Of a DNA stretch of 64,000 nt, positions 1 to 64,000 are shown one piece after another. Origin of the DNA: Colwellia sp. MB3u-45 (lineage in GTDB: Bacteria > Pseudomonadota > Gammaproteobacteria > Enterobacterales > Alteromonadaceae). Below the pieces are notes generated by a model, which saw only the letters and a list, made by a program, of their open reading frames with translations, did not search any database and was not told the origin of the DNA. The number at the start of each line of letters is the position of its first letter. Position 1 is the stretch's first letter. A program made the position numbers and the translations under genes. Location of the stretch: the NCBI RefSeq assembly GCF_014077005.1, contig NZ_JACGVC010000036.1, positions 1 to 64,000 of the forward strand, in the 5' to 3' direction.

Positions 1-585
1 GCCATCATGCCGCTACGTGGTAAAATTTTAAATACCTGGGAAGTTGACTCGGGACAAATCTTAGCTTCGGAAGAAGTGCATAACATTTCTGTGGCTTTAG
101 GTATTGACCCTGATAGCGATGATTTATCAGGATTGCGTTACGGTAAGATTTGTATTCTCGCCGATGCCGACTCTGATGGGTTACATATCGCTACTTTGCT
201 TTGTGCGTTATTTACGCAACATTTTTTACCTTTGGTTCAAGCCGGTCATGTTTATGTGGCTATGCCGCCATTGTATCGCGTTGATGTTGGTAAAGAAGTG
301 TTTTACGCTTTGGATGAAGCGGAAAAAGACGGTATTTTGGATCGAATTGAAGCAGAGAAAAAGCGTGGCAAAGTCAATGTACAGCGATTCAAAGGTCTAG
401 GTGAAATGAATCCGTTACAATTACGTGAAACCACCATGGACCCCAATACGCGTCGCTTAGTGCAGTTAACGGTTGATGATCATAGTGAAACTATGGAATT
501 GATGGACATGTTGCTCTCTAAAAAACGGGCCGGTGATCGTAAGGTTTGGTTGCAATCTAAAGGTGATCTGGTTGAATTAGATTGA
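1..585 (+). CDS. parE: DNA topoisomerase IV subunit B, 3' part (5' end outside window)
   Basis: This is the C-terminal 194 residues of ParE, the ATPase/TOPRIM subunit of topoisomerase IV, which decatenates daughter chromosomes with ParC. The reading frame is open from base 1, so the gene starts before the window; the Met at base 7 is internal. The TOPRIM metal-binding motif (ADADSDG) is near residue 54 of the fragment, and the conserved RFKGLGEMNP block, which contacts DNA and ParC in this family, is further on. The TOPRIM wording (LADADSDGLHIATLLCALF) is typical of ParE rather than GyrB, and parC lies 3.7 kb downstream on the same strand. The gene ends in a strong terminator, so it is probably not cotranscribed with the GGDEF genes that follow. 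Confidence 0.96.
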   Translation, partial: AIMPLRGKILNTWEVDSGQILASEEVHNISVALGIDPDSDDLSGLRYGKICILADADSDGLHIATLLCALFTQHFLPLVQAGHVYVAMPPLYRVDVGKEVFYALDEAEKDGILDRIEAEKKRGKVNVQRFKGLGEMNPLQLRETTMDPNTRRLVQLTVDDHSETMELMDMLLSKKRAGDRKVWLQSKGDLVELD

Positions 586-593
586 TAAGGTTT

Positions 594-636
594 ATCCATT
601 CTGTCGGCAACATTGGCCAACAGAATGGATTTTTTC
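594..636 (+). terminator. Intrinsic terminator of parE
   Basis: A stem of about 10 bp (TCCATTCTGT with ACAGAATGGA) encloses a loop of about 15 nt and is followed by TTTTTT, a few bases after the parE stop codon. Confidence 0.85.
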
Positions 637-904
637 GCGTTAAGTCATCAGCCATTCGATAACTTTTATTAATGTGCCATAGCATTAGGCGGACGTTGCA
701 ACAACGAACTTGGAGTAAGATGATGATATGCTTACCTCGTTGTTGACCTAGATGATAATGAAATAGCAGCAAGTTACTGGCAAGTAACTGAAAAATAGTT
801 TGAAATAACCTTAGTGATATATAGCTTATTGTTTTTTTAACATAATAAATAATAGTTTATCATTTACCTAAATTCGTTTTATACTATTAATTTTATATTA
901 TCAG
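637..904. other. Intergenic region between parE and the first GGDEF gene
   Basis: No coding signal is convincing here. The last 80 bases are very AT-rich and probably hold the promoter of the GGDEF gene pair, but I cannot assign -35 and -10 boxes with confidence. Confidence 0.5.
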
Positions 905-2848
905 ATGGATTGTTGGAGCAGAGATTTGTTGAGAAGCTTGGTAAAATTAACCTTTCAAAATAGTAGCCTAATTTTATTTGTTTTTTTGTTAATATCTTGT
1001 AAGTCAAATGCTTTACAGTCTTTAACTGATAGCGATTTTAATACGTTTTTGTTACGTGCTGAACAGCTTAATAACACTGATCCCAAAGCGGCATTGGTTT
1101 TATTAAATAGACATAAAGCCGAGCTAAACACTCAACCTATCACCAATCAAGTCAATTACTATCGCATTCAATCCACGGCATATATAGATCAAGCGTTATA
1201 CCGTTTAAGTGAGGCATCTTCAGAGCAGGGCTTAAAACTTGCGAAGCAAATGAATAACCCTAGCATATTTATTGCAGAGCTTGCTTACACTAAAGGTTTT
1301 GCGATCGAAAATTTGGGTGATCTGGAAGGGGCTTTTTTACTTTATCAAAACGGTTTAGACGTTGCACGCTCGATGAATAATCAGAAATTAATTGCGCGCG
1401 GTCTGATTAATATCGGTGCGATATTATATTTACAGCAAGATTACAAACAGTCATTAATTACGCTTAATCAAGCCTTAGCACTGGCAAATGCCATTGGCGA
1501 TGATACACTTTTAGGTGAAATTAACAATGAGCTGGGTATTTTATATGGTCATTTAGATGAAAAAAACCAAGCCAATGACTATTTTCAACAGTCGTATCAA
1601 CATTATAAAAGTGCAGGTAAACATAACTATGCTCTTAAAAGTTTGCATAATGTGGCTAATAACCACACTAAGCAAAAGAATTTTGAGCAAGCTATTAAAG
1701 TTTATCGCGTATTAGAAAGCGAAATTCAGCCCAATAGCAGTCATCAGTTTATCGCTAATGTTTATAGAAAGTTAGCTTGGGCGCTACTCAATAAGGAAGA
1801 TTCTGGGACCGAAAATGCTTATCGATATATTCTCCTTGCGGGTGAATATGTTGAAGATGTAGAACAACATTTAGTAAAACTTCAATACCTTATAGACAAA
1901 GCTTATATTTTAGAAAAAATGACGCGTTATCAAGAAGCATTAGACAGTCTTGAGCAAGCTGAAATACTGCTTGAGCGTAAAACTAGCAATGTTTATGACA
2001 CTAGTGAGCTAAAAATGCTCTTTTTAAGCGCTAAATTGCATTATGCTTTAGGCCATTATAATCAAGCATATCAAATTCAAACTCAATATTTTACGCTGTC
2101 TATAGCGGGTGAGCAGGCACGAGAAACGACAGAAGTCGATGAGTTAATGTTGCAATATGAAAGTGAAACGGCTCAACGACATACGCATATTTTGGAAAAA
2201 AAACAGCGCATACAGCACTTACAACTCCAGCAAATGACACTTGACGTTAACAGCCGTAAGGCATTTGTTGGCATATTAGCATTGTGTACTTTGTTATTAG
2301 CTTGGTGCTTATATCGTGTTATCAAAGGGCAAAGGAACTTAACTAACGCCACTCGAACTGATAGTCTAACGGGTGTCGTTAATCGACGTAGATTACTTGA
2401 GTTAGGTGAAGAATACTTTTTAACCGCTCAAAACCATCAACAAGCCTTTAGTGTTTATATGATTGATATCGATTTATTCAAAAAAATCAATGACCAATTT
2501 GGTCATGTTATTGGTGACAAAGCACTAAAAGAAATTGCTATTCAAGGTCAAAATCTAATGCGAGCGAGTGATGTTTTTGGCCGCTTTGGCGGTGAAGAAT
2601 TTATTGCTTTATTGCCAAATACTGGAAATAGTGAAGCATTGGAAGTAGCACAGCGACTTAAAGAAAACATCGAACAAGCAAAATGGCAAACTCAGCAAAT
2701 CAAGCAGTTAACGGTAAATATTGGTGTAGCGACATTTGAGCAAGGTAATTATGATAACTTTGCGGCTTTGTTAAAAGTAGCTGACGAACAGTTATTAAAG
2801 GTCAAACAGTCTGGCCGTAATACAGTTACAGTGAGTGATCATGAATAA
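905..2848 (+). CDS. TPR-repeat sensor diguanylate cyclase (GGDEF), 647 aa
   Basis: Predicted membrane-anchored enzyme that joins two GTP into cyclic-di-GMP. The N-terminus has a hydrophobic export segment ending in LLISC, which resembles a lipobox, so it may be a lipoprotein or simply signal-anchored. Residues of about 50-420 are helical TPR-type repeats that should lie in the periplasm. A membrane segment near 454-475 (from AFVGILALCTLLLAW) leads into a cytoplasmic GGDEF domain. The active-site motif is GGEEF at 562-566, and an RxxD product-inhibition site (RASD) sits five residues before it, so both catalysis and feedback inhibition look intact. It overlaps the next GGDEF gene by 8 bp, which implies an operon. 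The periplasmic signal is unknown. Confidence 0.9.
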   Translation: MDCWSRDLLRSLVKLTFQNSSLILFVFLLISCKSNALQSLTDSDFNTFLLRAEQLNNTDPKAALVLLNRHKAELNTQPITNQVNYYRIQSTAYIDQALYRLSEASSEQGLKLAKQMNNPSIFIAELAYTKGFAIENLGDLEGAFLLYQNGLDVARSMNNQKLIARGLINIGAILYLQQDYKQSLITLNQALALANAIGDDTLLGEINNELGILYGHLDEKNQANDYFQQSYQHYKSAGKHNYALKSLHNVANNHTKQKNFEQAIKVYRVLESEIQPNSSHQFIANVYRKLAWALLNKEDSGTENAYRYILLAGEYVEDVEQHLVKLQYLIDKAYILEKMTRYQEALDSLEQAEILLERKTSNVYDTSELKMLFLSAKLHYALGHYNQAYQIQTQYFTLSIAGEQARETTEVDELMLQYESETAQRHTHILEKKQRIQHLQLQQMTLDVNSRKAFVGILALCTLLLAWCLYRVIKGQRNLTNATRTDSLTGVVNRRRLLELGEEYFLTAQNHQQAFSVYMIDIDLFKKINDQFGHVIGDKALKEIAIQGQNLMRASDVFGRFGGEEFIALLPNTGNSEALEVAQRLKENIEQAKWQTQQIKQLTVNIGVATFEQGNYDNFAALLKVADEQLLKVKQSGRNTVTVSDHE

Positions 2849-4097
2849 ATACTCACTGTTAACAGGTCTTGCTTTATATTTGTTAATGACTTTTATTAGT
2901 ACGGCGGTGAATGCGGATGAAATTACTGGCCAGCAAGAGGTATTTAATCAAGTTAATAGCCTCTATGCTAAACAGCAAAGGCCCATTGTTTTTTTTGCGA
3001 TTAATAGCGAAATATTATCGCTTAACAGCTTGAGTATGCATGACAAAGTGGCAGCGCAAGTTAAATTATTAGCTTGGCAAAAATTGTCTCTGACATTAAA
3101 TGTCGCTGAACAATATTTATTGTATGTTGTGCGTGCCAATATTGCTGATGTTGCAGGGCAAGAATATAAAGTGATTAATTGGCTCAATAAAGCACTTAAA
3201 CTTGAGCCGTTACTGGCTAAAAAACAACTCGACTCACCTTTATTTGCCAGTGCTTATCTAACCCTTGCAAACATCTATGCAAGCCAAGGTGAAGATAAGA
3301 AAGCCTTCGATAGTAAAAAACAATACATGAACAAGTATTTTTCTCATTTGAAACAGCAAAAAGAATATCGTGTTAAAGGTTTAAATGAAAAATACCACAT
3401 TGAAAAAAAGCATGAAGAAAACGAGCTACTGAGACAAAATAGTCAAATACAGCATTTTGCGCTGACGCGTGCTGAATCTGAACGTAGTCAACAGCATCGT
3501 AATATTGCCATTTTTATTGCCGTAGGAAGCCTGTTCCTTTTACTACTTTTACGACAATTTAAAATCCGTCAAGCCTTAAAGTTACTGGCAAAAACTGATA
3601 GTTTAACGTTATTGCCTAATCGTCGTTTGTTCTTTAGTCACGGTGCTACTTATATGAAACAAGCATTAACGGGTAATAAAGCGCTCAGTATTTTAATCTT
3701 AGATATAGATAATTTAAAAAATATAAACGACAACTTTGGTTACGATGCCGGCGACAGCGTTATTGCTCAGGTTGGCGTATTAGCCGGTGAAACTATGCGT
3801 TCTCGAGATTTTCTGGCACGTATTGGCGGTGAAGAGTTTGCCGCTATTTTACCCGAGGCCACCATTGTACAAGCGCGCGCGATTGCAGAGCACATACGTG
3901 AGAAAATTCAAGCTAATATCAGTAAAAATAAAAACAATAATATGCAGGTTACTGTCAGTATAGGTATTGCCAGCATTGCTGATATTAAAGAAAATTTTGA
4001 TAGTTTGTTACATGCGGCTGATTTGGCTATGTATCAAGCAAAGGCTAATGGTCACAATCAAGTTTGTAGCTATTCTACAGAAAGACAAGAAAATTAA
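2841..4097 (+). CDS. Second TPR-type diguanylate cyclase (GGDEF), 418 aa
   Basis: A shorter relative of the preceding protein with the same plan. A signal peptide (LTGLALYLLMTFISTAVNA) is followed by a helical periplasmic part with a coiled-coil stretch, a membrane segment (IAIFIAVGSLFLLLLL) and a C-terminal GGDEF domain. The active motif is GGEEF at about 329-333, with an RSRD inhibition site five residues upstream, so the enzyme should be active and product-inhibited. I chose the ATG at 2841, which overlaps the stop of the upstream gene by 8 bp; a GTG at 2835 is also in frame. The pair probably arose by duplication and is cotranscribed. Confidence 0.88.
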   Translation: MNKYSLLTGLALYLLMTFISTAVNADEITGQQEVFNQVNSLYAKQQRPIVFFAINSEILSLNSLSMHDKVAAQVKLLAWQKLSLTLNVAEQYLLYVVRANIADVAGQEYKVINWLNKALKLEPLLAKKQLDSPLFASAYLTLANIYASQGEDKKAFDSKKQYMNKYFSHLKQQKEYRVKGLNEKYHIEKKHEENELLRQNSQIQHFALTRAESERSQQHRNIAIFIAVGSLFLLLLLRQFKIRQALKLLAKTDSLTLLPNRRLFFSHGATYMKQALTGNKALSILILDIDNLKNINDNFGYDAGDSVIAQVGVLAGETMRSRDFLARIGGEEFAAILPEATIVQARAIAEHIREKIQANISKNKNNNMQVTVSIGIASIADIKENFDSLLHAADLAMYQAKANGHNQVCSYSTERQEN

Positions 4098-4238
4098 GAT
4101 TAATCACTATTGGACGATATTTATCGCCTAACAGTGTTCTTTCCACTAGTATAATCAGCTAAGCTACCCCAGAACAACAATAATAAAAGTAACGCTTAAT
4201 AATTCGGCATTAAGTGAGCTTTTTAGGAAAATATTTTC

Positions 4239-6527
4239 ATGTCAGATGCTCTCGACTTTAGTTTAGACGGTATTGAACAACGCCCTCTAAGACAATTCAC
4301 TGAAGAAGCTTATTTAAATTACTCGATGTATGTCATTATGGATCGTGCATTACCTCATATTGGTGATGGCTTAAAGCCGGTGCAACGACGTATTGTTTAT
4401 GCCATGTCAGAACTTGGCTTATCTGCATCAGCAAAATATAAAAAATCTGCCCGTACTGTCGGTGATGTACTAGGTAAGTTTCATCCCCATGGTGATTCTG
4501 CCTGTTACGAAGCTATGGTGTTAATGGCGCAGCCATTTTCATATCGTTACCCATTAGTTGACGGACAAGGAAATTGGGGCGCTCCTGACGATCCAAAGTC
4601 ATTTGCCGCCATGCGTTATACCGAAGCCCGTTTATCACGCTTTAGTGAAGTTTTACTGGCCGAATTAGGCCAAGGCACTGTTGATTGGTCGCCTAATTTT
4701 GATGGCACCATGCAAGAGCCCAAAACCTTACCTGCGCGCCTACCGCATATTTTACTCAACGGTATTACCGGCATTGCTGTCGGCATGGCAACAGACATTC
4801 CGCCGCATAATGCTAGAGAAGTGGCTAATGCCTGTATTCATTTAATTGAGCAACCGAAAGCTGAATTAGCCGATCTACTCGATATTATTCATGGGCCAGA
4901 TTATCCAACTGATGCTGAAATCATCACGCCTAAAGCCGATATTGAAAAAATTTATCAAACCGGTCGTGGTAGCATTAAAATGCGTGCGGTCTATGAAGTG
5001 TTACACGGTGATGTGGTTATTACCGCATTACCACATCAGGCTTCTGGTGGAAAAATATTAGAACAAATTGCTAATCAAATGCAGGCAAAAAAACTGCCAA
5101 TGGTGGTTGATTTACGTGATGAATCAGATCATGAAAACCCGATCCGTTTAGTGATTGTGCCCCGTTCAAATCGTGTTGATATTGAACAGTTGATGCAGCA
5201 CTTATTTGCTACCACAGATTTAGAAAAAAACTTTCGTGTCAATTTAAACATGATAGGTTTGAACAACAAACCCGCCGTTAAAGATATTAGAACCATATTA
5301 AGCGAGTGGTTAGAATATCGACGTGAAACTGTGCGTCGTCGTTTGCAATATCGATTAGATAAAGTATTAGCGCGTTTGCATCTGTTAGATGGCTTATTAA
5401 TCGCCTATCTTAATATTGATGAAGTAATTGAAATTATAAGAGGTTTTGACAAGCCCAAAGCAGAGTTAATGTCACGCTTTGAACTGTCAGAACGCCAAGC
5501 CGAATCGATATTAGAAATTAAACTTCGCCAACTGGCCAAGCTTGAAGAAATTAGAATTCGTGCTGAGCAAGATGAGTTGAACATAGAACGTGAATACCTA
5601 GAAAAAATACTCAGTTCTAAAGTTCGCATGAACACCTTAATGAAGAAAGAGATCCTAGAAGCCGCTGAAAAATACGGTGATGATCGTCGCTCTGTTATTG
5701 TTGAGCGACAAGAGGCAAAAGCCCTATCTGAAAAAGATCTTATGCCGAGTGAGCCTGTGACTGTTGTGGTTTCGCAAAAAGGCTGGGCACGTTGTGCAAA
5801 AGGTCATGACATTGATGCACAAGCATTAAGTTACAAGTCAGGTGATGAATACTTATGCTTAGCAAAAGGGCGTAGTAATCGTCCTGTGGTGTTTTTTGAC
5901 TCCGCAGGTAGAGCTTACGCCACTGATGCGCATAGTCTACCCTCAGCGCGTAGCCAAGGAGAGCCGCTAACCGGACGCTTTAATCTGACCAGTGGTGAAA
6001 ACTTTGAAAAAGTACTGATGGCTGATGACCAATGTCGTTACTTACTCAGTAGTGATGCCGGTTACGGTTTTGTGGCAAGCTTTGCCGATATGGTCAGTCG
6101 TAATAAAAATGGTAAAGCATTATTAACTTTGTCTGCAGCGGCGAAAGTAATGACGCCAAAAGTTATTAGTAATTTAGAGACAGAATTAGTGCTTTCAATT
6201 ACCTCAGAAGGGCGCATGCTGGTTTTCCCAATCAAAGACTTGCCTATTTTGAGTAAAGGTAAGGGTAATAAAATAATTAATATCCCTACTGCAAGGGCTA
6301 AAACACGTGATGAATATGTAACCTTGCTCGAAGTGTTGCCACCCAACAGTGCCATTACCTTGCATGCAGGCAAGCGCAAGTTAACGTTAAAAGCGAGTGA
6401 CATTGAACATTATAAAGGTGAACGTGGCCGTCGAGGTAATAAGCTACCTAGAGGTTTACAACGCGTTGATCATATCGTTATAGAGCAACAAAACTCAGAT
6501 ATAGAGCCTGAAATTCCTGAGAGTTAA
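4239..6527 (+). CDS. parC: DNA topoisomerase IV subunit A
   Basis: ParC is the DNA breakage-reunion subunit of topoisomerase IV. The 762-residue protein is close to the usual length. The catalytic tyrosine is Tyr127 in [11 protein letters not shown]. The quinolone-resistance region reads [10 protein letters not shown] with Ser87 and Glu91, equivalent to the wild-type Ser80 and Glu84 of E. coli ParC, so no classic target-site resistance change is present. The C-terminal part has the beta-pinwheel repeats that bind DNA. A Shine-Dalgarno TAGGAAA precedes the ATG. It is separated from parE by the two cyclase genes. Confidence 0.97.
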
Positions 6528-6557
6528 TACTTCTGATTTAGCACCTAAGAATTAGCA

Positions 6558-6597
6558 CAAAAAAAGCCTTAAGATTAAATATCTTAGGGTTTTTTTA
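6558..6597 (+). terminator. Intrinsic terminator of parC
   Basis: CCTTAAGAT and ATCTTAGGG pair (one G-T wobble) around a short loop and are followed by seven T. The 50-51 bp repeat array begins directly after the T tract. Confidence 0.8.
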
Positions 6598-6598
6598 T

Positions 6599-6866
6599 GC
6601 TCAGGACGAGCGGTATGCTGCGATCACATGGATATGAAGTAGCAGCGATGCTCAGGACGAGCTGTATGCTGCGATCACATGGATGTGAAGTAGCAGCGAT
6701 GCTTAGACGAGCGGTATGCTGCGATCACATGGATGTGAAGTAGCAGCGATGCTTAGACGAGCGGTATGCTGCGATCACATGGATGTGAAGTAGCAGCGAT
6801 GCTTAGGACGAGCGGTATGCTGCGATCACATGGGTGTGAAGTAGCAGCGATGCTTAGGACGAGTGG
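6599..6866. repeat. Tandem array of 50-51 bp repeats (five units plus part of a sixth)
   Basis: Units start at 6599, 6650, 6701, 6751, 6801 and 6852. Each reads approximately GCTCAGGACGAGCGGTATGC, then TGCGATCACATGGATGTGAA, then GTAGCAGCGAT. Within a unit GCTGC...CACAT can pair with ATGTG...GCAGC, so each unit can fold into an imperfect hairpin. Two units carry a one-base deletion (50 bp), which would break any reading frame, so the array is unlikely to be coding. The same family occurs at 27269-27401, also directly after a terminator. Confidence 0.9.
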
Positions 6867-6938
6867 TCAGCCTTTTGTGCCTAACAAAAACTCAGTACCA
6901 ACATTCATGTCGGCAATGCTACAAACACGTCGCCGTTC

Positions 6939-7504
6939 CTAACCATCCACCTTGGATTGTACTTGGTGCGCGGTTACTTGTTGAATTAGGCCTGAAAGTT
7001 GCGTAATTTTTTTATTTGATAATTGCCGATAATCGAAATAAGGACAAATAATAACGCCTAAATCGATATTAATGGCGAAATCATGACTCAGCCATATGCA
7101 GCTATTACAAAACCCTAGTTGTTCAGCGTAACCTTTACCTAATATTATGTGTAGTTTTTGACTGGGCTTAGCACTGAGTAAATTAACCCCTGAACAGTCA
7201 GCCTCTGAAAAGTCAGGTGCTGAAAAAAGTAAGCAATGATCACTTTCTGCCTGTAATAGAGCGCTGTCTCTTAATTTTTGCCAACTAGTAAATTGTTCCG
7301 GTGATATTTCAAATAACAACTTAGCGTAGACATTAAAAATTTTCGCCAATGGTTACCAGTTTCAAGAGCAATATCGGCAATTTCATCTGTCACTAACGCT
7401 TTAACACTCGTCAGGTTTTGATAGTGTGCTAATGGAGGGCAGTTTCTTATATAGAAAATAATCTTGGCGTCAAGAGTACCTAAACCGACGGCTTTATTTA
7501 GCAT
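6939..7504 (-). pseudogene. Frameshifted conserved hypothetical gene (possibly DUF6942-like)
   Basis: Two overlapping minus-strand reading frames make one protein. The first (7504 to about 7340) encodes MLNKAVGLGTLDAKIIF... to GNHWRK. The second continues as KIFNVYAKLLFEIS... to the stop at 6939. They meet at a run of A and T bases (about 7335-7344). Inserting one base there would restore GNHWRKIFNVYAKLL and an uninterrupted protein of 188 residues. The family resembles the small DUF6942-type proteins of marine gammaproteobacteria, but I am unsure of that name. The break may be real inactivation or a homopolymer sequencing error. Confidence 0.65.
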
Positions 7505-7596
7505 TTTTACCCATTTTATTCGTTAGCTTATCCATTTTTACGCAGGAAAAATGGCCAAATATAAAACATTTATTTAATAACGAGTTGTGCTAGTTA

Positions 7597-7628
<32 letters not shown>

Positions 7629-7710
7629 CGCAGCAGTTCTTTATTTAAACCAGTAGAATTGATAACAAGTTTAGTGAAATTGGTGGTACTTTTCCTAATA
7701 AAAATGCAAT

Positions 7711-7737
7711 AAAAAACCCGGTACAATCCGGGCTTTT
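7711..7737 (-). terminator. Intrinsic terminator of the DUF3545 gene
   Basis: Read on the minus strand, AGCCCGG and CCGGGTTTTTT flank the loop ATTGTA. A GC-rich stem followed by six T lies about 30 bp after the stop codon. It is weakly bidirectional. Confidence 0.85.
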
Positions 7738-7767
7738 AATCGTTTATATTAGCCATACTAAGCTTAA

Positions 7768-7941
7768 TTAAAACTCTTTCAACATATTTTCTAAAGAATC
7801 ATCAAATGCTTTTAATTCTTTTTCCAGTTGAAATTTTTCTTTCAGTTGTTCAATTTCACGCCACTTTCTTTTTTTATTATTACTTGAACTCGATTTAGGC
7901 CGTTTGCCTAAAGAGCCCAATACTTGTTGAAAATTTTCCAT
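7768..7941 (-). CDS. Small DUF3545 family protein, 57 aa
   Basis: A short gene whose protein begins MENFQQVLGSLGKRPKSSSS and continues with a basic KKRKWREIEQLKEK segment and an acidic helical tail. The KRKWREIE...L.KEL pattern is the signature I recognise for DUF3545, small proteins of unknown function in Vibrio, Shewanella and relatives. It is probably cytosolic and largely helical. The start is supported by GGAG eight bases upstream of the ATG, and a terminator follows. It lies between the frameshifted gene and transaldolase, on the same strand as both. Confidence 0.8.
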   Translation of the reverse strand: MENFQQVLGSLGKRPKSSSSNNKKRKWREIEQLKEKFQLEKELKAFDDSLENMLKEF

Positions 7942-8060
7942 GGTATGCTCCTTATTTCTACAACTGCAGTATTTTGTATCACAGTTGTTAACAATATAGA
8001 AACATTATTTGCATTTTATTTACAATTTCATGGGGTTCACAAGTTTCATAACTTAAAAAT

Positions 8061-9023
8061 TTAAAGCATAGCCTGTAATTGTTGCTCAAGTTTAACTTGG
8101 TCAATGGTAAAGTTTCGAATACCCTCGGCTAACTTCTCTGTTGCCATGGCATCTTGGTTCATTTGCCATCTAAATTGTGCTTCACTAAGTGCAGGTTCAT
8201 CGGCTAATGGTGCATGATCGCTGAATAGTTTTTGCGATACTGTTGCCGTTGAATTAGCTAATTCATCCATCAGGTTTGGGCTAATCGTTAATCGGTCACA
8301 ACCAGCGAGTTCAAGTATCTCACCAATATTTCGGAAACTAGCACCCATGACTACAGTTTTGTGACCTTTAGCTTTGTAATAATTATAAATACTGGTTACT
8401 GATACTACGCCTGGATCTTCGCTGGCTGAGTAATCACTACGGCCAGTGTCTTTTTTATACCAATCTAAAATGCGACCAACGAAAGGTGAAATTAGGTAAA
8501 TATTGGCTTCAGCACAGGCCTGTGCCTGAGCAAAGTTAAACAACAAAGTTAAATTGCAGTTAATGCCTTCAGCTTCTAGTTGCTCTGCCGCTTTAATACC
8601 TTCCCACGTTGAGGCTACTTTGATCAAGATACGATCATTACTAATGCCAGCCTCGTTGTACATAGCGATAAGTTTATACGCTTTAGCAATCGATGCGGCT
8701 GTATCAAAGGATAAGCGCGCATCAACTTCTGTTGAAATTCTACCTGGGACTGTCTTTAAGATTTCTAAGCCGATGAGTACCGAAAACTTATCTGCAGCGT
8801 CGATGACTTGCTGTTCAGCGTTTGATGATTGAGTTTTCGCCCACGCTACTGCGCTAGTAAGTAGTTGCTGATAATTAGCTAAAGAGGCTGCCTTTAATAG
8901 TAAAGACGGATTCGTGGTGGCGTCTTGTGGTTGAAACTTAGCAATAGCTTCAATATCGCCGGTATCAGCAACAACCGTGGTCATTGCTTTTAGTTGAGAA
9001 AGTTGAGAAAGTTGATCGGTCAT
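8061..9023 (-). CDS. tal: Transaldolase
   Basis: Cytosolic enzyme of the nonoxidative pentose phosphate pathway; it moves a dihydroxyacetone unit from sedoheptulose-7-phosphate to glyceraldehyde-3-phosphate. The 320 residues match the length of the TalB type. The Schiff-base lysine is Lys135 in [12 protein letters not shown], and DATTNPSLL near residue 34 and CNLTLLFN are also conserved family blocks. It appears to be a single-gene unit. Confidence 0.97.
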
Positions 9024-9318
9024 AACATGTCCCTTGACGTTGATAATGTAATCAGGTGGTTTTATTGAGTAAATTTTGGTGAAATATTACAACATTTACA
9101 AGTATTTTGATTGGAAATAGTAAACTTTTTATCTTATTCGGCTCTATTTGTATCAAATTTTCATAATTTAGCAAGTGTGATGATGAAATAGTGTTGATAA
9201 AACACTTTATTGCCTGTGCGCGCGCTAGCGGTTCAATGAGTAATTCATAATGAAGATAATTATATTAGTTTTTTCCTGTGTTATAGTGACAAAAATTGTA
9301 AGATAGAGTAGATAAATA

Positions 9319-10095
9319 ATGTTACTTGTTGTTTCTCCGGCGAAGAACTTAGATTATGAATCCCCCGTTGCTACCGAGCTATATTCACAACCTGAACTAT
9401 TAGCAGACAGTAAAGTGCTGATGAAAAAGTGTAAAACACTAACGCCTGCGGATATTAGTTCATTAATGGCTATTAGCGATAAATTAGCCGGCTTAAATGC
9501 GGCACGTTTTGGCGAATGGGCAACGCCTTTTACGCCGGAAAATGCTCGACAAGCTGTGCTAGCATTTAATGGCGACGTATACACTGGCTTAGATGCTAAA
9601 TCGTTTAGCGAGGATGACTTTACCTTCGCTCAACAGCATATGCGGATATTATCAGGATTATATGGCCTATTAAGACCGCTCGATTTGATGCAAGCATATC
9701 GACTAGAAATGGGTAAAAAATTAGATAATGATCGCGGTAGCAATTTATATCAATTTTGGGGTGACATTATCACCGAGCATTTAAATGTCGCTATTGCTGC
9801 CCAAGGCGATAATGTGTTAATTAATTTAGCGTCAAATGAATACTTTAAAGCGGTTAATAAAAAAGTATTAAAAGCCGAAGTAATAACTCCGGCATTTAAA
9901 GATTGGAAAAATGGTCAATTTAAAATGATCAGTTTTTTTGCCAAAAAAGCCCGAGGTTTAATGGCGCGTTATATTATTGAGCACCAAATCACAGATCTTG
10001 AAAAGCTAAAAGACTTTGATGTCGCAGGTTATCAATATTCTTGCGATTTAAGTAAAGGTAATGATTGGGTATTTACCCGTAAAGAGCTAGATTAA
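9319..10095 (+). CDS. yaaA: Peroxide stress protein YaaA (DUF328/UPF0246)
   Basis: Cytosolic protein of 258 residues belonging to the YaaA family. In E. coli the homolog is induced by OxyR and limits free iron and DNA damage during hydrogen peroxide stress. The diagnostic N-terminus [15 protein letters not shown] and the blocks LYGLLRPLD and [12 protein letters not shown] are all present, as is the C-terminal [13 protein letters not shown] segment. It is transcribed alone, divergently from tal. No clear OxyR site was found by eye. Confidence 0.95.
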
Positions 10096-10113
10096 GCTGA
10101 TTTAATTTGCGTG

Positions 10114-10163
10114 ACTATAGTCGCTATAAAGTTGAAAGGTAGATACTTTATAGCGACTATAGT
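10114..10163. repeat. Perfect 19-bp inverted repeat with 12-nt loop
   Basis: ACTATAGTCGCTATAAAGT at 10114-10132 is exactly complementary to the sequence at 10145-10163. It lies 18 bp after the yaaA stop. No T tract follows on the plus strand, so it is not a classical terminator; it could be a dispersed palindrome or mRNA-end structure. Confidence 0.9.
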
Positions 10164-10403
10164 GCTAACTGCCCGAGCGGTTAATAACACGCGCCTACCT
10201 TGTTTAATGCGTCGTCACTTATAGCTGACCTGATTAGCTGACCTGATATATTTGAACAGTATATTTAACCTGTGGGTATTGTTTTTAAACGCCTAAATGA
10301 CCCAGGTGATCTTCAAGTACAAAATATAAATCAACAGTCCAACACTTCTAAATCTATCACAGAATATAGTTATAAAAGCTATGCTAAATTAAATATAACC
10401 GTA
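10164..10403. other. Noncoding gap downstream of yaaA
   Basis: Apart from a short tandem duplication AGCTGACCTGAT at about 10222-10248 I see nothing here. A 68-codon open frame starting at 10272 lacks any recognisable family and runs into the antisense of the transporter gene. Confidence 0.5.
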
Positions 10404-10871
10404 TTAACTATCGGCTTCTTTTACTTCAGCTTTACTACTCGAATGAATAAAATACAGCGCAATCGCCAAACAAACTAAAGCCCCAATTCGGCTATTTGAC
10501 AGTGTAATGGCCTCATTGCCCAACCAGCCAAAGTTATCGATTAACACACTCATGGTGAGCTGACCAAAAATAACCGCAACCGTTGCTAATGCTGTGCCTA
10601 TATGTTGAACAGCAATCACCATAATAACAATATAAGGTACACCACATAAGGCGCCAAGCAGCTGCCATTTGGGTACGTCCATTAAAGTAATAGCGTGATT
10701 GGGCTCAAAGAAAAAAATAAGCAAGGCAGTGATTAAAGCGCCTACCGAAAACGTTAAAAATGCGCTTTTAAATACACCAACATTGCCGCCTAGGCGACCA
10801 TTCAATGCCGCCTGAACACTCAATGTAGCGCCAGCAATGACGGCTAACATAATCATTATAATGGTGGTCAT
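10404..10871 (-). CDS. DMT-family transporter, DUF606 (YdcZ) type, second of pair
   Basis: Inner-membrane protein of 155 residues with five hydrophobic segments, typical of DUF606 half-size members of the drug/metabolite transporter superfamily. The pattern NGRLGGNVGVFKSAFLTFSVG near residues 24-44 is characteristic. It begins 4 bp after the stop of a related gene (10876-11310), so both are cotranscribed. DUF606 genes often occur as such pairs, presumably forming an antiparallel heterodimer. Substrate unknown. Divergent from a LysR regulator. Confidence 0.85.
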   Translation of the reverse strand: MTTIIMIMLAVIAGATLSVQAALNGRLGGNVGVFKSAFLTFSVGALITALLIFFFEPNHAITLMDVPKWQLLGALCGVPYIVIMVIAVQHIGTALATVAVIFGQLTMSVLIDNFGWLGNEAITLSNSRIGALVCLAIALYFIHSSSKAEVKEADS

Positions 10872-10875
10872 TTCT

Positions 10876-11310
10876 TTACCCCTTAGTCATAAAAAAAAGT
10901 GCTAGCACAATGAAAGCCAAGGCAATAATTCGCTTAAGATCTATTTTTCGTTCAGTCGTACCAAATAAACCAAAATGGTCGATTATTAAACTTTTAAATA
11001 CTTGGCCTGCAAGTATGCCAATCATAGTCATCGCGACCCCAATAACAGGAGTAACAACCGTTAATACAATAACGTAGATAGGCCCTAATACGCCGCCAAT
11101 GAGCAATAATGGCGGTTGTGCAAAAAAAGAAGCACTATTACGTGGGCTAAAGAACAGCATTAATAAAAAAGTCAGTGCAGCTCCAACACCAAAAATGCTC
11201 AATGTGGCCCACAGTTCACCGACTTGATTTCCTAGAGGCCCAAGTAGACCCGCTTCAACAGACAAGCCCATTCCACCTAAAACAACAATAAATATTAATA
11301 AAATTTGCAT
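10876..11310 (-). CDS. DMT-family transporter, DUF606 type, first of pair
   Basis: A 144-residue inner-membrane protein similar in plan to its downstream neighbour: five hydrophobic segments and the motif EAGLLGPLGNQVGELWATL near residue 20. It is the promoter-proximal gene of a two-gene transporter operon, whose start faces that of a LysR-type regulator across about 70 bp, the usual layout for a transporter controlled by its divergent regulator. The substrate cannot be read from the sequence. Confidence 0.83.
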   Translation of the reverse strand: MQILLIFIVVLGGMGLSVEAGLLGPLGNQVGELWATLSIFGVGAALTFLLMLFFSPRNSASFFAQPPLLLIGGVLGPIYVIVLTVVTPVIGVAMTMIGILAGQVFKSLIIDHFGLFGTTERKIDLKRIIALAFIVLALFFMTKG

Positions 11311-11407
11311 GAGACAGCCTTTAATAAATCATATTATGTAGTTTACATCAGCTCATCATCATGAAAAACGCTATAATATAGAAATGATCTTTGCAAAAGT
11401 TGCACAA

Positions 11408-12343
11408 ATGAATAATATAAATTCAATCAGTATAAAAACATTAGTTTTTTTTATTAATGTATTTAATCATCAAAGTTTTTCGGTTGTGGCGAGAAGAGAA
11501 GGTGTGTCAGCGTCTAAAGTGTCACGTATTATTAAGCAGTTAGAAGACAATTTAGGGCAGCAACTTTTTTATCGGAATACACGTGCGGTGATCCCTACCG
11601 AAGCTGCTAGGGTATTTTTGACTTATGCACAATCAATTACCGCAAGCATTAATGAGGCGCAAAATAAATTTCAAGACAAAACGCTAGAACCCGGTGGTTT
11701 AGTCAGAATAAATGGCCCGGTATTTTTTGGACAACGACACATCGCACCTTGGCTGCCTCAACTCAGCTCTCGCCACCCTAAATTACAAATAGACCTGACA
11801 TTAACGGATGATTTTATTGATCCCCATCATGATGCTACAGATATTATTTTTCGGATTGGAACCTTAACTGACTCTTCGTTTCATGCCCGTACTTTTGGCG
11901 AGCAAACCTATCATTTAGCTGCTTCTCGAGCATACATAAAAAAATATGGCATAGTGCAAAGTCCAGCAGATTTACCCGAGCATAAATGTTTAATATATAA
12001 AGGTTCATCAGGCCAAAACCGTTGGCTGTTTAAAAAAGAAAATGAAGATTGGGTGCATCAATCTATACCGGCTTTACTGACCTCTAATAATGCAGAAAGC
12101 TTGCTAGTATGCGCGCTTGAAGGCATGGGTATTGTGCTTTTTCCTGATTGGCTTATTGGAGAGCATCTCAAAAATGGTACTTTGATTAAATTATTACCCA
12201 ACTACAATACCGCTATTAAGAAAACACCTCAGCATGTTACGGCCATTTATCCTAATACCCGCCATGTATCGCTAAACGTAAGACAAATAATTGACTACTT
12301 TAGTGAAGTGTATGGCTCACCGCTTTATTGGGAACTAAATTAG
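11408..12343 (+). CDS. LysR-type transcriptional regulator
   Basis: DNA-binding regulator with an N-terminal winged helix-turn-helix (ISIKTLVFFINVFNHQSFSVVARREGVSASKVSRIIKQLE) and a C-terminal periplasmic-binding-like effector domain. From the ATG at 11408 it has 311 residues, usual for the family; an in-frame ATG at 11384 would add eight residues (MIFAKVAQ) that are not typical. Neither start has a clear Shine-Dalgarno. It is divergent from the DUF606 transporter pair, which is its most likely target. The effector is unknown. Confidence 0.9.
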   Translation: MNNINSISIKTLVFFINVFNHQSFSVVARREGVSASKVSRIIKQLEDNLGQQLFYRNTRAVIPTEAARVFLTYAQSITASINEAQNKFQDKTLEPGGLVRINGPVFFGQRHIAPWLPQLSSRHPKLQIDLTLTDDFIDPHHDATDIIFRIGTLTDSSFHARTFGEQTYHLAASRAYIKKYGIVQSPADLPEHKCLIYKGSSGQNRWLFKKENEDWVHQSIPALLTSNNAESLLVCALEGMGIVLFPDWLIGEHLKNGTLIKLLPNYNTAIKKTPQHVTAIYPNTRHVSLNVRQIIDYFSEVYGSPLYWELN

Positions 12344-12383
12344 ATTGAAAAAGTTAAATTGAAAAAGTTAGATTGAAAAATCA
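12342..12383. repeat. Three tandem 14-bp repeats after the LysR gene
   Basis: AGATTGAAAAAGTT, AAATTGAAAAAGTT and AGATTGAAAAATCA follow each other starting at the TAG stop codon. It looks like a local slippage duplication. Confidence 0.8.
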
Positions 12384-12423
12384 CACTGAAAAGTTAAACA
12401 AGATTAAATCGTATGCTATAAAC

Positions 12424-12457
12424 AAAAAAACCTAAACAGCAAGGTTTAGGTTTTTTA
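12424..12457. terminator. Bidirectional terminator between lysR and srmB
   Basis: CCTAAAC and GTTTAGG enclose AGCAAG, with A-tract on the left and T-tract on the right, so it can end both converging genes. Confidence 0.88.
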
Positions 12458-12515
12458 GTTTCTAGCTAACATCTGGTCACTTTTAACTGACCGCTTAGCA
12501 CTGGCCGTGTTTAGT

Positions 12516-13757
12516 TTAACTCGTCGCTTTACCGCGTTTCGCGACTTTTTTCGCTTTAGCTTTCTTCTGAGCAACGGTTCTTTTTACTTTGGTTTTTTTA
12601 ACAGCAACACGTGCTTCTTTGTATTGCGGTCTTAACGTTTCAATGACACGGCGTGGTAAACGTTCTTTAATATAACGTTCAATTTTACCAATAACCAACA
12701 TGTCATGCGCTTCAACCAGTGAGATAGCGGTGCCTTTATTGCCCGCTCGACCTGTTCGGCCGATGCGATGTAAATAAATATCGGCGGTGCGTGGCATATC
12801 AAAGTTGATAACATGGGTGATATCGTCAATATCAAGGCCACGTTCAGCGATATCGGTAGCGACTAAAACATTAACCGTACCATTGCGTAAACGCTCGACT
12901 GAGGTGTTGCGTTTGTCTTGTTGCATTTTACCTTCAAGCCAGACACAAGGCATGTTATCAGCATAAAGTTTACCTGATAGGTATTGCACTGTCTCACGTT
13001 TATTGGCAAAAACTAGGGCACGTCCCACTTCTTCTTGTTGCAATAAGTTCAGTAGTAAGGCGAATTTATGATCTTTGTTATCGGCTAAGTGCATCCACTG
13101 ATGAATTTTCGCTTTTTCTTTTCGAGAAGGGTTCGCTTCCAAAAATACCGGGTCGTTCAATAGTTCGCGAGAAAAACGTACTACGGCAGCACCTTCCAGT
13201 GTGGCGGAAAATAACATGGTTTGTTTGCGCCAACGTGCTTCTCCAACAATGCGATTAATCGTTTCAGCAAAACCCATAGTGAGCATACGGTCAGCTTCAT
13301 CTAAAATAAGGATTTCAATTTCACGGCTATCAAACTGCTCGCTTTCAATGTATTCCATTAACCGGCCAGGTGTAGCAACCAAAATATCGGTGTTACCTGT
13401 GAGTACTTCTTTATGGCTGCCATAATTAACACCACCGGTAATAACCGCAGATTTAATGTTGGTTAGCGCGGTTAACTTCTGACATTGCTCATGAGTTTGT
13501 ATGGCAAGCTCGCGTGTTGGCGATAAAATGAGTACCCGTGGAAAACCTTGCTGCGGGCGAGGATAATCAAGCAAGTGTTGAGCAGCAGGCAAAATAAATG
13601 CTGCTGTTTTTCCCGTTCCTGTTGGGGCTGAAGCTAATACGTCTTTGCCTGTCATCGCTACAGGAAGTACTAACTCTTGGATAGACGTTGGCTTTTTATA
13701 GCCTGCATTTTCAATGCCGCCCAATAATGCGGAATCTAGGTCAAACTGCTCAAACAT
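12516..13757 (-). CDS. srmB: ATP-dependent DEAD-box RNA helicase, SrmB-like
   Basis: Cytosolic RNA helicase of 413 residues; in E. coli SrmB assists early assembly of the 50S ribosomal subunit. The motifs appear in order: Q motif with YKKPTSIQ, Walker A ASAPTGTGKT, PTRELA, TPGR, DEAD (LILDEADRM), SAT (LFSATLEG), and HRIGRTGR. The C-terminal tail is short and very lysine-rich (KKTKVKRT and KKAKAKKVAKRGKA), suited to RNA binding. The TMGF sequence after DEAD and the overall length support SrmB over other helicases, but exact orthology is inferred. Confidence 0.88.
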   Translation of the reverse strand: MFEQFDLDSALLGGIENAGYKKPTSIQELVLPVAMTGKDVLASAPTGTGKTAAFILPAAQHLLDYPRPQQGFPRVLILSPTRELAIQTHEQCQKLTALTNIKSAVITGGVNYGSHKEVLTGNTDILVATPGRLMEYIESEQFDSREIEILILDEADRMLTMGFAETINRIVGEARWRKQTMLFSATLEGAAVVRFSRELLNDPVFLEANPSRKEKAKIHQWMHLADNKDHKFALLLNLLQQEEVGRALVFANKRETVQYLSGKLYADNMPCVWLEGKMQQDKRNTSVERLRNGTVNVLVATDIAERGLDIDDITHVINFDMPRTADIYLHRIGRTGRAGNKGTAISLVEAHDMLVIGKIERYIKERLPRRVIETLRPQYKEARVAVKKTKVKRTVAQKKAKAKKVAKRGKATS

Positions 13758-13858
13758 GTAATAATTTTCTTTGGGGATTAATGAGGGGGATTATAATGGC
13801 AAAATACGATTTATCCTAAAGATCTCGCCAAATTTGTCTATTTATTATGATATTTAGC

Positions 13859-14383
13859 CTAATCTGCTAGAATATCTGCGATTTCAGCGCTAATTTGTTG
13901 GCACCATTGTTTGATCCGTGCTTCGCTAGCATTGTACTGGTTGTCTTCATCAAGGGCTAAACCAACAAAATGTTGCCCATCTTCTGTTAGTGCTTTTGAC
14001 TCCGCAAAGTCATAACCTTCATTTGGCCAATAACCGATAACATAACCGCCTTGTGCTAGCACTTGGTCATGTAACATGCCAAGTGCATCTTGAAACCAAT
14101 CAGTGTAACCAATTTGATCCCCCATGCCATAAAGGGCAACAATTTTTCCTTCAAGATCAATGTCGGCTATTTCTGGCCAATGTGACTCCCAGTCTTCCTG
14201 AATTTCACCATAGTCCCAAGTAGAAATACCTAAAATTAAGATGTCGTGGTTTACCATTTCCGTCAGTGGCGTATCTTTGATATTAAATAAGGTGACGTTA
14301 TCTTGGCCAAGTTCAGCTTGAATTTTTTCTGCTGCTATTTCGGTATAACAAGTAGTTGAGCCGTAATATAATGCGATGTTCAT
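13859..14383 (-). CDS. fldB: Flavodoxin (FldB type)
   Basis: FMN-binding electron carrier of 174 residues. The FMN phosphate loop is near the N-terminus (YGSTTCYTE), followed by the isoalloxazine-binding [13 protein letters not shown] and [11 protein letters not shown] blocks. These match the FldB type closely, and the location next to dsbC and recJ matches the E. coli fldB-xerD-dsbC-recJ-prfB-lysS order. Here, however, xerD is absent from between fldB and dsbC. No strong Shine-Dalgarno is visible before the ATG. Confidence 0.93.
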
Positions 14384-14657
14384 TGATAAATTACCGAGGT
14401 TTAACGAACCACGTTAGGTGGTTGGTGAGCGAGTGGCGAGATTTTAGCAAATTTCTCGCCAATAAGATGCTTTGCTGTGCCACTGAAAGTCATATTTTAT
14501 CAGATCAGTTAGCTAGTGGCCGGCTTAGTGTTATTGCAATTATGCCTTTTTCACTGTAATTTTAGGGTGCTTAAAGCGGTCTTTGTATTTATCTAAAATT
14601 ACAAAAGTAATTTTCCGCTTATTTTCCGCTCATAGAGTTAAGGTATGGTATTGATTT

Positions 14658-15446
14658 ATGTCTAAGAAATTTTTATTGGCTGCTGCATTTGGCTTGTTAA
14701 GTTTGACCCAAAATGTTGTAGCGTCTGCTGAGCCAGAAAATAACCGTGTGATGTTACCTGTTAACCAGTCGTCTGAGTTGCAAGGGGTAAAGGCAAAATT
14801 GTCACAAATGTTAGGGTTTAATGTCGCTAGTATCAAACCCTCTCCCATGGCAGGTGTCGTTGAAGTGCTTACCGATCAGGGCTTATTTTATGCTAGCGCC
14901 GATGGCAATTTTTTATTGCATGGTAAAATGTATGGATTAGGCGAAAATGTGAGTAATTTAACCGAAGAAAGTTTAGCGCAAGTGCGTGTTGACGGTATGG
15001 TTAAGTTCTCTGATGCTATGATTGTTTATCCGGCTAAAAACGAAAAGCATGTAGTAACCGTTTTTACTGACATTACCTGCGGTTATTGTCGTAAAATGCA
15101 CGAACAAATGAGCGCTTACAACGATAAAGGCATCACGGTGCGTTATTTAGCCTATCCACGTGCCGGCGTAAAAGACCAAACCGGTAGTTATTCACAAGGT
15201 TTTAAAGATTTACGCTCGATATGGTGTCATGAAGATCCTCAGTCGGCGTTAACAAAAGCAAAAAGTGGCTCTTCAGTGGCGGCACGTATTTGTGATATGC
15301 CTATCGAGGATGAATTTGACTTTGGTCGTCAAGTGGGCGTTTCTGGAACACCGGCCATTATATTGGCCAATGGCATGATGGTGCCTGGTTATCAAGACCC
15401 AAGTAAATTATTTATGTTATTAGAAACTTCTCAACAAGGTGGCTAA
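14658..15446 (+). CDS. dsbC: Thiol:disulfide interchange protein DsbC
   Basis: Periplasmic disulfide isomerase that corrects wrong disulfides and is kept reduced by DsbD. A signal peptide covers the first 23 or so residues (FLLAAAFGLLSLTQNVVASA). An N-terminal dimerisation domain follows, then a thioredoxin fold with the active site Cys141-Gly-Tyr-Cys144 and the cis-proline loop SGTPAII. A second cysteine pair (IWCHED and RICDMP) matches the structural disulfide of DsbC. The 262 residues are slightly longer than the E. coli protein. It is separated from recJ by a terminator. Confidence 0.96.
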   Translation: MSKKFLLAAAFGLLSLTQNVVASAEPENNRVMLPVNQSSELQGVKAKLSQMLGFNVASIKPSPMAGVVEVLTDQGLFYASADGNFLLHGKMYGLGENVSNLTEESLAQVRVDGMVKFSDAMIVYPAKNEKHVVTVFTDITCGYCRKMHEQMSAYNDKGITVRYLAYPRAGVKDQTGSYSQGFKDLRSIWCHEDPQSALTKAKSGSSVAARICDMPIEDEFDFGRQVGVSGTPAIILANGMMVPGYQDPSKLFMLLETSQQGG

Positions 15447-15476
15447 TATCAAAAAAATTGATAAATTTTTTTGATA
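15447..15476. repeat. 13-bp inverted repeat after dsbC
   Basis: TATCAAAAAAATT and AATTTTTTTGATA flank a 4-nt loop immediately after the dsbC stop. Because the arm itself ends in T7 it may act as a weak terminator or a 3' mRNA end stabiliser. Confidence 0.7.
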
Positions 15477-15498
15477 GGTATAAGTTAATTTTTTGATA

Positions 15499-15527
15499 AA
15501 ATGGCAAGTCATTCACTTGCCATTTTT
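15499..15527 (+). terminator. Intrinsic terminator between dsbC and recJ
   Basis: AATGGCAAGT and ACTTGCCATT pair perfectly around CATTC and run into TTTTT. It ends only about 30 bp before the recJ start, so recJ likely has its own promoter or depends on read-through. Confidence 0.88.
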
Positions 15528-15558
15528 GTCTCTAGCATTTCAAGTATAAGGTGCATTC

Positions 15559-17328
15559 ATGCATAAAGAGATCATTCGTCGAGAGCAAGTTAGCGATGAG
15601 CATTTACCCGATACACTTCATCCACTTGTTCGACAAATATATGCACGACGCGGTGTTACCAACAAAGCACAACTTGAATTAACCGCGTCTCATTTATGTG
15701 CGGTTGACTCGTTAAAAGGCTTACCTGAAGCATGTGAACTGTTATATCAGGCCCTGCAAGGGCAAAAAAACATCACGATAATTGGTGACTTTGATGCTGA
15801 CGGAGCCACAAGTACGGCCTTAATGATGGAAGCATTGCAAATGCTAGGTTCAACCAATCATCATTTTTTAGTCCCCAACCGATTTAAGTACGGCTATGGC
15901 TTAACCCCTGAAATTGTTGATATTGCCAACTCACAAGGCGCACAGGTATTGGTGACGGTTGATAATGGCATTAGCTGCATTGCGGGTGTTAAAAGGGCGA
16001 AAGAGTTAGGGCTGCAAGTGGTAGTTACTGACCATCATTTACCTGGCGCACATACACCCCCTGCCGATGCCATTGTTAATCCCAATCAAGTGGGTTGTAA
16101 TTTTGCCAGCAAGTCGTTGGCCGGTGTTGGTGTCGCATTTTACTTTATGTTGGCGTTAAGAAAATATTTACGTGAACAGCAATGGTTTGAACAGCAGAAC
16201 ATTAAAGAGCCTAATATCGCACAATTACTTGATTTAGTTGCCTTAGGTACGGTTGCTGATGTGGTGTCACTTGATGCCAATAATCGAATTTTAGTCGAAC
16301 AAGGACTCAAGCGCATTCGCGCAGGAGCGACGCGCCCGGGTATTCAAGCCTTAATAGAAATTGCCGGTAAAAATCAGCAAAAATTAGTGGCCAGTGATTT
16401 TGGCTTTGCTTTAGGCCCACGTATCAATGCAGCAGGTCGGTTAGACGACATGGCGTTTGGCATTAACTGTTTACTAGCAAAAGATTTATCCAGCGCTAGA
16501 GTGATGGCGGCCGATTTGGATGACTTAAATAAAGCGCGCCGGGAAATAGAGCAGGGCATGCAAATTGAAGCCGAGCAAGTACTGGCCAGTTTACAGTTTA
16601 GTGAAAGCAATTTACCCCATGGCATTAGTTTGTTTCATGGCGACTGGCATCAAGGCGTCATCGGTATTGTCGCAGGGCGCTTAAAAGAAAAGTATCATCG
16701 CCCGAGTATTGTGTTTGCCAAAGGTAATGATGACGACGCCAGTGGTATGAATAACAGTGACGCTGACAGTATTGATATCAGTAGCAATGAAATAAAAGGC
16801 TCAGCGCGCTCTATTCCAGGTTTACATATTCGTGATTTACTCGAGTATATTGACAGCCAACACCCTGGTATTATTATAAAATTTGGTGGTCATGCCATGG
16901 CGGCAGGTTTATCAATACCGGCAAATAAATTCGAACAGTTTTCAGCACTATTTGAGCAATATGCCGAGCAGTGGTTAAGTAAAGAAGCTTTAACGGGTGT
17001 ACTGGCCTCAGATGGCGAGCTATTAACTAACGATATGACACTGGCTTTTGCACAGGTCTTACGTGAGGCCGGGCCGTGGGGACAAAATTTTCCAGAACCG
17101 GTATTTGATGACGTTTTCACGCTTGTACAGCAACGTATTGTCGGCGAAAAACACTTAAAGCTTGTGGTAGAAAAAGACCAGCAAGTATTTGATGCCATCG
17201 CCTTTAATGTTGATATTAAGCGTTGGCCAGACAACCAAGCCAAGCAGGTGAAGCTAGCCTATCGTCTGGACATTAATGAGTTTCGAGGTAAACAGTCAGT
17301 ACAATTAATGGTTGAACAATTAGACTAA
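15559..17328 (+). CDS. recJ: Single-stranded-DNA-specific exonuclease RecJ
   Basis: 5'-3' exonuclease acting on single-stranded DNA in RecF-pathway recombination, mismatch repair and base excision repair. The 589-residue protein shows the DHH-family motifs: GDFDADG at 76-82, VDNGIS near 134-139, DHH at 158-160, and LDLVALGTVADVV further on. The DHHA1 part with SIVFAKGND, SARSIPGLHIRDLL and KFGGHAMAAGL follows. A good AAGGTG ribosome site precedes the ATG. Its neighbours prfB and lysS follow in the order known from enterobacteria. Confidence 0.97.
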   Translation: MHKEIIRREQVSDEHLPDTLHPLVRQIYARRGVTNKAQLELTASHLCAVDSLKGLPEACELLYQALQGQKNITIIGDFDADGATSTALMMEALQMLGSTNHHFLVPNRFKYGYGLTPEIVDIANSQGAQVLVTVDNGISCIAGVKRAKELGLQVVVTDHHLPGAHTPPADAIVNPNQVGCNFASKSLAGVGVAFYFMLALRKYLREQQWFEQQNIKEPNIAQLLDLVALGTVADVVSLDANNRILVEQGLKRIRAGATRPGIQALIEIAGKNQQKLVASDFGFALGPRINAAGRLDDMAFGINCLLAKDLSSARVMAADLDDLNKARREIEQGMQIEAEQVLASLQFSESNLPHGISLFHGDWHQGVIGIVAGRLKEKYHRPSIVFAKGNDDDASGMNNSDADSIDISSNEIKGSARSIPGLHIRDLLEYIDSQHPGIIIKFGGHAMAAGLSIPANKFEQFSALFEQYAEQWLSKEALTGVLASDGELLTNDMTLAFAQVLREAGPWGQNFPEPVFDDVFTLVQQRIVGEKHLKLVVEKDQQVFDAIAFNVDIKRWPDNQAKQVKLAYRLDINEFRGKQSVQLMVEQLD

Positions 17329-17494
17329 AGGTTATCAATGCCATTATCAGCTTAAGAGGTGATAAAAATATCATAAAAATGGCATTGCATTACTCAAGCA
17401 AGCGTTTATTTAATCGCGTAATTAGGCTACAATGCGCGACTATTTTTTTTGTTTTTCCCTTTATTCATCAATTACGGCGTGACAGATAAAAAAT

Positions 17495-18593
17495 ATGCTA
17501 GAAGTTAATCCAGTACTCAATAAAATTAAAGAAATTCGTGAACGCACCAATCTGCTTCGGGGGTATCTTTGACTACGACCAAAAGTCAGAACGCTTGGTT
17601 GAAGTTACGCGAGAATTAGAATCTGCCGATGTTTGGAATAACCCTGAACGTGCACAAGCACTAGGTCGTGAACGTGCGGCATTAGAAGCTGTGGTTGAAA
17701 CTATTCAACAAATGGACTCAGGTTGTGAAGACATTGAAGGCTTGGTTGAACTTGCCGTTGAAGCCGACGACGAAGAAACCTTTAATGACGCTGAAGCTGA
17801 AACAAAAACCTTAGAAGTTAGCCTTGAAAAACTAGAATTTCGTCGGATGTTTTCTGGTGATCACGACGCCAATAACTGCTATTTAGATATTCAATCAGGA
17901 TCTGGCGGTACAGAAGCACAAGATTGGGCAGAAATGCTTATGCGCATGTATTTACGCTGGGGTGAAGCCAATGGTTACAAAACAGAAGCCATTGAAGTCA
18001 CCGGCGGTGATGTCGCCGGTATTAAAGGTTGCACCATTAAATACACGGGTGAGTATGCTTTTGGTTGGTTACGCACAGAAACCGGTGTGCATCGTTTAGT
18101 ACGCAAGTCACCTTTTGACTCAAGTGGTCGTCGTCATACCTCGTTTGCTTCTGCGTTTATTTACCCAGAAATTGACGACAATATTGAAATTGATATTAAC
18201 CCAGCAGATTTACGCATAGACACCTTTCGTGCCTCTGGTGCGGGTGGTCAACATGTTAACAAAACTGATTCTGCCATACGTATTACCCATGAGCCAACCG
18301 GCGCAGTAGTGGCTTGTCAGGCTGATCGTTCACAGCACAAAAACCGTGCTACTGCGATGAAATTGCTAAAAGCTAAATTGTATGAAATGGAAATGCAAAA
18401 GCAAAATGAAGGTAAACAAGAATTAGAAGACGGCAAATCAGATATTGGCTGGGGCAGTCAAATACGCTCTTATGTTTTAGATGACAGCCGTATTAAAGAC
18501 TTACGCACCGGCATAGAAAATCGCAATACTCAAGCAGTATTAGACGGTGATTTAAACAAATTTTTAAAAGCTAGTTTGAAATCTGGCTTATAA
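17495..18593 (+). CDS. prfB: Peptide chain release factor 2 (programmed +1 frameshift)
   Basis: RF2 ends translation at UGA and UAA. The gene starts at ATG 17495; 25 codons lead to an in-frame TGA at 17570-17572, after which the protein continues in the +1 frame from GAC at 17571 to the stop at 18593, giving 365 residues. The tripeptide SPF (RKSPFDSSG) that reads the stop codon and the GGQ peptide-release motif ([12 protein letters not shown]) are both intact. The frameshift makes production self-limiting: low RF2 lets the ribosome pause and slip. A gene call starting at 17538 would miss the true N-terminus. Confidence 0.97.
17559..17573 (+). promoter_or_regulatory. RF2 programmed frameshift site
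   Basis: A Shine-Dalgarno-like GGGGG is followed by TAT CTT TGA C. This is nearly identical to the E. coli prfB slip site (CTT slips +1 at TGA). Confidence 0.96.
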
Positions 18594-18703
18594 GTACTTA
18601 ATTAATTTAAACTATTTTTAATAGAATATACCTGTAATAGCAAGATTTGAGCGCTAAATAACTTAGCTTAAATTCCATGTTACGTTAACACACGAGAAAT
18701 AAA

Positions 18704-20245
18704 ATGACTGATCAAGCACACCAAGACGAAAATAAATTGATTGCCGAGCGTCGTGGCAAATTAGCAAAAATTCGAGAAAACTGTCCGGCTAATGGCCACC
18801 CTAACAAGTTTGACCGAAAACATTATGCTGCTGATTTGCAAGCTGAACACGGTGAAAAAGATAAAGAAACGCTTGAAGCTGAAACCGGTCTTTACAGCAT
18901 TGCTGGTCGTGTTATGGCAAAACGTGGTCCATTTTTAGTCTTACAAGATATGACCGGCCGTATTCAGGCTTATGCCCACAAAACGGTGCAAAAAGATATT
19001 AAAGAGCGTTGGGGCACTTTAGACATTGGCGATATTATTGGTGTTACCGGTACTATGCATATGTCAGGTAAAGGCGACTTATACGTCAATATGGATAAAT
19101 ACGAGCTGTTAACAAAGTCACTGCGTCCATTACCAGAAAAATTTCATGGTTTATCAGATGTTGAAACAAAATACCGCCAACGTTACGTTGATTTGATCAT
19201 CAATGAAGAAACGCGTAACACCTTTAAAATTCGTTCAAAAATTGTTGATGGTATTCGCAAGTTTTTAACTGACCGTGATTTTATGGAAGTTGAAACACCT
19301 ATGCTACAAACCATTCCAGGTGGTGCAACGGCGAAGCCTTTTGAAACATTCCACAATGCCCTAGACATTCAAATGTATATGCGTATTGCGCCAGAGCTTT
19401 ACTTGAAGCGCTTGGTTGTTGGTGGTTTTGAGAAAGTTTTTGAAATTAACCGTAACTTTCGTAATGAAGGCTTATCATCACGTCATAATCCAGAATTTAC
19501 CATGATTGAATTCTACCAAGCTTATGCTGATTATCATGACCTAATGAACCTTACTGAAGAAATGTTACGTACTCTAGCTGAAGACGTTATGGGGTCAGCT
19601 ATTATTCGTAATACCGTTAAAAACTCTGACGGTGAAGTTGTAGAAGAGAAGTTCTATGATTTTGGTAAGTCGTTTACTCGTCTGTCTATGGTTGATGCGA
19701 TTTTACAATATGGTACCAACCTTGATGAAGCGGTTTTACGTGACCCAGAAGCTAATTTTGATGCCTTAAAAGCGATGGCAAAACAAGTAGGTGTTAAGGA
19801 AACTGAAGCATCTAAAGTCTGGGGTGCTGGTAAGTATGTTTGTGAGATTTTTGAAGAAGTTGCCGAGCATATGCTTGACCAACCGACCTTTATCACAGAA
19901 TATCCTTGGGAAGTATCGCCATTAGCTCGTAGAAATGATGACAACGCATTTATCACTGACCGTTTTGAGTTTTTTGTTGGTGGTCGTGAACTAGCCAACG
20001 GTTTCTCAGAGCTTAATGATGCTGAAGACCAAGCGGCGCGTTTTAGAAATCAAGTTGCAGGTAAAGATGCCGGTGATGACGAAGCCATGCACTTTGACGC
20101 TGACTATATTCAAGCACTTGAATACGGTTTACCGCCAACAGCGGGTGAAGGTATTGGTATTGATCGATTAGTCATGCTATTTACCGATTCACCTACCATT
20201 AAAGACGTTATTTTATTCCCGCATATGCGTCCACTTGCTGAGTAA
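18704..20245 (+). CDS. lysS: Lysine--tRNA ligase, class II
   Basis: Charges tRNA-Lys with lysine. The 513-residue protein has the N-terminal OB-fold anticodon-binding domain (roughly 55-160) and the class II catalytic core: motif 1 within [12 protein letters not shown] and METPML, motif 2 [20 protein letters not shown], and motif 3 [17 protein letters not shown]. It follows prfB by 110 bp as in enterobacteria, and an intrinsic terminator closes the unit. Confidence 0.98.
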
Positions 20246-20293
20246 TACCAACTTGGCATTACTCGCTGAATAAGCTGAGTTAAACGCATAACG

Positions 20294-20320
20294 AAAAAAG
20301 CACCTTAGGGTGCTTTTTTA
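20294..20320 (+). terminator. Intrinsic terminator of lysS
   Basis: AAAAGCACC and GGTGCTTTTT pair around TTAG, about 50 bp after the lysS stop. Confidence 0.9.
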
Positions 20321-20739
20321 TGTTCAGGCTTTCTGTCTTTCAAGGCATTAGAGCATATCGCTAATTGCTCCTGCACTACTTCCACTGACTTCTCTCCCTG
20401 TAAAAAAATATGGCTGCACAGTAAGTTCAGTTTAGCTAATGGTTATTATCATCTAAGTATTTATAAGCTAGGGTATTTACAATATAGCTAATATTATTTT
20501 AAATAACATAAACAGATACTTAATTTTTTATTAGGCTTTTTTTGGCAGCAATATAATTTTACTCACTTTGTTTATCAACTTAGACTGAAATAATGTCGTG
20601 GCCAAAATTAAGTTATAAATAGCACAAGGGTTATTTAAATGAATGGTTTATATTTGTCTGCATTAGTGGTGTATTGTCAATGTTCTGTTAAATTTAAAGG
20701 GTTACCGATCAAAGTAAGCCAAATATTAGGAGAATTAAA
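20321..20739. other. Long AT-rich leader upstream of the YkvA-type gene
   Basis: No open reading frame of note, no RNA gene recognised. The stretch presumably contains the promoter of the following gene. Confidence 0.5.
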
Positions 20740-21288
20740 ATGGCATTTGAAGTTACCTTTGAATTGAAAGAGTCAGATTTAGAGTATTTTCGTGATGTGA
20801 TGCGAGCAGCTAAATCAGAAGCAAAAAATTTAACTGAAGCAGAAATTTTAGCTAATGCAAAAAGCCTGAGTAAAGACATTCAAGTTGATGTGCCGCTATT
20901 TGTCAGTGAAAGAATTAAAAAATTAGCCACCTTAGTCGCTATGATTGAAGATTCGGAGTGGAAAATACCTGACCAAGAGCGGGCTGATGTATTAAGTGCT
21001 TTGGCTTATTTTAGTGATCCTGAGGATTTAGTGCCTGATCATATTCCGGTGTTAGGTTTTTTAGATGATGCCATCATGATTGAGCTAGTTGTTGATGAAC
21101 TTAAAGATAACATCGAGGCTTTCTTAGAATTTTGTCACTACCGAAAGCGTGAAGAAGGTCGTCATAGCGATGAAACTATTACTCGAGATGAGTGGTTAGA
21201 GTCTAAGCGAAAAGAGTTGCACAGTAGAATGAGAAATCGTCGTGCTGGTCGCAGTAGTTCTCGTTCAGGTTTTCGTTCGGTTTTTTAA
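20740..21288 (+). CDS. YkvA family protein (DUF1232), 182 aa
   Basis: The middle of the protein (about residues 85-120) carries the DUF1232 signature, ALAYFSDPEDLVPDHIPVLG followed by FLDDAIMIELVV, a short hydrophobic helical hairpin typical of YkvA-like proteins of unknown role. The N-terminal part is acidic and helical; the C-terminus is a basic, serine/arginine-rich tail (RMRNRRAGRSSSRSG) that may bind nucleic acid or phospholipid. Strong ribosome site TTAGGAGA before the ATG. A single-gene unit ending in a terminator. Confidence 0.85.
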   Translation: MAFEVTFELKESDLEYFRDVMRAAKSEAKNLTEAEILANAKSLSKDIQVDVPLFVSERIKKLATLVAMIEDSEWKIPDQERADVLSALAYFSDPEDLVPDHIPVLGFLDDAIMIELVVDELKDNIEAFLEFCHYRKREEGRHSDETITRDEWLESKRKELHSRMRNRRAGRSSSRSGFRSVF

Positions 21289-21328
21289 CTGAAAACTGGT
21301 CAGTTTATTTGATTGAATTCAAGGTCTG

Positions 21329-21353
21329 AAAAAGCCGCAGTAAGTGGCTTTTT
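21329..21353 (+). terminator. Intrinsic terminator of the YkvA-type gene
   Basis: AAAAAGCC and GGCTTTTT enclose GCAGTAAGT about 40 bp after the stop. Confidence 0.75.
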
Positions 21354-21421
21354 CAATTTCAACTTTCAACTTTCAACTTTTAACTTCTAATTTTTCAAGT
21401 TTTTTAAGATAGCTAGATGAA

Positions 21422-21592
21422 TTAATGCGTTATAAACAACATTAAAATGAAAAAAGCGATAATAGTAGCGTTAAAAGCAAAGATATAACCAAAGCCTTTT
21501 AAGCCCTGTTTAATGGTGTAATTATTACTGCTTAAATACCAATACCAAATAGCGCTCATGAGTATAGGGACAAGAAAAAATAGTTGGATCAT
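21422..21592 (-). CDS. Small membrane protein coupled to ampG, 56 aa
   Basis: Begins MIQLFFLVPILMSAIWYWYL and has two hydrophobic segments joined by a short polar loop (SSNNYTIKQGLKG), so it is probably an inner-membrane hairpin protein. I chose the ATG at 21592, two bases after the ampG stop, because GGAG lies ten bases upstream within the end of ampG; a longer frame reaching back to 21688 would overlap ampG without support. Tight coupling suggests translation with AmpG and perhaps a related role. I do not recognise the family. Confidence 0.7.
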   Translation of the reverse strand: MIQLFFLVPILMSAIWYWYLSSNNYTIKQGLKGFGYIFAFNATIIAFFILMLFITH

Positions 21593-21594
21593 AT

Positions 21595-22854
21595 TTACGC
21601 TATCTCCTGCGTTACTGTTTTTGATGGCTCGCGCCACGGTGCCACTTTTAATAGCATTAACATACCGGGTATCGCTAATGCCGTACATATAAAGTAAAAA
21701 TTAGTCCAACCTATTTGTTCAACAATAACGCCCGTAGTGGCATTGGCAAATGTTCTTGGCAGTGCGGTTAATGCAGTAAATAATGCAAATTGTGTTGCTG
21801 CAAATGCTGGGTTAGTGGCTCGGGCAATAAAAGCGGTAAAGGCCGCTGTGCCAAGACCAACACCCAAATACTCAAAGCCCATAGCGAAAGCTAAAGCGTA
21901 GGTGTTGTGGCCAATTTCTGCGAGGGCTGCAAAACCTAGTATACTTATTATTTGCACAAAACCAAACAACCAAAGCGCACGATTAATACTTAATTTAATC
22001 ATTACGATACCACCAACAGCCAAACCTATAGTCATAGCAATTAATGACGCTGTTTTAGCCACCACACCTATCTCAGTTTTAGTAAAACCTAAGTCGATAA
22101 AAAATGGCGTTTGTAAAGCCGTTGCCATACTGTCGCCGAGTTTATATAAAAACAAAAAAGCGAGAATTTGTAGCGCAGATTTTGTACCTTCTCTACTAAT
22201 AAAGTCCTTAAACGGTAAAACAACGGCTTGCTGTAATGTTTTTGGTGCTTGGGCGGTGTTATTAAGCTCTTTGATTGAAAGGCTTAAGACAACGCCTATT
22301 AGCATAAACGCCGCGACAATAATAAATACGGCTTGCCAACTGATATGGTCAGAAAGAATAAAGGCCAACGAACCCGGCACTAAGCCAGAAAGCCGGTAAG
22401 CTTGTACGTGAATAGAGTTACCTAGGCCAAGTTCATGCTCAGGCAGTAATTCTCGACGATAGGCATCGAGTACAATATCTTGACTAGCACTAAAAAATGC
22501 CACAGCGGCTGCTAGGTAGGCAACATTCCAGATATTCATTACGGGGTCAACAAAACCAAAACCTGCAATAGAGAAGAGCAATAATACCTGGGTGAGTAAC
22601 ATCCAACTGCGGCGGCGTCCCAATACCGGTAATGAATATCGGTCCATTAATGGCGACCAAATGAATTTCCATACGTAGGGAATGCCGATTAAGGAAAATA
22701 AACCAATTTCAGTCAGGCTAACACCCTCTGAGCGTAACCAACCCGGCACCAGTTGATAAAGAATAAACAAAGGCAGACCGGAGCTAAAGCCAGTGAATAT
22801 ACAAATTAGCATGCGGCGATTGAGTATTGCTTGTTTAAAGGTCGGGGATTGCAT
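21595..22854 (-). CDS. ampG: AmpG family muropeptide MFS transporter
   Basis: Inner-membrane permease of the major facilitator superfamily that imports anhydro-muropeptides for cell-wall recycling and, in species with inducible AmpC, supplies the inducer. The 419 residues contain about 12 membrane segments. The N-terminal FTGFSSGLPLFI, WSPLMDRY, LGRRRSWML and SASQDIVLDAYRREL blocks are characteristic of AmpG. In E. coli ampG is adjacent to yajG, and a yajG homolog lies 1.4 kb upstream here on the same strand. Confidence 0.93.
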   Translation of the reverse strand: MQSPTFKQAILNRRMLICIFTGFSSGLPLFILYQLVPGWLRSEGVSLTEIGLFSLIGIPYVWKFIWSPLMDRYSLPVLGRRRSWMLLTQVLLLFSIAGFGFVDPVMNIWNVAYLAAAVAFFSASQDIVLDAYRRELLPEHELGLGNSIHVQAYRLSGLVPGSLAFILSDHISWQAVFIIVAAFMLIGVVLSLSIKELNNTAQAPKTLQQAVVLPFKDFISREGTKSALQILAFLFLYKLGDSMATALQTPFFIDLGFTKTEIGVVAKTASLIAMTIGLAVGGIVMIKLSINRALWLFGFVQIISILGFAALAEIGHNTYALAFAMGFEYLGVGLGTAAFTAFIARATNPAFAATQFALFTALTALPRTFANATTGVIVEQIGWTNFYFICTALAIPGMLMLLKVAPWREPSKTVTQEIA

Positions 22855-22989
22855 TGCTCAAAGCCTAATGAATGCGAGAATATAATGTTGTAAGGCTATC
22901 AAAATGTATTAGTAAACAGAAGTTTAATATTTTGAAACAGGCAATTAGTTATTACTGCTTACCTGTGGATTTTTTTTAATCTTGTAATA

Positions 22990-23319
22990 TTAAGGTATTG
23001 GGCGCCAACCTATGCAATCAATAGGATAACTGCCCGTTCCAGAGAAAAACTCTAAACAGGTGGATATCTCACTTTTAAAGTATAAATCACGTTCAAGGTC
23101 ATTAGCGCTGTGCAAACTAAGTTCATGCATTATATGCCAAAATACACGTTCTCTAGCATTATTGGGCGTTTCGTCACTCACCTGAAGTAAAGTCCATTCT
23201 GCCATGGTGTTTTCGACAAATTTATCAAGCTCAGTGTAGTGTAGAGAATGATTAATAACAGCGGTAATATAGGCCCTAATTTGTGTGATTTTTTCATTGA
23301 TAAACTGCTCAATTATCAT
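22990..23319 (-). CDS. Conserved-looking hypothetical protein, 109 aa
   Basis: I do not recognise a family. The protein starts MIIEQFINEKITQIRAYITA, is rich in helix-forming residues, has no signal peptide or membrane segment, and ends with a compact FFSGTGSYPIDCIGWRPIP segment. A good ribosome site (AAAGGAAC) precedes the ATG. It lies between ppiA and ampG on the same strand but separated from both by more than 130 bp. Confidence 0.65.
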   Translation of the reverse strand: MIIEQFINEKITQIRAYITAVINHSLHYTELDKFVENTMAEWTLLQVSDETPNNARERVFWHIMHELSLHSANDLERDLYFKSEISTCLEFFSGTGSYPIDCIGWRPIP

Positions 23320-23649
23320 GATGTTCCTTTTTCGAAATCTAGCTAATAAGCTAGCTTAGCTCTGGTATGAAATTCTGCTATATACTCGGGTATATAAGAG
23401 TGTTGCTCGCCTTGTAATATTTTTTGATGCTGTTTAGTTATCGTAGATAAAATTCAAATTGTCAACGTTGATCTGTTGTTCAATGGTGGCTTATGGGGGG
23501 TGTTAAAAGGCGATGTAGTAACCAAAAGACTATTTGAAAAGTGTGTTTTATATCAAGGTAATGTTATTCATCATCTATTTTATTATTAAGAGGGCGTTGA
23601 TAAAAACCAATCAGCCCAGTATATAATGAATCAATTTCGGATAAGGGCT
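23320..23649. other. Noncoding gap between ppiA and the 109-aa gene
   Basis: No gene seen. A small palindromic stretch, TATATACTCGGGTATATA, occurs near 23378-23395 and may be a promoter-region operator for the 109-aa gene; this is only a guess. Confidence 0.4.
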
Positions 23650-24231
23650 TTAGATAGCAGGCAATAAAATGGCCTTGATTAACATGATAGGTTCAATAGG
23701 CACATCTTCCCAGCCCATTTCGCCATTATAATCTGTTTTCACTAAGGCCATAGCATCTACCACTGCTTGACCTTCCACGATGGCACCAAAAACCGCATAA
23801 CCCCAATGTCTGCCGGGGTCTAAACTGCTATTATCTGCCACGTTGAAAAAAAATTGTCTATTTGCGGTATGAGGACGGTTCTCTTTTGCCATGGCAATCG
23901 TGCCTATGACATTTTTTAAACCATTGCCTGACTCATTTATGATGGTGTTATCCACTTTTTTAAGTTCAAAGTTTTGGCTATAGCCTCCGCCTTGGACAAT
24001 AAATTCAGGCACAATACGATGAAAAATAGTGTTGTTGTATTCGCCTCTAACCACATAAGTTAAAAAATTATCGACAGTAATGGGAGCGCGTATTCTATCA
24101 AGCTCTACAATAATGATACCCATTGAGGTTTCTAATTTAACTCGTGGGAATAAATTATCAGGATCAATGGCTAAATTTTTGGCACTACAGGTGAATGAAA
24201 GTAATAATAATATCACTGAAAAAATTTTCAT
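23650..24231 (-). CDS. ppiA: Periplasmic peptidyl-prolyl cis-trans isomerase (cyclophilin)
   Basis: A cyclophilin-type prolyl isomerase of 193 residues. The N-terminal signal peptide (FSVILLLLSFTCSA) directs it to the periplasm. The core shows FHRIVPEFIVQGGG near residue 75-88 (the catalytic arginine is in this block), AMAKENRPHTANRQFFFNV and GYAVFGAIVEG. This is close to PpiA of enterobacteria. It follows the yajG-type lipoprotein gene by 37 bp and could be cotranscribed. Confidence 0.93.
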   Translation of the reverse strand: MKIFSVILLLLSFTCSAKNLAIDPDNLFPRVKLETSMGIIIVELDRIRAPITVDNFLTYVVRGEYNNTIFHRIVPEFIVQGGGYSQNFELKKVDNTIINESGNGLKNVIGTIAMAKENRPHTANRQFFFNVADNSSLDPGRHWGYAVFGAIVEGQAVVDAMALVKTDYNGEMGWEDVPIEPIMLIKAILLPAI

Positions 24232-24268
24232 TATGGCTCTCTCGACATTCGGTTATTAAGTTATTGTG

Positions 24269-24838
24269 CTATTGAATAAACTGCTGCAACTCTTCGCTTT
24301 GCACTATTTGGCTTAATAACTTTGTCAGTTGTTGGTTAAAGTCGCGCTCTAATACCGCAAGGTCTGCTTTTAGAGGGCCATTGCTGGTACCGGTAATTTT
24401 AAATGTTTTTGTTAAAGTGTTTTTGCCATTATTGACAATCACACGAAAACTCATTTGATTACTGGCGCTATATTTTAACAATTGTTGTTGTACACTGACC
24501 AAGGCATTGTCGATAATAACGTCCACTTGATTAACGGCTAGCGGCTGTATTTGTAGACCATTAGCTATTAATGCTGGGGTAAGTGCTGTAGATACAATAT
24601 CAACTATGCGCTGTTGAGGTGAATATAACTGTGTGGCTTCGCCAGCACGTAAAATTTGCACGACATGGTTTGAGCGGCGCAAATCACTAAAGCGTAATTG
24701 CACTTGCTTTTGTTGGAAGGCATCACTGCTACCTACATTGATTTCAGGGCTGACAATAACCTGCTTTATTGGCGCACTACAGGCAAATAACAAGCTAGTA
24801 GCGCTTAAAAGTAGCAACTTTATTATACTTGATTTCAT
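24269..24838 (-). CDS. yajG: YajG family lipoprotein
   Basis: Outer-membrane-type lipoprotein of 189 residues with the lipobox LLFAC (acylated Cys20). The mature part has the YajG fold pattern with alternating beta strands and helices and a QTNG/ANGLQIQP-like block near residue 90. Function is unknown, although E. coli yajG sits next to ampG as this one nearly does. It ends 37 bp before ppiA. Confidence 0.8.
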   Translation of the reverse strand: MKSSIIKLLLLSATSLLFACSAPIKQVIVSPEINVGSSDAFQQKQVQLRFSDLRRSNHVVQILRAGEATQLYSPQQRIVDIVSTALTPALIANGLQIQPLAVNQVDVIIDNALVSVQQQLLKYSASNQMSFRVIVNNGKNTLTKTFKITGTSNGPLKADLAVLERDFNQQLTKLLSQIVQSEELQQFIQ

Positions 24839-24868
24839 CTTATATCCTTTAGAATTAAAGTGACAAAA

Positions 24869-26008
24869 TTAACGTTTTATTGCTGAAATAGTGACAAATT
24901 TTTCGTTGCTGGCAATCAACTTTTCATTGCCAAAAATACGTTGTAATTTTATATGATAACCCAATTGACGGTTGCCAATAATGCGTAACTCACCCCCTTT
25001 TTTCAATACCCGGTGGCTGTCTTTAAACATCTGCCACGCGATATGATCTGTGGTGGCGGTTTGTTGATGAAATGGCGGGTTACATAATACAAGATCAACA
25101 CTGCCGCCCTCAACACTGGTTAAGCAATCGTTGACTAGAAAATGGCACTGTTCAATAGCTGAGGGTAAGTTTTCAGTCATATTTAATTTTGCTGATGCGA
25201 TCGCCATGTAAGACTCATCGATAAAGTGCACTTGCGCTGCGGGCTGCTTTGATAATACCTGTAAGCCAATAACACCATTACCACAACCTAGGTCGATAAC
25301 CTCAGTGTTTGCAGCAACATTGGGTAAATTTTCCATAAAATAACGCGCGCCAATATCGAGTTTTTCTCGAGCATAAACGTTGGCGTGATTATGTAGGGTG
25401 AAATCGGTGTTTTCTAATGGCCATGAGGTTGGAAAAACCGCCGATAATGCTTTGTCATTATCGAGTTGACTAAAAACTAGGCGGGCTTTTTTTACCGCTA
25501 ATGATGTTGTTGTTGTGCCTAAGTAATTTTCAAACAATTTAAGTGTCGAACTGTGAATTTCCTTAGCGCGATCGCAGGCGATAAAAATAACATCTTTACT
25601 CAGCTGCTGTTTTATTTTGCTCAGTTGTTGGCAAAGTAGGCCTTTGCTTTTTGGAATTTTATAAAGCACGATGTTAATATCGCTAGGTAAATCATCTAGG
25701 CTGCTCAGCAGGGTGATATTTTCTTCTGATAAACCATTTTGTTCTAGATTAAGTTCAATACCTTGATGACTTAAAAATGAGTCACTAACACAATACAACT
25801 GCTGCTCAGTTAAGTTGCAGCTTATAGCGCCAAAACTATCATTGAAAATAAGAATGTTTTGTTTTGAGCTAGTTAATAGTTGTTGCTCTACGTAACTAAT
25901 TATATATTCATCAGCGGCGTCCCATGCTTGCAAGCTTCGATTGACTTGGCCGGTTGGAAAACGATCGAGAAAAAGGTTTTTGTCATTGAGAATAAAAGGG
26001 CTGATCAT
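24869..26008 (-). CDS. rlmG: 23S rRNA (guanine-1835-N2)-methyltransferase
   Basis: SAM-dependent methyltransferase of 379 residues with the two-domain RlmG/RsmC plan: a degenerate N-terminal domain starting with the diagnostic SLQAWDAADEYI, and a catalytic C-terminal domain with the SAM-binding EVIDLGCGNGVIGLQ and the target-amine motif NPPFHQ. The N-terminal wording and length favour RlmG, which modifies G1835 of 23S rRNA, over RsmC. It is 30 bp upstream of yajG. Confidence 0.92.
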   Translation of the reverse strand: MISPFILNDKNLFLDRFPTGQVNRSLQAWDAADEYIISYVEQQLLTSSKQNILIFNDSFGAISCNLTEQQLYCVSDSFLSHQGIELNLEQNGLSEENITLLSSLDDLPSDINIVLYKIPKSKGLLCQQLSKIKQQLSKDVIFIACDRAKEIHSSTLKLFENYLGTTTTSLAVKKARLVFSQLDNDKALSAVFPTSWPLENTDFTLHNHANVYAREKLDIGARYFMENLPNVAANTEVIDLGCGNGVIGLQVLSKQPAAQVHFIDESYMAIASAKLNMTENLPSAIEQCHFLVNDCLTSVEGGSVDLVLCNPPFHQQTATTDHIAWQMFKDSHRVLKKGGELRIIGNRQLGYHIKLQRIFGNEKLIASNEKFVTISAIKR

Positions 26009-26146
26009 AGTGATAAATACTTGGTTGGCGTTACTGATATTGTGACAAAATTTATCACTACGAGCTAGTTAATTGCGGATTTTATCGAGATAATAGCGTT
26101 AAATAAGACAAACTCATCATTAAAACATCATAAGGAAGCTATTGGT

Positions 26147-26722
26147 TTGAAAATACTATCTCCTGATGCTGATATAGATTATATCGAAAACTTTTATGCT
26201 GCAGATAAAGCACAACTGTTTTTTCACCAACTTGAGCAAAAGTTAGCTTGGCGCCATGATGATATTAAAATGTTTGGCAAAGTGATGAAAATACCAAGAT
26301 TACAAGCTTGGTATGGTGATAATAATCTCAGTTACCGTTATTCAAATATGACCTTGATAGCCCAACCTTGGACAGAAAGTTTACGGGCACTGAAAGCAAA
26401 AGTTAGCGACTATTGTGACCATGAGTTTAATGCGGTATTAGCAAATTTATACCGTAATCAAGATGACAGTGTCGGCTGGCATAGTGATGATGAGCCTGAA
26501 TTAGGTCTAATGCCAACTATCGCTTCGTTATCTTTTGGCGCAGAACGTGAATTTCAACTTAAACATATTATCACTAAAGAAAAAATAAACATTATGCTTA
26601 GGCCGGGTAGCTTACTGATTATGCGAGGAAATACACAAAAATACTGGCAACACTGCCTACCTAAAAGAAGTAAAGAAATAGCGCCACGCATCAACCTGAC
26701 CTTTCGAAAGATATGTCTCTAA
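26147..26722 (+). CDS. AlkB-like alpha-ketoglutarate-dependent dioxygenase
   Basis: Predicted Fe(II)/2-oxoglutarate dioxygenase that repairs alkylated DNA bases by oxidative demethylation. The 191-residue protein resembles the short ALKBH2/3-like group. Iron ligands are His112 and Asp114 (GWHSDDEP) and His169 (YWQHCLPK); Arg181 in PRINLTFR should bind 2-oxoglutarate. The only start that includes the expected N-terminus is a TTG at 26147 with AAGGAAG upstream. It is divergent from rlmG. Confidence 0.9.
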   Translation: MKILSPDADIDYIENFYAADKAQLFFHQLEQKLAWRHDDIKMFGKVMKIPRLQAWYGDNNLSYRYSNMTLIAQPWTESLRALKAKVSDYCDHEFNAVLANLYRNQDDSVGWHSDDEPELGLMPTIASLSFGAEREFQLKHIITKEKINIMLRPGSLLIMRGNTQKYWQHCLPKRSKEIAPRINLTFRKICL

Positions 26723-26869
26723 GGTTTATTTTGGCAATTTTCAAAAAACTTAACTAGTAAGAATAATAGTTAAAATAACGCTGTCAGTCGCCTAGATAGA
26801 TGGCATAATTATCAGTAACGACTAAAATTAAAACTGATCCATTAGCCGATCAACCTTAGGGAAAATATT

Positions 26870-27193
26870 ATGACAATCGAAGCTATTATTGAAGAAAAAC
26901 TACTTGCTGCTTTTTCACCCCTTCATCTCGATGTAATTAATGAAAGTCATATGCATAATGTTGCACCGGGTAGCGAGTCGCACTTTAAAGTGATTATTGT
27001 TTCAGATGAATTTGAAGGCGAACGTTTGATTAAGCGCCATCGCGCCATTAACACATTATTAGCGACAGAGCTTGCAGATAAAATACATGCACTAGCCCTA
27101 CATACTTATACTGAACAAGAGTGGAAAAACTATTACGCTGAGAACACACCTTTATCACCTAAATGCTTAGGCGGTAGCAAAAAAACAGGATAA
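26870..27193 (+). CDS. bolA: BolA family protein
   Basis: Small protein of 107 residues. The BolA signature is clear: [32 protein letters not shown] and [16 protein letters not shown]. BolA proteins bind 2Fe-2S clusters together with monothiol glutaredoxins and influence morphology and envelope gene expression. The conserved His of the HMH region and the HR before the C-terminal helix are present. Followed by a terminator. Confidence 0.94.
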
Positions 27194-27235
27194 ATTATCC
27201 GTATATCGCTGTTAAATAACTCGCTATTATATTTT

Positions 27236-27266
27236 GCACCGTTAATGTCATATTAGCGGTGTTTTT
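27236..27266 (+). terminator. Intrinsic terminator of bolA
   Basis: CACCG and CGGTG pair, extended by partial TTAAT/ATTAG pairing, followed by TTTTT. The second 51-bp repeat array starts three bases after the T tract. Confidence 0.75.
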
Positions 27267-27268
27267 AT

Positions 27269-27401
27269 GTACAGGATGTACGGTATGCAGCGGTCACATG
27301 GATGTGAAAGAGCAGCGATGTACAGGACTTAGGGTATGCAGCGGTCACATGGATGTGAAAGAGCAGCGATGTACAGGACTTAGGGTATGCAGCGATCACA
27401 T
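27269..27401. repeat. Second array of the 51-bp repeat (two units plus part of a third)
   Basis: Units begin at 27269, 27320 and 27371 with exactly 51-bp spacing. The unit reads GTACAGGACTTAGGGTATGC, then AGCGGTCACATGGATGTGAA, then AGAGCAGCGAT and is clearly related to the 6599-6866 array. The third unit breaks off after GATCACAT and continues into CGCAGTTCCTAGCCATC, which resembles CGCCGTTCCTAACCATC following the first array (6931-6947), so the family has a conserved right-hand border. Confidence 0.9.
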
Positions 27402-27525
27402 CGCAGTTCCTAGCCATCTAGGTAATCGCTCTATTGAGTGGTTTATAGCTATGTCAGGCTATGGCTCCACGGCATTAGTAGAACCATGAATGTCGATATT
27501 AAAGATCTTTGCTGTGTAAGCTATA

Positions 27526-27936
27526 CAATGAGTAGCTTCCGAATTTTATCAGGCCGCAGACTAGTATTAATCATCAATATGTCATGAGCCAGGCACTGGC
27601 TTAGCGTTTTTAGTTAGCCAACAAGCTTTTGCTGCTTTGCCTGTTGATTTGCATAGTATTATTGAAGTGGCTGTTAATGCGGTAAATGAATCAACCTTAG
27701 CAGAAGCCCGTAAAAATATGGCATTAAAAGCCCTGATTAAAGCGCATAATGTGCAATTACGTCAAATGCCTGCTGAAGTTATGTTAGCATTAAAATAGCA
27801 TAAGAACGCCTTGATTAAAGAACAGGTTAAAGCAGATAAATATTTTGCCCGCGTATGGCAGTCATACAGTGAATTTTTAGCATCTATGCGAGCGTATAAT
27901 AAATTAACCTTGCAAAATTATGATCAAAATCGTTGA
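27526..27936 (+). pseudogene. Decayed C-terminal remnant of a TRAP transporter substrate-binding protein (DctP type)
   Basis: In one frame the DNA encodes EFYQAAD, stop, Y, stop, SSICHEPGTGLAFLVSQQ, AFAALPVDLHSIIEVAVN, then a helical stretch to a TAG at 27796-27798, and after it NALIKEQVKADKYFARVW to the stop at 27934-27936. This aligns in register with the C-terminus of DctP-type proteins, where QAAKYYYYPGWHEPGT, ALPxDLxxII and FxxVxxSYxxFxxxxRxY occur. Three in-frame stops (27562, 27568, 27796) and loss of the 5' two thirds show it is dead. No dctQM genes are nearby. Confidence 0.85.
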
Positions 27937-28212
27937 TTTTTTAACAATGTTGTCAGTTTTTGTCGAATATTATCGTTGGTTGTAGTCAAGTATTGTCTAG
28001 CATGACTGAGTTTCACCACTGGTCGCATCTCTTAAGAGGTCAAGCCAGAGTAAACTAGTCGGCAAATTGTTTGTAGACAGTAAATTAAGCTTAATTAATT
28101 TTAATTAAGCATTTTTCAAACTCAAATTGTTACTTTGAATAACCCCGTATCACGATACTACTTGGTGTTGTATGTTATTGGGATTTTGAAGTGACACTAA
28201 GAAGGTATAGTT

Positions 28213-29403
28213 ATGGTTATTAAGCCAAAAATTCGTGGTTTTATTTGTACTAATGCCCATCCTGCCGGTTGTGCAGCGCATGTTAATGAGCAAATTGCTT
28301 ATGTAAAAAGTCAGCCTCAAGCCGATGATAAGCCTAAGAACGTATTAGTTATTGGTGCATCAACAGGTTACGGCTTGTCATCTCGAATCACAGCGGCTTT
28401 TGGTAATGACGCTAAAACATTAGGTATTTTCTTTGAAAAGCCACCAACAGAAAGAAAAACCGCATCAGCGGGTTGGTATAATACGGCTGCTTTTCAAGCG
28501 GCGGCTGATCAAGCAGGCCTGTGGTCAAAAAATATCAATGGCGATGCTTTTTCTCATGAAATTAAAGCAAAAGCTATTGCCGCTATAAAAGCAGAATTAG
28601 GTGAAATTGACCTGATTGTATACAGCTTAGCGTCGCCACGTCGTACGGATCCGGATACGGGTGAAGTCTATTCATCAGCACTTAAACCTATTGGTCAAAG
28701 TGTTACGACGAAAAACTTAAATACCTCTAAACGTACGATTGATACAATGTCAGTGGATGCGGCTACAGAAGCAGAAATTCAAGGCACTATCGACGTTATG
28801 GGTGGCGCTGATTGGGAGCTTTGGATTAAGGCTCTCGGCGATGCGGGTGTACTGGCTAATGGTTTTAAAACCGTTGCTTATACCTATATTGGTAAAGAAT
28901 TAACTTGGCCAATATACGGACATGCTACTATTGGTCGTGCAAAAGAAGATTTAGATCGCGCGTCAACAGCAATAAAAGCGACAACAGCTAATATTAAGGG
29001 CGAAGCTTATGTTACGTCACTTAATGCCGTGGTAACACAAGCCAGTTCGGCAATTCCTATTATGCCATTATATATTTCAGCCATGTTTAAAGTGATGAAA
29101 GCTGATGGCACTTACGAAGGTTGTATTGAGCAAATTCAAGGCTTGTTTAGAGAAAATATATACGGCAAAAAACCTATTATTGATGAAGCTGGGCGTTTGC
29201 GTCAAAATAACAAAGAACTTGAAGACAGCGTGCAAAAACGTGTCACTGATATTTGGAATACGGTTGATAGCGACACTATCGATGAGTTAACCGATTACCT
29301 TGGTTATCATCAAGAGTTTTTGAAGTTATTTGGTTTTGACTTAACTGGCGTCGATTATAACGCAGATATTAATCCAGAATTGGCGATCAATAACTTATTG
29401 TAA
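28213..29403 (+). CDS. fabV: Enoyl-[acyl-carrier-protein] / trans-2-enoyl-CoA reductase FabV
   Basis: NADH-dependent enoyl reductase for the last step of fatty acid elongation. The 396-residue protein starts with the FabV hallmark IKPKIRGFICTNAHPAGC, followed by the nucleotide-binding VLVIGASTGYGLSSRI and SLASPRRTDPDTG. The catalytic pair is the FabV-specific Y-x8-K, Tyr235 and Lys244 (IYGHATIGRAK). FabV is naturally tolerant of triclosan in the organisms where it was tested. It is a single-gene unit closed by a terminator. Confidence 0.96.
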   Translation: MVIKPKIRGFICTNAHPAGCAAHVNEQIAYVKSQPQADDKPKNVLVIGASTGYGLSSRITAAFGNDAKTLGIFFEKPPTERKTASAGWYNTAAFQAAADQAGLWSKNINGDAFSHEIKAKAIAAIKAELGEIDLIVYSLASPRRTDPDTGEVYSSALKPIGQSVTTKNLNTSKRTIDTMSVDAATEAEIQGTIDVMGGADWELWIKALGDAGVLANGFKTVAYTYIGKELTWPIYGHATIGRAKEDLDRASTAIKATTANIKGEAYVTSLNAVVTQASSAIPIMPLYISAMFKVMKADGTYEGCIEQIQGLFRENIYGKKPIIDEAGRLRQNNKELEDSVQKRVTDIWNTVDSDTIDELTDYLGYHQEFLKLFGFDLTGVDYNADINPELAINNLL

Positions 29404-29485
29404 CTTGTTGCAAATTACATGAGATTTAATGCTGAAAGTCATACAGGCTAGTGCATGATAAATGAGTAACCTAATCTCTGTGATT

Positions 29486-29514
29486 AAAAAAACCGACAAT
29501 TTGTCGGTTTTTTT
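29486..29514 (+). terminator. Intrinsic terminator of fabV
   Basis: AAACCGACA and TGTCGGTTT pair around ATT and are followed by a T tract, about 85 bp after the stop. Confidence 0.9.
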
Positions 29515-29932
29515 ATGTCGATTAGGCGTTATTTATGCTTTATAATTTTGCTTGTTTAGCACTTTATTGCAGAGAATAATGAGTCAATTTTTAACTGGAA
29601 TTGATGCTGTATCGTAGTAAATTTCTACTAAAAAATGATATTTCGTTCTAATATTAGCCGAATTAGAGATTATTCGACTAAATTGTTATTTTTTGTGCTG
29701 CTTAAGATAGAATCAAAATGTGGTTTTGTGCTAGAATCGCGCCAGAAATTTTAACTAGAGCCAGTGAACCTTGATTTATCAAAAATAAATTAAGACTTTG
29801 CTGAAATACACTGAAATCAGTCGTTTTGTTAATTGTCTGCGCTCATTGTTGTGATGTTTTGCAACAGAAAGTGCGGTTAAATAGCTCAAAAATTGATTTT
29901 GATTACTCCCATCAAAAGTAGTGCAAGTGTTT
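29515..29932. other. Upstream region of the nqr operon
   Basis: About 400 bp without a gene. It must contain the nqr promoter; I see no riboswitch or operator I can name. The short open frames on either strand have no recognisable product. Confidence 0.5.
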
Positions 29933-31270
29933 ATGATTACAATAAAAAAAGGTCTGGATGTTCCTGTAGTAGGTACCCCCCAGCAGGTAATCCATGATGG
30001 TCCGTCCATCAAAACTGTTGCAACATTAGGTGAAGAGTTCGTGGGTATGCGCCCAACCATGTTTGTTAAGGTTGGAGAAAGCGTTAAAAAAGGTCAGGCA
30101 CTTTTTGAAGATAAAAAGAATCCTGGCGTTAAATTCACAGCTCAAGCTTCAGGTGTTGTTAAAGAAATTAATCGTGGCGAAAAGCGCGTATTGCAATCAG
30201 TTGTCATCGAAATTGGTGGCAATGAGCAAGAAACGTTTACTTGTTATGCAGCTAACGAACTCAACTCTATTGCACGTGAAGATGTTGTTGCAAACCTAGT
30301 TAACTCAGGTTTGTGGACGGCATTACGTACACGTCCATTTAGTAAAGTTCCTGCGGTAGATGCGAAGCCTGTTGCCATATTTGTTAGCGCTATGGATACT
30401 AATCCATTGGCCGCCAATCCAGCACTCATTATTGCTGAGCAAAGTGCCGCATTTGCCAACGGTTTAACTGTGCTTGCGCGCTTAACTGACGGTGAAGTTT
30501 TTGTCAGCAAAGCGCCAGGTAGTGATATTGCGGTTAATTCATCTGCTATTGTCAATGAATTTGCTGGAAAACATCCTGCGGGTCTAGTTGGCACACATAT
30601 GCATTTCTTGAAGCCTGTTAGTGCTGATAAAGTTGCATGGCATGCTGGCTATCAAGATGTAATCGCGATTGGTAACTTGTTTACTTCTGGTGAGTTAGAT
30701 AGCAGTCGTATTATTTCTTTAGCCGGTCCTGCTGCAAAGAACCCTCGCTTGGTTCGTACCGTATTAGGTGCAAATGTTGCAGAAATTATTGCTAATGAAA
30801 CACTTGATGGTGAGTTACGTGTCGTTTCGGGTTCATTGTTATTAGGCGCAATTGCCTCAGGCGTTAAAGGTTACTTAGGTCGCTATCACACGCAAATCTG
30901 TCTGATCCTTGAAGGTAGAGAAAAAGAGTTTATTGGTTATATGTACCCGGGACCTAATAAATTCTCAGTAACGCGTGCGTACATGTCACACTTCTTCCCT
31001 AAGAAGTTGTTCAACATGACGACTACAACCAATGGCAGTTCTCGAGCTATGGTGCCTATTGGTAATTTCGAACGTGTTATGCCGTTAGATATTTTACCGA
31101 CATTGTTATTGCGTGATTTATGTGCCGGTGATACCGACAGAGCGCAACAGCTTGGTGCTTTAGAGCTTGATGAAGAAGATTTAGCCTTGTGTACGTTTGT
31201 TTGCCCAGGCAAAACAGATTACGGCGTGATCCTTCGTGATTGCCTAACCACAATTGAGAAGGAAGGTTAG
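29933..31270 (+). CDS. nqrA: Na+-translocating NADH:quinone reductase subunit A
   Basis: First subunit of the six-subunit sodium-pumping respiratory complex, a peripheral cytoplasmic subunit involved in quinone binding. The ATG at 29933 gives the expected start [20 protein letters not shown] and a protein of 445 residues; a GTG at 29921 is in frame but would add four odd residues. The block [20 protein letters not shown] near residue 45 and the C-terminal [12 protein letters not shown] are family features. nqrB starts 2 bp after its stop. Confidence 0.96.
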
Positions 31271-31272
31271 TC

Positions 31273-32475
31273 ATGGGCTTGAAAAAGTTTATTGAAGATA
31301 TTGAACCGCAATTTGAAAAAGGCGGTAAATTTGAAACTTGGTATGCGCTTTACGAAGCGGTCGCAACAGGGCTATTTACGCCTGGCCAAGTGAACAAAGG
31401 TCAAACTCACATTCGTGACAGTATGGATCTTAAACGTATTATGATCACAGTATGGCTGGCGGTTTTCCCTGCTATGTTCTGGGGTATGTACAACATTGGT
31501 TTCCAAGCGGCTGACGCATTAGCGGCCGGTTACGCTTTACCTGATAATTGGCAAGTAGGTTTGTTTGAAATGCTGGGCGGTAGCTTATCTGTAGAATCTG
31601 GTTGGTTCAGCATGATGTGTTACGGCGCTGTGTTCTTCTTACCTATTTATGCCACAGTATTTGTTGTCGGTGGTTTTTGGGAAGTGTTGTTCGCCTCAGT
31701 GCGCAAACATGAAGTTAACGAAGGTTTCTTTGTTAGTTCAGTGCTTTTCGCTTTGATCTTACCGGCAACTATTCCACTATGGCAAGCCGCCATAGGTATT
31801 ACTTTTGGTATTGTTATTGCCAAAGAAATATTTGGTGGTACAGGTAAAAACTTCTTAAATCCAGCATTAGCCGGTCGTGCATTTTTATACTTTGCTTATC
31901 CAACGGATATCTCTGGTGGCTCTGTGTGGGTTGCTGTTGATGGTTACTCGGGAGCAACAACGCTAAGTGCAGCAAGCCAAGGGCTAAACGATTATACCAT
32001 TGGTACTGATTGGTGGAATGCTTTCTTAGGCTATATCCCAGGCTCTGTTGGCGAGGTTTCCACGGTAATGGTTCTGCTTGGTGGTGCTTATATACTTTAT
32101 AAAGGTATTGCCTCATGGCGCATCGTCTTAGGTGTGTTTACCGGTATGGTGTTAACGTCAATGCTATTTAATAGCATCGGTAGTGATACCAATGCTATGT
32201 TTGCTATGCCTTGGTATTGGCACCTTGTCAGTGGTGGTTTTGCTTTTGGTATGATGTTTATGGCAACAGACCCAGTAACCGCTGCATTTACCAATAAAGG
32301 TAAATATTGGTACGGGGCAATGATTGGTCTGATGGTGGTACTGATACGTGTGGTTAACCCAGCATTCCCAGAAGGTATTATGTTAGCTATTTTATTCGCT
32401 AACTTGTTTGCTCCACTACTTGATTATTTTATGGCTCAAGAAAATATCAAACGGAGGCTTGCTCGTAATGTCTGA
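31273..32475 (+). CDS. nqrB: Na+-NQR subunit B
   Basis: Large integral membrane subunit, 400 residues, with about nine to ten hydrophobic segments. It carries riboflavin and a covalently bound FMN; the attachment threonine lies in [10 protein letters not shown] near residue 235. It forms part of the sodium channel and quinone site. The last codons overlap the start of nqrC by 8 bp. Confidence 0.97.
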
Positions 32476-33280
32476 TACTAAAAAGAAAGAAACTTTCGGC
32501 GGAACTGTTGGTTTCGTATTTATAATTTGTTTAGTTTGTGCTGCCCTAGTATCGATTGCTGCAGTTGGTTTAAAACCCTTACAAACCGCCAATAAATTGC
32601 TTGATAAGCAAACTAAGATCCTTGAAGCATCTGGTTTATTAGCGATAGCGCTTAAAGCAGAAAATATTAAAGCTTTGGGTGGTGAATCTGAAAGTATTGT
32701 TGATACGTATGAAAAGTATGTTGATGCCAAGATGATTAGCTTAGCAACAGGTAAAGTCATTGAAGGTAATGTTAAAACCTTTGATGAACGTGCTGATGCG
32801 CGTGATATCAGTAAAAGCTCAATACCTGAAAATGATATCGCGGGTATAAATCGTCAAGCTGATCATGCCGTAGTTTATTTGATTAAAGATGAACAAGGTA
32901 AGGTATCAACGATAGTATTGCCTATTGTTGGCTCTGGCTTATGGGATCTAATGTACGGCTTTATTGGTTTAGAGTCTGATTTAAATACCGTTAAAAGCCT
33001 TATCTACTCTGAGCTAAAAGAAACGCCGGGCTTAGGTGCTGAAGTACTTAACCCTAAATGGAAAGCTTTGTGGCCAGGTAAGGAAATGTTTGACGAACAA
33101 GGCAACATAGCGATTCAAATTGTTAAAGGTGGTGCTAAAGCTGGCAATATTCACGGCGTAGATGCCTTGTCTGGTGCTACCTTGACCAGTAATGGTGTTG
33201 AGAATACATTGCATTTTTGGTTAGGCAAAGAGGGCTATGGTCCATTTATTACTAACTACCGCGCTGGAGGATTGAACTAA
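32468..33280 (+). CDS. nqrC: Na+-NQR subunit C
   Basis: Subunit with one N-terminal membrane helix ([20 protein letters not shown]) and a periplasmic FMN-binding domain. The flavinylation motif SGATLTSNG is near the C-terminus; the threonine receives FMN from ApbE, whose gene lies 3' of the operon. The correct start is ATG 32468 ([12 protein letters not shown]), overlapping nqrB by 8 bp, for 270 residues; an open frame reaching back to 32408 is not the real N-terminus. It overlaps nqrD by one base (TAATG). Confidence 0.96.
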
Positions 33281-33903
33281 TGGCTACTGATACTAAAAAA
33301 GTATTATTTGGACCTGTTATTGATAATAACCCGATCGCCTTGCAAGTGCTGGGTGTTTGTTCTGCACTGGCAGTTACAAGCTCATTAGCGAATGCGTTGG
33401 TTATGACGCTTGCCGTCATGCTAGTAACAGGCTTTTCAAATTTATTTATTTCACTGATTCGTCATCAAATACCATCCAGTGTTCGTATCATAGTACAGAT
33501 GGTGATTATTGCTTCACTGGTTATTTTGGTTGACCAAGTGTTAAAAGCGTTTTCTTATCAGCTATCAAAAGAGTTGTCGGTATTTATCGGACTGATCATT
33601 ACTAACTGTATTGTGATGGGCCGTGCTGAAGCTTTTGCGATGAAAGAAAAGCCAGGGGTTAGCTTTTTAGATGGTATCGGTAATGGTTTAGGTTACGGTG
33701 CAGTGTTGATGGTTGTTGCTTTTTTCCGTGAACTATTTGGTTTTGGTGAACTATTTGGTTATGAAGTGTTTACTTTGGTGCAAAACAACGGTTGGTACCA
33801 AGGTAATGGCTTATTAGTTTTACCCTTTAGCTCATTCTTCATTATCGGTTTAATTATCTGGGCAATTCGCCAGTTCAGGCCAGAACAAGTAGAGAAGGAT
33901 TAA
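33280..33903 (+). CDS. nqrD: Na+-NQR subunit D
   Basis: Integral membrane subunit of 207 residues with six hydrophobic segments, paralogous to NqrE. The [24 protein letters not shown]-terminus and the [15 protein letters not shown] half-membrane motif, whose cysteine helps hold the intramembrane 2Fe-2S centre between NqrD and NqrE, are present. It starts within the nqrC stop. Confidence 0.97.
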
Positions 33904-33909
33904 GTCGTT

Positions 33910-34533
33910 ATGGAACATTATTTAAGTATATTTGTTAAGGCTATATTTATTGAAAATTTGGCATTAACCTTCTTCCTCGGTATGTGTACATTCTTAGCGG
34001 TTTCTAAGAATGTTAGCACGGCGATAGGTCTAGGTGTTGCAGTTGTTGTAGTATTAGGCATCGCAGTACCTGTTAACCAAATCATTTATCAAGCGATTTT
34101 AGCGCCAGGTGCGTTAGATAGCGTCATGGGTGTTACCGAGGCAAAAGACTCTATAGATTTAAGCTTTTTGTCTTTTATTACCTTTATTGGTGTGATTGCG
34201 GCTTTAGTGCAAATTCTTGAAATGGTATTAGATAAATACTTTCCTGCGCTATACCAAGCGCTGGGTGTTTTCTTACCCTTGATTACTGTTAACTGTGCCA
34301 TCTTTGGTGGTGTGTCGTTTATGGTAGCGAAAAACTTAACCTTAGGTGAAAGTGTTGTTTACGGCATTGGCTCAGGTGTTGGTTGGATGTTAGCAATAGT
34401 ATTAATGGCGGGTATTCGTGAAAAGATGAAATACTCGGACGTACCTGATGGCTTAAAAGGTCTAGGTATTACGTTTATTTCTGCAGGACTGATGGCCTTT
34501 GGCTTTCTTTCTTTCGGTGGTATTTCACTTTAG
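33910..34533 (+). CDS. nqrE: Na+-NQR subunit E
   Basis: Integral membrane subunit of 207 residues, NqrD paralog in inverted topology. Family motifs: [33 protein letters not shown] at the N-terminus and [18 protein letters not shown], with cysteines in equivalent positions to NqrD for the shared iron centre. Six bases separate it from nqrD. Confidence 0.97.
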
Positions 34534-34613
34534 GTTTATGTTGGTTTTAGCGAACACTTACTTGCGAGTAAATGACTTAGCTAAAACCCTTAGAGAAAAT
34601 TAAAGGAAAGTCG

Positions 34614-35840
34614 ATGGAAATTATTATTCTCGGCGTATCGATGTTCACTGTGATAGTGCTAGCCTTAGTAGTGGTGATTTTACTTGCCAAATCTAAGTTA
34701 GTTTCTTCAGGTGACGTTACGATTAGCATTAATGGTGACCCAGAAAAGTCGGTAGTAACTCCGGCTGGTGGTAAGCTTTTAGGCGCACTTGCTGACCAAG
34801 GTATTTTTATACCTTCAGCTTGTGGTGGCGGTGGTACTTGTGGCCAGTGTCGTGTAGAAATACATTCAGGTGGTGGTGATCTGCTACCCACTGAATCAGG
34901 CCATATTAATAAGCGTGAAGCAAAAGAAGGTTGTCGTTTAGCCTGTCAAGTGGCTGTTAAGCAAGATATGGATATTGTGCTTGAAGATGAAATCTTTGGT
35001 GTTCAGCAATGGGAATGTGAAGTTATCTCTAACGATAACCAAGCAACTTTTATTAAAGAACTTAAGTTACAAATTCCAAATGGTGAGTCTGTACCTTTCC
35101 GCGCGGGTGGTTATATTCAAATTGAAGCACCTGTTCACCACGTAAAATACAGCGATTTTGATATCGATGAACAATACAAAGGTGACTGGAATCATTTTGG
35201 CTTTTTTGATGTAGAATCAAAAGTTGATGAGCCGACGTTACGTGCTTATTCAATGGCGAACTATCCAGAAGAAGAAGGCATTATCATGCTGAACGTGCGT
35301 ATTGCTACGCCACCTCCAGGGCGTTTACATTTGCCAGCAGGTAAAATGTCGTCTTATATCTTCAGCTTAAAAGCGGGCGATAAAGTGACTATTTCAGGTC
35401 CATTTGGTGAGTTCTTTGCCAAAGAAGGCGAAAGTGAAATGGTCTTTATTGGCGGTGGTGCAGGTATGGCGCCTATGCGTTCACATATCTTCGATCAACT
35501 TAAACGTTTACATACTAAACGTAAAATATCGTTTTGGTATGGTGCTCGTTCTAAGCGTGAAATGTTCTATGAAGATGATTATAACGGCCTTGCAGCTGAA
35601 AATGACAACTTCATTTGGCATGTGGCGTTATCTGATCCACAACCCGAAGATAACTGGGATGGCATGACAGGTTTTATTCATAACGTATTACATGAAAACT
35701 ACTTGAAAGACCATGAAGCGCCAGAAGATTGTGAGTACTACATGTGTGGTCCTCCAATGATGAACGCTGCAGTTATTCATATGTTGAAAGATCTGGGTGT
35801 TGAAGATGAAAACATCATGTTAGATGATTTCGGTGGCTAA
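34614..35840 (+). CDS. nqrF: Na+-NQR subunit F (NADH- and FAD-binding)
   Basis: NADH-oxidising subunit, 408 residues. One N-terminal membrane helix is followed by a 2Fe-2S ferredoxin domain with Cys70, Cys76, Cys79 and Cys111, then an FAD/NADH reductase module ([11 protein letters not shown] for [17 protein letters not shown] for [17 protein letters not shown] near the end). Electrons enter the complex here. It sits 80 bp after nqrE with its own AAAGGAAAG ribosome site. Confidence 0.97.
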
Positions 35841-35864
35841 TTAAGCTCGCGAATTCATTAAGTG

Positions 35865-35889
35865 AAAAGGCGGCCTAGGTCGCCTTTTT
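35865..35889 (+). terminator. Intrinsic terminator of the nqr operon
   Basis: AAAAGGCG and CGCCTTTTT enclose GCCTAGGT just after nqrF. Confidence 0.85.
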
Positions 35890-36003
35890 AATACCTATTA
35901 GCTTTTAACTTTATCACTGAATTTATTTAGCTAAAACAAGCGGTATTTTTTATCAATGACGCAGCTTGCTTTAGCTAAATAAACTTTTATTAAGGATATT
36001 GTG

Positions 36004-37047
36004 ATGCAATATATTTTTAACCTAACCAAGCACAAATTAGCCGCTAAATTATGGCTAATAACAACCATGCTAGTTGTGTTAGGCGGCTGTTCACCCAGTA
36101 ATGACCTTGCTCGTCAAGAATATTTGCTGCAAGGCAATACGATGGGCACCACCTATAATATTAAACTGGTGGGTCAGAACATAGACGCAGTTAAAATCCA
36201 GCAAGGTATTGATAAACAGTTAAAACAACTCAATCAGGAAATGTCGACTTATATTACAGATTCTGAATTATCAACATTTAATCAATCAAAGTCACTTTCG
36301 CCAGTTAATATCTCTGCAGGTTTAGCTCGGGTAATTAAAGAAGCTATGCGCTTAGGAGAGCTAAGTAATGGTGCGCTTGATGTAACGGTAGGACCATTAG
36401 TTAACTTATGGGGTTTCGGGCCAGAATATCGTCCTGAAACCATACCAAATAATGAATTATTAACGGCCACCAAAGCGCGAGTGGGTTTAGATAAGTTAGC
36501 ATTTAAAAACGGCATGTTAAGTAAAAGTATTCCCGATCTTTATGTTGATTTGTCAACCATTGCCAAAGGTTATGGCGTTGATTTAGTCGCTGAGTTCGTC
36601 GAGGCTAATGGCATCAATAATTACCTTGTTGAAATTGGTGGAGAGATGCGTCTTAAAGGTTTTAAACATACCGGTGAACTTTGGCATGTTGCGATTGAAA
36701 AGCCTTTAAGTACTGAACGTGCTGTTCATCAAATTATTGTGCCAAAAGATAACGCGGTTGCTACATCAGGTGACTACCGCATTTATTTTGAAGCTGAAGG
36801 CCAACGATTTTCGCATATCATAGACCCAAAAACTGGCAAGCCGATTAATCATAAACTGGTTTCTGTGACGGTAATTCATCCATCATCGATGACTGCTGAC
36901 GGTTTATCTACGGCCATGATGGTGATGGGTGAAGAAAAAGCGCTGGCGTTTGCAGAGGCTAATGATCTTGCGGTTTACATTATTGAGAAAACTGATCATG
37001 GCTTTGTCGAGCAAAGCACGGTAAAATTCATGCAGTACCTCAAGTAG
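36004..37047 (+). CDS. apbE: FAD:protein FMN transferase (lipoprotein)
   Basis: Periplasmic flavin transferase that attaches FMN to threonines of NqrB and NqrC. Lipobox VVLGGC gives acylated Cys29. The catalytic domain shows the ApbE features GNTMGTTYNIKLVG, DLSTIAKGYGVD, YLVEIGGEMRLKG, and the C-terminal HIIDPKTGKPI and SSMTADGLSTAMMVMG. I start it at ATG 36004; a GTG one codon earlier is possible. The position directly after nqrF fits its substrate. Confidence 0.96.
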   Translation: MQYIFNLTKHKLAAKLWLITTMLVVLGGCSPSNDLARQEYLLQGNTMGTTYNIKLVGQNIDAVKIQQGIDKQLKQLNQEMSTYITDSELSTFNQSKSLSPVNISAGLARVIKEAMRLGELSNGALDVTVGPLVNLWGFGPEYRPETIPNNELLTATKARVGLDKLAFKNGMLSKSIPDLYVDLSTIAKGYGVDLVAEFVEANGINNYLVEIGGEMRLKGFKHTGELWHVAIEKPLSTERAVHQIIVPKDNAVATSGDYRIYFEAEGQRFSHIIDPKTGKPINHKLVSVTVIHPSSMTADGLSTAMMVMGEEKALAFAEANDLAVYIIEKTDHGFVEQSTVKFMQYLK

Positions 37048-37149
37048 GTTTGCAGGGGTTTATTTACGTTACTGACGTTACTCTCGTTATTTAAAAGTTA
37101 TTTTTATAATCAACTTATTAAAGTTTTATCAAATAGGTAGGCACTCATT

Positions 37150-37371
37150 ATGGTTATTTTTTTAATCACCTTATGTTTTTTTCTCGTTATTGTTATGGCA
37201 ATGGCAGTAGGTTATATATTTCAGAACAAAACACTTGCTGGTAGTTGTGGTGGTCTAGCGAACGTTGGTATTGATAAGTCATGCAACTGTGACGATCCTT
37301 GTGAAAAGCGCCAAGAACGTGATCGAGTTGCGGCATTAACCATTGGCGACATCAGCGTGAAAAATATTTAG
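37150..37371 (+). CDS. nqrM: Na+-NQR maturation protein NqrM (DUF539)
   Basis: Small membrane protein of 73 residues with one N-terminal helix and four conserved cysteines: Cys33 in SCGGL and Cys45, Cys47, Cys51 in SCNCDDPC. NqrM is needed to assemble Na+-NQR, probably by delivering iron for the NqrD/NqrE centre. Following apbE by about 100 bp completes a full nqr-apbE-nqrM gene set. Confidence 0.96.
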   Translation: MVIFLITLCFFLVIVMAMAVGYIFQNKTLAGSCGGLANVGIDKSCNCDDPCEKRQERDRVAALTIGDISVKNI

Positions 37372-37445
37372 GCTGTTGGGGTAAGTAAAGTTTTTAGCGC
37401 ATTGTGTTATCAAAACCTGCAGTTTACATCAGATAATTTTTAAAC

Positions 37446-37470
37446 AAAGGTGAGCTTAGCTCACCTTTTT
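37446..37470 (+). terminator. Intrinsic terminator of apbE-nqrM
   Basis: AAGGTGAGCT and AGCTCACCTT form a perfect stem with a minimal loop, followed by T5. Confidence 0.9.
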
Positions 37471-37634
37471 CTGTTTAGGTTGAGCAATATAACTTGAGCC
37501 ATTGAGCCATTGATGCTTTTAGCCATCGAAGTTTCTTTGGCATTAGCAGACCTTTGTAGCTCGATGTCAAAGAACGCGATGCTTAGTTAACTACTTTACT
37601 GCCATTTACCATGCTAATAACTTAACTAAAACGC

Positions 37635-38873
37635 TTAAATAAGTCGTTCAATTAGCCAATAGATAGCGATAATAGCAATCGCAACATTAAGCGACAGTAC
37701 TAACCTTTTTTGATACCAAACTTTACTCCTCAAGGGATATAAACACATAAAAGCGAGGGCAATAACCGTCAGTTGTCCTAGTTCAACGCCAATGTTAAAT
37801 GAGATCAAACTCAAGGCATATTGACTCTGCGCTAATCCCAGATCGCCTAATACCGAAGCAAAACCTAAACCATGTAACAAACCGAAGGCAAATATTATCG
37901 GCATACGTGCATAACTAGTGGTATTTGTTTGTGCTCGGTAAATATTTTCAACGCCTACATAGACAATAGATAAGGCAATGAGTGGCTCTACAATTGCGCT
38001 GGACAAGGCTACAACACCGTAAATACCTAAGGCAAGGGTAATGGTATGCGCTAGGGTAAATGCAGAGATTTGCCATAGTAAAGTTGAGCGACGTTTAGCA
38101 AAAAGTAAAAGGGCTAAAACAAAAAGAATATGATCTAAGCCCAGTGGCAGTATATGAACAAAACCCTGATAAATATAATCAGTGGCAAGTTTTATTCTTG
38201 TAGGTACTATGGCGTTACTTGCCGCTAAGTTGGCGTTGGCTAAACTAATTTTATAACGGTTACTTAGGGTTGCTGAACGGATGATTTCTTGCTGTGGTCG
38301 AATCACTTTCAGTACAATATCACCCAATAATGGCGAAAATCGCACGGCAACTTCATCCACCCCTTGTGGAATATCTCCGGTTACGTTTAATTGTGCTTTA
38401 TATTCAGCTAAGCCGGCTTGTTGAGATAATATTCGCTTTAAATGCTGTAATTGTAAGCCTTTAAAGGGCGCGATATTGTGCTTTAGGTTTTGTTCAATGT
38501 TCCTGTCTATGTTCCCGTCTTTATTCGCGTCAATGCTCCCTTGAATATTTTTATGCGCATTTATATAAGTAAAATGCAGACTAGTTTGTTGGCTCAAAAT
38601 AACTTGCAGATGTTCGAGTAGCTTTTTTTGTTCAACAAACGAGTGCTGATTGAGTACGCCAATCACCTTAGCGTCATCACCTGAGATTTCTAGATGTTTT
38701 TTTAGTAAATGCAGCAAGTCTACCGTAACAACAAGTTGATAATGTTCACTGTTATCTAAGGATAACGTTGCCTTATTAATATCATCACTATGGGCAGAGC
38801 TAGCACATGAAAAAAGTGCTGTGGTAAATAAGATAATAAAAATATATAGCGGAAAAAGTGCTCGCGTATGCAA
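37635..38873 (-). CDS. HupE/UreJ family membrane protein
   Basis: A 412-residue exported protein. The N-terminal signal is followed by a soluble domain of about 200 residues and then six to seven membrane helices. The membrane part starts with FVHILPLGLDHILFVLALLLF, and continues with AFTLAHTITLALG and FGLLHGLGFASVLGD; these histidine-bearing blocks are the HupE/UreJ signature, a family linked to nickel or cobalt handling. The likely start is a TTG at 38873 with AAAGG about nine bases upstream; no in-frame ATG fits. Substrate not proven. No urease or hydrogenase genes are nearby. Confidence 0.83.
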   Translation of the reverse strand: MHTRALFPLYIFIILFTTALFSCASSAHSDDINKATLSLDNSEHYQLVVTVDLLHLLKKHLEISGDDAKVIGVLNQHSFVEQKKLLEHLQVILSQQTSLHFTYINAHKNIQGSIDANKDGNIDRNIEQNLKHNIAPFKGLQLQHLKRILSQQAGLAEYKAQLNVTGDIPQGVDEVAVRFSPLLGDIVLKVIRPQQEIIRSATLSNRYKISLANANLAASNAIVPTRIKLATDYIYQGFVHILPLGLDHILFVLALLLFAKRRSTLLWQISAFTLAHTITLALGIYGVVALSSAIVEPLIALSIVYVGVENIYRAQTNTTSYARMPIIFAFGLLHGLGFASVLGDLGLAQSQYALSLISFNIGVELGQLTVIALAFMCLYPLRSKVWYQKRLVLSLNVAIAIIAIYWLIERLI

Positions 38874-39409
38874 AATAAAAACCTTTATGGTGAGAAAAAA
38901 ATAGCGCTAAGCTATCGCATCTTTTATAAAATTAACAGTGATTTTAAAATGAAGAGAATACTTCTACATTTATATATCACGACTTACCTCTCCTTTACCT
39001 ATTTTTTACTACTAGCTAGCGCTTATTAATGGACAAACATAAAAGCTAAACCTAAACCTAAACCTAAAGCTTATTGTTTATCATGCCGAAGGAAAGTGAC
39101 AAACTTTGCGATATATTATGATTTAGAGCAAAAACTTTAAAAATAATATAAGCCAAAATGTTATATCGCAGATTATAATACTGTGGGCAACACTTCTGCT
39201 TTGCTAAAATTTAAATGATTTAGCAAAGCAGAGGGCCTTATTCGTTACTTATCAGCGCTAATTTATTCGCTTAATAAGATCAAATTGATACCTTAAAAAG
39301 CCAATAAACAGCCGAGTTAAGTTTGAAAATAGTATAAGCCAATAAAACAGCCATTTTAGTCATTGGTCAACGCTAATAACCAGAACAATATTGAGTTCAT
39401 TAGGTACTT
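38874..39409. other. Divergent promoter region between the HupE-like gene and nhaD
   Basis: About 530 bp without genes. Contents: a short (CCTAAA)n run near 39050-39067 and the hairpin at 39196-39231. Regulatory sites for both divergent genes should lie here. Confidence 0.5.
39196..39231. repeat. 13-bp perfect inverted repeat upstream of nhaD
   Basis: CTGCTTTGCTAAA at 39196-39208 and its complement at 39219-39231 flank a 10-nt AT-rich loop. No T tract follows on either strand, so it is not an evident terminator. It lies about 180 bp before nhaD. Confidence 0.8.
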
Positions 39410-40831
39410 ATGTTTAAAAAAATATTATTAATTCTGTTACTTTCATGTATTTCTGCGACTGCTTGGGCCTCAGGTCACGGCAGTATTGATTTAACCAACT
39501 CGATATTTGGTTTCACTGCCCTTATCTTATTCTCAATCGCCTACCTACTGGTTATTGGCGAAGACGTTATCCACTTAAGAAAATCAAAACCTGTGCTTGT
39601 TGCCGCCGGTGTTATTTGGTTAATTATTGGCTGGGTATACACCCAGCATGGAGTGCCCTTAGAGGCAGAGGAAGCCTTTAATCATAACTTACTTGAATAT
39701 GCGCAGTTATTATTATTTCTTCTTGTGGCCATGACCTACATTAACGCGATGGAAGAAAGAGGTATTTTCGATGGCTTGCGTTTATGGATGGTTTCTAAGG
39801 GCTTGAGCCTTAGATCGTTGTTCTGGGTAACCGGTATTTTAGCCTTCGCTATCTCTTCATTTGCTAACAACTTAACTACCGCCATGTTGATGTGTGCCAT
39901 TATATTAAAAGTGGCGTCGAAGGATAAAAAGTTTATCAATATAGCCTGCATTAATATTGTTGTTGCGGCTAATGCGGGCGGTGTATTTAGTCCGTTTGGC
40001 GACATTACTACTTTAATGATTTGGCAGTCAGGGCTAGTTAAGTTTGAACAATTTATTGTTTTGTTTATTCCCTCAGTGGTCAATTTTTTAGTACCCGCCA
40101 TCATCATGAGCTTTTTCATTTCCAATGAAAAGTCGACGCCAGTCGTCAGTGAAGCTTTCCAAATAAAGCGAGGCGCAAAAAGAATTGTCGCACTTTTTGT
40201 GCTGACCATTGCAACAGCCGTGTTATGCCATAGTGTGGTTAATATGCCACCCGTGTTAGGTATGATGATGGGATTAGGTTACTTAAAATTCTTTGGTTTT
40301 TATTTACGTATGAGCCTACCACGCTCTTTAGATAAAAAACGTAATAAAGCCGAAGCTGAAAACGATGCAGAAGCATTGAAAAAGCTTGGCAATATTATAC
40401 CTTTTGATATTTTTGACAAAATAGCACGGGCAGAGTGGGACACCTTACTGTTCTTTTACGGCGTTGTTATGTGTGTGGGTGGTTTAGGCTTTATGGGCTA
40501 TTTAAGCTTAGTTTCAGAGGCCTTGTACAGTAACTGGAGCCCAACTTACGCCAATATTGCCGTAGGTGTATTATCAGCCATTGTTGATAACATTCCGGTA
40601 GTGTTTGCGGTGTTAAGTATGAACCCAGTGATGGATCTTCAACAGTGGTTATTAGTTACCATGACCGCAGGGGTTGGCGGCAGTTTGTTGTCAATTGGCT
40701 CAGCGGCAGGTGTGGCGTTAATGGGGCAAACCAAAGGTATGTATTCTTTTATGGGTCACTTAAAGTGGAGTTGGGCTATTGCCCTAGGTTACGCGGCAAG
40801 TATTGGCGTACACTTTCTGATTAATGGTTAA
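39410..40831 (+). CDS. nhaD: Sodium:proton antiporter NhaD
   Basis: Inner-membrane Na+/H+ antiporter of the ion-transporter superfamily, 473 residues with about 12 helices and a leading signal-like segment (ILLILLLSCISATAWA). Family blocks: ISSFANNLTTAMLMCAIILKV, NIVVAANAGGVFSPFGDITTLMIW, and AIVDNIPVVFAVLSM near the C-terminus. With Na+-NQR 8 kb upstream it indicates sodium-based energetics. Ribosome site TTAGG precedes the ATG. Confidence 0.94.
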   Translation: MFKKILLILLLSCISATAWASGHGSIDLTNSIFGFTALILFSIAYLLVIGEDVIHLRKSKPVLVAAGVIWLIIGWVYTQHGVPLEAEEAFNHNLLEYAQLLLFLLVAMTYINAMEERGIFDGLRLWMVSKGLSLRSLFWVTGILAFAISSFANNLTTAMLMCAIILKVASKDKKFINIACINIVVAANAGGVFSPFGDITTLMIWQSGLVKFEQFIVLFIPSVVNFLVPAIIMSFFISNEKSTPVVSEAFQIKRGAKRIVALFVLTIATAVLCHSVVNMPPVLGMMMGLGYLKFFGFYLRMSLPRSLDKKRNKAEAENDAEALKKLGNIIPFDIFDKIARAEWDTLLFFYGVVMCVGGLGFMGYLSLVSEALYSNWSPTYANIAVGVLSAIVDNIPVVFAVLSMNPVMDLQQWLLVTMTAGVGGSLLSIGSAAGVALMGQTKGMYSFMGHLKWSWAIALGYAASIGVHFLING

Positions 40832-40866
40832 TATGTTTTTCAGTTTAGCTTAACTGAAAAACATAT
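40831..40866. terminator. Perfect 15-bp inverted repeat at the end of nhaD
   Basis: ATATGTTTTTCAGTT and AACTGAAAAACATAT enclose a 6-nt loop, starting at the last base of the nhaD stop. It probably ends or protects the nhaD mRNA although no T tract follows the stem. Confidence 0.65.
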
Positions 40867-41161
40867 GGTGTCGAACTAGCTATTGTTACTACGCCTAAAG
40901 CGTAGTTAACCTTAGCTAGGTTGCCGCTTAATATAGTAACTAATCACTTCAATGAGTAACCAGAAAAGGGGCTTGGCTCTATTTAATCACTCTTTAACTC
41001 AGTCTTCATTTTAACAATTCTTTGAGGCAAATTGATGCTTTGACTACGGCCTACGCCCATTAGCATTCAACATCTTATAATGATTTATATTGATAATTTA
41101 AGCCATTTCTTCATTGTTTGATTTTACTATATTGACGCTAGCTTAATAAATGGTAAAGTAA
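40867..41161. other. Noncoding gap before dinB
   Basis: No gene or RNA recognised. The right end contains the dinB promoter region with its SOS box. Confidence 0.5.
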
Positions 41162-41177
41162 CTGTGTTTATATACAG
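41162..41177 (+). promoter_or_regulatory. LexA (SOS) box upstream of dinB
   Basis: CTGTGTTTATATACAG fits the gammaproteobacterial LexA consensus CTGT-N8-ACAG exactly and lies 61 bp before the dinB start, so dinB should be induced by DNA damage. Confidence 0.88.
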
Positions 41178-41237
41178 TCATGGTCTGTATTGTTATATCT
41201 TACATTAATTAATTAATTTATTTATATGGCATGGTAA

Positions 41238-42311
41238 ATGTTTAAAGATAAGCCACCGCAAAAAAAGATAATTCATATCGATATGGACTGCTTTTATGCC
41301 GCGGTTGAAATGCGTGATAATCCCCAGTGGCGTCATGTGCCTATTGCTGTTGGTGGCAATGGGCCGCGTAGTGTGTTGTGTACTTGTAACTATAAGGCGA
41401 GAGAGTTTGGTGTGCGCTCTGCTATGCCAAACGCAAGGGCGAAAGCCCTTTGCCCTGAACTGATTATTGTTAATGGCCGTATGTCAGTTTATCAGCAAGT
41501 ATCGCAACAAATTAGCGCCATATTAGCCCGCTATACTGATTTAATTGAACCTTTATCGTTAGATGAAGCCTATCTTGATGTGACTGATTCGCCGTTGTTT
41601 TATGGTAGCGCTACCTTAATTGCCGAACAAATACGCCGTGATATTTATAACGAGCTTAATCTCACCGCGTCGGCTGGTATTGCGCCCAATAAGTTTCTAG
41701 CTAAAATTGCGAGCGATGAAAATAAGCCCAATGGCCAATGTGTGGTTACGCCAGAAAATGTCAGTGCTTTTGTGGCTAATTTAGCGCTGAAAAAAATCCC
41801 AGGCATTGGGCCAAAAACCAGTGAAAAGCTAAAAGCTTTTGGCTTTGAAAGCTGCGCCGATGTAAGAGCGAGTTCGGTAGCAAAACTACACACTATAGTC
41901 GGTAAATTCGCTAACGTTATATACCAACGTAGCTTTGGTATAGATGACAGAGCACTTGAAACCTCACGGGTGAGAAAATCACTGGCAATTGAAACTACTC
42001 TGGCAGACGATATTGACTCCATTGAACAATGTCAGGCGATATTAACAAGTTTATTTAGTCAACTGCAACTGCGCTTAGCCAAGTATGCTGATCGTGAAAT
42101 TAGCAAACAAACGGTAAAAATTAAATTTGCCGACTTTCAGCAAACAACGGTTGATATAAAATCAAAAGCTTGTCTTGAAGCTGTTTTTATTGAATTATTA
42201 CAAAAAGCTATGACCCGATCTAATAATCGAAAGGTGCGTTTGATAGGCTTGTCATTGGGTTTTACTGAGCAACACAGTCATGATAAGCAAAGTCAGCTAG
42301 CCTTATTTTAG
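41238..42311 (+). CDS. dinB: DNA polymerase IV
   Basis: Y-family translesion polymerase, 357 residues. Catalytic metal ligands are in HIDMDCFYAAVE (Asp15, Asp17) and SLDEAYLDVT (Asp109, Glu110). The helix-hairpin-helix block KKIPGIGPKTSEKL and the little-finger domain follow. The C-terminal QSQLALF resembles the clamp-binding peptide QL(S/D)LF and should bind the beta sliding clamp. Expression is expected to be LexA-controlled through the box 61 bp upstream. Confidence 0.97.
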   Translation: MFKDKPPQKKIIHIDMDCFYAAVEMRDNPQWRHVPIAVGGNGPRSVLCTCNYKAREFGVRSAMPNARAKALCPELIIVNGRMSVYQQVSQQISAILARYTDLIEPLSLDEAYLDVTDSPLFYGSATLIAEQIRRDIYNELNLTASAGIAPNKFLAKIASDENKPNGQCVVTPENVSAFVANLALKKIPGIGPKTSEKLKAFGFESCADVRASSVAKLHTIVGKFANVIYQRSFGIDDRALETSRVRKSLAIETTLADDIDSIEQCQAILTSLFSQLQLRLAKYADREISKQTVKIKFADFQQTTVDIKSKACLEAVFIELLQKAMTRSNNRKVRLIGLSLGFTEQHSHDKQSQLALF

Positions 42312-42408
42312 TCTTGTGTTGTATTTTTGTTAATTTAGTGTCAGATTTTTATTGCCTTTGAAAAGTATAATGCAAGGGCAAAGTGATCTAAGTACGGTCA
42401 AATAGAGT

Positions 42409-42447
42409 AAAACAATACATATCAACTAAAACAATACATATCAACTA
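42409..42447. repeat. Two tandem copies of a 19-bp repeat
   Basis: AAAACAATACATATCAACT occurs twice, starting at 42409 and 42428, between dinB and the metallo-hydrolase gene. Confidence 0.85.
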
Positions 42448-42554
42448 ATACCCATACCAACGACAATTAAATGACAGAAGTTTAGAGCTATTAATAGGAT
42501 TTAACCTATGCTTTGAATTCTCAAGTTTAATCATATTAAAAATGGCGGAAAATC

Positions 42555-43409
42555 ATGTTAAAAAAACTTTTAGTCAGTGCAGTCGTGAGTACATTATTGA
42601 GTGTTTCATTGCATGCGCAAGAAATGGCTGATGCCGATATAACTGTGCAACCCGCTGCAGGCGGTGTTTATATGTTGCAAGGTCCAGGTGGTAATATTGG
42701 CGTGTTAGCCACAGAACAAGGTTTGCTATTAGTTGATGATAAATTTGCCCCATTAGCTGAAAAAATTGAAGTAGCAATGAAAGGTATTGAGAATAAAGCA
42801 CTTAAATATATCATCAATACGCATTATCACGGCGACCATACTGGCAGTAATCAGTTTTTTTCACATAAAGCGCCAATTTTTGCCCATGAGAATGTTCGCA
42901 GCCGGTTGAGCAGCAAAGCCGACCATGAAGTAGAAAGTTTGCCGGTGGTAACCTACAAAGATGGTATTACTATTTATTTAGCTAACGAAGAAATTCAGCT
43001 AACACATTTACCGAGCGGCCATACTGACGGCGATACCTATGTTTACTTTAAAAAAGCGAACGTATTACATACCGGTGACTTATTTTTTGAAATTGGTTTT
43101 CCTTATATCGATTTAGAAAGTGGTGGTAGTGTTAAAGGCTATTTAGCCAATGTTAAGTACATGCTTAAAAACACACCTGACGATGTGGTGATCATTCCAG
43201 GCCATGGCAAGTTAACCGACAAGAGCCATATGCTAGCCTTTGCGACAATGATGGAGTTTAGTATTAATAAAGTGTCTGCGGCACTTGCTGCCGGAAAATC
43301 TGAACAGCAAATACTTAACGAAGGTATGGGTGAAAAATATCAGCATTTGTCTTGGGAATTTATTTCTGAAGAGAAGTGGCTGAAAACCTTGGTTGCTGAC
43401 TTAAAGTAA
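42555..43409 (+). CDS. Exported metallo-beta-lactamase-fold hydrolase
   Basis: A 284-residue MBL-fold protein with a signal peptide (LLVSAVVSTLLSVSLHA). The zinc motif is THYHGDHTGSN (His90, His92, Asp94, His95), with further ligands in LPSGHTDGDTYV, HTGDLFFE and IIPGHGKLT. The family (quinoprotein-relay/SoxH-like and related hydrolases) is broad, so the substrate cannot be named; a true beta-lactamase is possible but not indicated. Ends about 125 bp before a terminator. Confidence 0.85.
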   Translation: MLKKLLVSAVVSTLLSVSLHAQEMADADITVQPAAGGVYMLQGPGGNIGVLATEQGLLLVDDKFAPLAEKIEVAMKGIENKALKYIINTHYHGDHTGSNQFFSHKAPIFAHENVRSRLSSKADHEVESLPVVTYKDGITIYLANEEIQLTHLPSGHTDGDTYVYFKKANVLHTGDLFFEIGFPYIDLESGGSVKGYLANVKYMLKNTPDDVVIIPGHGKLTDKSHMLAFATMMEFSINKVSAALAAGKSEQQILNEGMGEKYQHLSWEFISEEKWLKTLVADLK

Positions 43410-43534
43410 TAGTTTGCTGACTTAAAGTCATAGGTGCTGAGTCAAAGTGATAGGTGAGTTATAATTCTTGGCCGTGTGAATAAAAAGTCCAACAAAACTG
43501 AACTCAGCTAACCGACTAGAGATAATTTACCTAT

Positions 43535-43560
43535 AAGGGCTTTTTAATAGCCCTTTTTTT
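43535..43560 (+). terminator. Intrinsic terminator of the MBL-fold gene
   Basis: AAGGGCT and AGCCCTT pair around TTTTAAT, followed by T7. The preceding 43394-43460 contains imperfect tandem copies of a GCTGACTTAAAGTNATAG-like element that begins in the 3' end of the gene. Confidence 0.85.
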
Positions 43561-43789
43561 ATGCGTAGAATTTACAGGTTGTAAGGTATGTTTGGGGGGT
43601 ATGGCCATTACTCAATGATCATAATTTTTGCATCACTAACGCCTTATCGAACTTAACGTTTGTGCTTAAGTTACTTAAACATTAAAGTGAAAAATAAGAT
43701 GATTTATTAACATAATTTTAGCTTACTTAAGCTTGCTTTAAGATTTGAGTAATAGAATGACATTATAAACTTTTCAGGAGATAGTTATA
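43561..43789. other. Upstream region of the hemolysin-family gene
   Basis: Noncoding, AT-rich; likely contains the promoter of the gene at 43790. Nothing else seen. Confidence 0.5.
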
Positions 43790-44593
43790 ATGTTAAACAC
43801 AATTTCAAGCCATCAAGTACACGAGATAACTTCAACTGAAAAATATCAAGATTATTCAGTTAATTTGACATCGCCTGAGCTGTTGTCAAACAAGACTACG
43901 CCAAAGCCATACTCACCAAGTACCAATTCACCAAGTGCCCACTCAACAAGTAACAATTCACTTGTTAAGCAAAAGTTTAATTTTGATATTCAAGTTGCGG
44001 CCTTGGGCAGTAAGCAAAGAAGTGAGATTGAGCAATTTATCAAACAAGGTTTCCTCAAGAGTTATCAGGCGAAAGTTTCAGTGACTATGCCTCATTTGTT
44101 GGCTCTGTGTAATGGTACTTATAAGGCGGCTTTAGGCATTCGTAGTGGTCAAGACGATTTATTTATTGAGCAATACCTTTCCGGTGCCATTGAGCAACAA
44201 GCTGTGTTTGTAAAAAATAATATCGACAGAAAAGATATTGTCGAAATAGGCCATCTTTTTAGTAATAATCAAAGGTTCACTCTGCCATTATTTATGATCA
44301 CAGCCGTTTCTTTGTTTTATCTAAACTATAAATACATGGTGTTTTCAGGTACAGAAAAGGTGGTTAATTTAATGGCTAAATCAGGAGTGCATTGCACTCA
44401 CCTTGGTGACGCTTACCAGAATAAAATTCAAACATCGACTGATGATTGGGGCAGTTATTATGCCACTAATCCAAAGGTTATTGCGGTGTCGTTATCCGAT
44501 GTTATTGCTTTGATAGACCGACTGCCGATGTATCAAGCAATGTTTAAATCACTTGATAAACAAATTGCCCAAACATGTCAGCAACTAGGTTAA
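43790..44593 (+). CDS. Thermostable hemolysin family protein (T_hemolysin)
   Basis: A 267-residue protein; roughly residues 70-260 match the family named after the thermostable delta hemolysin of Vibrio parahaemolyticus. Recognisable blocks: LLALCNGTYKAALGIRSG, LFIEQYLSGAIEQ, IVEIGHLFSNN, and the C-terminal DWGSYYATNPKVIAVSLSD. The fold is GNAT-like and related to autoinducer synthases, so an acyltransferase role is at least as likely as pore formation. It has no signal peptide. The first 60 residues include a repetitive Ser/Asn/Pro stretch (SPSTNSPSAHSTSNNS). Strong ribosome site CAGGAGA. AMP-ligase, dioxygenase and SDR genes lie about 4 kb away. Confidence 0.82.
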   Translation: MLNTISSHQVHEITSTEKYQDYSVNLTSPELLSNKTTPKPYSPSTNSPSAHSTSNNSLVKQKFNFDIQVAALGSKQRSEIEQFIKQGFLKSYQAKVSVTMPHLLALCNGTYKAALGIRSGQDDLFIEQYLSGAIEQQAVFVKNNIDRKDIVEIGHLFSNNQRFTLPLFMITAVSLFYLNYKYMVFSGTEKVVNLMAKSGVHCTHLGDAYQNKIQTSTDDWGSYYATNPKVIAVSLSDVIALIDRLPMYQAMFKSLDKQIAQTCQQLG

Positions 44594-44632
44594 ACAACTT
44601 TTAATTTATATGATTAATAAAAAGGTATTACC

Positions 44633-45292
44633 ATGAAAAAATTCACATTATTAACACTCCTTTGTTGCCTTGTAAGTAACGTATACGCGAATAATATCAG
44701 TAAGCTTAATTTTGATGACGCACTACTCGCCATACAGCAACAGTGGGTAGAAGCTAATTATGTTAAAACTCAAAAGGAACAAAAAAACGATTTTACCGAG
44801 TTACAGCAGCAATCAAAACAACTAACGGTTGAATTCCCTGACCATGCCGAAGCTTGGATTTGGCATGGTATTGTACAATCTAGTTTTGCGGGGGCAAAAG
44901 GTGGCTTGGGAGCACTTTCTTTAGCCGATGATGCTAAAAGTGCTTTTGAAAAAGCTTTATCTCTGGATGAAACCGCCTTACAAGGCTCTGCTCACACCAG
45001 TTTAGGTATTCTTTACCTCAAAGTACCTGGCTGGCCACTGAGTTTTGGCGATGATGACAAATCTGAACAACATCTTAAAGCCGCTGTAAAAATGAATCCT
45101 ACGGGGATTGATATTAACTATTTCTTAGCTGAATTTTATCTTGAGCAAGACCAGTATGAAAAAGCAAAAGAGCACCTATTATTAGCACAAGCGGCTCCAC
45201 AGCGAGTTAACCGAGCCAGTGCTGATAAATTTAGACAGCAAGAGGTTTTAGTTTTACTTGCCAAAGTGAATAAAAGTATAGCGAAGCATTAA
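44633..45292 (+). CDS. Secreted TPR-repeat protein, 219 aa
   Basis: A signal peptide (FTLLTLLCCLVSNVYA) is followed by tetratricopeptide helices: DHAEAWIWHGIVQSSFAGA, LADDAKSAFEKALSLDETAL and IDINYFLAEFYLEQDQYEKAKEHL. It should be a periplasmic scaffold protein. It begins 39 bp after the hemolysin-family gene with its own AAAAGG site and may be cotranscribed. No specific partner is evident. Confidence 0.8.
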   Translation: MKKFTLLTLLCCLVSNVYANNISKLNFDDALLAIQQQWVEANYVKTQKEQKNDFTELQQQSKQLTVEFPDHAEAWIWHGIVQSSFAGAKGGLGALSLADDAKSAFEKALSLDETALQGSAHTSLGILYLKVPGWPLSFGDDDKSEQHLKAAVKMNPTGIDINYFLAEFYLEQDQYEKAKEHLLLAQAAPQRVNRASADKFRQQEVLVLLAKVNKSIAKH

Positions 45293-45316
45293 GTTTAATC
45301 GTTAAGCATGATTTTA

Positions 45317-45352
45317 ACAGCTTGAAAGATAATGGTTTCAAGTTGTTTTTTT
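45317..45352 (+). terminator. Intrinsic terminator of the TPR gene
   Basis: CAGCTTGAAA and TTTCAAGTTG pair (one G-T) around GATAATGG, followed by T7. Confidence 0.85.
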
Positions 45353-45937
45353 CTACAAGATAAGTGATAGGCGCTGATGCTATGGCGACTCCTCAGCATC
45401 TTATTAGTCAATAAACCGTTGAGGTATCGCGAAATGATAATTTGTATTAAGTGTAGAAGCCAAATAAAGCTAGCAACATTTTTTCAATGTAAGCCTACTT
45501 ATGCCGTTAAGCATATAATGGTCTGCTTTGCCGCCAATACACTTTTGAATTATTAACGATCACTTTGTGCGCTTTGCGGAAGTACAAGTTTGAAATTTCG
45601 AGTGCTTGTTAAGGTCAACTGTTCACCCGTTAGTTGACCTTGTTAGGTCGACAGCTAACTTCAAAAATTTGCATTTACCTAACGTTATTTAATTTGTTTT
45701 GAGACTCATTTAATGATCATAAAAAGCAAATACCCCTCTCTTATCTACCTCCCTTATCTACATCTCTTAGCATCCAATCTATGGGCGCAGAATTTAGGAT
45801 ATACAAACACCGCATTGTGGCCAATATTTTGAATAACATCAGTTAAATCTATGACTTATTAATAAAGGTAGCTATATCTTAAGTTAATACTATCCTTTAT
45901 CATCCAAAATAATATAGATAAAGCCTTTAGGATACAT
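45353..45937. other. 585-bp noncoding stretch before the chemoreceptor gene
   Basis: No gene, remnant or RNA family was recognised. It contains a 10-bp inverted repeat, AAGGTCAACT at 45611-45620 with its complement at 45632-45641, of unknown use, and presumably the receptor promoter on the right. Confidence 0.5.
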
Positions 45938-47404
45938 ATGAATAAGCACGGAAATTTATTTACAACCCTTTTTATCATTCTATTTTTAGAATCAGTAGTT
46001 ATGGCTTTTGTATATAATACATTTTGGGAAACATTTATTATTGGCCTACCTGCCGCTTTAGTTCCTATCTTTTTGATTAAAAATGCAATCAATAGTGAGT
46101 TAACTAAACATGCTACGGCAATAGCTGTGATAATTTTTGCATCCTTACATATTCATCAAATGAATGGCCTAATTGAAGTCCATTTTGAAATATTCATTTT
46201 GATGGCTTTTTTAATTATCTTTAGTGATTGGAAAGTATTTATATCTGCTTTATTAACGATTGCAGTTCACCATGTATCTTTTTATTTTCTACAATTAAAT
46301 AACGTTGGCGTTTATATTTTTGATAATGATAGATTACTATTTTCCACTGTAGTCATTCATGCCGCTTATGCTCTTGTTGAAGCAATTATTGCCGGGTATA
46401 TTGCAAAAATGTTGTATGACGATAGTGTTGTGGGTCAAGAGTTATCAATAATTACCCAACAACTCACTGAAAATAAGAATTCAATAGATTTAACCATTCG
46501 CTCTACATCAAATGATAATGTGATTTTACAGGGTTTTAATCAATTATTATCTTTACTTAATAATGTGATCGTAGATGTAAAAAAACAAGCTCAAGACTTA
46601 GTGAACAACTCTACAAACTTAACCTTAGTACAAGCCACACTCGTAAGATCATCAAATATAAGACAAGATGAAACAGACGTAATAGCTTCAGCTATTGAAG
46701 AAATGGCGGTTACCGTGTCGTCTATTGCCCAAGATACTTCAATGTTAAGCCAGCAAATGTCAGAAGCAAATACACTGACACAAGCTACAGGTTCAAACAT
46801 TTCAGATATTAACAGTATGAATAAAACATTAACGAAGGCATTATTTCAAACGAGAAGTGAAATAGAAGAGCTTACAAAGTCTAGTGAAATGATTACAACG
46901 GTACTATCTGAGATTACAAGCATTGCTGATCAAACTAATTTATTAGCATTAAATGCGGCTATTGAAGCGGCTAGAGCGGGTGAACAAGGTCGAGGTTTCG
47001 CAGTGGTTGCAGATGAAGTGAGGGCATTAGCCAATAGAACGAAAGAAAGTACTGATAAAATTAGTAAAACAACGTTAGAGTTAAATAACTATTCTAAAAC
47101 ATCCACTGAAGCAATGAAAAATTCTATAAAAATTGTTGAGGATGTCATTAAAACCTCTGATTTAGCCAGTAGTAATATGGATCAAGCTTTAACGTTAGTT
47201 GCTCAAGCAAGTGACATTGCAATATCTGTTGCCGCCGCAGTCGAAGAACAATCAACCACAACGGATAGTATTGCTGAAAGTACAGAAAACATGAGGGTTT
47301 CAAGCCAAGATGATTTAAAAAACATACAATCGTTGTCAAATGAAACTGAAAACATGAACGTTTCGATTATGTCATTAGAAAAAAATATTGAAAGTTTTAA
47401 ATAA
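45938..47404 (+). CDS. Methyl-accepting chemotaxis protein with histidine-rich membrane sensor domain
   Basis: A 488-residue chemoreceptor. Instead of a periplasmic ligand domain, residues of about 1-160 form around six membrane helices containing conserved-looking histidines ([19 protein letters not shown] and [11 protein letters not shown]). This is followed by a linker and a cytoplasmic signalling domain with the hairpin tip [20 protein letters not shown] and [17 protein letters not shown]. It should signal through CheA/CheW; the input may be a membrane-borne or redox/metal cue. The 3' end overlaps the next gene by 17 bp. Confidence 0.88.
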
Positions 47405-47921
47405 GCAAGCCAATTACTTCCATTACATTCTGTTTGCTGTTTGGATCATCGGTACTATTATCGCGGCAATATACTTTATTAGTGCGCGATTAGTTATGTT
47501 TGATCCAGATGGCAAATTAAAAGGAATGGATGGTAATGATATTATAACGGCGTTGGTGAACTCAGCAGTTTTAAAAGATAAAACATTGTCCAATACGATA
47601 ATTCATTTTAGTGATTCAAACTGTCGTTGCGCTGCTAATAGTGAAGATCATAAACTTTTAATAAGTACCCAAGCTGAGCAAGATGGTTTTAATGTATTAA
47701 ATTTATCTATATCTAACAGTATAAGTCATATAATTCCATCCACACCGTCGGCATTAATTATTGATGCAAAAGGAAAATTAATCTATTTTGGGCCATATTC
47801 TGAAGGACTTGATTGTTCGTCCTCCAATAGTTTGATAAAAATAGTGTTAGATAATTATAAAAAAGGTTATAACGCCAAATTAATACTTGCTCAAACTAAA
47901 GGGTGTTATTGCAATGTATAA
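47388..47921 (+). CDS. Membrane-anchored thioredoxin-like protein (DUF6436-like), 177 aa
   Basis: One N-terminal membrane helix ([21 protein letters not shown]) leads to a thioredoxin-like domain: [21 protein letters not shown] has a C-x-C pair in the active-site position, and [18 protein letters not shown] matches the cis-proline and following strands. More cysteines are found in LDCSSS and the C-terminal KGCYCNV. The start is a TTG at 47388 inside the end of the chemoreceptor gene, so translation is probably coupled. The DUF6436 name is tentative. Confidence 0.7.
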
Positions 47922-48216
47922 ACAAAATATTATTGAAAGAAAGTTATATCATCTATTTTGCGGTGTTCAACCATGTCCGCTGTAGATCAAAACATACAAA
48001 TTTCATCAGTATAAATTTTCAAATGCTAATATCACGAAAGTGGCATCAGTTAGCGATCAGTTGTCTTAAATAGTGACTGATAGCTAGCTTGCGCTTAACG
48101 TATAGCAGGGTCAGCTGCCAATTTTAGTTGATTTTTCCTATTTAGTGTTTCCATCTTTATGTAGAGGGCTCCCACTTTATTCGACTGCTATATTAAGGGT
48201 AAAGTTAGAGAAAAAA

Positions 48217-49053
48217 TCACACTGAACTACTATTGGCATATTTTTTTATAATAGGTAATTGTTTTATAATTGATTGACTAACAAGTGAGGGAAATAATTG
48301 GTTGATGCGAACAAAAAGCTTTTCTGGCCAACCTATGTAGCGTTCTTCACTTGATTGCATGATCAAGGTGAGTAATTCTTTAGCCACAGTTTCGGCTGAA
48401 TCGACAGCGCTATTCAGTTCAGCATTTAATTTCTCTACCTCACTAGTATTTAAACTCGTTTGAGTGGCGCGTGGAGCAAGATATTTAACCCGAATATTAC
48501 TATCGGCTAGTTCTCTTGATAAGGTTTGGCTAAAGCCTCTTAAAGCAAATTTACTAGCACAATAAGCCGTATAGCCAGGAAAACCTATACTGCCATAAGT
48601 AGAGCCAATATTGATTATTTGTGCCTTGTCGCACTGTTTAAGTAAGGGCAATAACGCTTGGGTTAATTGCATGGGGGCGATAGTGTTAGTCGTCATAATA
48701 TGACTTATTTCACTTTCGCTAGCTTGTTCAAATAACTTAAATTGACTCACCCCGGCATTGTTGATCAATACATTAACTTCAAACGGCAATAAGGCTAATT
48801 GTGCAATTAAGTCATCACGTTGTGCTGGCTGTAAAATATCTACCACAAAGCTAACCACTGAGTTTTTGGCCTCTGGATTTGCAGCTAATAATTCGGCTTT
48901 TAATTGCGCTAGTTTCGCTTGATTTCGACCGACTAAAACCAAGTTAGCGCCAGAGCTAAACAATAGTTGGCTAAACGCTTGCCCAATGCCCCCGGTTGCG
49001 CCAGTAAGTAAAATATTATTATTGGTCATGGTGTTGCTGAATTTATTGGTCAT
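48217..49053 (-). CDS. Short-chain dehydrogenase/reductase
   Basis: Classical NAD(P)-dependent SDR of 278 residues. The cofactor loop is TGATGGIGQ (near 17-25), with NNAG near 98-101 and the catalytic Ser151, Tyr164 and Lys168 (YTAYCASK). It is the last gene of a three-gene minus-strand operon with an AMP ligase and a TauD-like dioxygenase. AGAGG lies before the ATG at 49053; an internal ATG at 49029 is possible. The likely role is reduction or oxidation of the pathway product. Confidence 0.9.
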   Translation of the reverse strand: MTNKFSNTMTNNNILLTGATGGIGQAFSQLLFSSGANLVLVGRNQAKLAQLKAELLAANPEAKNSVVSFVVDILQPAQRDDLIAQLALLPFEVNVLINNAGVSQFKLFEQASESEISHIMTTNTIAPMQLTQALLPLLKQCDKAQIINIGSTYGSIGFPGYTAYCASKFALRGFSQTLSRELADSNIRVKYLAPRATQTSLNTSEVEKLNAELNSAVDSAETVAKELLTLIMQSSEERYIGWPEKLFVRINQLFPSLVSQSIIKQLPIIKKYANSSSV

Positions 49054-49140
49054 TTGCAGAGCCTCTGGTCATGTGGTTTATAGCATTAGGTAAAAATATT
49101 GTTTAAGGTATTATTTAAGGTATTTTGTAAAAATTAAGGC

Positions 49141-50046
49141 CTAGTAACCCATACCAATAAAAAGTGCTCTGTCGCTTAAGTTGCCAGTAATAGCTCTACG
49201 ACCATGCAATACGCGTTTATTGTTAATAACGACTATATCGCCATCTTGCCACTGAATTTCTTGAGTATATTTTTCAGCAAGCTCAGCGGTTTTTTTCATT
49301 AATGCTTCACTCACTGGCTGACCATTAGCAAAGCTATAATTGGGTTTTTCATAATTAAAAGACGGACCTAACAGGGCGTTAGCAAAGGCGAATTGCTCAG
49401 TTTGGCTTTCTGCTTTAAACGCTCCTTTGCCCGCGCCTTCGTTAGCAAGGCCCTTAATAGGTAAACAAGGCTGAATATCTAATGCGTAATCTAAACTATC
49501 ATCAGGGTTTATTTTCCCTCTTTGATCTTGATTAATCGCTATAAAATCAGCTAAATGTTTTTCAGTTACCTCAGCTAGACAGTTAACTTCTGGGTGTTGA
49601 TTAACTACATACTGGCGCCAAAGGTGGGAAGGTAAACGTCGTGAAACAGTCACCGTTTGCTGCCATGCTTGTTGTAACTGTGCCGACATATTTTGAAAAA
49701 GTTCAGCACCGTCGCACAAGGTAGTTTGAGAACCCTGTTTAGCGCTTTTTTCACTATAAAAAGCCACCAAGTTAGGCGGAAAAGGCGTATTACCATTTTC
49801 TATATGTAAACCTACTGCTTCTGTACCCGCATTAACTTTTTGGCTAGATTTATCAGCAAATTCACGTGCGGGATCAAAAGTTAGCTCATGACAAAACTGT
49901 TTTAATAATTCACTAAATTTTGGCAAGCTAGCATCAAACCCACGCAGTAATACCCAGCCGTTATCATTTAACTTTTGTTTAGCTTGGTTAACCACTTCAA
50001 TATTATTTAGCGCTGTGTGGGTGGTAGCCGAAATAATGTTTGTCAT
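49141..50046 (-). CDS. TauD/TfdA-like Fe(II)/2-oxoglutarate dioxygenase
   Basis: A 301-residue oxygenase. The metal-binding triad is His81-x-Glu83 (VGLHIENGNTPFPP; the HxE form is unusual relative to the common HxD) and His281 in NNKRVLHGRRA; Arg293 should bind 2-oxoglutarate. It lies 30 bp after the AMP ligase gene and 87 bp before the SDR gene. The TTAGGA ribosome site supports the ATG. The substrate is presumably an amino or acyl compound activated by the ligase, but this is inference. Confidence 0.87.
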   Translation of the reverse strand: MTNIISATTHTALNNIEVVNQAKQKLNDNGWVLLRGFDASLPKFSELLKQFCHELTFDPAREFADKSSQKVNAGTEAVGLHIENGNTPFPPNLVAFYSEKSAKQGSQTTLCDGAELFQNMSAQLQQAWQQTVTVSRRLPSHLWRQYVVNQHPEVNCLAEVTEKHLADFIAINQDQRGKINPDDSLDYALDIQPCLPIKGLANEGAGKGAFKAESQTEQFAFANALLGPSFNYEKPNYSFANGQPVSEALMKKTAELAEKYTQEIQWQDGDIVVINNKRVLHGRRAITGNLSDRALFIGMGY

Positions 50047-50076
50047 ACTGATGTCCTAATAATAAATACGGTTAAA

Positions 50077-51606
50077 TTATGAATAAAGTGCAGCAAGTTT
50101 GTCTTCATAGAGCAAGGCAATATTTTTTCTTTTTATACGTCCGTTACTGGTAAGCGTATTGGACTGAGTACTAAAAGGGGCATCAGCTATTAACCAATGA
50201 TGAATTTGCGCATAATCGGGTAAGCTTTTATTACACTCATCAATAGCGTTTTGTATCGCAAGCGGGTTTTTATGACTGGCAACCACTACCGCTGACAAAG
50301 TAGGACGAGCTTCACCAAAAACCGCTACTTGCGCAATAATTGACGACGACGTTAAGCTAGCCTCAACCCATTCAGGAGAAATGTTACGACCAAAACTACT
50401 GACAATAGTGTTCTTTTTTCTGCCTGACACATAGATGAAGCCATCAGCATCGATATAGCCTAAATCACCGGTATGAATTTGTTCAGGTACTGGATTTAAT
50501 TCACCTAAATACCCTAGCATTGCCTGACCATCAATAATGATCTCGCCATCAGCAGCAATACTTACCTGCACATGAGGTAGTGCTTTACCAACACTGCCCA
50601 CTTTATTTTGTTGGGGTAAATTAAGACTGACCACCGAACAACATTCTGATAAACCATAGCCTTCATAAACAGGTAAGCCACTATCTATCGCTTGTTGCAA
50701 AATAAGTGGCGATGTTTTGCCTCCACCTAGCGCGATAAACTGTAAGCTGGCGCATTGATCTAAAACGTCTTTATTTGCTGCATGCACCAAGTATTTTAAT
50801 ATTTGAGGTAATAAAATAACGCTGCCAACCTGATGCAAAGCAATTTTGTTGACTAATTTTTCAATATCGAATTCAACATTAGACACAAAACCTAGCGTGG
50901 CTAATGGCGCGGTTATTACGGCTCCACCTCGAAGTAAGCAAATATATACCCCGGCAATATTTTCTAATAATGTCGCTAACGGCATAACGCATAAATGATC
51001 TGATCTGGGCATTTGAACCATTGAAGCTTCAATGCCTTCACACACAGCCGCAATGTTTGCACTGGATAAACAAACCCCTTTAGGCGCTCCGGTAGAGCCT
51101 GAGGTATAAGTAATTTTAGTCACGGCATTGATATCGTTAATCGCATTAATTTCACGATCAAGGCGGCAATCGCCCGATAGAGGTAATAACAGGGTGTCAG
51201 TAAGTGGTAAAAGCATAGCTGCGGCGTTATTCGCAACAGCAAAATGTAAGTGCTCGTTACTGCTAAGCGCTAGCGTTAAAGCTTGCTTGGTTATAATGGC
51301 GTCTAGTTGTGCGCTTTTCGCTAAATGTCCAACTTGTGCTGGCGTAAAAAATAGTGGAATGGGTACCAAGGTCACGCCTAAGCTAGCGGCGGCTAAATCA
51401 CAGATAATCCACTCTGAGCAGTTATCCATATATAGCCCAATGCACTGCACTTTTTCTTGGGTAAAAACCGCGGCTACACTCGCTATTTTTTGCCATAATT
51501 GCTGATTAGAAATGATGTCTTGATGATCACCCGCATCGGTAATTAAAGCAGCTTGATGAGGAAAAAAATCAGCGCGCGAGCGTAATACTTGAAACAGTTT
51601 TTCCAT
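50077..51606 (-). CDS. AMP-dependent acyl/aryl synthetase (ANL superfamily)
   Basis: A 509-residue adenylating enzyme that activates a carboxylate with ATP, giving an acyl-AMP and then a thioester. The core motifs are ITYTSGSTGAPKGVCLS (P-loop), GYGLSECCSVV and HTGDLGYIDADGFIYVSGRKKN, with the C-terminal catalytic lysine in SNGRIKRKNI. I start at ATG 51606 because AAAGGAAG lies just upstream; a start at 51630 would put that site inside the gene. First gene of the ligase-dioxygenase-SDR operon. Confidence 0.9.
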   Translation of the reverse strand: MEKLFQVLRSRADFFPHQAALITDAGDHQDIISNQQLWQKIASVAAVFTQEKVQCIGLYMDNCSEWIICDLAAASLGVTLVPIPLFFTPAQVGHLAKSAQLDAIITKQALTLALSSNEHLHFAVANNAAAMLLPLTDTLLLPLSGDCRLDREINAINDINAVTKITYTSGSTGAPKGVCLSSANIAAVCEGIEASMVQMPRSDHLCVMPLATLLENIAGVYICLLRGGAVITAPLATLGFVSNVEFDIEKLVNKIALHQVGSVILLPQILKYLVHAANKDVLDQCASLQFIALGGGKTSPLILQQAIDSGLPVYEGYGLSECCSVVSLNLPQQNKVGSVGKALPHVQVSIAADGEIIIDGQAMLGYLGELNPVPEQIHTGDLGYIDADGFIYVSGRKKNTIVSSFGRNISPEWVEASLTSSSIIAQVAVFGEARPTLSAVVVASHKNPLAIQNAIDECNKSLPDYAQIHHWLIADAPFSTQSNTLTSNGRIKRKNIALLYEDKLAALYS

Positions 51607-52047
51607 GATACTTCCTTTCAATGAATCCATTAGGATTTGATTAAAGCAAGTATCTATGACAAATCTTAACGCAGTCTTAAGTGTGAGATAAATTTCTCAA
51701 CATAAAGAAGAAAATTATGCCTTGGGTTTTTTTTACTTGATGCACTGGTAGCTATTGGCTTCGTAGGTAAGTCAAACCATTGCAAAAGGGGCTGTTAATT
51801 ATCTAGTTCTGTGATGGCCTTTACTGGCTAAGCGCGTTATTCAGTTAACTCATATGCAGCAGTAATATTGATTTTATCTTGTGTATAGTGGTAAATATTT
51901 AACGTTTTAGTACTAGGTTGTCCAGTGCTAACATTTGCCTTATATCAGGTCTGTTTAAAAGCAATAATTAAATTTATAACCAGATATGCCATTGATTTAA
52001 GTTGGTTTTTCAGGTTACCCTTGTTTGCTCTAGGCTTAAGGTTGTGT
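51607..52047. other. Noncoding gap between the ligase operon and the usher gene
   Basis: Holds the ligase promoter (right of 51606) and the 3' flank of the usher gene. No terminator that I trust was found after the usher. Confidence 0.5.
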
Positions 52048-54741
52048 CTATTTTTTAGCTTCAATTGCTGTGACCTTAAAATCAATTCCTTCATAGAAAT
52101 CTCCGGTATCTCCAGGCAGCACGTTAATGCTCAGAACATCTTTAGCAAGCGTAATTTTTTCACTGCCTAAGTAATTTATTCTTAGGTTATATTTTCCTGG
52201 CTTTAAGTCCTGTAAAACAAAAAAACCGTCATACTCAGGGCTTACGCTACTATAGTAATTACCATTTTTTTCCACAACTATCTCAACATAGCTAAAAAAC
52301 TTTTTACTTATGCTAGCGGCTATTTCTGGTAAATAAATAGATCCCATAACCAAGGATAAGGGGACAAGTCCGACAGATAGTTTTTTACCAGATGCGGGGA
52401 TCAGCTCGATAACTTCAGCACTATTCGCTCTTAGTGTTGGATCAACCATAATACCAGAATAATCATAATGCAGCTTGTTACTGCGATAAGGTGATATGTT
52501 GCTGAGATAAAAACTACCCGCGCGGTCGGTTTTTACCTTATTTTTACCTATAGCAACACCCACACCCACAACAGGTTCCTCATCGATATCTTTTTCCCCA
52601 TTGGCATTTTTATCAACAAAAATTCTTCCTTCGAGATAACCATTATCTGGATATTTGGCGTGATTGGTTAGAAAGGGTTTTTTCATATTGATCACGGTTT
52701 CATAACTCGCTCTGACCTTGTGCGGCTGAGCTCTTTTACTATCGTAATCCGCGTCTATCTTGAAAAAATCGTTAAATTTATATTCAAAAGTTATACCGAG
52801 GGTAAAATGATCACTTTTGTTATAATTTACCTCAACACTATAGGCAAAGTTTGTCTGCTGATGTAGTCTTTTTCTTAGCCTAGCGATATATTGCCATTTA
52901 GCCTCACGGCGCTGGTTATAGTTGGCATTGAGATTATAGGTAAAATCTCCCTCATTATAATCAACATCTATTTTGACTGTGTGGTTATGCTGTTGCTCGC
53001 TTTGTTTTTGTACCGTTTTGCCAAGGTCTGCTTTAATGCGCAGTACTTTGTTAACATCATAACTTACGCCGGTGTTATATATATTTTCGGTATGGTCTTG
53101 ATATTTTTTATTTGAAAACCTAAAAAAATAATCACTTCGGCCATAATTGCCACTAATCTCAACTTGTTGATAGCGGTCTTTGTTTTCATCTTGCGCCAAT
53201 AGGTGACTAAAACGCTCATAGCTGTAGAATAATTTATGGGAAAAAATTTCACTGCTCAATTCGCCAATATAGCCCTGACTTCGGTCTGCAAGAGAGTCAT
53301 AATAAGAAAGGTTAGCCACTAAGGGGACAAATAAAGTTGAAAAACGGTATGCTAGTTTATGCTTAGCATATTGATAAAGCGTGTCTTCATTGCGGGTATT
53401 ATAATAGTCAAAGTAATAACTGAGATTATTGCTTACACCGTAGGAAATCCCATAGGTTCGATCATCCCAAGCCTTATTTTCTGCTTGTGGATTTTGCCCA
53501 TAGAAAAAGTTGTAGTCCCACTCTCCCGCATTTAAAAAGTCATTACCCTGCATTACATTGACAATTTTTTCTGTTAGTAAGACACCATTTCGGTCGAATA
53601 TCTTTATTGTAAAGGCATCGTTTTGACTTCTCATTTCTAGGGTAAACTCATACTCGACTCCCTCGATACGCTGATAGTCAGCGACCTTACCATTTTGATA
53701 AATTTCAACCATAGCGTTGGCGGCTGCTCTCCCTCTAATAGTGACGTTTTGTCCGGAACGCGTCACGGTATAATCGTTGTCACTAATGGATAAGCCACGA
53801 ATGTTGCTGTTGTAGCCCAGCAGGTTATTGCCACGGATATAATTGTCTCCAATAATGAGCGTTTTATCCTGTAAAATATAAGGATATTTTAGGCTAATAT
53901 TAGCGAGGTTTTTATTGGGATAAAGGCTATGCCTGATATTAAAATCACCATAAAGCAGCTGCGCACTATACTCAAGGTCAACATTGCCCTTGTTTTGCTC
54001 TGCCCCATTTTTAAAGTAGCTACTTATATCATTAATGTCATAGCGCAGCTTAAGCATACCAAAATCGATGAGCTTTCTGTCCTCTTGCATAAAGAAGTCT
54101 TTTTCTGGTGTGGCAGACTGACTGTTTTTCTCTTCTTCGATACCTCGCTTTCTTCTTTGTGCCGCAATCCGGTAGTCTAGGGGTAGGCTAAAATCGGGTG
54201 ATATTACTAAAGTGTAACTTTCTGCCCGCCACTGAACCGCCTTAATAGGCAGCAGCTCACTGATCCCCTGAGGGTCCAAATAGATCTGGCCATCTATGAT
54301 GATGGTGTTTAGATTAGTAAGCTTTTTTGTTATATACCTTGCTTTGCTATCTGGAAAGAGACTAGCTGCCATAAAGAGTTTTATGTTTTCACCTTCAATG
54401 GACAATTTGCTATATTCGCGCAATTCACTAAAGGCTATAAAATCCTTGATTGCAATATAAATGCCGCCATCATAATCACTTTTGACCTCGTAGAACTCTT
54501 GCTTTAGGTAGCGACCAACTTTGAGGGTGATCATATCGTCAAAATACTCATCCTGTGTATTGGCGAAAGTGGGATGAATAAAAAGCAAGCTGTATAGCAT
54601 GAGGAAAACTGGACTGATTAAGCCTGTGGGCACTTTTTGAATGGCCGAAAAAAACATTACTAGGCTATCAGGAAATTTAAGCAACATTTTTAGGCCGCTA
54701 AAACGTATGTAAGCTGCAAAGGCGCAGGTGTTAAAAGGCAT
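52048..54741 (-). CDS. Divergent fimbrial outer-membrane usher protein
   Basis: Outer-membrane usher of up to 897 residues, the pore for pilus assembly. A signal peptide (LISPVFLMLYSLLFIHPTFA) follows a long atypical N-terminus; the start is uncertain, and ATG at 54657 would remove 28 residues. The family core is seen in ISLKYPYILQDKTLIIGDNY, GLSISDNDYTVT, AAANAMVEIYQNGKV, FTIKIFDRNG and LNAGEWDYNFFYGQ, followed by many aromatic-rich strands for the beta barrel. Around residues 695-745 there is an SdrD-like repeat (DKNANGEKDIDEEPVVGVGV), a calcium-type extracellular module, and the last 100 residues contain another carboxypeptidase-like beta domain. Last gene of the operon. Confidence 0.82.
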   Translation of the reverse strand: MPFNTCAFAAYIRFSGLKMLLKFPDSLVMFFSAIQKVPTGLISPVFLMLYSLLFIHPTFANTQDEYFDDMITLKVGRYLKQEFYEVKSDYDGGIYIAIKDFIAFSELREYSKLSIEGENIKLFMAASLFPDSKARYITKKLTNLNTIIIDGQIYLDPQGISELLPIKAVQWRAESYTLVISPDFSLPLDYRIAAQRRKRGIEEEKNSQSATPEKDFFMQEDRKLIDFGMLKLRYDINDISSYFKNGAEQNKGNVDLEYSAQLLYGDFNIRHSLYPNKNLANISLKYPYILQDKTLIIGDNYIRGNNLLGYNSNIRGLSISDNDYTVTRSGQNVTIRGRAAANAMVEIYQNGKVADYQRIEGVEYEFTLEMRSQNDAFTIKIFDRNGVLLTEKIVNVMQGNDFLNAGEWDYNFFYGQNPQAENKAWDDRTYGISYGVSNNLSYYFDYYNTRNEDTLYQYAKHKLAYRFSTLFVPLVANLSYYDSLADRSQGYIGELSSEIFSHKLFYSYERFSHLLAQDENKDRYQQVEISGNYGRSDYFFRFSNKKYQDHTENIYNTGVSYDVNKVLRIKADLGKTVQKQSEQQHNHTVKIDVDYNEGDFTYNLNANYNQRREAKWQYIARLRKRLHQQTNFAYSVEVNYNKSDHFTLGITFEYKFNDFFKIDADYDSKRAQPHKVRASYETVINMKKPFLTNHAKYPDNGYLEGRIFVDKNANGEKDIDEEPVVGVGVAIGKNKVKTDRAGSFYLSNISPYRSNKLHYDYSGIMVDPTLRANSAEVIELIPASGKKLSVGLVPLSLVMGSIYLPEIAASISKKFFSYVEIVVEKNGNYYSSVSPEYDGFFVLQDLKPGKYNLRINYLGSEKITLAKDVLSINVLPGDTGDFYEGIDFKVTAIEAKK

Positions 54742-54896
54742 AAAATGTAGTAATTAAAAGCGCTAACGTCGTAGCGTGACTTTTGCAAGGAAGATCGCCT
54801 GTAGGTTATTAAAAACTAAGGTGCTTTGATTTAAATACGGTTACTTAGAGTGTCGCTAGGCCAATATATTCAGTGCTTTTAGTGAATTTAAAAGGC

Positions 54897-55283
54897 TTAA
54901 TCATCATCAAGATAGTTAACTTGGTATTTAATTCTTTTGCTATGTTTACCGCTGATATTTTTTTCTCCCAGCAGTGAAAAACCAATTGTAAATTCGCCTT
55001 CGCCATATTTATTTAAAGTAATGATTTTTTGTTTAGGCTGCAGGTTTTCAATCCTGACACCCGGGGTAAGATACACGACCCCATTGGTTTTGATCTGCAA
55101 TTTCACCTGTTTATTGGCTTTGCCTTCAACGGTGATAAGTACACCCTCTTCAGGATAAACCTTCAGCCTGCTGCCGTTATAAAGATAGAGGTCTTGCAAT
55201 AGGGCATTTTTTACGCCGACTATCTCTAGTGAAAAAACCGAAGGTGCATAAATAAACACTAATAAAAATAAAAATTTGTTCAT
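54897..55283 (-). CDS. Exported small beta-rich protein of the fimbrial operon, 128 aa
   Basis: A signal peptide (KFLFLLVFIYAPSVFS) is followed by a short beta-strand-rich domain without cysteines. It lies between the pilin genes and the usher and is cotranscribed in all likelihood. It may be a tip or adapter subunit or a second chaperone-like factor. No family recognised. Confidence 0.7.
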   Translation of the reverse strand: MNKFLFLLVFIYAPSVFSLEIVGVKNALLQDLYLYNGSRLKVYPEEGVLITVEGKANKQVKLQIKTNGVVYLTPGVRIENLQPKQKIITLNKYGEGEFTIGFSLLGEKNISGKHSKRIKYQVNYLDDD

Positions 55284-55346
55284 TGCTTGGTAACCAGGTT
55301 AAAAAAGGCAACTATCAAGTTGCCTGAATAATGATTAAGTTTATGC

Positions 55347-55808
55347 TTAACTTGTAACTTTAGTCACCGTTGTATCAGCGATAGCATCATAATTTACTGC
55401 AATGGTAATAATTTCACTAACATCAGCATCGGTCACTTTAGCTGTATCTAGGCCAACATTAAAAGTCAGAGCTTTCGATGTACCTGTATCGCCAAAAGCT
55501 ATTGTTGAACCGGTCGTATCACCATCCAAAGTAGCCAAGTCACCATCACTTGTAACTGAGTAAGTAAATGTTTCATCAGCTTCACCAACGACGGTAGCAA
55601 TAACCGCTTCAGTTGAAATAACTGAGTCAGTGTAAACATCGCCAAAGTCGATTGTTGCTGTATCTACCGTGACAGAAATTGGTGTTACATAATGAGCAAC
55701 AACCTTTAAGGTATCGCTTACTTGCCCATCTAAGGTCGCAGAATCATTCGCAGCCATTGCTGTTGAAGAGATGGCTAGTATTGATGTTGCTAATAATAAT
55801 TTTTTCAT
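55347..55808 (-). CDS. Probable major pilin of the chaperone-usher system, 153 aa
   Basis: A signal peptide (KKLLLATSILAISSTAMA) leads to a mature Thr/Asp/Val-rich beta protein without cysteines: ISVTVDTATIDFGDVYTDSV and then ITIAVNYDAI. It is paralogous to the next gene, with the same IDFGDVY block, which is similar to DUF4402-like pilins. ATG 55808 has a GAGAT site; 17 extra upstream codons are open but unlikely. Confidence 0.78.
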   Translation of the reverse strand: MKKLLLATSILAISSTAMAANDSATLDGQVSDTLKVVAHYVTPISVTVDTATIDFGDVYTDSVISTEAVIATVVGEADETFTYSVTSDGDLATLDGDTTGSTIAFGDTGTSKALTFNVGLDTAKVTDADVSEIITIAVNYDAIADTTVTKVTS

Positions 55809-55866
55809 TTTTATCTCACTTGTATTGCTTTGATGATGAATAAACTGCCTTTTTATCAAAGGCAGC

Positions 55867-56289
55867 CTATTCGGGGATGTCGTTGTAGGCCACCAGTACC
55901 GTAATTGTCGCAGACAAATCGCTGCTCATATCACGGGTACTAAGGTCTACATAAAATTCATGGGCTTGGTCAGCCCCGTTTGCTGTTGCTACATAAGTCA
56001 TGGTATTTGTTGTATAGCCGGTGTTGGCCGTGCGCGACACTTGTAAAACATTACTGTTGTCGTCATTACTTATTTCGACGGTATAGTCATAGCCACTCTC
56101 GGCATTTACCGTAAAATCAACCACTACACTGTCTACTTCGCTATCACGGTACACATCGCCAAAATCAATACTTGTAACAGCAAGCGAGAGCGATATTTTT
56201 TTAACCGCCTCACCATTGATATAAAAAGACCCTTCTTCAGCGGCCAAGTAGCTTGAAAAAAGTAATAATATTACAGCGAGTTTACGCAC
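55867..56289 (-). CDS. Probable minor pilin of the chaperone-usher system, 140 aa
   Basis: Signal peptide (LAVILLLFSSYLAAEEG) and a mature domain with SLAVTSIDFGDVYRDSEVD and ITVLVAYNDIPE, paralogous to the major pilin. The start is a GTG at 56289, 11 bp after the chaperone stop, without an obvious ribosome site, so it may be translationally coupled to the chaperone. Confidence 0.75.
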   Translation of the reverse strand: MRKLAVILLLFSSYLAAEEGSFYINGEAVKKISLSLAVTSIDFGDVYRDSEVDSVVVDFTVNAESGYDYTVEISNDDNSNVLQVSRTANTGYTTNTMTYVATANGADQAHEFYVDLSTRDMSSDLSATITVLVAYNDIPE

Positions 56290-56300
56290 TTTTAGCGCAG

Positions 56301-57017
56301 TTAAAGAACAAAGCTAAATGCTTTAGAAAAATCAATTTTGTCATTGGCAAAAACAATTTCTACATAATCAGTATCTGTCTTCATCGCTATCGATTGATTG
56401 AGCTTAACCAGCTGCTCGCGATAGAAACCTTTTTTAAAGTTTTCTTCTTTAATCAATGCGTTATTTTGGTAAAACTTAACAGCAATATTAAGAGGATAAG
56501 AATAATTCCCCTCATTTTTAAGCTCACCTTGTAATTGATAACCTTCATCGGCTTTTACCATCCGTAAATTTTCAAAATCCATAGCACTTTTAAGTTCACC
56601 TTTTCTGGCATAGTAGGGGATCCCTATGTTCATCAACATGGTAACTTGACCAGAATTTTTTCTTGGTGGCAGCTCTTTAAATACCAGTAGCGCAACATAT
56701 TCTCCATCAGCTAAGTCTTTTTTTATTCTGGGCGCTATCCTTACTTGGATCTGACCTTTAGGTGGTATCAATACTATTTTGGGATAAGCGACCAATTGAT
56801 CGCCCAAGTAATACTTGGCTTTAGCCCATGGCGGTTTTTCAAAGTCGACCCTAACTCGAACAGGCTTGTTGCTCTGATTGACCAGGGTAGTGTCTTGCGT
56901 GACCGGTTGGTCCAGATCTACCCCAAAACTTGTTTGGGTGACCGTAAAGGCACTAAAGCTGCTAATGGAATAAGTGCAAAGTAATAGTGCAATAACACCT
57001 TGTAAGTAATTTTTCAT
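56301..57017 (-). CDS. Periplasmic pilus chaperone, PapD/FimC-like
   Basis: A chaperone of 238 residues. Signal peptide (LQGVIALLLCTYSISSFSA) then two immunoglobulin-like domains: SFGVDLDQPVTQDTTLVNQS and IPPKGQIQVRIAPR with DLADGEYVALLVFKELPP, which matches the conserved EY...L...PP pattern of pilus chaperones. First gene of the operon. ATG 57017 is chosen; a TTG at 57026 has better spacing to AGGA and is possible. Preceded by a c-di-GMP riboswitch and terminator. Confidence 0.82.
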   Translation of the reverse strand: MKNYLQGVIALLLCTYSISSFSAFTVTQTSFGVDLDQPVTQDTTLVNQSNKPVRVRVDFEKPPWAKAKYYLGDQLVAYPKIVLIPPKGQIQVRIAPRIKKDLADGEYVALLVFKELPPRKNSGQVTMLMNIGIPYYARKGELKSAMDFENLRMVKADEGYQLQGELKNEGNYSYPLNIAVKFYQNNALIKEENFKKGFYREQLVKLNQSIAMKTDTDYVEIVFANDKIDFSKAFSFVL

Positions 57018-57075
57018 ATCAATCAAATAATTCCTGCTAGATTTTTATCTTTAACGAATTTTACAAAATTCAGGC

Positions 57076-57105
57076 AAAAAAAATGGCCTTCATAAAGAAG
57101 ACCAT
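57076..57105 (-). terminator. Riboswitch expression-platform terminator before the chaperone gene
   Basis: On the minus strand ATGGTCTTC and GAAGGCCAT form a 9-bp stem (one G-T) with loop TTTAT, followed directly by eight T. It lies between the c-di-GMP aptamer and the chaperone start, about 58 bp upstream of the ATG, with no gene before it to terminate. Confidence 0.85.
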
Positions 57106-57148
57106 AGGTAAAAAAATAGCTCAGGAAACAAAAAGTGTTAATTCACTC

Positions 57149-57216
57149 TTGGCAACTGGCTACCATTTTACAGGCCCTTTAGCTTTGCGTCCCTAGGTTT
57201 CCCTAGGTTTGCGATT
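57149..57216 (-). promoter_or_regulatory. Cyclic-di-GMP-I (GEMM) riboswitch aptamer
   Basis: Read on the minus strand, the core runs GCAAACC, TAGGGAAACCTA (a hairpin with GAAA tetraloop), GGGACGCAAAGC, TAAAGGGCCTGTAAAAT, GGTAGCC, AGTTGCC. GGACGCAAAGC and GGTAGC match the well-known Vibrio Vc2 c-di-GMP aptamer closely, including the tetraloop, the GGCCT tetraloop-receptor side and the closing GCAA/TTGC pair of P1. A terminator and the chaperone gene follow. Confidence 0.9.
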
Positions 57217-57777
57217 TATTTACTTTCTAAACAGTACAACGAGATTAGATAACCGCCATAAAAAGCGTTTATCTGATAATGACTTATGTTACTTCTCTGT
57301 ACTGATCGATAATTAAGCTTTGCTATATTATTTATTAGCCTTACCGTATCACAAATATGGTGTATGTTAAAACTAGCTACTTATGATGAATATTCAGACA
57401 GTTTAAAACTTGTATTGTACAAGCTCAGTTTATAGTGTCGTTATCGAACCGCTAGTGCTTGTAAACTCATAAAGTAGGCAAGAGAAAGGATTAACACAAA
57501 AGTGTCACATCAGAAAATAAGCGCTCATTTTGAACACATTTTAAACAATAAAAAATGTCAGGTTGGAGAAGTTAATGTCGGAGAAATAGACTAGTGGCTG
57601 GGTAATTAAGCTGATTTTTTGTAAAAATTTCTGTTACTTAATTCATGGGAAAATTAGGATAAAAAATAATTTTTAATGAGAGGGTGGTGGAGTCTGTAGA
57701 ACAAGCAGGTTTTCTCTCCCAATTTAGCCACATGAAAATGCAAGGCTATTTGTTCTCACCTATTAAACATTTTGCCT
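57217..57777. other. Noncoding region between the riboswitch and the 97-aa gene
   Basis: Holds the promoter of the fimbrial operon on the minus strand. Otherwise no gene or RNA was recognised. Confidence 0.5.
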
Positions 57778-58065
57778 ATGTATAATGCAACGATAGAAAG
57801 GATTATGAATGAGTTGGTCTTAATAACACCACAGAAAAAAAATAGCAGCCTTGAGGTAAACGCGTTACTAATTGAGGGGTTACTTAGGGATGGTGGTTTT
57901 ATCAGAAGAGATAGTACCAATCATTTAATGACCTTAGAAGCTTGCATTACCATAATAAAAATACTGGTGGATGAAATTAATTTACAGTACAAAAGTGATA
58001 GTGAGATTAATGTTTTTATTGAATTAACAAACGAAGAAAAAGATTTTTTAAGCTCAATTTTTTAA
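57778..58065 (+). CDS. Hypothetical protein, about 95 aa
   Basis: I do not recognise this family. The protein (MYNATIERIMNELVLITPQK...) is soluble, without signal peptide or membrane helix, and is helix-rich. There is an ATG at 57778, and a TTG at 57772 is also open; neither has a clear ribosome site. It is followed at once by a good terminator, which supports it being a transcribed gene. It sits between the fimbrial operon and the large lipoprotein gene and could be a regulator. Confidence 0.55.
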   Translation: MYNATIERIMNELVLITPQKKNSSLEVNALLIEGLLRDGGFIRRDSTNHLMTLEACITIIKILVDEINLQYKSDSEINVFIELTNEEKDFLSSIF

Positions 58066-58084
58066 GCTCAATTTTCTAAACCAC

Positions 58085-58112
58085 AAAAAAACCGCATAAA
58101 TGCGGTTTTTTT
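58085..58112 (+). terminator. Intrinsic terminator after the small gene
   Basis: AAAACCGCAT and ATGCGGTTTT pair around AA and end in T7. It also works in the opposite direction for the lipoprotein gene. Confidence 0.9.
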
Positions 58113-58174
58113 ATTTGTACACTGCTGATCAACTTATGTGTCAGTAAAAGCAACCACTCTATTTTAGTTTACCA

Positions 58175-61100
58175 CTAAGGGTGAGAGCGTAACTTCAAGG
58201 TTGATGTCTCTGCATCATAAATCAGCACGCGTTGGTAAGCAGGCAATAAGTAACTTTCAGCGCTGCCATCCGCTATAACCTCTGACCAAAGCTCTACTTG
58301 AGCCGCGTTATATTTACTATAAGTAATACCTAAGGTTGGATCAAAACGATAGAAATAACTGTTGTTACCGCTATCTGTGGTGCTGTTAAAGGTTTGCACA
58401 TTAGCATTGCCTTGAAGTAGGCCGTTGTCAGTGTAGATAGTGCCATCAAAACTTGCCCATTCGCTGGTGCTATTAGCGCTATAAATCGTCTCACCGTTAT
58501 CACTCATAGCAAAGCTCGATAAGTTAGTAAAGGCTGCATTGATGTAGGCTGGCTCATTTATCACTGATATCGTTTCATTGGCATAAGCGTTATAACTTAG
58601 CGCAAAGCGTTCAAGTGAGGTGCTTGCTTGCTTGTAGGCCATAAATATATCTGCACTATTGGCGTGAGCAATGGTTGAAACGAAATAGGCATTGTTTTGA
58701 AGCCAATATTGGCGCGTTAAATTTAGGTCGGCGTACTCCAGTGTTTGTGTGATAACAAGGGGTATTCCAGCGATTATCTTTATCATCAGAGGGCGGTATT
58801 CTATGGTGATCTTGTCACTATTTATTTGACTAAACTGATAACTGTTTAAGTCAAATTGATAATGATTAATCCGAGTTTGTTCAAGCTCGTTTTCATCTAA
58901 ATAAGTTTCGCTATTTGATGCTAACAACATTGAACCGTCAGGGTGGATCACTAAGTTGGTTAAATCGACATCGACTAATGGTGACCTTGTGGTGTTAATT
59001 AACGCGCCAGAAATAACATGATAAGTATTAATTTTATCGCCTTGAGCAATATAAACGTAAGGTCGCATCGGATCTAGCACCAGGCCTGAGGTATTGAAGC
59101 TAATATTACTGATATCAAGGTCATTGGCATCATTGACGCCTTTATTGAAGGTGACGTTAATGCGGCCCAATAATGCGGTGTCAGCGGTAGTTGGTGATAA
59201 GGTTATTACCGCACTATGAACGCCGTCACTGGCTATGTTGGCGGGTGTGCCTGTGATGGTCAGTGTGTTGTTGGTGCTGTCAGTTGATAAAGATAACCAG
59301 CTAACGTCAGTACTGGCTTGCCAAGCGATATTAGTTTCGCTGTTGGTTAAAATATCAAGGGTATGTACTAGTGTTTGCTCGGTGGCTAAACTATTAAAAG
59401 CCAGTGACGGGTAGTTACTACTTAACCTTATGGCATCAATAGCCAGGTCAACCGTAATCACTTTTGTGGTGCCACTAGCGGGGTCGTATATCGAGATACT
59501 GGCGGTCATTAAGCCCCAACCAGTAATTAAACTAGCATCAATATCAATTAATATTCTCTCGCCATTGTCATCACTCTCCGGTGTTAGTATCAGCCAAGGT
59601 GCACTGGCCGTTGCTTGCCAATTTGCAGAAATATTTGACAGTGTCAGTGTTTGTTGTGCTATAGCGCTGTTGCCAAAAGTGGTATTAAAGGCGAGTGTTT
59701 CAACCGAGCTTGAAATTTGGCTTAAAGTGATGACATCTATGCTGTCAGCACTGCTTGATGTTAAAACTGCACGGTTATCACCATTGGCAATTAACATTTT
59801 GGCGGGTTGATTTGCACCTAGCTCAATAGTGTTAGCAAGGGTTTGTTGCTCGTTATAAACATCGATTTTAAAACCAACTTCTGAGTCAAATCTAACATAG
59901 TGAGGGCGATCATTAGTACTATGCGCAAGCGCTAAATTAGTCATGGCTGCATTGCTATTTAACACGCCATTGTCGATAAAGGTTGTACCATCAAAACTTA
60001 TCCATTCACTTGTTGGGCTAATCGCGTAAATGTTTTGCTCATCAGCGGTAACATAGAAATCGTTAATTTGCTCGTTTTCACCTAATAGTTCAGGTCGATA
60101 ACTGTGGCTTATTTCTGTGGTGATGGGGTTGCGGCCAAAATCATTCACTTTGACATTTAAGCGCTTTATCGACATTAAATCATCGTTGGTGCTTACGTCT
60201 AAGGCGAATAGAGTTTGATTTTTTTTGGCAACATTAAAGGCTCGGGAAAAAAAGGCGTTAGGGCCGTCAAAGCCAACACGCATTAGGTTTTCGTCGGCAA
60301 ATTCTAAAATGGTGGTTGCCACAAAATAGCGACCATTAAGGCGAATAAATTTTATTGGTTCGTTGGTAATATCAACATCAGTTAACTCAACAACGCTCAT
60401 ATCACTGAGGTTGATTTGATATCTATGTATGCTGGTTTCACTGGTGTTTTCATCAATGACGGTAGTTTCGAGCGCTTTTGCTAACATCATGCTAGCGTCA
60501 GGATGAATAATTAGCTGTTCTAGTAAAGTATCTGCTGGCGCTATAACGGTTGTGGATAATAATTTATTAGTATAAAGGTGATAGCTGCGTAGCTCATTGC
60601 TGGTGGCAACATAATACTGTGGCAGTAAAGGATTAGTTACTACACCATCAGCATTAGCGACAATATTGAGTGAGTTATTTTCACTGAGTAAGTCAGATTT
60701 ATAAAAACTCACTTGAATAGTTTCTGCCGTCGCTGTGGTTTGTTCATTGCCACTTAGGGTGATCTCGGCGATCGTGGTTGCGTTATTCGCTAAGGCTGTG
60801 CTGTCGGCAACCAGTGTTAATTCATTAGTGTCGGCGTTAGGCGTTAGGGTTAACCACGCCGCTTCGGTTGTTGCTTGCCAGCCCCAAGGCAAAATACTAT
60901 TTGAATTAATGTTAAGCGTAGTTTGGCTGTTACTAATATTAGCGGTTTTTGCTAGGGCAACGGTTGCTCTGTCTGCAAATAAATGAATATTGTCTAAGCT
61001 CAATTCAACAGGATACTCTGTTGTGCCTAGCGGGCTGGTGATATCTATGGTCGCAGGATAAAAGCCTGCGGTACTAAAGTGACTAACATCAGGGGTGGCG

Positions 61101-61669
61101 GTAATGGTTGTTACACCATCAATAAAACTTTTTTCAAGGCTGAGCCAAGGCACTGAACTGGCTAAGGTTAAATTATCTGCGCTTGAGCTCAGTGCAATGT
61201 TTTTCGAGGCAATGGCGTCAACACCGTAAGTATCATCGTAGGTAAGGGCCTGCCAAATCAGTAATGAAACATTAATATCGGCATGGACTAAGTTTGTTGT
61301 TGCCGTATCGCCACTGGATAATCTTAGGGTGGTACCGTAAAGGTTCGCTGCGATTCTATCAGCGTTAACCACATCAATATAAATAGTGGCAGAGGTGTCG
61401 GTTAGATTAGCAATGCGATAATTTAACCAAGCTACAGGCGCTGCGGTAGGGGCGAAGCCGAGCAATAAGCCATCACCATCAAAGGTAACATCAAGGGCAA
61501 TGGTATGGTTTTGTGCTTGTAAAAATTCATGGGTAAATGCGACCGATGAAACTGATGCGCTAATGTTGAATGTTGGTGTTGTATCATTTGAACCACCACA
61601 TGCTTGTAAAAATAGTAAGCTAAATAAAATAACCAATATTAAACGCATGTTTTTAATTTGTCCCTTCAT
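58175..61669 (-). CDS. Very large lipoprotein with BACON-like and propeller-like modules, 1164 aa
   Basis: Lipobox FLQAC gives acylated Cys24, so it is anchored in a membrane and probably surface exposed. The chain alternates Ig-like BACON-type domains, recognisable from repeats such as LASSVPWLSLEK, WQATTEAAWLTLTP, WQATASAPWLILTP and WQASTDVSWLSLST, with two long homologous modules (about 330-655 and 845-1150) that share YYVATSNELRSYH/VYIAQGDKINTYH, IIHPDASMMLA/VIHPDGSMLLA and TSEWISFDGTTF/TSEWASFDGTIY blocks and resemble beta propellers. A function in adhesion or polysaccharide binding is plausible but unproven. AAGGA precedes the ATG. Confidence 0.82.
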   Translation of the reverse strand: MKGQIKNMRLILVILFSLLFLQACGGSNDTTPTFNISASVSSVAFTHEFLQAQNHTIALDVTFDGDGLLLGFAPTAAPVAWLNYRIANLTDTSATIYIDVVNADRIAANLYGTTLRLSSGDTATTNLVHADINVSLLIWQALTYDDTYGVDAIASKNIALSSSADNLTLASSVPWLSLEKSFIDGVTTITATPDVSHFSTAGFYPATIDITSPLGTTEYPVELSLDNIHLFADRATVALAKTANISNSQTTLNINSNSILPWGWQATTEAAWLTLTPNADTNELTLVADSTALANNATTIAEITLSGNEQTTATAETIQVSFYKSDLLSENNSLNIVANADGVVTNPLLPQYYVATSNELRSYHLYTNKLLSTTVIAPADTLLEQLIIHPDASMMLAKALETTVIDENTSETSIHRYQINLSDMSVVELTDVDITNEPIKFIRLNGRYFVATTILEFADENLMRVGFDGPNAFFSRAFNVAKKNQTLFALDVSTNDDLMSIKRLNVKVNDFGRNPITTEISHSYRPELLGENEQINDFYVTADEQNIYAISPTSEWISFDGTTFIDNGVLNSNAAMTNLALAHSTNDRPHYVRFDSEVGFKIDVYNEQQTLANTIELGANQPAKMLIANGDNRAVLTSSSADSIDVITLSQISSSVETLAFNTTFGNSAIAQQTLTLSNISANWQATASAPWLILTPESDDNGERILIDIDASLITGWGLMTASISIYDPASGTTKVITVDLAIDAIRLSSNYPSLAFNSLATEQTLVHTLDILTNSETNIAWQASTDVSWLSLSTDSTNNTLTITGTPANIASDGVHSAVITLSPTTADTALLGRINVTFNKGVNDANDLDISNISFNTSGLVLDPMRPYVYIAQGDKINTYHVISGALINTTRSPLVDVDLTNLVIHPDGSMLLASNSETYLDENELEQTRINHYQFDLNSYQFSQINSDKITIEYRPLMIKIIAGIPLVITQTLEYADLNLTRQYWLQNNAYFVSTIAHANSADIFMAYKQASTSLERFALSYNAYANETISVINEPAYINAAFTNLSSFAMSDNGETIYSANSTSEWASFDGTIYTDNGLLQGNANVQTFNSTTDSGNNSYFYRFDPTLGITYSKYNAAQVELWSEVIADGSAESYLLPAYQRVLIYDAETSTLKLRSHP

Positions 61670-62168
61670 ACATGTCCTTATTTTTATTAATCGCTAGCAC
61701 TTAGCTGTTATTTTTGACTGAATGTCGCTCAATGTTGGCTAATTCATTATGTAAATTGCTGTAGGTTTATTTTACTTTATTTTGCGTGATTATTAACGCG
61801 ATGTAAAACTTATTAATATAATGTAAATTTAATTGGCGTTAGGTAAGGTTAGTCATCATTGATGATTTTTACTTTTTACTGACTTAACTCGGGCATAAGT
61901 TCTATTGTTTATCTGTTTATTTTCAGTGAAATATTTGCCAATAAAAAATTGGATTACATCATTCCCTTTAAATACAGCCACTGCTCAGCGGTCTCACAGA
62001 AAAAACTCAGGTAAAAATTCAGCGAAAGAGTTAGCGCAAAAAAATCAGTTTTTTAGCGTATAATTTTGCTGAAACAAGGCTATTTTTAAACTAGTTCATT
62101 ACAGAGTATTGTCTAAGTAAAGCTTGTTTTGGTAAGTGTTTTGGTGCTTTTTTTAACTGTAAGTAGCT
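61670..62168. other. Noncoding region upstream of the large lipoprotein gene
   Basis: AT-rich and without an open frame. A recA gene would be expected before recX and alaS in many relatives, but no recA sequence is visible here. Confidence 0.5.
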
Positions 62169-62406
62169 TAAAGCTAAGGTTAGTGCGATATGAAGGTGAC
62201 TTGGCAGGAAAGGTGTTAATGGTCAATTTGTAGATAAATCACCAAGTAATGATTAAATAGATTGGTATCTTCAAGCAGAGCTTGCGTATAATAAGCACAT
62301 TGGTGCGTCCCTAATAACAGATCAAAAAGATAAAGCCAAAAGAGTGCGCTTTATGCAACAAGGTGGTTTCTCAGCAGATTAAACCATGACACTATTAAAC
62401 GCTTAA
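62169..62406 (+). pseudogene. recX: Decayed C-terminal remnant of recX
   Basis: In one frame from 62200 the DNA encodes LGRKGVNGQFVDKSPSND, stop, IDWYLQAELAYNKHIGAS, LITDQKDKAKRVRFMQQGGF, SAD, stop, TMTLLNA, stop. This follows the C-terminal end of the recombination regulator RecX (DW...K...D..DKAKR.RFLQ.RGF...). A likely frameshift near 62185 precedes it (VRYE in another frame). Stops at 62254 and 62380 show that it is dead. RecX is encoded next to alaS in many gammaproteobacteria. Confidence 0.8.
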
Positions 62407-62439
62407 ACAGATATATTCTTCGAAAATTAGGAAATTTAA

Positions 62440-64000
62440 ATGATTGAAACTAGTGCCCAATTGCGTCAGGCATTTTTAGACTTTTATGCATCTAAGCAGC
62501 ATCAAATTATTGCGAGTAGCTCGCTTGTTCCTGGTAACGATGCGACTTTATTATTCACTAATGCTGGCATGGTGCCATTTAAAGATGTATTTCTTGGCGA
62601 TGATATTCGCAGTTATACCCGAGCCACGTCAGCCCAACGCTGTGTTCGTGCCGGTGGTAAGCATAATGATCTAGAAAATGTCGGTTACACCGCACGCCAT
62701 CATACTTTTTTTGAAATGATGGGTAACTTTAGCTTTGGTGATTACTTCAAAGAAGAAGCGATAAATTATTCTTGGGAATTTTTAACCTCAGTATTAGGAT
62801 TACCAAAAGAAAAATTGCTAGTAACTGTTTATGAAAGTGATGTTGAAGCATACGACTATTGGTTAACGGTTATTGGTGTGCCAGCAGAGAAAATTATTCG
62901 TATTGGTGATAAATCAGTTGATAAACCCTATGAGTCTGACAATTTTTGGTCAATGGGTGATACCGGCCCATGTGGCCCTTGTTCAGAAATTTTTTATGAT
63001 CACGGAGAAGATATTTTTGGTGGTCCTCCAGGTTCTGCAGATGAAGATGGCGATCGCTTTATCGAAATTTGGAATTTAGTTTTCATGCAATACAACCGTC
63101 AAGCCGACGGTACTATGGATAACTTGCCTAAGCCGTCAATAGATACTGGTATGGGTTTAGAGCGTATTTCAGCGATAATGCAAGGTGTGCATAGCAATTA
63201 TGAAATCGATATTTTCCAAGGCTTAATTCGTGATACCGCTACCTTACTTGAATGTAATGATTTAGCACATAAATCACTACGTGTGATTGCCGATCATATT
63301 CGTTCATGTAGTTTCTTAATCACTGATGGTGTTATGCCGTCAAATGAAGGCCGTGGCTATGTATTACGTCGTATAATTCGTCGCGCTATACGCCATGGTC
63401 ACAAGTTAGAAGCTAAGTCATTTTTCTTCCATAAAATAGTCGCCTCACTTGCTGAGCAAATGGGCGAAGCTTATCCTGAGCTTGTACAGCAACAGGCCAT
63501 TATTGAGAAGGTTTTACTCAGAGAAGAAGAGCAGTTCGGTCGAACGTTAGACCGAGGCATGGCGCTGTTAGAAGATACGTTATCAGCACTTAAAGGTGAC
63601 ACTATCGCTGGCGATGACGTTTTTAAACTCTATGACACTTATGGTTTCCCTGCTGATTTAACCGCTGATATTGCCCGAGAACGAAACTTAAATATTGATC
63701 TTGACGGCTTTGATATCGCTATGGCTCAACAACGTGTTCGCGCGCAAAAAGCTAGCCAGTTTGGCACAGACTACAACGACACCCTTAAGTCAGAACATCG
63801 TACTGATTTTAAAGGTTATACCCGCCATGAAATGTCTTCTACTGTGGTTGAACTCTTTAACAATGAAGCCTCAGTTGCAAAATTAAGTGCCGGTGAAACC
63901 GGTATTGTAGTGCTTGATAAAACCCCTTTTTATGCTGAGTCAGGTGGACAGGTTGGTGATAGCGGCATATTACAGTTTGATGGTGGTATATTTGAAGTGT
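62440..64000 (+). CDS. alaS: Alanine--tRNA ligase, 5' part (continues beyond the window)
   Basis: N-terminal 520 residues of AlaRS, which charges tRNA-Ala. The class II core is clear: [68 protein letters not shown], and the motif [16 protein letters not shown]. The C-terminal part of the visible sequence ([15 protein letters not shown]) starts the editing domain. The ATG at 62440 has AGGAAA upstream. The frame is open to base 64000, so the 3' end is outside the window. Confidence 0.97.

Follow-up and report, generated by a model that had tools for sequence, protein, structure and literature searches.

A variant GEMM-I riboswitch leader with a conserved C at the ligand-specificity position precedes a fimbrial-type operon in Colwellia and related genomes

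The second messenger that a GEMM-I RNA reads is set by a single letter. According to excerpts of the articles cited here and below, G20 (Vc2 numbering) touches one guanine of the ligand (PMC6456294), and cGAMP sensing is linked to A at this position (PMC6456294; PMC7266159 on variants in general). An A20G change switches a Geobacter riboswitch (PMC6456294), and a G to U change at the matching base weakens the binding of Vc1 and abolishes that of Vc2 (PMC4744006). In the literature examined, as far as these excerpts go, G and A are the only position-20 types described, and no account of a natural C20 GEMM-I RNA was found. Among the open-licence papers listed for riboswitches with chaperone-usher and c-di-GMP, or for Colwellia with riboswitches, none describes such a leader, judging by titles and the beginnings of abstracts.

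We analyzed a stretch of 64,000 nucleotides from Colwellia sp. MB3u-45 (contig NZ_JACGVC010000036.1, positions 1 to 64,000), hereafter the window, which is contig C36 of a 4.17-Mb genome. Its minus strand carries a leader with the following features:

57148–57223, minus strand: GEMM-I-class aptamer (RF01051), 62.4 bits against a gathering cut-off of 35, full model 1–87
57213, minus strand: ligand-specificity position (Vc2 G20), here C, as in all 12 leader copies
57154–57184, minus strand: aptamer P3 in a short form with an 8-nt loop, TGTAAAAT; 6 nt, not 7, from G83 to position 91
57131–57150, minus strand: hairpin "P4" directly 3' of the aptamer, where the P1 3' strand would be; 7 pairs, 97% of cells paired
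57173–57178, minus strand: antiterminator 5' strand AGGGCC, identical with the P3 5' strand; pairs with the terminator 5' arm in every one of the 12 copies
57108–57122, minus strand: linker GAGCTA...TTTTAC, alternative partner of the P3 loop and P3 3' strand according to the alignment helices
57098–57103, minus strand: antiterminator 3' strand GGTCTT, part of the terminator 5' arm; standard pairs in each of the 12 copies
57076–57105, minus strand: intrinsic terminator; 9-bp stem (57105–57083) and eight T (57083–57076)

A sequence-only reading of this region had recognized a GEMM-type aptamer on the minus strand from GCAAACC, a GAAA-capped hairpin, GGGACGCAAAGC and GGTAGCC. All of these landmarks are present, and the RF01051 covariance model matches the aptamer with an E value of 7.9e-10 for the whole window, in which it is the sole Rfam match over the cut-off. 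The hairpin and T run of the terminator also lie exactly where that reading had placed them. The RF01051 class is common in this setting, since 38 of the 60 genomes searched, including that of the window, have at least one match. The window genome has three, and its other two aptamers (L001 and L003) carry G at position 20.

Twelve intact copies of the leader were found in seven genomes, belonging to three genera and two families, and in all seven genomes at least one copy precedes the operon. Searching 395 family genomes (own included) with R1, a model that spans the complete leader, retrieved six copies in five of them at 173–187 bits; the next best match scored 41.8 bits, although 81 of the 395 genomes had a hit of some kind at E 0.001 or better. 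Elsewhere in the order, one genus of a second family has the leader in two of 24 genomes at 128–139 bits, 11 of the 24 having some match. One of these relatives, G498, has two leaders before an intact operon and one intact plus one decayed leader before a broken, incomplete second operon, and G587 has three tandem leaders before its operon. Two decayed copies, G498c and G498e, were left out of the 12. The 12 copies are not independent, because the tandem copies are duplications. Tandem leaders lie at 9432–9585, 8959–9113, 2763–2914 (decayed) and 2429–2583 of locus L147, and at 12162–12315, 11679–11833 and 11226–11380 of locus L146. Among the family relatives, the aptamer precedes four of five operons (in G012, G126, G176 and G213). 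No aptamer was detected, even at E 1, upstream of the second G213 operon (L069, contig G213:C1), which is complete; the operon can therefore live without leader control. Outside the phylum, plasmid pILYOP01 of Ilyobacter polytropus carries a leader (L154, 5990–6140) that shares 80% identity with the query across 87% of its length and has A at position 20. The genes behind it are annotated as encoding an ATP-binding protein, response regulators and an HD-domain phosphohydrolase. Its terminator stem has been rebuilt, yet the antiterminator pairing of P3 is kept with the register shifted by one. The match suggests a transfer of the regulatory RNA itself.

The GEMM-I core, whose conserved positions were taken from an excerpt of PMC3764141, is kept in the 12 copies: all have P2 with its GAAA loop, and C44, A47–A49, G83 and C92 are invariant. 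In the alignment of the 12 copies, four of the six P2 pairs show changes on both sides. These observations bear on the reading that the aptamer is dead, binding nothing and leaving the leader as a fixed attenuator. Such decay would be in line with the loss of G20, with the two visibly decayed copies of one relative (G498c and G498e) and with the lack of a detectable P1, no consistent helix having been found between the 5' flank and the 16 nt from C93 on in the 12 copies; the Rfam RF01051 model itself contains no P1 pairs. Against it, the other core letters, including the GAAA loop, are kept in every intact copy and P2 changes on both sides, and we regard a dead aptamer as very unlikely. On sequence grounds, we conclude that the leader is a genuine GEMM-I-class riboswitch of variant form, its specificity base carrying a conserved change.

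This base, the letter just before GCAAA, was assigned by anchoring on the Vc2 landmarks given in an excerpt of PMC3764141, namely the GAAA loop (32–35), C22, A23, A25, G42, C44, G45 and A47–A49. C20 is constant in the 12 leader copies across the two families, in contrast to the letters just 5' of it, most of which vary. By comparison, 59 parsed rows of other GEMM-I aptamers from related genomes comprise 51 G, 8 A and no C; these rows leave out the window locus (L002), L136–L138, which are without the motif, and loci identical over the first 80 letters, some of which came from different genomes. One A site, in G623, was entered twice (L124 and L132), so that the count becomes 58 sites, 51 with G and seven with A, and A is over-represented because four of the seven A sites (L119, L122, L124 and L125) came in through a search for letters other than G. 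A non-G pattern at position 20 run on 394 genomes of the order gave seven sites, four with A and three with C, all three in this leader. With a pyrimidine pattern run on 369 genomes of the class, the window itself was the only match. Both patterns miss some aptamers because the length of P2 is fixed in them, and many of the genomes covered may have no GEMM-I aptamer at all. No full C20 motif was found in viral contigs. One of the A20 aptamers, at about position 1500 of L122 (reverse strand) in another family of the order, lies close to ORFs with CxxCH haem motifs, a setting that recalls the Geobacter cGAMP regulon.

An ordinary G20 c-di-GMP switch and a cGAMP-type GEMM-Ib with A20 are both ruled out by the C present in 12 of 12 copies. 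Two pairing partners for C20 were considered and rejected: G91 does not vary among the 12 copies, yet it is also frequent elsewhere (35 of 59 rows), and position 94 (G94) varies among the copies. We considered the short P3 as a unique feature as well. The spacing from G83 to position 91 is 6 nt in the 12 copies and 7 nt in 56 of the 59 other rows, the remaining three rows not being parsed cleanly. This candidate was dropped, as Ilyobacter and Cetobacterium plasmids and viral contigs have a short P3 too; C20 alone therefore stays special. Position 20 is G in 12 and A in five of the 17 short-P3 matches from plasmids and viral contigs, and never C. Two pairs of the P4 hairpin that follows the aptamer show changes on both sides in the 12-copy alignment.

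An invariant C across three genera, beside ordinary G20 copies in the window genome, is a natural experiment. It might mean that the aptamer has changed its ligand, C92 reading one guanine and C20 the other base, and that it would sense a mixed cyclic dinucleotide or a relative of one rather than c-di-GMP. The constancy of C20 amid variable neighbors and the two G20 aptamers within the same genome speak for this reading, as does the separation of c-di-GMP from cGAMP sensors by G or A at this very position (PMC6456294, excerpt). It is weakened by the lack of a known ligand proposed for C20, by the EAL and HD-type genes lying nearby, which favor c-di-GMP, and by the failure to find a CD-NTase of the SMODS type in the seven host genomes. 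Overall, we hold a changed ligand to be a tentative, minority explanation.

The mode of switching was addressed by comparing the folds open to the leader. The terminator stem has nine pairs, four of them G-C, and a loop of 5; it is kept in 12 of 12 copies, that of the window included, with 97% of cells paired. Patterns alone say less: in the 3 kb scanned, five terminators were found against 2.2 expected in shuffles, and no promoter was established, promoter-like sites numbering eight against 10.0 expected in shuffles. The sequence-only reading had not resolved an antiterminator by eye; modeling of alternative folds gave a possible one in every copy (12 of 12). In this fold, AGGRCC of P3 pairs with GGYCTT in the 5' arm of the terminator, and the linker, rich in T, takes up the P3 loop and, through its GAGCT, the 3' strand of P3. 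The first two of these helices (alignment columns 46–51/122–127 and 53–58/112–117) have 100% of their cells paired in the 12 copies, and the third (columns 62–65/105–108) has 96%. The strands hardly vary, so that the antiterminator yields little covariation: the variable pair of the AGGRCC/GGYCTT helix is GU in seven copies, GC in three and AU in two, and one pair of the third helix is seen as UG, UA and CG.

When the aptamer was locked in silico, the terminator was favored in 13 of 13 leaders by 1.0–6.5 kcal/mol (mean 3.9), and by a mean of 3.6 kcal/mol with the stem two pairs short. The minimum energy in the window is -47.7 with the terminator versus -39.5 with the antiterminator. Judged by minimum energy, the terminator is the best equilibrium fold even when ligand is absent, and the antiterminator wins in only four of 13 leaders when the stem is two pairs short; an OFF design therefore needs kinetic control. 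Of the alternative hairpin, only the 6-bp helix with the terminator arm truly excludes the terminator, which can form beside the remainder. Controls were run on seven of the 13 leaders, where permuted stems matched the direction effect in 5–50% of 60 trials and shuffled linkers in 0–25% of trials. Shuffling the linker tail (300 trials, 12 copies) gave an equally stable antiterminator in 0.7–31%. The aptamer and the terminator occupy separate stretches of the leader and can form together. The leader thus has in silico the design of an OFF switch, with a terminator compatible with the bound aptamer and an antiterminator that competes with both; the single-sequence controls are weak.

In the mechanism that we propose, both strands and the loop of P3 would pair, without ligand, with the linker and the terminator 5' arm. 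This alternative fold would break P3 and block the terminator, and the resulting long antiterminator hairpin would let the fimbrial operon be transcribed. Ligand binding to the newly made aptamer would hold P3 and leave the terminator arms free, and RNA polymerase would stop at 57076. Because P3 is held, the terminator free and the polymerase stopped, the ligand would switch the operon OFF. We infer from these models that the ligand probably turns expression OFF; the prediction, which is not proof, draws on the agreement among related copies and on kinetic control of the kind that an excerpt of PMC9262584 describes for Cd1.

The fold models also bear on the opposite direction. A leader through which the ligand raises expression would be expected if c-di-GMP promotes attachment, which it commonly favors. 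Vc1 and Geobacter pilM are ON switches (PMC4744006; PMC9262584, excerpts). In the window leader, however, the aptamer and the terminator can coexist, as in the OFF switch Cd1 and unlike in pilM; fold modeling found no pairing by which a held aptamer would break the terminator, and all 13 leaders lean OFF. We therefore consider an ON switch unlikely.

Downstream of the terminator lies an operon of five genes:

56301–57026, minus strand: PapD-like periplasmic chaperone, 241 aa; PF00345 29.2 bits, cut-off 23
55867–56289, minus strand: pilin-like small exported protein, 140 aa; 33% identity to the 170-aa protein
55347–55859, minus strand: pilin-like protein, 170 aa counted from the listed TTG; its profile with the 140-aa protein matches FimG
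54897–55283, minus strand: exported protein, 128 aa; no Pfam match; kept in the relatives' complete operons
52048–54741, minus strand: divergent usher-like outer-membrane protein, 897 aa; weak FimD match

The first gene downstream was expected to encode a pilus chaperone, and its PapD_N domain bears this out; a TTG at 57026 and an ATG at 57017 are both possible starts. Comparison by hhalign with FimC alone or EcpB alone returned nothing, and no fimbrial chaperone was among the PDB matches by sequence. The wider claim of a chaperone-usher operon holds in part. The joint profile of the two pilin-like proteins matches FimG weakly (E 6e-4) and neither has a Pfam pilin match; several relatives' ORFs for the 170-aa protein begin further in (MKKLLLATS...). 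The usher is not confirmed. Neither the 897-aa protein nor those of two relatives match PF00577, and the 897-aa protein does not match EcpC; its match to FimD covers 63 columns (residues 291–353) at E 0.0055 with an hhalign probability of 6.7%. Its predicted structure has a pLDDT of 30.5 and was left out of fold searching, and a plasmid search with it gave one partial match with 21% covered. We call the protein, marginally, usher-like by place, size and the weak FimD match, and for this reason and because of the weak pilin match we write fimbrial-type rather than proven chaperone-usher operon.

Chaperone matches of some kind occur in 44 of 295 family genomes (own included). Close matches (64% or more) are limited to five genomes, its own, G012, G126, G176 and G213 (two), and the five-gene set of chaperone, two pilin-like, 128-aa and 897-aa proteins is kept in all close-match operons; the leaders were inspected in these, the other 39 genomes (24–38% identity) being left out. 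A terminator-like hairpin with a T run lies at 55325–55306 (minus strand), between the 170-aa pilin-like and the 128-aa genes, and may set a high pilin dose. Genes for an AMP-ligase and a TauD-type dioxygenase (49141–51630, minus strand) come after the operon and are kept adjoining in the sister strain, Colwellia sp. MB02u-6 (G012, L064); they have no match in the other relatives' operon stretches compared.

On the other side of the leader, two features point to a gene pair known from the relatives:

57681–57779, plus strand: relic of an EAL gene, C-terminal 33 codons; 76% identity to residues 214–246 of the sister EAL protein
57772–58065, plus strand: 97-aa ORF; follows the EAL gene, intact, in the sister strain

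A winged-helix/EAL gene pair lies beside the leader in four relatives, G126, G176, G213 (C17) and the sister strain G012. The assignment relies on Pfam in G126 and G012, and in G176 and G213 on protein alignment for EAL and on inspection by eye for the winged helix. In G126, G176 and G213 (C17), the two genes are just upstream of the leader in the same direction, joined in G126 and G176 by a short third gene; the leader may lie within a longer transcript there, because the upstream genes share its direction. In the sister strain, the pair is divergent and has its own leader copy ahead (L065, 12817–12892), about 290 bases before the first gene. The EAL proteins keep most residues of what we take to be the catalytic motifs; the arginine of the presumed first motif is absent, and one copy is without the first glutamate of that presumed catalytic set. 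Alignment of window positions 57678–57780 with L065 12750–14272 indicates that about 1.5 kb of the sister strain, comprising the second leader copy, the winged-helix gene and most of the EAL gene, is absent from the window strain. No close ortholog of the sister EAL gene was found elsewhere in the window genome, where the other matches are 25–33% identical and belong to frames at least 594 codons long.

A cyclic-dinucleotide link is thus drawn by the EAL gene in four relatives and the HD-domain phosphohydrolase gene behind the Ilyobacter leader. A signal of the CBASS type was ruled out on the one family searched, SMODS, which has no CD-NTase at E 0.001 in any of the seven host genomes. The sequence-only reading had proposed RNA-level switching of fimbriae by c-di-GMP. 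Its riboswitch and terminator ahead of a fimbrial-type operon stand, by score, by conservation in seven genomes and by the alternative fold open to every copy; c-di-GMP as the ligand is less certain than proposed, with C20 in 12 of 12 copies. Since mutation of base 20 to U harms binding in Vc2 and Vc1 (PMC4744006, excerpt), binding of c-di-GMP may be poor or absent, and C20 leaves the ligand uncertain between c-di-GMP at changed affinity and another cyclic dinucleotide. The aptamer, the terminator, their conservation with the operon, C20 and the two competing folds are read directly from the letters; we infer the direction, the ligand and the effect on fimbriae. Our preferred reading, to which we give a probability of roughly 0.6, is a transcription-attenuating GEMM-I riboswitch with a variant pocket that the ligand turns OFF, this ligand being most likely c-di-GMP, with its affinity altered by C20, or failing that a closely related cyclic dinucleotide. 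Bolder, and in our view doubtful, is the proposal that C20 represents a natural third GEMM-I type beside G20 (c-di-GMP) and A20 (cGAMP), reading the second base in an unusual way and acting OFF through a held P3 on fimbriae, perhaps also on the winged-helix/EAL pair of the sister strain.

If c-di-GMP still binds the C20 aptamer, the pocket rule must widen; if it does not, a new signal is implied. Fimbriae turned OFF by the ligand would, if confirmed, oppose the usual link between high c-di-GMP and attachment. The nearby EAL gene of the relatives offers a ready feedback model: under OFF control, c-di-GMP would shut both the fimbriae and, in the sister strain, a putative phosphodiesterase, which would make a self-reinforcing on/off circuit.

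Among known systems, the c-di-GMP-I riboswitch (RF01051, with Vc2 as structural reference) shares with the window leader its fold, P2 with the GAAA loop, C44, A47–A49, G83 and C92. The window leader differs in C20, in a P3 that is 1 nt shorter on its 3' side and in the hairpin right after the aptamer, and no P1 was found in it. The cGAMP-sensing GEMM-Ib of Geobacter has the scaffold in common with it and likewise a non-G at position 20, which is A20 there (PMC6456294, excerpt) versus C20 here. With the short-P3 GEMM-I RNAs of Fusobacteriota plasmids and viral contigs it shares the P3 core, GCTAwAGGG...AGCCAGTT, but the downstream genes are different. Geobacter pilM, an ON switch, has an arrangement of aptamer and terminator unlike that of the window leader (PMC9262584, excerpt). 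In design the leader resembles Cd1, the OFF switch of a flagellar operon in Clostridioides difficile, as described in an excerpt of PMC9262584 rather than from the Cd1 sequence: in both, aptamer and terminator can coexist and compete with an antiterminator. The window leader differs from Cd1 in its target, a fimbrial-type operon, and in using the strands of P3 as its switching strands.
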